Origin: Thermococcaceae archaeon
GTDB lineage: Archaea > Methanobacteriota_B > Thermococci > Thermococcales > Thermococcaceae
Assembly: GCA_026986455.1 (NCBI GenBank)
Contig: JALSON010000120.1
Location: 1 to 13,862 of the forward strand
Direction: 5' to 3'
Length of the DNA: 13,862 nucleotides
The notes beneath the pieces were generated by a model. The model did no database searches. It saw nothing but the letters and a program-made list of their open reading frames with translations, and was not told where the DNA came from. A program made the position numbers and the translations under genes. Below are positions 1 to 13,862 of the stretch, piece after piece. The number at the start of each line of letters is the position of its first letter. Position 1 is the stretch's first letter.

Positions 1-2
1 CC

Positions 3-71
3 ATAAAGAAAATCCTCATAAAAGAAGGCGACACCGTAGACACAGGACAACCACTAATGGAGATAGCATGA
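3..71 (+). CDS. Biotin/lipoyl carrier domain protein, C-terminal end only (partial)
   Basis: The window opens inside a gene; 22 codons and a TGA stop (69-71) remain. The visible residues read KKILIKEGDTVDTGQPLMEI, which is the last beta-hairpin of a biotinyl/lipoyl attachment domain (the 'v.eGd.V..GqpLm.i' half that follows the modified lysine). In Thermococcales this usually belongs to the biotin carrier (gamma) subunit of a methylmalonyl-CoA/oxaloacetate decarboxylase or an acyl-CoA carboxylase. The modified lysine lies upstream of the window, so biotin versus lipoate cannot be decided here. A T-rich tract follows the stop. Confidence 0.75.
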   Translation: MKKILIKEGDTVDTGQPLMEIA

Positions 72-75
72 TCCC

Positions 76-106
76 TAAATTTTCCCTATTTTTATTTTAC
101 ATTTCA
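76..106 (+). terminator. T-rich terminator after the carrier-protein gene
   Basis: Directly after the stop codon lies a run of T-rich blocks (AAATTTT, CTATTTTTATTTTAC). Archaeal RNA polymerase terminates on oligo-T tracts in the non-template strand without needing a hairpin, so this is a plausible 3' end. No stem-loop was seen. Confidence 0.4.
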
Positions 107-154
107 CAATTCACCCCTAAAATCAAAAGAAGCTTAGGTATGGATACCAAAAGA

Positions 155-201
155 CATTTAAAGGTTTATTTAGTATTTATCTTGAAAATTGCATGGAGGT
201 G
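155..201 (+). promoter_or_regulatory. cstA promoter (TATA candidate) and ribosome binding site
   Basis: An archaeal TATA-like element (TTTAAAGG at 157-164, overlapping GTTTATTTA at 164-172) sits about 45 nt before the chosen start, which would place transcription start near 185-190. A strong Shine-Dalgarno site GGAGGTG at 195-201 lies 6 nt before GTG 208. That spacing rules out the in-frame ATG at 193, because the site would then lie inside the coding region. Confidence 0.5.
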
Positions 202-207
202 CAATCC

Positions 208-1905
208 GTGAACTCTGCTGTAGTTATTTTGATAGCAGCTGCAATATATGTGGGTATGTATTTTACCTATGGAAAAGCCCTGCAGAATAAGGTTGTTAGA
301 GCAGATTCAAACAGACCAACCCCTGCACACAAGCTCTATGACGGTGTCGACTACGTCCCTGCACACCCGATGGTTCTATACGGCCACCACTTCGCTTCCA
401 TTGCTGGCGCCGGGCCGATCGTCGGTCCTGCTGTCGCAATGGCCTGGGGATGGCTGCCAGGACTCCTGTGGGTCTGGTTTGGAAACGTATTTATCGGTGC
501 CGTCCACGACTACCTTGCACTGATGTCCTCAGTCCGCTACGACGGTAAGTCAGTTCAGTGGATTGCAGGAAAGCTCATGAGCAGGAGAACGAGTATGGCC
601 TTCGAGCTCTACGTATGGTTTGCACTTGTTCTCGTGGTGGCAGCTTTTGGTGCAGTCATAAGTGGAATATTCGTCAATACCCCCGGAGCCGCAACTGCAT
701 CATGGCTCTTTATGCTTGTAGCAGTAATTCTTGGTCTGCTTCTCTACAGATGGCAGATTGAATTCAAGCTTGGAACCATCATTGGCATTTTACTTTTAAT
801 AGCTGCAATATACCTAGGCTTCAAGTTCCCGTTGCATGCAAGCAAGCACACATGGCTCATCGCCCTTGGAATATACGTTATCATTGCCTCATCCCTGCCA
901 GTCTGGATTCTTCTGCAGCCGAGGGATTACCTCAATGCATACATCCTCTGGTTCGGCCTTATCCTTGGTGGTCTGGCTTTCATAGTGGTGGGCTTTAAAG
1001 GTGGAACGTTCACTGCTCCAGCATATACCAGCTGGTCAGCTAATGTTGTTGGAGGGAAACCTTCTCCCTTCTGGCCTACAATACCACTGGTAATTGCCTG
1101 TGGATCTCTCAGTGGCTTCCATTCAATAGTTGGATCCGGGACAAGTAGTAAACAGCTTGACAATGAGCTTCATGGCCTCATGGTAGGATATGGAGGAATG
1201 TTTACCGAGGGATTCCTATCAACTATCGTCATTGCATCGATATCAGTTTATGGTCTTCAAGTCTTCCAGAGCCTTAAAATCCCGGTTAATGTCGCTAGCT
1301 GGGGAACCCAGTATGCAATTCAGGTTGTTAAACATGGAATAAAGGTCGGAATTTTCGCAAAAAGTTATGCTCTTGGTGTTCATAATGCATTTGGCTTCTC
1401 AACAGAGGGGGCTGCGCTCTTTGCAAGCCTGTGGGTTGCAGCATTTGCACTGACGACTCTCGATACTGCCACAAGGCTTGGTAGATTCGCCTGGCAGGAA
1501 ATCATAGAAATGATTAGCGGGCCTGATGTTCTTAAGAACAAGTGGATCGCTTCGATAATCCTTGTGGTCTTTGGAATTTACATGGCATGGGGAGGAAACT
1601 GGCTCATAATATGGCCTGCATTCAGCGGCATGAACCAGATGCTTGCGAGCATTGCTCTAATGACGGCTTCACTCTGGGTTGCCAAGGTACAGCGGCCTGC
1701 AGGAGCCTGGAAGTGGGCTGTTGTGATTCCCGCACTTTTCCTCTGGATTACCGTTACGGCAGCACTGGTGTGGTTCCTCGTCGTCATCAGACCGGGCTTC
1801 TGGGTTAGCCTCATCACAATCGTCGGCCTGCTCCTCAACCTGCTGCTGGTCTTTGACTGGTATGAAGCATGGAGGAAGCCGGCTGAGGAATACGCGGCCG
1901 CATGA
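208..1905 (+). CDS. cstA: CstA-family carbon starvation / peptide-pyruvate transporter
   Basis: A 565-residue, highly hydrophobic polytopic membrane protein. Family signatures are clear: GHHFASIAGAGPIVGP at about residues 59-74, PRDYLN near 239, SGFHSIVGSGTSSKQ at about 302-316, GGMFTEG near 329, and LDTATRLGRFAWQE in the second half. In bacteria CstA and its relatives BtsT/YhjX take up peptides or pyruvate during carbon limitation; in a peptide-fermenting archaeon peptide uptake is a reasonable inference, but substrate cannot be read from sequence. GTG 208 was chosen because of the GGAGGTG site 6 nt upstream; an ATG at 193 would add five residues. It stands alone, with no BtsSR-type two-component genes nearby. 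A T-rich tract follows the stop. Confidence 0.93.
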   Translation: MNSAVVILIAAAIYVGMYFTYGKALQNKVVRADSNRPTPAHKLYDGVDYVPAHPMVLYGHHFASIAGAGPIVGPAVAMAWGWLPGLLWVWFGNVFIGAVHDYLALMSSVRYDGKSVQWIAGKLMSRRTSMAFELYVWFALVLVVAAFGAVISGIFVNTPGAATASWLFMLVAVILGLLLYRWQIEFKLGTIIGILLLIAAIYLGFKFPLHASKHTWLIALGIYVIIASSLPVWILLQPRDYLNAYILWFGLILGGLAFIVVGFKGGTFTAPAYTSWSANVVGGKPSPFWPTIPLVIACGSLSGFHSIVGSGTSSKQLDNELHGLMVGYGGMFTEGFLSTIVIASISVYGLQVFQSLKIPVNVASWGTQYAIQVVKHGIKVGIFAKSYALGVHNAFGFSTEGAALFASLWVAAFALTTLDTATRLGRFAWQEIIEMISGPDVLKNKWIASIILVVFGIYMAWGGNWLIIWPAFSGMNQMLASIALMTASLWVAKVQRPAGAWKWAVVIPALFLWITVTAALVWFLVVIRPGFWVSLITIVGLLLNLLLVFDWYEAWRKPAEEYAAA

Positions 1906-1907
1906 AC

Positions 1908-1932
1908 TCTTTTATTTTTCATTTATTGTTTT
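1908..1932 (+). terminator. T-rich tract between cstA and the five-gene unit
   Basis: The 39-nt gap between cstA and the next gene is dominated by CTTTTATTTTTCATTTATTG and TTTT. It fits a cstA terminator. The same T/A-rich block could supply a TATA element for the downstream genes, with transcription starting near 1937-1942, so separate transcription of the two units is likely but not proven. Confidence 0.45.
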
Positions 1933-1944
1933 AAGGAGGGCATC

Positions 1945-2230
1945 ATGTTGGATACAAAGGAGCTTCTCAGGATGGCATCACTACCTTTGAGGTTTCTGGC
2001 CGAATTCCATAGGGGATTCAGGCTGAACTATGTGAGGGGACTCCAGTGGGAAGAGGAGGAGCTGGAAAATATCCTCGCTCTGGTGCTCTTCGGGAGCTAT
2101 ATCGGCCTTCCACACCCGCCCGGTGGAGCTCATCTACCGCCTGCTCCCCCATATGCTCAGGGAGATATATGTAATGCAGGAGAAGAGCCTCGAAAGACCC
2201 GGGATAAAAACCGGCTGGATAGGAGTTTAG
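1945..2230 (+). pseudogene. Small hydrophobic-motif protein, paralogue of the next gene, broken by a +1 frameshift
   Basis: ATG 1945 has a strong AAGGAGGG site (1933-1940). The frame as given runs to 2235, but after GLPHPP (about residue 59) it turns into a low-complexity Pro/Ala/Arg tail. Dropping one base in the run around 2119-2123 restores a frame ending at TAG 2228-2230. That frame reads VELIYRLLPHMLREIYVMQ, matching the next gene's TLVMRLMPHMVREIHVMQ. The corrected product is about 94 residues against 93 for its neighbour. Shared motif: ELEN, a hydrophobic stretch, IG-[IL]-P-x-PP, then RL-[LM]-PHM-x-REI-x-VMQ. No known family was recognised. It may be a true frameshift or a sequencing error. 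Confidence 0.7.
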
Positions 2231-2246
2231 GGTAGGAGGTTAAACA

Positions 2247-2528
2247 ATGGGCAGGAAGATTATAGATGATGTCAGGGCATTCCTCACAGGTTTTGCCGGA
2301 TCATTCAGACAGCAGTCGACGGAGTACATAGAGTTTGAGCTCAGGGAACTGGAGAATGTCTTTACGCTGACTCTCATGGGGGCGTTTATAGGCATTCCCT
2401 CCCCCCCGACGACGCTCGTGATGAGACTGATGCCACATATGGTGAGGGAGATTCACGTAATGCAGCAGAGAGCTGTTGACCTTGATGATGTGTTTGCTGA
2501 AGTTGCAGGAATGTTTGATATAGATTGA
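2247..2528 (+). CDS. Small conserved protein of unknown function, paralogue of the preceding gene
   Basis: A 93-residue protein with site AGGAGGT (2234-2240) before ATG 2247. After an amphipathic N-terminal part (residues 1-30) come ELEN at about 34-37, a hydrophobic segment at about 38-50, the turn IGIPSPP, and a helix with RLMPHMVREIHVMQ; the tail is acidic. The hydrophobic stretch is interrupted by prolines and rather short for a membrane span. I do not recognise the family. The stop (2526-2528) overlaps the Shine-Dalgarno region of the ATPase gene, so the two are very likely co-transcribed and coupled. Position directly before an ArsA/Get3-type ATPase suggests a partner, adaptor or client, which is inference from context only. 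Confidence 0.8.
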   Translation: MGRKIIDDVRAFLTGFAGSFRQQSTEYIEFELRELENVFTLTLMGAFIGIPSPPTTLVMRLMPHMVREIHVMQQRAVDLDDVFAEVAGMFDID

Positions 2529-2537
2529 GGTGAGAGC

Positions 2538-3530
2538 ATGAGGGAGTACCTGCTTCCAAAGGAAGAATTCAGGACGGTGTTCGTCATCGGAAAAGGGGGC
2601 GTCGGGAAGACCACAACCAGCGCCGCTTTAGCTGTAGCCCTCGCAAAAAAAGGGTACAGGACGCTCATTGTCTCACTCGACCCGGCACACAACCTCGGTG
2701 ATGTTTTCATGGTGAAGCTCACGGACAAACCCAAAAAGCTGGCAGAGAACCTCTACGCCAGCGAACTTGACATGGAGAAGCTCATAAAAGGGTATCTCAA
2801 GCACCTCGAAAAGAACCTCAAAAACATGTACCGCTACCTGACTGTCATAAATCTTGAGAAGTACTTTGAGGTGCTGAGCTATTCGCCGGGCATTGAGGAA
2901 TATGCGACGCTTGAGGCTGTGAGGGAGATACTCGTCAGCGGAAACGAGTGGGATGTCATAGTCTTCGACACACCCCCTACAGGTTTAACGCTCCGCGTTT
3001 TAGCACTTCCAAGAATTTCGCTCATATGGGCCGACAGGCTCATTGAGATACGGCGTAAAATCCTTGAAAGGAGGAGGGCTATAGCGAAGATACAGGGCGA
3101 GCAGAAATTCGTGGTTGGTGGAGAAGAAATAACACTCGCAAAGGAGGAGGAAGAAGACGCCGTCATGAAGGAGCTCAAAGCATACCGCTCAGAGGTGGAG
3201 TTCGTTGAGAGGGTTATCACAGACCCCGACAGGACGAGCGTTGTGGCCGTCATGAACCCGGAGATGCTTCCGCTCTATGAGACAGAGAGGGCATACGAGA
3301 GCCTGAAAAAGTTCGGAATTCCCTTCAACCTCGTTGTCGTGAACAAAGTCATAACACTGGAGAAGGACATCCCCGAGCTCAGAGTAAAGCTCGATGCCCA
3401 GAAGAAAGTCCTTTCCGGGATAGAGAAGAGGTTCAGGGGTATAGACATAATCAGGATACCGATGTTTGCCGAAGAGCCAAGGGGACTGGAATGGCTTGAA
3501 AAGCTCGGAGGCAGCGTGCTTGAGGGCTGA
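2538..3530 (+). CDS. ArsA/Get3-family ATPase without cysteines
   Basis: A 330-residue cytosolic P-loop ATPase of the deviant Walker A (signature lysine) class. Visible elements: GKGGVGKTT at 18-26; SLDPAHNLGDVF at 46-57, where D48 aligns with the catalytic Asp of yeast Get3; SPGIEEYATLEAV at 116-128; switch II FDTPPTGLTLRVLALP at 143-158; VVNK at 267-270; and IPMFAEEPRGLEWLEKL near 307-323. It is single-domain like Get3, not tandem like bacterial ArsA. No arsenite-efflux gene is nearby and no Cys exists, so neither metalloid binding nor the Get3 CxxC zinc site is possible. The helical arm (about 159-228), which holds clients in Get3, is strongly charged here. ATG 2538 follows GAGGTGA. Annotation as an arsenical pump ATPase would mislead; the real substrate is unknown. 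Confidence 0.9.
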   Translation: MREYLLPKEEFRTVFVIGKGGVGKTTTSAALAVALAKKGYRTLIVSLDPAHNLGDVFMVKLTDKPKKLAENLYASELDMEKLIKGYLKHLEKNLKNMYRYLTVINLEKYFEVLSYSPGIEEYATLEAVREILVSGNEWDVIVFDTPPTGLTLRVLALPRISLIWADRLIEIRRKILERRRAIAKIQGEQKFVVGGEEITLAKEEEEDAVMKELKAYRSEVEFVERVITDPDRTSVVAVMNPEMLPLYETERAYESLKKFGIPFNLVVVNKVITLEKDIPELRVKLDAQKKVLSGIEKRFRGIDIIRIPMFAEEPRGLEWLEKLGGSVLEG

Positions 3531-3813
3531 AGAGATACTGAACCTGCTTAGAAACGTCAGGAATCCCTTCACAGGTATGGACATAGTGAGCGAGGGTCTC
3601 GTTACAAAAGTCGTCGTTGAGGAGGAAAGAACCATCATCTACGTCGCCTTTGCACGGAACACCCCGCCACAGCCCTTTGCCATGGCAGTAAACTGGCCGG
3701 TTCAGGCAAAGATTATCAGGGAGATGGCAAAGGTTTTAGAGGGTAAACTCGGATACTTTGAGGTGATCGATGACATGACATTGCAGCGGTATTATCCGTT
3801 TGAGGAGGTTTGA
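3520..3813 (+). CDS. DUF59/MIP18-like protein lacking the conserved Cys
   Basis: A 97-residue protein. Start TTG 3520 overlaps the ATPase stop by 11 nt, has GGAG at 3507-3510, and gives MRAEEILNLLRNVRNPFTGMD, the usual DUF59 opening of a helix followed by (K/R)(D/N)P...DIV. The longer frame upstream merely shadows the ATPase. GMDIVSEGLVTKVVV and the C-terminal VIDDMTLQRYYP region also fit the fold. In most DUF59 proteins (SufT, MIP18, PaaD) a loop with a reactive Cys of type 'PGCP' aids Fe-S cluster handling; here it reads NTPPQPFAMAVNWP, and the protein has no Cys at all. A classical Fe-S role is therefore doubtful. Coupling to an ArsA/Get3-type ATPase recalls Mrp/Nbp35-DUF59 pairs but with a different ATPase class. 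Confidence 0.78.
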   Translation: MRAEEILNLLRNVRNPFTGMDIVSEGLVTKVVVEEERTIIYVAFARNTPPQPFAMAVNWPVQAKIIREMAKVLEGKLGYFEVIDDMTLQRYYPFEEV

Positions 3814-3815
3814 TA

Positions 3816-4472
3816 ATGGAGATAACGGCAGGATTGATACTCGCAATAATGGTCTTAGCTGCGGTTTCCTCCATCCAGTTTTATAAGGGGAGAAAGCTGA
3901 ACCTCCAGCTCATGCAGCACTACCTGCGCTCGATTGAGGACGTGGTAAAGCCGGAGGACAAGGAATACGTCTGGCTTGGAGGCTACATCGGCTTCAGGGC
4001 ATATTACAAGGTCAGCAGGGACAACATCAGAAAGTTTGAATACACGCTCACACTTCTCCCGAGGCAGAGCATCCTCTACTTCCCAGTATCCCTGCTCACC
4101 AGCAGGCACGACAAGCTCTACATAGTCGTGAGGCCCTTCAACCAGATAAAGAGGGAGGCACACCTGATTCAGAAGGGCTACTACAGGATAAAGCCGAGGA
4201 TTGAAAACGAGGAGCTCCTGCAGAGGGAGATTATTGAGATAGATGGGAAGAAGTATGAAGCCCTGTATGAAAAGAGGAGGGACATCGAAAGGCTCAGGTA
4301 TCTCGTTGAGAGCCTGTCAAAGCCCCATAACGTCAAGCACGTCTCGCTAACACCCGATACCAATGTCTTCTATGTCCTCATGAAGCCGGAGCCCGATACG
4401 ATAGAGGGGGACATATCGAAAATCGTGCGCTTTGTCAATGAAAAGCTCAGGGAGAGCCCGTTTTCGTCTTAA
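3816..4472 (+). CDS. Membrane-anchored protein with a cytoplasmic domain, unknown function
   Basis: Start ATG 3816 is preceded by GAGGAGGT (3802-3809); TTG 3810 in the same frame is less likely. The 218-residue product has one N-terminal membrane segment (about residues 3-20) followed by YKGRK, which by the positive-inside rule puts the remaining 195 residues in the cytoplasm. That part alternates strands and helices: YVWLGGYIGFRAYYKV, a basic TLLPRQSILYFP stretch, KLYIVVRPF, then a charged helix and VNVFYVLMK-like strands near the C-terminus (NVFYVLMKPEP). No Cys. I do not recognise the family with confidence. As the last gene after an ArsA/Get3-type ATPase it could be the membrane dock for that ATPase; this is inference. 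Confidence 0.8.
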   Translation: MEITAGLILAIMVLAAVSSIQFYKGRKLNLQLMQHYLRSIEDVVKPEDKEYVWLGGYIGFRAYYKVSRDNIRKFEYTLTLLPRQSILYFPVSLLTSRHDKLYIVVRPFNQIKREAHLIQKGYYRIKPRIENEELLQREIIEIDGKKYEALYEKRRDIERLRYLVESLSKPHNVKHVSLTPDTNVFYVLMKPEPDTIEGDISKIVRFVNEKLRESPFSS

Positions 4473-4490
4473 TCACTGGCTTCTTCTCCA

Positions 4491-4510
4491 AAAGTTTTAT
4501 TTTATTAAAC
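4491..4510 (+). promoter_or_regulatory. Candidate promoter for the VapB-like / hydrolase unit
   Basis: AAAGTTTTATTTTATTAAAC holds a TATA-like core (TTTTATTTTA, 4495-4504) about 20-25 nt before TTG 4523/GTG 4526. There is no Shine-Dalgarno site between them, so the transcript may be leaderless or nearly so. The same T-rich block may terminate the preceding unit, whose stop is at 4470-4472. Confidence 0.45.
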
Positions 4511-4522
4511 CCGGAAGCATAC

Positions 4523-4777
4523 TTGGTGATACCTCTGGTAAGTATACGCCTCAAAGTCGGACCAAAGGGGCAGATAGTCATCCCCAAGGTCTTCCGTGAA
4601 GCCTACGGTATAAAGGAGGGTGGGGAGGTTATAGTTGAACCCACTGACAAAGGGCTGATTCGCCCGTCGGATGCCCTCCATGTGGCGGTGATAGAGAACA
4701 ACGGCCTCCAGGCCATAGTCAGCGAGGATGAAGACTTCGACGTTCTTCCACTGAAAAGGCTCTGGATTAGTGGTTGA
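4523..4777 (+). CDS. In-frame VapB (AbrB-type antitoxin) / VapC (PIN toxin) fusion relic
   Basis: An 84-residue frame joining two halves of a toxin-antitoxin pair. Residues 8-46 are an AbrB/SpoVT swapped-hairpin DNA-binding domain (LKVGPKGQIVIPKVFREAYG, then GIKEGGEVIVEP). Residues 47-84 are the last quarter of a PIN-domain toxin: SDALHVAVIENNGL with acidic D50, then IVSEDEDFDVLPLKRLW. The VapB C-terminal toxin-binding arm and about the first 90 residues of VapC, with two of the catalytic acids, are missing, so nuclease activity is not expected. DNA binding could persist. The likely cause is an internal deletion that kept the frame. Start is TTG 4523 or GTG 4526; no Shine-Dalgarno site is visible. 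It lies directly before the hydrolase gene. Confidence 0.7.
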   Translation: MVIPLVSIRLKVGPKGQIVIPKVFREAYGIKEGGEVIVEPTDKGLIRPSDALHVAVIENNGLQAIVSEDEDFDVLPLKRLWISG

Positions 4778-4778
4778 G

Positions 4779-5549
4779 ATGCTCTACAAAGCCAGGTTCG
4801 GCGAGCCAAAGCTCGGCTGGGTCGTTCTGGTTCACGGCTTAGGAGAGCACAGCGGCAGATATGGGAAGCTCATCTCAATGCTGAATGATGCGGGCTTTGC
4901 GGTCTACACCTTCGACTGGCCGGGCCACGGGAGGAGCGGCGGAAAGAGGGGACACACAAACGTGGAGGAAGCCATGGAGATAATTGACGGTATAATCGAT
5001 GAGATTGGGGAGAAGCCCTTCCTCTTCGGTCACAGCCTCGGCGGACTGACGGTTATCAGGTATGCGGAGACGAGACCCGGGAGAATTCGGGGGGTGGTGG
5101 CTTCCTCACCGGCGCTGATAAAGAGCCCAAAAACACCGGGCTTCATGGTTGTTTTGGCAAAAATCCTCGGAAGAATCGCGCCGGGAATAACCATGTCCAA
5201 CGGATTGAAGCCGGAACTGTTGTCAAGGAACCCTGCAGCCGTGGAGGAGTATATAAATGATCCCCTCGTCCACGACAGAATTTCAGCGGCTCTTGGAAGG
5301 AGCATTTTTGAGAACATGGAAAGGGCCCACAGGGAGGCGGGGAGGATAGCGGTCCCTGTGCTGATTCTGGTGGGTACAGGCGACCTCATAACCCCTCCCG
5401 AGGGGGCAAGAAGGCTCTTTGAAAAGCTGAAGGTTGAGGATAAGACCCTGAAGGAATTCGAGGGAGCATATCATGAGATTTTTGAAGACCCGGAGTGGGG
5501 AGAGGAGTTCCACAGGGTGATAGTTGAGTGGACCACAGGGAGGGGATGA
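4779..5549 (+). CDS. Alpha/beta hydrolase, monoacylglycerol lipase / lysophospholipase type
   Basis: A 256-residue serine hydrolase with no signal peptide, so cytosolic or loosely membrane-associated. HGLGEHSGRY near the N-terminus supplies the oxyanion hole, FDWPGHGRS follows, and the nucleophile elbow GHSLGG gives Ser86. Asp202 (GTGDLITPP) and His232 (GAYHEIFED) complete the triad. It closely resembles annotated Pyrococcus lysophospholipases and the Thermococcus monoacylglycerol lipase. Glycerol-ester substrates are expected, which is curious because archaeal membrane lipids are ethers; imported or foreign lipids may be the target. ATG 4779 matches the N-terminus I recall for relatives; GTG 4770 would add three residues and overlap the preceding gene. 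The next gene starts 7 nt after its stop. Confidence 0.9.
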   Translation: MLYKARFGEPKLGWVVLVHGLGEHSGRYGKLISMLNDAGFAVYTFDWPGHGRSGGKRGHTNVEEAMEIIDGIIDEIGEKPFLFGHSLGGLTVIRYAETRPGRIRGVVASSPALIKSPKTPGFMVVLAKILGRIAPGITMSNGLKPELLSRNPAAVEEYINDPLVHDRISAALGRSIFENMERAHREAGRIAVPVLILVGTGDLITPPEGARRLFEKLKVEDKTLKEFEGAYHEIFEDPEWGEEFHRVIVEWTTGRG

Positions 5550-5556
5550 GAGGAAC

Positions 5557-6471
5557 GTGAGGAAACTGGTTGTAGAACCTTTGGAAACAAAATTCATCAG
5601 CAGATTGGCTATATTTTTCCTGCTGTTCTTTGTTGCGGTCACCGTTTCTACCCTGCTCCGGATGGCGGGGAATGCCTCGGGAGCAGCTCTGCTGGGCATC
5701 ATGATGTATCTGATATTTGCTTCGGTGATTGGGGCTCTTCTGCTGTTTTCGCTCAGAAGGCTCAGGGCAAGGGAGAAAGCGGCGGCGATGCTGGCATCCT
5801 CCTCCGGGATAGAAAATGGCACGATTACATTCCCAGAAGAGCTTGAGTTTGAGTACGGCAGGCTTATTCTGGGGGAACGCCCTGCAAAGGAATTCAGAGC
5901 GGAGGGTAAAGGGAAAGGCAGAAGCATCCCCTTCATGAACGGAGAGTTCAGGCTTTTGATAACCCCTGAGGGAGAAGGCTTTGCAAGCTTCCCCGCCGTG
6001 AAGATACTGAGCAGGCCTTACGAGGGGGTTATGCTGCTCTTTATGACCAGCGAGGGCAGGGTCGTCTGCAGAAAATCCCTCAGCATCCCAACATCCGAGG
6101 GCTCCCTCCATCTGGATCTGGAAGGGATGGGAAGGACACTCAGGGGAAGGATATACTCAACCCCGGAAAAAACGGAAAAGATAAGGGTTCTTCTGGGGAT
6201 TCCGGAATGGGGAGGGATGGAGGTCAGGGTTGCAGGAGGTGCCATAAGGGAGTTCCGGTACAGCATGCTTCCAGATGAGAAGACCGTAATCTACGCCCCA
6301 TACGGGGCGCTGAGTTTGAGCGGGATAGCCAGAAAACTTGAAAGAAAGGGAGTCGTGCTCGGCCATGGGGAGTTTCTGATAAGGTTCACAGTTGAAGGAC
6401 ATCTCAAAAAGAGATATTCAAGCAGGGAAAGCTTTAAAGTCCTTATGGGGGAAAACGAATGGGGGATTTGA
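5557..6471 (+). CDS. Two-TM membrane protein with a soluble C-terminal domain, unknown function
   Basis: A 304-residue protein from GTG 5557, which has purine-rich GGGATGAGAGG just upstream; an in-frame TTG at 5524 would overlap the hydrolase by 26 nt and is less likely. Two membrane spans (about residues 17-34 and 43-66) form a short hairpin, with a basic stretch (RRLRAREK) after the second, so both ends should be cytoplasmic. The remaining 235 residues look beta-rich, with many short strands and glycines (for example RGRIYSTPEKTEKIRVLLGI and GGMEVRVAGGAIREF), and contain a single Cys. I do not recognise the family. It is packed between the hydrolase and the metalloprotease with gaps of a few bases or overlap, so co-expression is likely. 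Confidence 0.8.
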   Translation: MRKLVVEPLETKFISRLAIFFLLFFVAVTVSTLLRMAGNASGAALLGIMMYLIFASVIGALLLFSLRRLRAREKAAAMLASSSGIENGTITFPEELEFEYGRLILGERPAKEFRAEGKGKGRSIPFMNGEFRLLITPEGEGFASFPAVKILSRPYEGVMLLFMTSEGRVVCRKSLSIPTSEGSLHLDLEGMGRTLRGRIYSTPEKTEKIRVLLGIPEWGGMEVRVAGGAIREFRYSMLPDEKTVIYAPYGALSLSGIARKLERKGVVLGHGEFLIRFTVEGHLKKRYSSRESFKVLMGENEWGI

Positions 6472-7265
6472 TGCTGATCAATACATTCCCCGACTTCATC
6501 GAACGCTGGGACGGGAGCGCCGCTTCATGGATGGAATACATCCAGCGGCACCCGGAGCTCTTTGAGAAGATTAAGTGGGATTATGAGCGGTACAAAATGG
6601 ACTGGAGGGAATACCTGAAGCTTCTCACAAAGAGAAGCACCGATGAGCTTAAGCTTGCGTATGAAACTCTGCTGAAGGTTCTCCCGGAGGTGGAGAGGAA
6701 GATTAGGGCACGCTTTGACATCAAAGACTACAATATTGTAATCTACGTTGGCCTTGAGAACGGAGCCGGATGGGTAACCGAATTCATGGGGAAGCCCTCA
6801 ATTCTTTTCGGCCTTGAAGCTATTGCAGAGCTTAAATGGTATGACAGGCTTGAAGGGCTGATTGCCCATGAGTTTGGACATCTGGTTCACTGGCTTTTAC
6901 GAGGGGAGGACATAGAGAAACTTGAGGATGAGGGGATGATGTGGCTCTACACGGAAGGATTTGCCCAGAGGATTGAGGATATAGTAGCAGGTAGACCCTG
7001 GGAGGTCGAGAGTGAAGGATGGTTTGAATGGTGTGAAGAAAATGAAAAGCTCCTTAAAGAAGAGTTCTTGAGGAGGGTTAAAAAGGGAGAAGCTTTGAAT
7101 CCATTCTTTGGCTCATGGTATCAGCTCTTTGGAAAGCAGTTCCTCGGATATTATCTCGGCTACAGGTTCATTTTAAGTCTTGAGGAAAGGCTCCAGCTTA
7201 AAGAAATCGCAAAGCTGGAAAAAGAAAGGATTAAGGAGGAAATCCTGAGGTTCCTTGAGTCATGA
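6459..7265 (+). CDS. Putative zinc metalloprotease (HEFGH gluzincin-like)
   Basis: A 268-residue protein, no signal peptide or TM segment. The zinc-binding helix LIAHEFGHLVHW gives H137 and H141 with catalytic E138. A second helix, LYTEGFAQRIEDI, offers E166 as the third ligand, the arrangement of predicted Zn-dependent proteases of the DUF2268 type. The N-terminus INTFPDFIERW followed by a helical region also fits these. Substrate unknown. The first ATG (6459) overlaps the previous gene by 13 nt; ATG 6471 forms a TGATG with its stop and has GGGGGA 4 nt before it, so either start is possible (the later one gives 264 residues). The stop codon shares a TCATGA palindrome with the convergent GH57 gene. 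Confidence 0.82.
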   Translation: MGDLMLINTFPDFIERWDGSAASWMEYIQRHPELFEKIKWDYERYKMDWREYLKLLTKRSTDELKLAYETLLKVLPEVERKIRARFDIKDYNIVIYVGLENGAGWVTEFMGKPSILFGLEAIAELKWYDRLEGLIAHEFGHLVHWLLRGEDIEKLEDEGMMWLYTEGFAQRIEDIVAGRPWEVESEGWFEWCEENEKLLKEEFLRRVKKGEALNPFFGSWYQLFGKQFLGYYLGYRFILSLEERLQLKEIAKLEKERIKEEILRFLES

Positions 7266-9683
7266 CCTCCTCCTCAGGAGCAGCGGAATCAGGGCAAAGA
7301 GAACCAGAGTTCCAGGCCCACATATCCCCCTCTTTTCCGCCGATGTGGAGGATGACACCTCTCCCGTTATCCCGGTGGTGCTGCACTTCCCCATGTTTGC
7401 CTTTATCAGACCCTCTGTCCAGTTGAGCCATGCATAGACGTGTCTGTCGTAGATGAACTCCGCCCAGTAGAAGTCGCTGTCCAGAGCCTGGGAGAGACCG
7501 TAGAGGGCCTTTCTGTAGACCGCATCATCGCCGCATTTCTTCCTGTACTCCTGAATCAGAGAGTAGGCCTCCTCATCCTTTTTCCACATGGGCTGCTGCT
7601 TCGACCTCTTCTCGGTCGTCCACTTGTCCCACGAGCACAGCCACGATGTGGAAAGAGGTTTAACCTCCCTGTAGGGCTTCAGGATTTTGGTTACCTCTTC
7701 AAAGGTGGCGGTTTTTATCAGTCCCCTTTCCTGAGCCTCGCTCAGATACTGAAGCAGGAACTCGAAGTATCTCGCCGTCAGCCCGGGATTGTTTGAGAAT
7801 ATTATCCAGTTTTCGCCGTCAGCCGCTATCGTAACGACCTCGGCATCCGGATCTCTGTTCCTCACCGCCAGAATTTCCTCCACAATCTTCTTTGCTTTCT
7901 CCCTCGCTTCCTCCTCGCTCCGGAAGTTGTTGTTGAATGCAAAATCGTCGCTTATGGTGTGATCCCTGAAAAGAACCAGCAGGGAGGAGTTCTGAATCCC
8001 GTATAGGTGGTAGGGGGAGTAGGGATAGATGGTGTTAAGATGGCAGCGGTCATCGAGGGCAAAATGCGTTATGCTGTGGTTCTCCAGCAGGGGAACGAGC
8101 TTCATGCTGAAGGCCATCTCCGGGAGCCACATGCCCGTGGCATTTACCCCCATTACCTCCTCGGTTGTTCTCTTTCCGAGTGACAGCTCATAGTTCAGCA
8201 GGTCGAACCAGCCGTACTTCTCCGCTATGTAGCCGCTTATCGGGTGGGCGAAGTAGCTGGTGAGGATTTCGATCTGCCCCCTCCCGTAGAGTTTCCTGTA
8301 AAGTCCCATCGTTTCGCGCACCATTTTGGCCTCAGGGCTCGTCGAGTTGAAGCACTGATATCGGGGATAGCTCTGGCACCACCGGGAGTAGCTCAGGTTC
8401 CACTGCCAGAGCAGGGAAGGGGACAGGTGATACGTCATCTTTATCTGCGGATACTTCTGGAGAATCCAGGCGTGGAAGTAGTATGCCCCTCCCTTATAAT
8501 ACGGCTCAAGCTCATTTTTATATGCGTGGATAAGGCCCCATGGACCGTGGAGCGTTCCGTTGGGCCAGACGCCGGGACTCTGGTGGTTGTGCCAGATGAA
8601 GACAACGTAAAGGGGCTTCCCTCCTTTTTTAAACACGGGAATGTTCTGCTCCGCTGAAGAAAGGGGGGTTCCGTTGACCTCAAGCTCCGCCGAAATCCTG
8701 CAGCTCTCCCGGGCGGTTCCGGTTAGGGTCAGGGAGGAGGGGCGACCAAGGGGGACTTTAACCTCCCTGCTTTCCCCGCAGCTCAGTCCGGCCTTCAGTA
8801 TCCCGTAGCCGCCGGAGGGTTCCCGCGGGGCGAGCCTCACCGTGACCTCAATCTTCTCACCCTCAACAGGAAAATCCGGGGTCTCAAAGGTTATTTTGTA
8901 GTTCTCCTTTGAGATATACGGCTTCAGATCATTGTAAATTTCCGGAAAAGCATTTCTAAGGTCGTCAATTTTTCCGGTGAAAATGCTGAATCTGTATGTC
9001 CTGCTCTCCCCAGGCTTCAAAACCAGAGGGGGGAATTCAGCCCTTGTCTCCATTCCCCATCCCGAACTTTCAAGCCACAGTGCTGTGGTTTCCTCTTTCG
9101 GGAATACAAGCGCAATCAGTCCCTCGCCAAAATCAACGAGACCAAAAGCTTTCAATTTTGCCCCAATTCTCACCCAGTTTTTTGACTCGATGTGGATGGA
9201 GCCGCCGGCATCGATCCATATCTGCTGCTCCCCTCCGGGGTTTCCGAGGTAGCCCGCCCATGCCAGGGCATAGCCGAGGGGAAAGCCGTCCCAGCTGACG
9301 TCACTCCTGAACGTCTCATCCCCTGTGTTCGTTAGCTTCACGCTGAGCTCTGCCCTGTTTTTATCAAGGACTTCAAAGGTCTTCTCAACCGAAATCTGAC
9401 CGGCTTCTGCACTTCCGACGACCCTGCTCCCCTCCTTTTGGAGCTCATACTTCACAGTTGCTAAGGAACCGGGCCAGGGCTCGCTCAGGAGCCAGTCCCA
9501 CAGAGGGTAGCTCTTCCCGAGGGCCCCTCTCTCCCCGGCGCTGATGATGTTCTTCCCGTCGACAGTCCATTCAATCAGCCGGAAGCCCACACTGGAGATT
9601 TCAAACTTCTGCTTCTGCTGGGCACCTGCATAGGGCACGAGGGAGAGCAGAAGAATCAGCACTATCACGGCAGCTTTCCTCAT
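7260..9683 (-). CDS. Secreted GH57 glycoside hydrolase with CGP-CTERM-like tail
   Basis: 807 residues from ATG 9683, preceded by GGTGAT; a start at 9707 would put eight residues before a perfect signal peptide (MRKAAVIVLILLL...AGA, cleavage near residue 21). Residues 22-350 are beta-rich and resemble an accessory sandwich region. The GH57 core begins at IWHNHQSPG (H365, H367), followed by WLPEMAF (E522, the position of the nucleophile), LDDRCH (D544/D545, the general acid/base region) and ADGENW (D622, E624). The C-terminus has a Ser/Thr linker, then CGPG from C788, a hydrophobic helix and RRRS, the layout of CGP-CTERM surface-sorting signals. GH57 enzymes act on alpha-glucans (amylase, pullulanase, transferase); which one cannot be decided. 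Its stop overlaps the convergent protease gene. Confidence 0.9.
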   Translation of the reverse strand: MRKAAVIVLILLLSLVPYAGAQQKQKFEISSVGFRLIEWTVDGKNIISAGERGALGKSYPLWDWLLSEPWPGSLATVKYELQKEGSRVVGSAEAGQISVEKTFEVLDKNRAELSVKLTNTGDETFRSDVSWDGFPLGYALAWAGYLGNPGGEQQIWIDAGGSIHIESKNWVRIGAKLKAFGLVDFGEGLIALVFPKEETTALWLESSGWGMETRAEFPPLVLKPGESRTYRFSIFTGKIDDLRNAFPEIYNDLKPYISKENYKITFETPDFPVEGEKIEVTVRLAPREPSGGYGILKAGLSCGESREVKVPLGRPSSLTLTGTARESCRISAELEVNGTPLSSAEQNIPVFKKGGKPLYVVFIWHNHQSPGVWPNGTLHGPWGLIHAYKNELEPYYKGGAYYFHAWILQKYPQIKMTYHLSPSLLWQWNLSYSRWCQSYPRYQCFNSTSPEAKMVRETMGLYRKLYGRGQIEILTSYFAHPISGYIAEKYGWFDLLNYELSLGKRTTEEVMGVNATGMWLPEMAFSMKLVPLLENHSITHFALDDRCHLNTIYPYSPYHLYGIQNSSLLVLFRDHTISDDFAFNNNFRSEEEAREKAKKIVEEILAVRNRDPDAEVVTIAADGENWIIFSNNPGLTARYFEFLLQYLSEAQERGLIKTATFEEVTKILKPYREVKPLSTSWLCSWDKWTTEKRSKQQPMWKKDEEAYSLIQEYRKKCGDDAVYRKALYGLSQALDSDFYWAEFIYDRHVYAWLNWTEGLIKANMGKCSTTGITGEVSSSTSAEKRGICGPGTLVLFALIPLLLRRRS

Positions 9684-9707
9684 TGTATCACCGAAAGAGA
9701 TACACAA

Positions 9708-9745
9708 AAGAAGTAAATAAAGGTAGCGTTTTATACTCCCCTTTT
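9708..9745 (-). promoter_or_regulatory. Candidate promoter of the GH57 gene
   Basis: Reading the minus strand, a TATA-like GTATAAAAC (about 9739-9729) lies about 48 nt before ATG 9683, and a second candidate CTTTATTTAC (9722-9713) lies closer. The first would start transcription near 9706 and leave a leader carrying the GGTGAT site. The rest of the 9708-9863 gap holds an inverted repeat and the purA terminator. Confidence 0.4.
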
Positions 9746-9765
9746 ATCTTTTATCATGCTTAAAG

Positions 9766-9817
9766 CTCCCGTGAGATCAGATGTTCTCCTCCGAACCAAT
9801 TATGTTCTCAGCGGGAG
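9766..9817. repeat. Imperfect inverted repeat between purA and the GH57 gene
   Basis: CTCCCGTGAGA (9766-9776) pairs with TCTCAGCGGGAG (9806-9817) with one bulged base, around a loop of 29 nt. ATGTTCTC also occurs twice inside (9781-9788 and 9802-9809). It lies just upstream of the GH57 promoter candidates and could be an operator or a structured RNA element; no known motif was recognised. Confidence 0.4.
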
Positions 9818-9828
9818 GTTGCAAAGAT

Positions 9829-9845
9829 AAAAAAAGTTAAGGAAA
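9829..9845 (-). terminator. T-rich terminator after purA
   Basis: On the minus strand, 19-35 nt after the purA stop, TTTTCCTTAACTTTTTTT provides an oligo-T tract of the kind used for archaeal intrinsic termination. Confidence 0.5.
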
Positions 9846-9863
9846 ATGCCAGACTTTAAGGAT

Positions 9864-10883
9864 TCAGATATTCTCCCGCAGGTCTATGATATGCTCCAGC
9901 TCCGGGCCCGTCTTTATCAGGCCAACCGGAACGCCAACTCTCTCCTCGATCCCCTCAATGAACTCCTTTGCCCTCTCCGGCAGTTTGTCGTAGTCCGTTA
10001 CGCCAAAGGCTTCTCTGTCATATTTGTCGAGCATGGTTATTGCGAGCATTGTGGCTCCGTTGACCCTGGCAGAATACCGGGCGAATTCATAGTCAAACCA
10101 CCCAACCCTTCTCCTCCTGCCCGTCACCGTGCCGTACTCAACGACACCGAGCCTTTCCGCTTCCTCCAGGCTCATCTCGGTCGGGAAGGGCCCGGCACCA
10201 ACCCTCGTCGGAAAGCTCTTGAAGACAACCACAACGTCATCAACCCTCGTTGGCCCGATTCCAACGTCGCTCGCCATGGCTGAAGCTGAGGTATCCTTTG
10301 AGGTTACGTAGGGATAGCTCCCGTAGTAGAGGCTCAAACCAAAGCCCTGCGTTCCTTCCACGAGAACGAGCTTCCCCTCGTCAAGGGCATCATTCACCTC
10401 CTGAGCAACGTCCGTGAGATATGGCTCAAGCTCCCTGATGTCCTTTGCCTGTCTCGCTGTTCTCATGGCCCTGTCCGCATTCGCCGGGCCGCAGCCGCTT
10501 CCGGTGGTTCCTATCTTTCCATGAAGATAGCCGTTCGTTCTGTCGAGCTCTTTGTGCTTCTCCTCGATTATCGCACACCTGTAATCTATGCCAGCCCTTT
10601 CCCTGACGTTGAACTCCCTGAGATGCTCAAGCTCGCTGAAAAACACCCCGGGGTCCACTAAAACCCCTGCACCCACAAGAAGCCGGGCGTTTCTCTGCAT
10701 AAAGCCCGTTGGCAGCTGTCTGACGGCGTATTTTTTTCCGTTGATAAAAACGCTGTGTCCTGCGTTTGTTCCGACGCCGCCCCTTGCTATGACATCAGGT
10801 CTGTCGTGCAGGGCCAGATATGCGATAACAGACCCCTTACCCTCATCTCCCCACTGACCGCCGACAACAATAACGCTTGGCAT
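9864..10883 (-). CDS. purA: Adenylosuccinate synthetase
   Basis: 339 residues; converts IMP, aspartate and GTP to adenylosuccinate in the cytosol, the first step from IMP to AMP. The N-terminal GTP loop [13 protein letters not shown] (catalytic D13) and [10 protein letters not shown] with catalytic H43 are intact, as are [24 protein letters not shown] and YPYVTSKDT. It is about 90 residues shorter than the bacterial enzyme, as is usual for thermophilic archaea. ATG 10883 opens exactly at the GTP-loop strand; only a weak purine-rich site (GGGTAAGAG) precedes it, and a short leader is likely. Monocistronic by layout, with a promoter candidate upstream and an oligo-T tract downstream; the neighbouring genes are not in purine synthesis. 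Confidence 0.97.
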
Positions 10884-10909
10884 GGCTCTTACCCATAGTT
10901 AAGTCAATA

Positions 10910-10922
10910 AGGGGTTTAAAAC
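10910..10922 (-). promoter_or_regulatory. Candidate purA promoter
   Basis: On the minus strand a TATA-like GTTTTAAAC lies about 30-38 nt before ATG 10883, so transcription would start within about ten bases of the start codon. The central part of the 10884-11074 gap (about 10930-11030) shows no gene; it contains an isolated ATGATGA but no matching D box. Confidence 0.4.
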
Positions 10923-11029
10923 AGTTTCGAATTTACAAAAATCTGTCAAAATTGATCAGTGCGGCTGCAAAAGGTTAAAAATTATGATGAAACCTCAGGG
11001 TATTCCCCGGAGATTAAAAACAGGCATGA

Positions 11030-11069
11030 GCATTATTTATAAAACCCATAGGGCAACATCCATGGGGGA
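11030..11069 (+). promoter_or_regulatory. Promoter and ribosome binding site of the epimerase gene
   Basis: TTATTTATAAAAC (11033-11045) is a good archaeal TATA box, about 30 nt before GTG 11075. GGGGGAT at 11064-11070 serves as Shine-Dalgarno site. Transcription would start near 11063-11068, giving a very short leader. Confidence 0.55.
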
Positions 11070-11074
11070 TAGGA

Positions 11075-12004
11075 GTGATAAAAAACAAGCTCATAGTCGT
11101 TACAGGAGGAGCGGGCTTCATAGGCTCCCACATAGCCTGGAAGCTGAGCAGGGAAAACGATGTTGTTATAATCGACAACCTCTACACAGGCAAAAGGGAA
11201 AACAGCCCTCCCGGAGCGAGGTTCATACAGGCAGATATAAGGGACTACAGGGCAATCGCGGAGGTAATAAGTTCAGCGGACTACGTTTTCCATGAGGCCG
11301 CAGTTGTCAGCGTTGTTGAGAGCATAGAGAAGCCGCTTTTCACAGAGGAGGTCAACGTTCTGGGTACGCTCAACATCCTTAAAGCTCTGATGGAAGGGAG
11401 CGGAAAGCTGATTTTTGCATCATCGGCCGCAGTTTATGGTGATAATCCCAACCTGCCGCTGAAGGAGAGCGAAAAGCCGAAGCCCACCTCCCCCTACGGG
11501 GTTACCAAGGTATCATCGGAGCACTATCTCAGGGTTTTCCATGAGCTTTACGGCATTCCCACCGTCGCACTCCGTTACTTCAACGTCTTCGGACCGAGAC
11601 AGGGGGCAAACCAGTATGCCGGTGTGATCAGCATCTTCATAAACAGGGCGCTGAGGAACGAGCCCCTTGTAATCTTCGGGGACGGAAAGCAGACGAGGGA
11701 CTTCATATACGTGAAGGACGTTGTTAGGGCAAACATCCTCGCGGCGGAAAGCAGGAGGGCTGAAGGAAGAGTGTTCAATGTTGCCCGGGGAGAGAGAACG
11801 ACGATTCTTGAGCTGGCCATGAAAATCATCGAGATAACAGGTGCAAACACCTCGATAATCTTTGACAAGCCGCGGCCCGGCGATATAAAGCACAGTCAGG
11901 CTGATATAGAGGAAATAAAGAGGCTCGGATTCAAGCCGGAGTGGAGCATAGAGGAGGGGCTGAAGAAAACTGTTGAGTGGTACAGGAAAACCGGAAAATC
12001 CTGA
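11075..12004 (+). CDS. NAD-dependent epimerase, UDP-glucose 4-epimerase-like (extended SDR)
   Basis: 309 residues. The Rossmann nucleotide motif VVTGGAGFIGS spans 8-18, with acidic D34 (VIIDN) at the end of strand 2 that prefers NAD. The catalytic set is complete: Ser of FASSAAVYG (about 114-122) and Y141xxxK145 in SPYGVTK. RYFNVFGPRQ and DGKQTRDFIYVKDVV are typical of GalE/WbpP-like epimerases. It would interconvert UDP-glucose and UDP-galactose, or the N-acetyl forms, feeding surface glycans; exact substrate and C2/C4 position cannot be told. GTG 11075 is the only sensible start, following GGGGGAT. The gene is complete and its stop (12002-12004) abuts the right end of a tnpB relic. Confidence 0.9.
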   Translation: MIKNKLIVVTGGAGFIGSHIAWKLSRENDVVIIDNLYTGKRENSPPGARFIQADIRDYRAIAEVISSADYVFHEAAVVSVVESIEKPLFTEEVNVLGTLNILKALMEGSGKLIFASSAAVYGDNPNLPLKESEKPKPTSPYGVTKVSSEHYLRVFHELYGIPTVALRYFNVFGPRQGANQYAGVISIFINRALRNEPLVIFGDGKQTRDFIYVKDVVRANILAAESRRAEGRVFNVARGERTTILELAMKIIEITGANTSIIFDKPRPGDIKHSQADIEEIKRLGFKPEWSIEEGLKKTVEWYRKTGKS

Positions 12005-12240
12005 CTTCCTCCCCGCCCTGAAAGGCTGAGGTTCCAACGGTTTAACCCCTCGCCATTGGCGGTTCGGTTTGTGGGCCCCCGTCGCCGGTTTCGGTTCAGC
12101 CCGCAGGCCGGATCTCCGGCCCGTTACCCCTTACATGGGGTTATCGTCTCAAAGCCCCCCTCCCAAACTCCAACTGCCCGGAGGACGCCTTCCGGCGCCC
12201 GTTTTGGGACACGATGAAAGCCCTCTAAGAGGACTCTTTC
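12005..12240 (-). ncRNA. Possible omega-RNA-like transcript from the tnpB relic
   Basis: The relic keeps several stems despite its broken frame: GAAAG...CTTTC enclosing CCTCT/AGAGG at 12216-12240; CCGGAGG/CCTTCCGG near 12178-12196; a palindrome GGCCGGATCTCCGGCC at 12106-12121; ACCCC/GGGGT at 12126-12141; CGCCA/TGGCG at 12051-12061; and the right-end CCCGCCC stem. TnpB guide RNAs come from this part of the element, on the tnpB strand, and end in flanking DNA, which here would be the 3' end of the epimerase gene. A TATA-like CTTTTAAG at 12269-12262 lies about 25 nt before the first stem. Transcription is not shown. Confidence 0.35.
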
Positions 12241-12264
12241 AGAATCCTTACCACTCCAAAACTT
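12005..12264 (-). pseudogene. 3' relic of an IS200/IS605-family tnpB with its right end
   Basis: Reading the minus strand from 12264, an open frame gives KFWSGKDSERVLLEGFHRVP, continues through GVLRAVGVWEGGFETITP and hits a stop near 12125. Restoring one base in the G-run near 12130 joins a second frame, VTGRRSGLRAEPKPATGAHK, then KPLEPQPFRAGRKS. The ending 'P-P/Q-PFRAG' beside a CCCCGCCC hairpin (about 12009-12030) is the hallmark C-terminus and right end of IS605-type TnpB elements. The TnpB nuclease core, zinc finger and N-terminus are absent, as is tnpA. The fragment is GC-rich against AT-rich flanks. It ends exactly next to the epimerase stop, so the insertion left that gene intact. Identification is by memory of such tails, not by search. 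Confidence 0.65.
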
Positions 12265-12320
12265 AAAAGGCTTTCGGTGATTTGAAAGGCAGACTCAAAA
12301 ATATCACATCCCCCGAGGAT

Positions 12321-12361
12321 TTCAAAAGAAAATGTAAAATAAAGGGGTTTCATATTAACCC
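12321..12361 (-). terminator. Hairpin plus T-rich terminator after prefoldin alpha
   Basis: Overlapping the TAG stop, the minus strand carries GGGTT-AATATGA-AACCC (12361-12345), immediately followed by CTTTATTTTACATTTTCTTT. A stem followed by T-rich DNA fits an intrinsic terminator, which also separates the gene from the tnpB relic. The stretch 12265-12320 shows nothing else recognisable. Confidence 0.55.
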
Positions 12362-12362
12362 G

Positions 12363-12806
12363 CTATTTTTTAACTTTAAAGCTCATTGCCTCCTGCTGCT
12401 GGATTTTCTGGGCCTCAACAGCGAGTTCCTGAAGCCTTCCTTCAAGCTGTTTGAGAGAGCTCTGGGTCTTTGCTATTGCCTCATCATACTCCTTTATCCT
12501 TGCCTCAAGGTATTCAACCGCTTCATCGAGGCTCTTCTCCACAGCGTAGCCCGCCCCTATGCTAACTATGGCATTCTCCTTATCCACAATAACGCCCCTG
12601 AGAAAAGAGCCTGCCCCTATCGGAACCAGAATCTCCGGCTTTTCATAATCTATCTTTTTGAGCTCTTCAAGCGTCTCCTTAACAGCCTGGAACTCGTTCC
12701 TCCCCATCGTGAGCAGCTCAAGGTTCTGGGCCAGGAGCTGGGCCTGGGCCTGCAACAGCTGATACTCATAAGCGAGCTTCTCCAGCTTCTCCTGATTCGC
12801 CGCCAT
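12363..12806 (-). CDS. pfdA: Prefoldin subunit alpha
   Basis: 147 residues forming the alpha subunit of the archaeal prefoldin hexamer (alpha2 beta4), which binds unfolded proteins in the cytosol and passes them to the group II chaperonin. Two long coiled-coil helices (about 3-52 and 89-145, rich in Glu, Lys, Gln and Leu heptads) flank the central double beta-hairpin region [15 protein letters not shown]...[15 protein letters not shown] (about 60-92) that builds the beta-barrel core. ATG 12806 has GGTGATG four bases upstream. A TATA-like CCTTAAAAGG at about 12845-12836 suggests its own promoter, although the ATPase gene lies 77 nt upstream on the same strand. Confidence 0.96.
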
Positions 12807-12834
12807 TCACATCACCAGAAGGAGTTGGACGGGA

Positions 12835-12846
12835 ACCTTTTAAGGT
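12835..12846 (-). promoter_or_regulatory. Candidate promoter of pfdA
   Basis: Minus-strand ACCTTAAAAGGT is a near-palindromic TATA-like element about 30-35 nt before ATG 12806, giving a leader of about 10-15 nt that still includes the GGTGATG ribosome site. Confidence 0.45.
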
Positions 12847-12883
12847 TTGGCATTCGGGAGGATGGAAACGGAAAGGGAAGGCA

Positions 12884-13771
12884 TCATCCGAGTATCTCCT
12901 CCCTGACCCTCTCCGCTATCTCCCTCATCGCTTCAGCCGCCTTTGAGTCTGGAAATGCCTCGACGAAGGGCCTTAGCGTGCTCATGCTCCTCGGAATAGC
13001 CCTGTCGTAGGGTATCTCACCGAGTATCGGGATTCCCTCGCTCTCGGCCCACTCCCTCAGAGCGGTAAAGCCGGGGTTGAAGTTAGCCTTGTTGATGATA
13101 AGGTAAGCCGGCTGCCTGAAGTGCTGGACAACCTTATAGGCCCTTTGCACGTCGCTCAGCGAGGCAGGCGTCGGCTCCGCAACCAGTATCGTCAAATCGG
13201 CACCACCGATGCTCGCTATGACCTGGCAGCCTATGCCAGCTGCACTGTCCACTATCATGTGCTCAAGACTGAGCTCGCCCATGAGCCTCTTCGCCCACTC
13301 CTTCTCCTCGGTGACCAGCTTTCCGCTGTTGGGCCTTCCGACGTCGAGCTGGGCCGAAACCAGCGGGAAGCCGTATTTCGTGGTGGCCTTCCTCACCACG
13401 CCAGAGCGGACTTCCTCCAGTGTTATCGTCCCCGGGACCGGACAGACGAGGCCGCAGACGTTGCAGCCCTCGCAGGTCAGCTCGCTAACAACGTAGTCAC
13501 CGTCAATGAACTTTATGCAGTCGTAGGGGCATCTCTCCATGCATATGCCGCACCTTATACAGCTCTCCGCCTTTATCCTTGCCACCTTTGCCCCTATCAG
13601 CTCCCTCTCCTCTTCCCAGCGCTCAACACCCAGGAGAAGGCCGAGGTTCGGCGCGTCTGCATCCGCATCCACCGCTACGAGCCTGTATTCGTCCTTCAGA
13701 AGGTAAAGGAGCGAGGCAGCAACCGTGCTCTTCCCAACGCCGCCCTTACCGCTCGCTATAGCTATCTGCAT
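12884..13771 (-). CDS. MinD/Mrp-superfamily ATPase with inserted 2x[4Fe-4S] ferredoxin domain
   Basis: 295 residues of the COG1149-type family. The deviant Walker A SGKGGVGKST is at 7-16, and DADADAPNLGLLLG near 35-48 is the switch I region. An inserted bacterial-ferredoxin domain follows: Cys 71, 74, 77 and 81 (CIRCGICMERC) and Cys 100, 103, 106 and 110 (CEGCNVCGLVC), enough for two [4Fe-4S] clusters, with C85 extra. VDSAAGIGCQV is switch II, and ILVAEPTPASLSDVQR follows. Function is not established; relatives are linked to nucleotide-dependent electron transfer or metal-cluster assembly. ATG 13771 overlaps the upstream stop as TGATG, so it is translationally coupled to that gene; GTG 13774 is an alternative start. 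Such ATPases commonly occur as adjacent pairs. Confidence 0.9.
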   Translation of the reverse strand: MQIAIASGKGGVGKSTVAASLLYLLKDEYRLVAVDADADAPNLGLLLGVERWEEERELIGAKVARIKAESCIRCGICMERCPYDCIKFIDGDYVVSELTCEGCNVCGLVCPVPGTITLEEVRSGVVRKATTKYGFPLVSAQLDVGRPNSGKLVTEEKEWAKRLMGELSLEHMIVDSAAGIGCQVIASIGGADLTILVAEPTPASLSDVQRAYKVVQHFRQPAYLIINKANFNPGFTALREWAESEGIPILGEIPYDRAIPRSMSTLRPFVEAFPDSKAAEAMREIAERVREEILG

Positions 13772-13862
13772 CACTCATCACCCCCGAGGAACTCAACCAC
13801 ATTCTTGGCTATCTCCCTGAAGAGCCCCGCCTCGGGATAGTTCGTCAGAACTATAGGCTTAC
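13771..13862 (-). CDS. Probable paired MinD-family ATPase, C-terminal end only (partial)
   Basis: The minus strand at the window edge carries 29 codons and a TGA (13773-13771) reading KPIVLTNYPEAGLFREIAKN, then VVEFLGGDE. A conserved 'P.v.. ..P....f..ia..vve' ending is typical of MinD/ferredoxin ATPases, and the gene is coupled to one through TGATG, so a partner ATPase of the same family is the best guess. The catalytic part is outside the window. Confidence 0.6.
   Translation of the reverse strand, partial: KPIVLTNYPEAGLFREIAKNVVEFLGGDE

Follow-up and report, generated by a model that had tools for sequence, protein, structure and literature searches.

A Get3-like ATPase gene unit of the Thermococcales as a version of the CstA-ArsA-CstX-CstY operon

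What does a Get3-like ATPase do when its gene is packed among those of small and membrane-anchored proteins in a member of the Thermococcaceae? The window considered here is the whole 13,862-nucleotide stretch of contig JALSON010000120.1 (assembly GCA_026986455.1, 74%-complete). Proteins of this genome match those of Thermococcus. The first-pass annotation had recognized five genes beginning at position 1945 and proposed a thiol-independent ATPase machine, possibly for handling hydrophobic segments. These genes are the Thermococcales version of the CstA-ArsA-CstX-CstY operon, which is composed in the window as follows.

cstA, 193..1905, + strand: carbon-starvation-type transporter, PF02554 (Pfam CstA 1.5e-129), the first gene of the unit
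cstX1, 1945..2235, + strand: small protein 1, frameshifted in this contig
cstX2, 2247..2528, + strand: small protein 2, 93 aa, predicted helical hairpin
ATPase gene, 2538..3530, + strand: ArsA/Get3-family, single-domain, 330 aa (PF02374, 257.5 bits; TIGR00345)
DUF59/FeS_assembly_P-type protein gene, 3520..3813, + strand: 97 aa, TTG start (PF01883, 33.4 bits)
cstY, 3816..4472, + strand: 218 aa, N-terminal membrane helix and globular domain (AlphaFold2, Foldseek, VIA-align)

From cstA onward the intergenic gaps are 39, 11, 9, and 2 bases, and the single overlap, of 11 bases, is between the end of the ATPase gene and the start of the DUF59 gene. The tight packing of the five genes (gaps of 2–11 bases and the one overlap) is as originally described, and the Shine-Dalgarno sites claimed for them were found as GGAGG- or GAGGTG-like, ribosome-binding-like sequences upstream of all five genes after cstA. 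The start of the unit at 1945 had to be revised, as cstA, 39 bases upstream, belongs to it. The cstX1 gene is frameshifted near 2109–2120: the N-terminal ~58 codons are read in frame 1, and from about 2117 the conserved rest of the gene continues in the +1 frame. An intact copy was found in 12 of the 29 relatives' loci, and the gene is present in 13 of 30 loci when the broken window copy is counted; because it is optional, the frameshift may be either real decay or an assembly error. The ORFs for CstX2, the ATPase, the DUF59 protein, and CstY are intact and together encode 738 residues with no cysteine. The earlier figure of about 830 cysteine-free residues does not hold for cstX1 as read, which has one cysteine within its frame-shifted tail. 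The cstA product also contains one cysteine.

Downstream of the unit, at 4523–4777, a single reading frame joins the start of a VapB/MazE-type antitoxin to the final part of a PIN-type protein. This fusion looks like a deletion relic, because relatives (for example, L007, L011, and L034) keep two separate genes there. The ORFs at 5524–6471 (315 aa) and 6459–7265 (268 aa), whose ends overlap, gave no Pfam match at E ≤ 1e-4.

In the 2010 paper of Castillo & Saier, ArsA homologues were reported with CstA in 26 cases, with CstX in 24 of those, and CstY was found in five archaea (PMC2963123). The names CstX (~90 aa) and CstY (~210 aa, one TMS) were introduced there, the ATPases of T. kodakarensis, T. 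barophilus, T. onnurineus, and P. abyssi were placed in one cluster, and T. kodakarensis was noted to have two CstX paralogues. It was proposed that the ATPase energizes CstA and that CstX is the linker. The window was assigned to this operon by size, order, context, and species, its genes being set against those of 2010 by description (PMC2963123). The gene set, the single-domain ATPase of ~330 aa, the sizes of CstX and CstY, the single TMS of CstY, the adjacent cstA, and the absence of ars genes all agree, and the differences are the frameshift in cstX1 and the fold of CstY, which was not described in 2010. The terms DUF59 and CCDC47 are absent from the main text of that paper (PMC2963123). 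In the literature searched, no paper after 2010 on CstX with CstA and no paper on Get3 with 'carbon starvation protein' was found, and of the 20 papers listed, out of 141, for BagA, BagB, and Get3, none was on the subject.

The identification of an ArsA/Get3-type ATPase was substantiated. The protein was assigned to the TRC40/GET3 subfamily by NCBIfam TIGR00345 (258.5 bits versus a cut-off of 135), and its score with TIGR04291, the ArsA arsenite pump, was under the cut-off (113.9 bits versus 650). It is the single strong ArsA-type match in the incomplete genome of the window (next E 1.6e-4), and no other arsenic family was found among the Pfam matches in a scan of the main window ORFs. The motifs GKGGVGKT, DPAHNLGD, and DTPPTGLT are invariant in an alignment of 22 of the 30 orthologues. 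We take GKGGVGKT to be the deviant P-loop, the Asp to lie in switch I, and DTPPTG to be switch II of Get3/TRC40; judged from the alignment, the nucleotide-binding motifs are intact. The closest solved chain is archaeal 3zq6, and the alignment to it covers almost the full length (4.1e-61). In Get3/TRC40 a CxxC sits at the dimer interface; the residues of the ATPase that align with CEFC of 3zq6 include no cysteine, and none of the 30 orthologues contains one. The ATPase shares with Get3/TRC40 and ArsA the family, the nucleotide-binding motifs, and the near full-length alignment to 3zq6, but it lacks the CxxC, is a single domain without the two fused ATPase halves of ArsA, and adjoins cstA rather than ars genes.

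Of 37 genomes of the genus, 32 have an ATPase orthologue, a number that includes the genome of the window. In the 30 of those loci that were looked at, CstX2, the ATPase, and CstY are present in all 30 and the DUF59 protein in 28, which upholds both the expected synteny across Thermococcales and the membrane-anchored protein as a member of the unit. Among 94 genomes of the window's family, 81 have CstA and CstY, none has CstA only, 10 have neither, and three have CstY only (G002, G063, and G105); the latter are all truncated where the contig ends, and part of CstA can still be recognized at that edge in G063. Among 302 other archaea, CstA was found in 21 (E ≤ 1e-10) and a CstY match in 13 (E ≤ 0.01, several marginal).

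When named genomes were scanned, a 17-row CstY alignment used as the query gave 41 loci, 18 from Thermococcales (overlapping with the family genomes) and 23 from elsewhere. They include Archaeoglobales (Archaeoglobus, Geoglobus, and Ferroglobus), Ca. Methanoliparum, a Thermoplasmata archaeon, an unplaced euryarchaeon, and, in the Thermoproteota, Acidilobaceae, Sulfolobales, Pyrodictiaceae, Desulfurococcaceae, and Hyperthermus. The whole archaeal-type unit is also carried by a contig labelled Synergistetes bacterium (L097), which is probably a misbinned archaeal contig. Near CstY in the 41 loci were found CstA in 38 (8 kb flanks), CstX in 36, the ATPase in 37 (L096 and L107 counted as pieces), and the DUF59 protein in 25 (some contigs are short), with CstA, CstX, ATPase, and CstY all present in 35. 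The corresponding numbers for the 23 loci outside Thermococcales are 21, 19, 20, and 9, with all four of CstA, CstX, ATPase, and CstY in 18. Among the incomplete loci, L081, L096, L107, and L111 come from contigs shorter than 7 kb, and L110 is truncated by the end of its contig; L104 (11 kb) has CstA and then CstY, without CstX and ATPase.

Fifteen of the 21 distant CstA genomes were looked at (three plus 12 more), and the first three (G199, G306, and G377) carry the unit. Nine of the 12 further loci have CstX-like genes and two ATPase genes, and eight (L120–L124, L126, L127, and L129) have a divergent CstY-like ORF at E ≤ 0.03, calculated over the ORFs of one locus, with those of L120, L122, and L129 marginal. 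The genome of L125 has such an ORF on a different contig. In L130 and L131, CstA is without partners and at a contig end, though L130 has 7 kb on the other side. The paired ATPase genes at L120–L126, L128, and L129, mostly accompanied by two CstX-like genes, suggest a heterodimeric ATPase. In Pyrodictium occultum (L074, 11741–11995 and neighbours), CstX, ATPase, and CstY are kept and CstA is reduced to its last 84 codons; no CstA match was found in that genome at E ≤ 1e-10. A Desulfurococcus genome (L072) has CstY without a CstA match and no ATPase in the 18 kb covered.

The near-perfect link with cstA points to a transporter-specific role for the unit, instead of the handling of hydrophobic segments suggested at first. 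This linkage, the joint absence with cstA, and the ArsA-type ATPase lead us to favor, at a probability of about 0.55 and by analogy, an ArsA-ArsB-like complex in which the ATPase, CstX, and CstY act on CstA to energize or gate transport. An ATPase dimer would dock on CstA from the cytoplasmic side. CstX, a predicted hairpin with a hydrophobic turn, would be the putative linker, and CstY would be a membrane-anchored docking subunit next to the CstA helices. ATP binding and hydrolysis would then energize or gate CstA, the substrates being pyruvate- or peptide-like nutrients, in the way that ArsA acts on ArsB, and the DUF59 protein would be an accessory. Against this model, gene linkage fits a role in assembly equally well, and the CstA genes without partners at L130 and L131 also count against it. 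The P. occultum and Desulfurococcus loci count against the energizer and assembly readings alike.

The original proposal was a general ATPase machine that would act on hydrophobic segments independently of thiols and whose defining feature is its lack of cysteine. It is consistent with a Get3 family ATPase and with the complete absence of cysteine, the window included, from CstX2 in 30 loci (2795 residues), the ATPase in 30 (9931), the DUF59 protein in 28 (2711), and CstY in 30 (6527). However, in 400 kb of one complete relative (20 stretches, with a simple ORF rule used to call genes), 150 of 416 genes (36%) are cysteine-free and the overall cysteine content is 0.75%. There are four other same-strand cysteine-free runs of at least 800 residues in that 400 kb, beyond the run holding this locus, and two flanking families are cysteine-free as well (epimerase, 8/8, and prefoldin, 6/6, of the orthologues found in 14 loci). 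Outside Thermococcales, most aligned ATPases carry 1–4 cysteines, at three positions common to five or six rows, mainly Archaeoglobales, and at others that are scattered; conserved cysteines in orthologues, which the first-pass annotation had named as evidence against its proposal, are found there both in the ATPase, as positions shared in Archaeoglobales, and in the DUF59 CxxC. Because cysteine-free genes are common and most ATPase and nearly all DUF59 relatives aligned from outside Thermococcales carry cysteine, the loss is a Thermococcales trait and not a working principle of the unit, and the absence of cysteine as a functional signature was rejected. The 10 of the 94 family genomes with neither CstY nor CstA also count against a general machine, which is very improbable.

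The DUF59 protein exceeds the PF01883 cut-off (23.5 bits) and has no CxxC in the window. A CxxC (SCKAC, GCNFC, and the like) is kept by 10 of the 11 aligned archaeal relatives from outside Thermococcales, L097 being without it. The DUF59 CxxC is present in Archaeoglobales and some Thermoproteota and has been lost in Thermococcales. Unit-linked DUF59 proteins with CxxC are at L071 (4211–4501), L075 (7655–8077), L096, L098, L099, L101–L103, L107, and L112. The CxxC of these relatives would suit a carrier system of DUF59 protein and P-loop ATPase that services a metal or Fe-S site, but given the loss of the cysteines in Thermococcales, the patchy occurrence of DUF59 (25 of 41 loci), and the lack of any Fe-S gene within the cstA-cstY unit, we consider this the least probable reading.

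CstX2 of the window matches the NCBIfam family cory-CC-star (NF041419) at E 4.2e-6, with 26.7 bits versus a cut-off of 80. It and nine other CstX1/CstX2 proteins all match this family (E 0.0044 to 8.5e-8) over about 50–65 positions and far under the cut-off. The family name suggests a C-terminal cysteine pair, which is missing from the 30 CstX2 and 12 intact CstX1 proteins. Neither cory-CC-star nor halo-CC-star was mentioned in the literature searched. In its structure model, CstX2 forms a helical hairpin whose turn is rich in proline (GIPSPP) and whose tip is hydrophobic (pLDDT 78.9, pTM only 0.38); comparison of the model with the PDB gave no useful match (best E 8.0). A PDB profile match to PAN2 (E 0.0088) was taken as chance.

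CstY has a hydropathy peak at its N-terminus, corresponding to one membrane helix. The globular domain of its AlphaFold2 model is predicted by Foldseek and VIA-align to share the fold of CCDC47 and TtfA. The best match is CCDC47, which helps build membrane proteins in human cells as part of the PAT complex and the multipass and SND3 translocons. Both the TMD and the globular domain fold of CCDC47 are present in the model; the alignment spans CCDC47 residues 135–395, where CstY ends (residue 218), and the luminal region and a significant sequence match are lacking. TtfA, the MmpL3 accessory of mycolate producers, aligns over 153 residues only, and we know of no ATPase operon linked to it. TtfA is anchored in the membrane and binds MmpL3, whose transport activity requires it (PMC6593404), and CCDC47 has an arm (399–474) that approaches the ribosome and Sec61 (PMC8745461) and latch helices (PMC12572126), neither of which has a counterpart in CstY.

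Proof of CstY-CCDC47 homology from sequence mostly failed. PF07946 (CCDC47) matched 18 of 29 CstY proteins weakly (best E 0.0053, below the cut-off); DUF3974 matched 11 of 29 and scored equally well or better (best E 0.003), and for CstY of the window the values are 0.014 for DUF3974 versus 0.054 for CCDC47. Over 61 genomes, PF07946 gave matches at E ≤ 10 in 13, none above the cut-off; the two best (E 5.8e-4 and 0.007) lie in genomes that belong to other families and have no CstY, and the remaining 11 are all within the CstY gene. PDB profile searches with A1 and A4 found nothing relevant, and when one CCDC47 sequence was compared by hhalign, the probabilities were between 0.03 and 0.14 percent. 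When CstY HMM scores were compared with those of 2000 shuffles of CCDC47, the CCDC47 score was reached or beaten by 15 of 1607 scoring shuffles with the full profile and by 134 of 1702 with the most divergent members removed; only with the profile of the seven most divergent members did it beat all shuffles (1524). CCDC47 is the sole weak Pfam match in three of ten divergent CstY-like proteins (E 0.023, 0.025, and 0.15), and others match unrelated families at similar E. We regard true homology of CstY with CCDC47 as tentative, at somewhat less than even odds.

The main alternative is dedicated biogenesis, in which the ATPase, CstX, and CstY insert, shield, or assemble the many-helix CstA in the manner of Get3 and the PAT complex. 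The TRC40/GET3 assignment, the best match of CstY to CCDC47, and the strict link to one large polytopic protein all fit. However, E. coli CstA is not known to need such partners, the ATPase lacks the Get3 CxxC, and CstY stops short of the ribosome/Sec61 arm and the latch helices, and we judge this alternative unlikely, though less so than the other two. The ArsA-ArsB-like complex is favored here also by the CstY fold, which is common to the transporter accessory TtfA, and by the absence of the ribosome arm of CCDC47.

It was in 2010 that the operon was first suggested in print to encode an ATP-energized carbon-starvation transporter, and it would join ArsAB as a second system in which to test whether an ATPase can power a secondary transporter. 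If archaeal CstY and CCDC47 are true homologues, the core of a PAT/multipass translocon subunit would predate eukaryotes; its first role would have been docking at the membrane, with a polytopic transporter and a Get3-type ATPase as partners, and the ribosome- and Sec61-binding arm would have been gained later. Such a protein would contradict the statement that prokaryotes lack PAT components (PMC9630114), and it would open the ancestral fold to study in genetically tractable hyperthermophiles.
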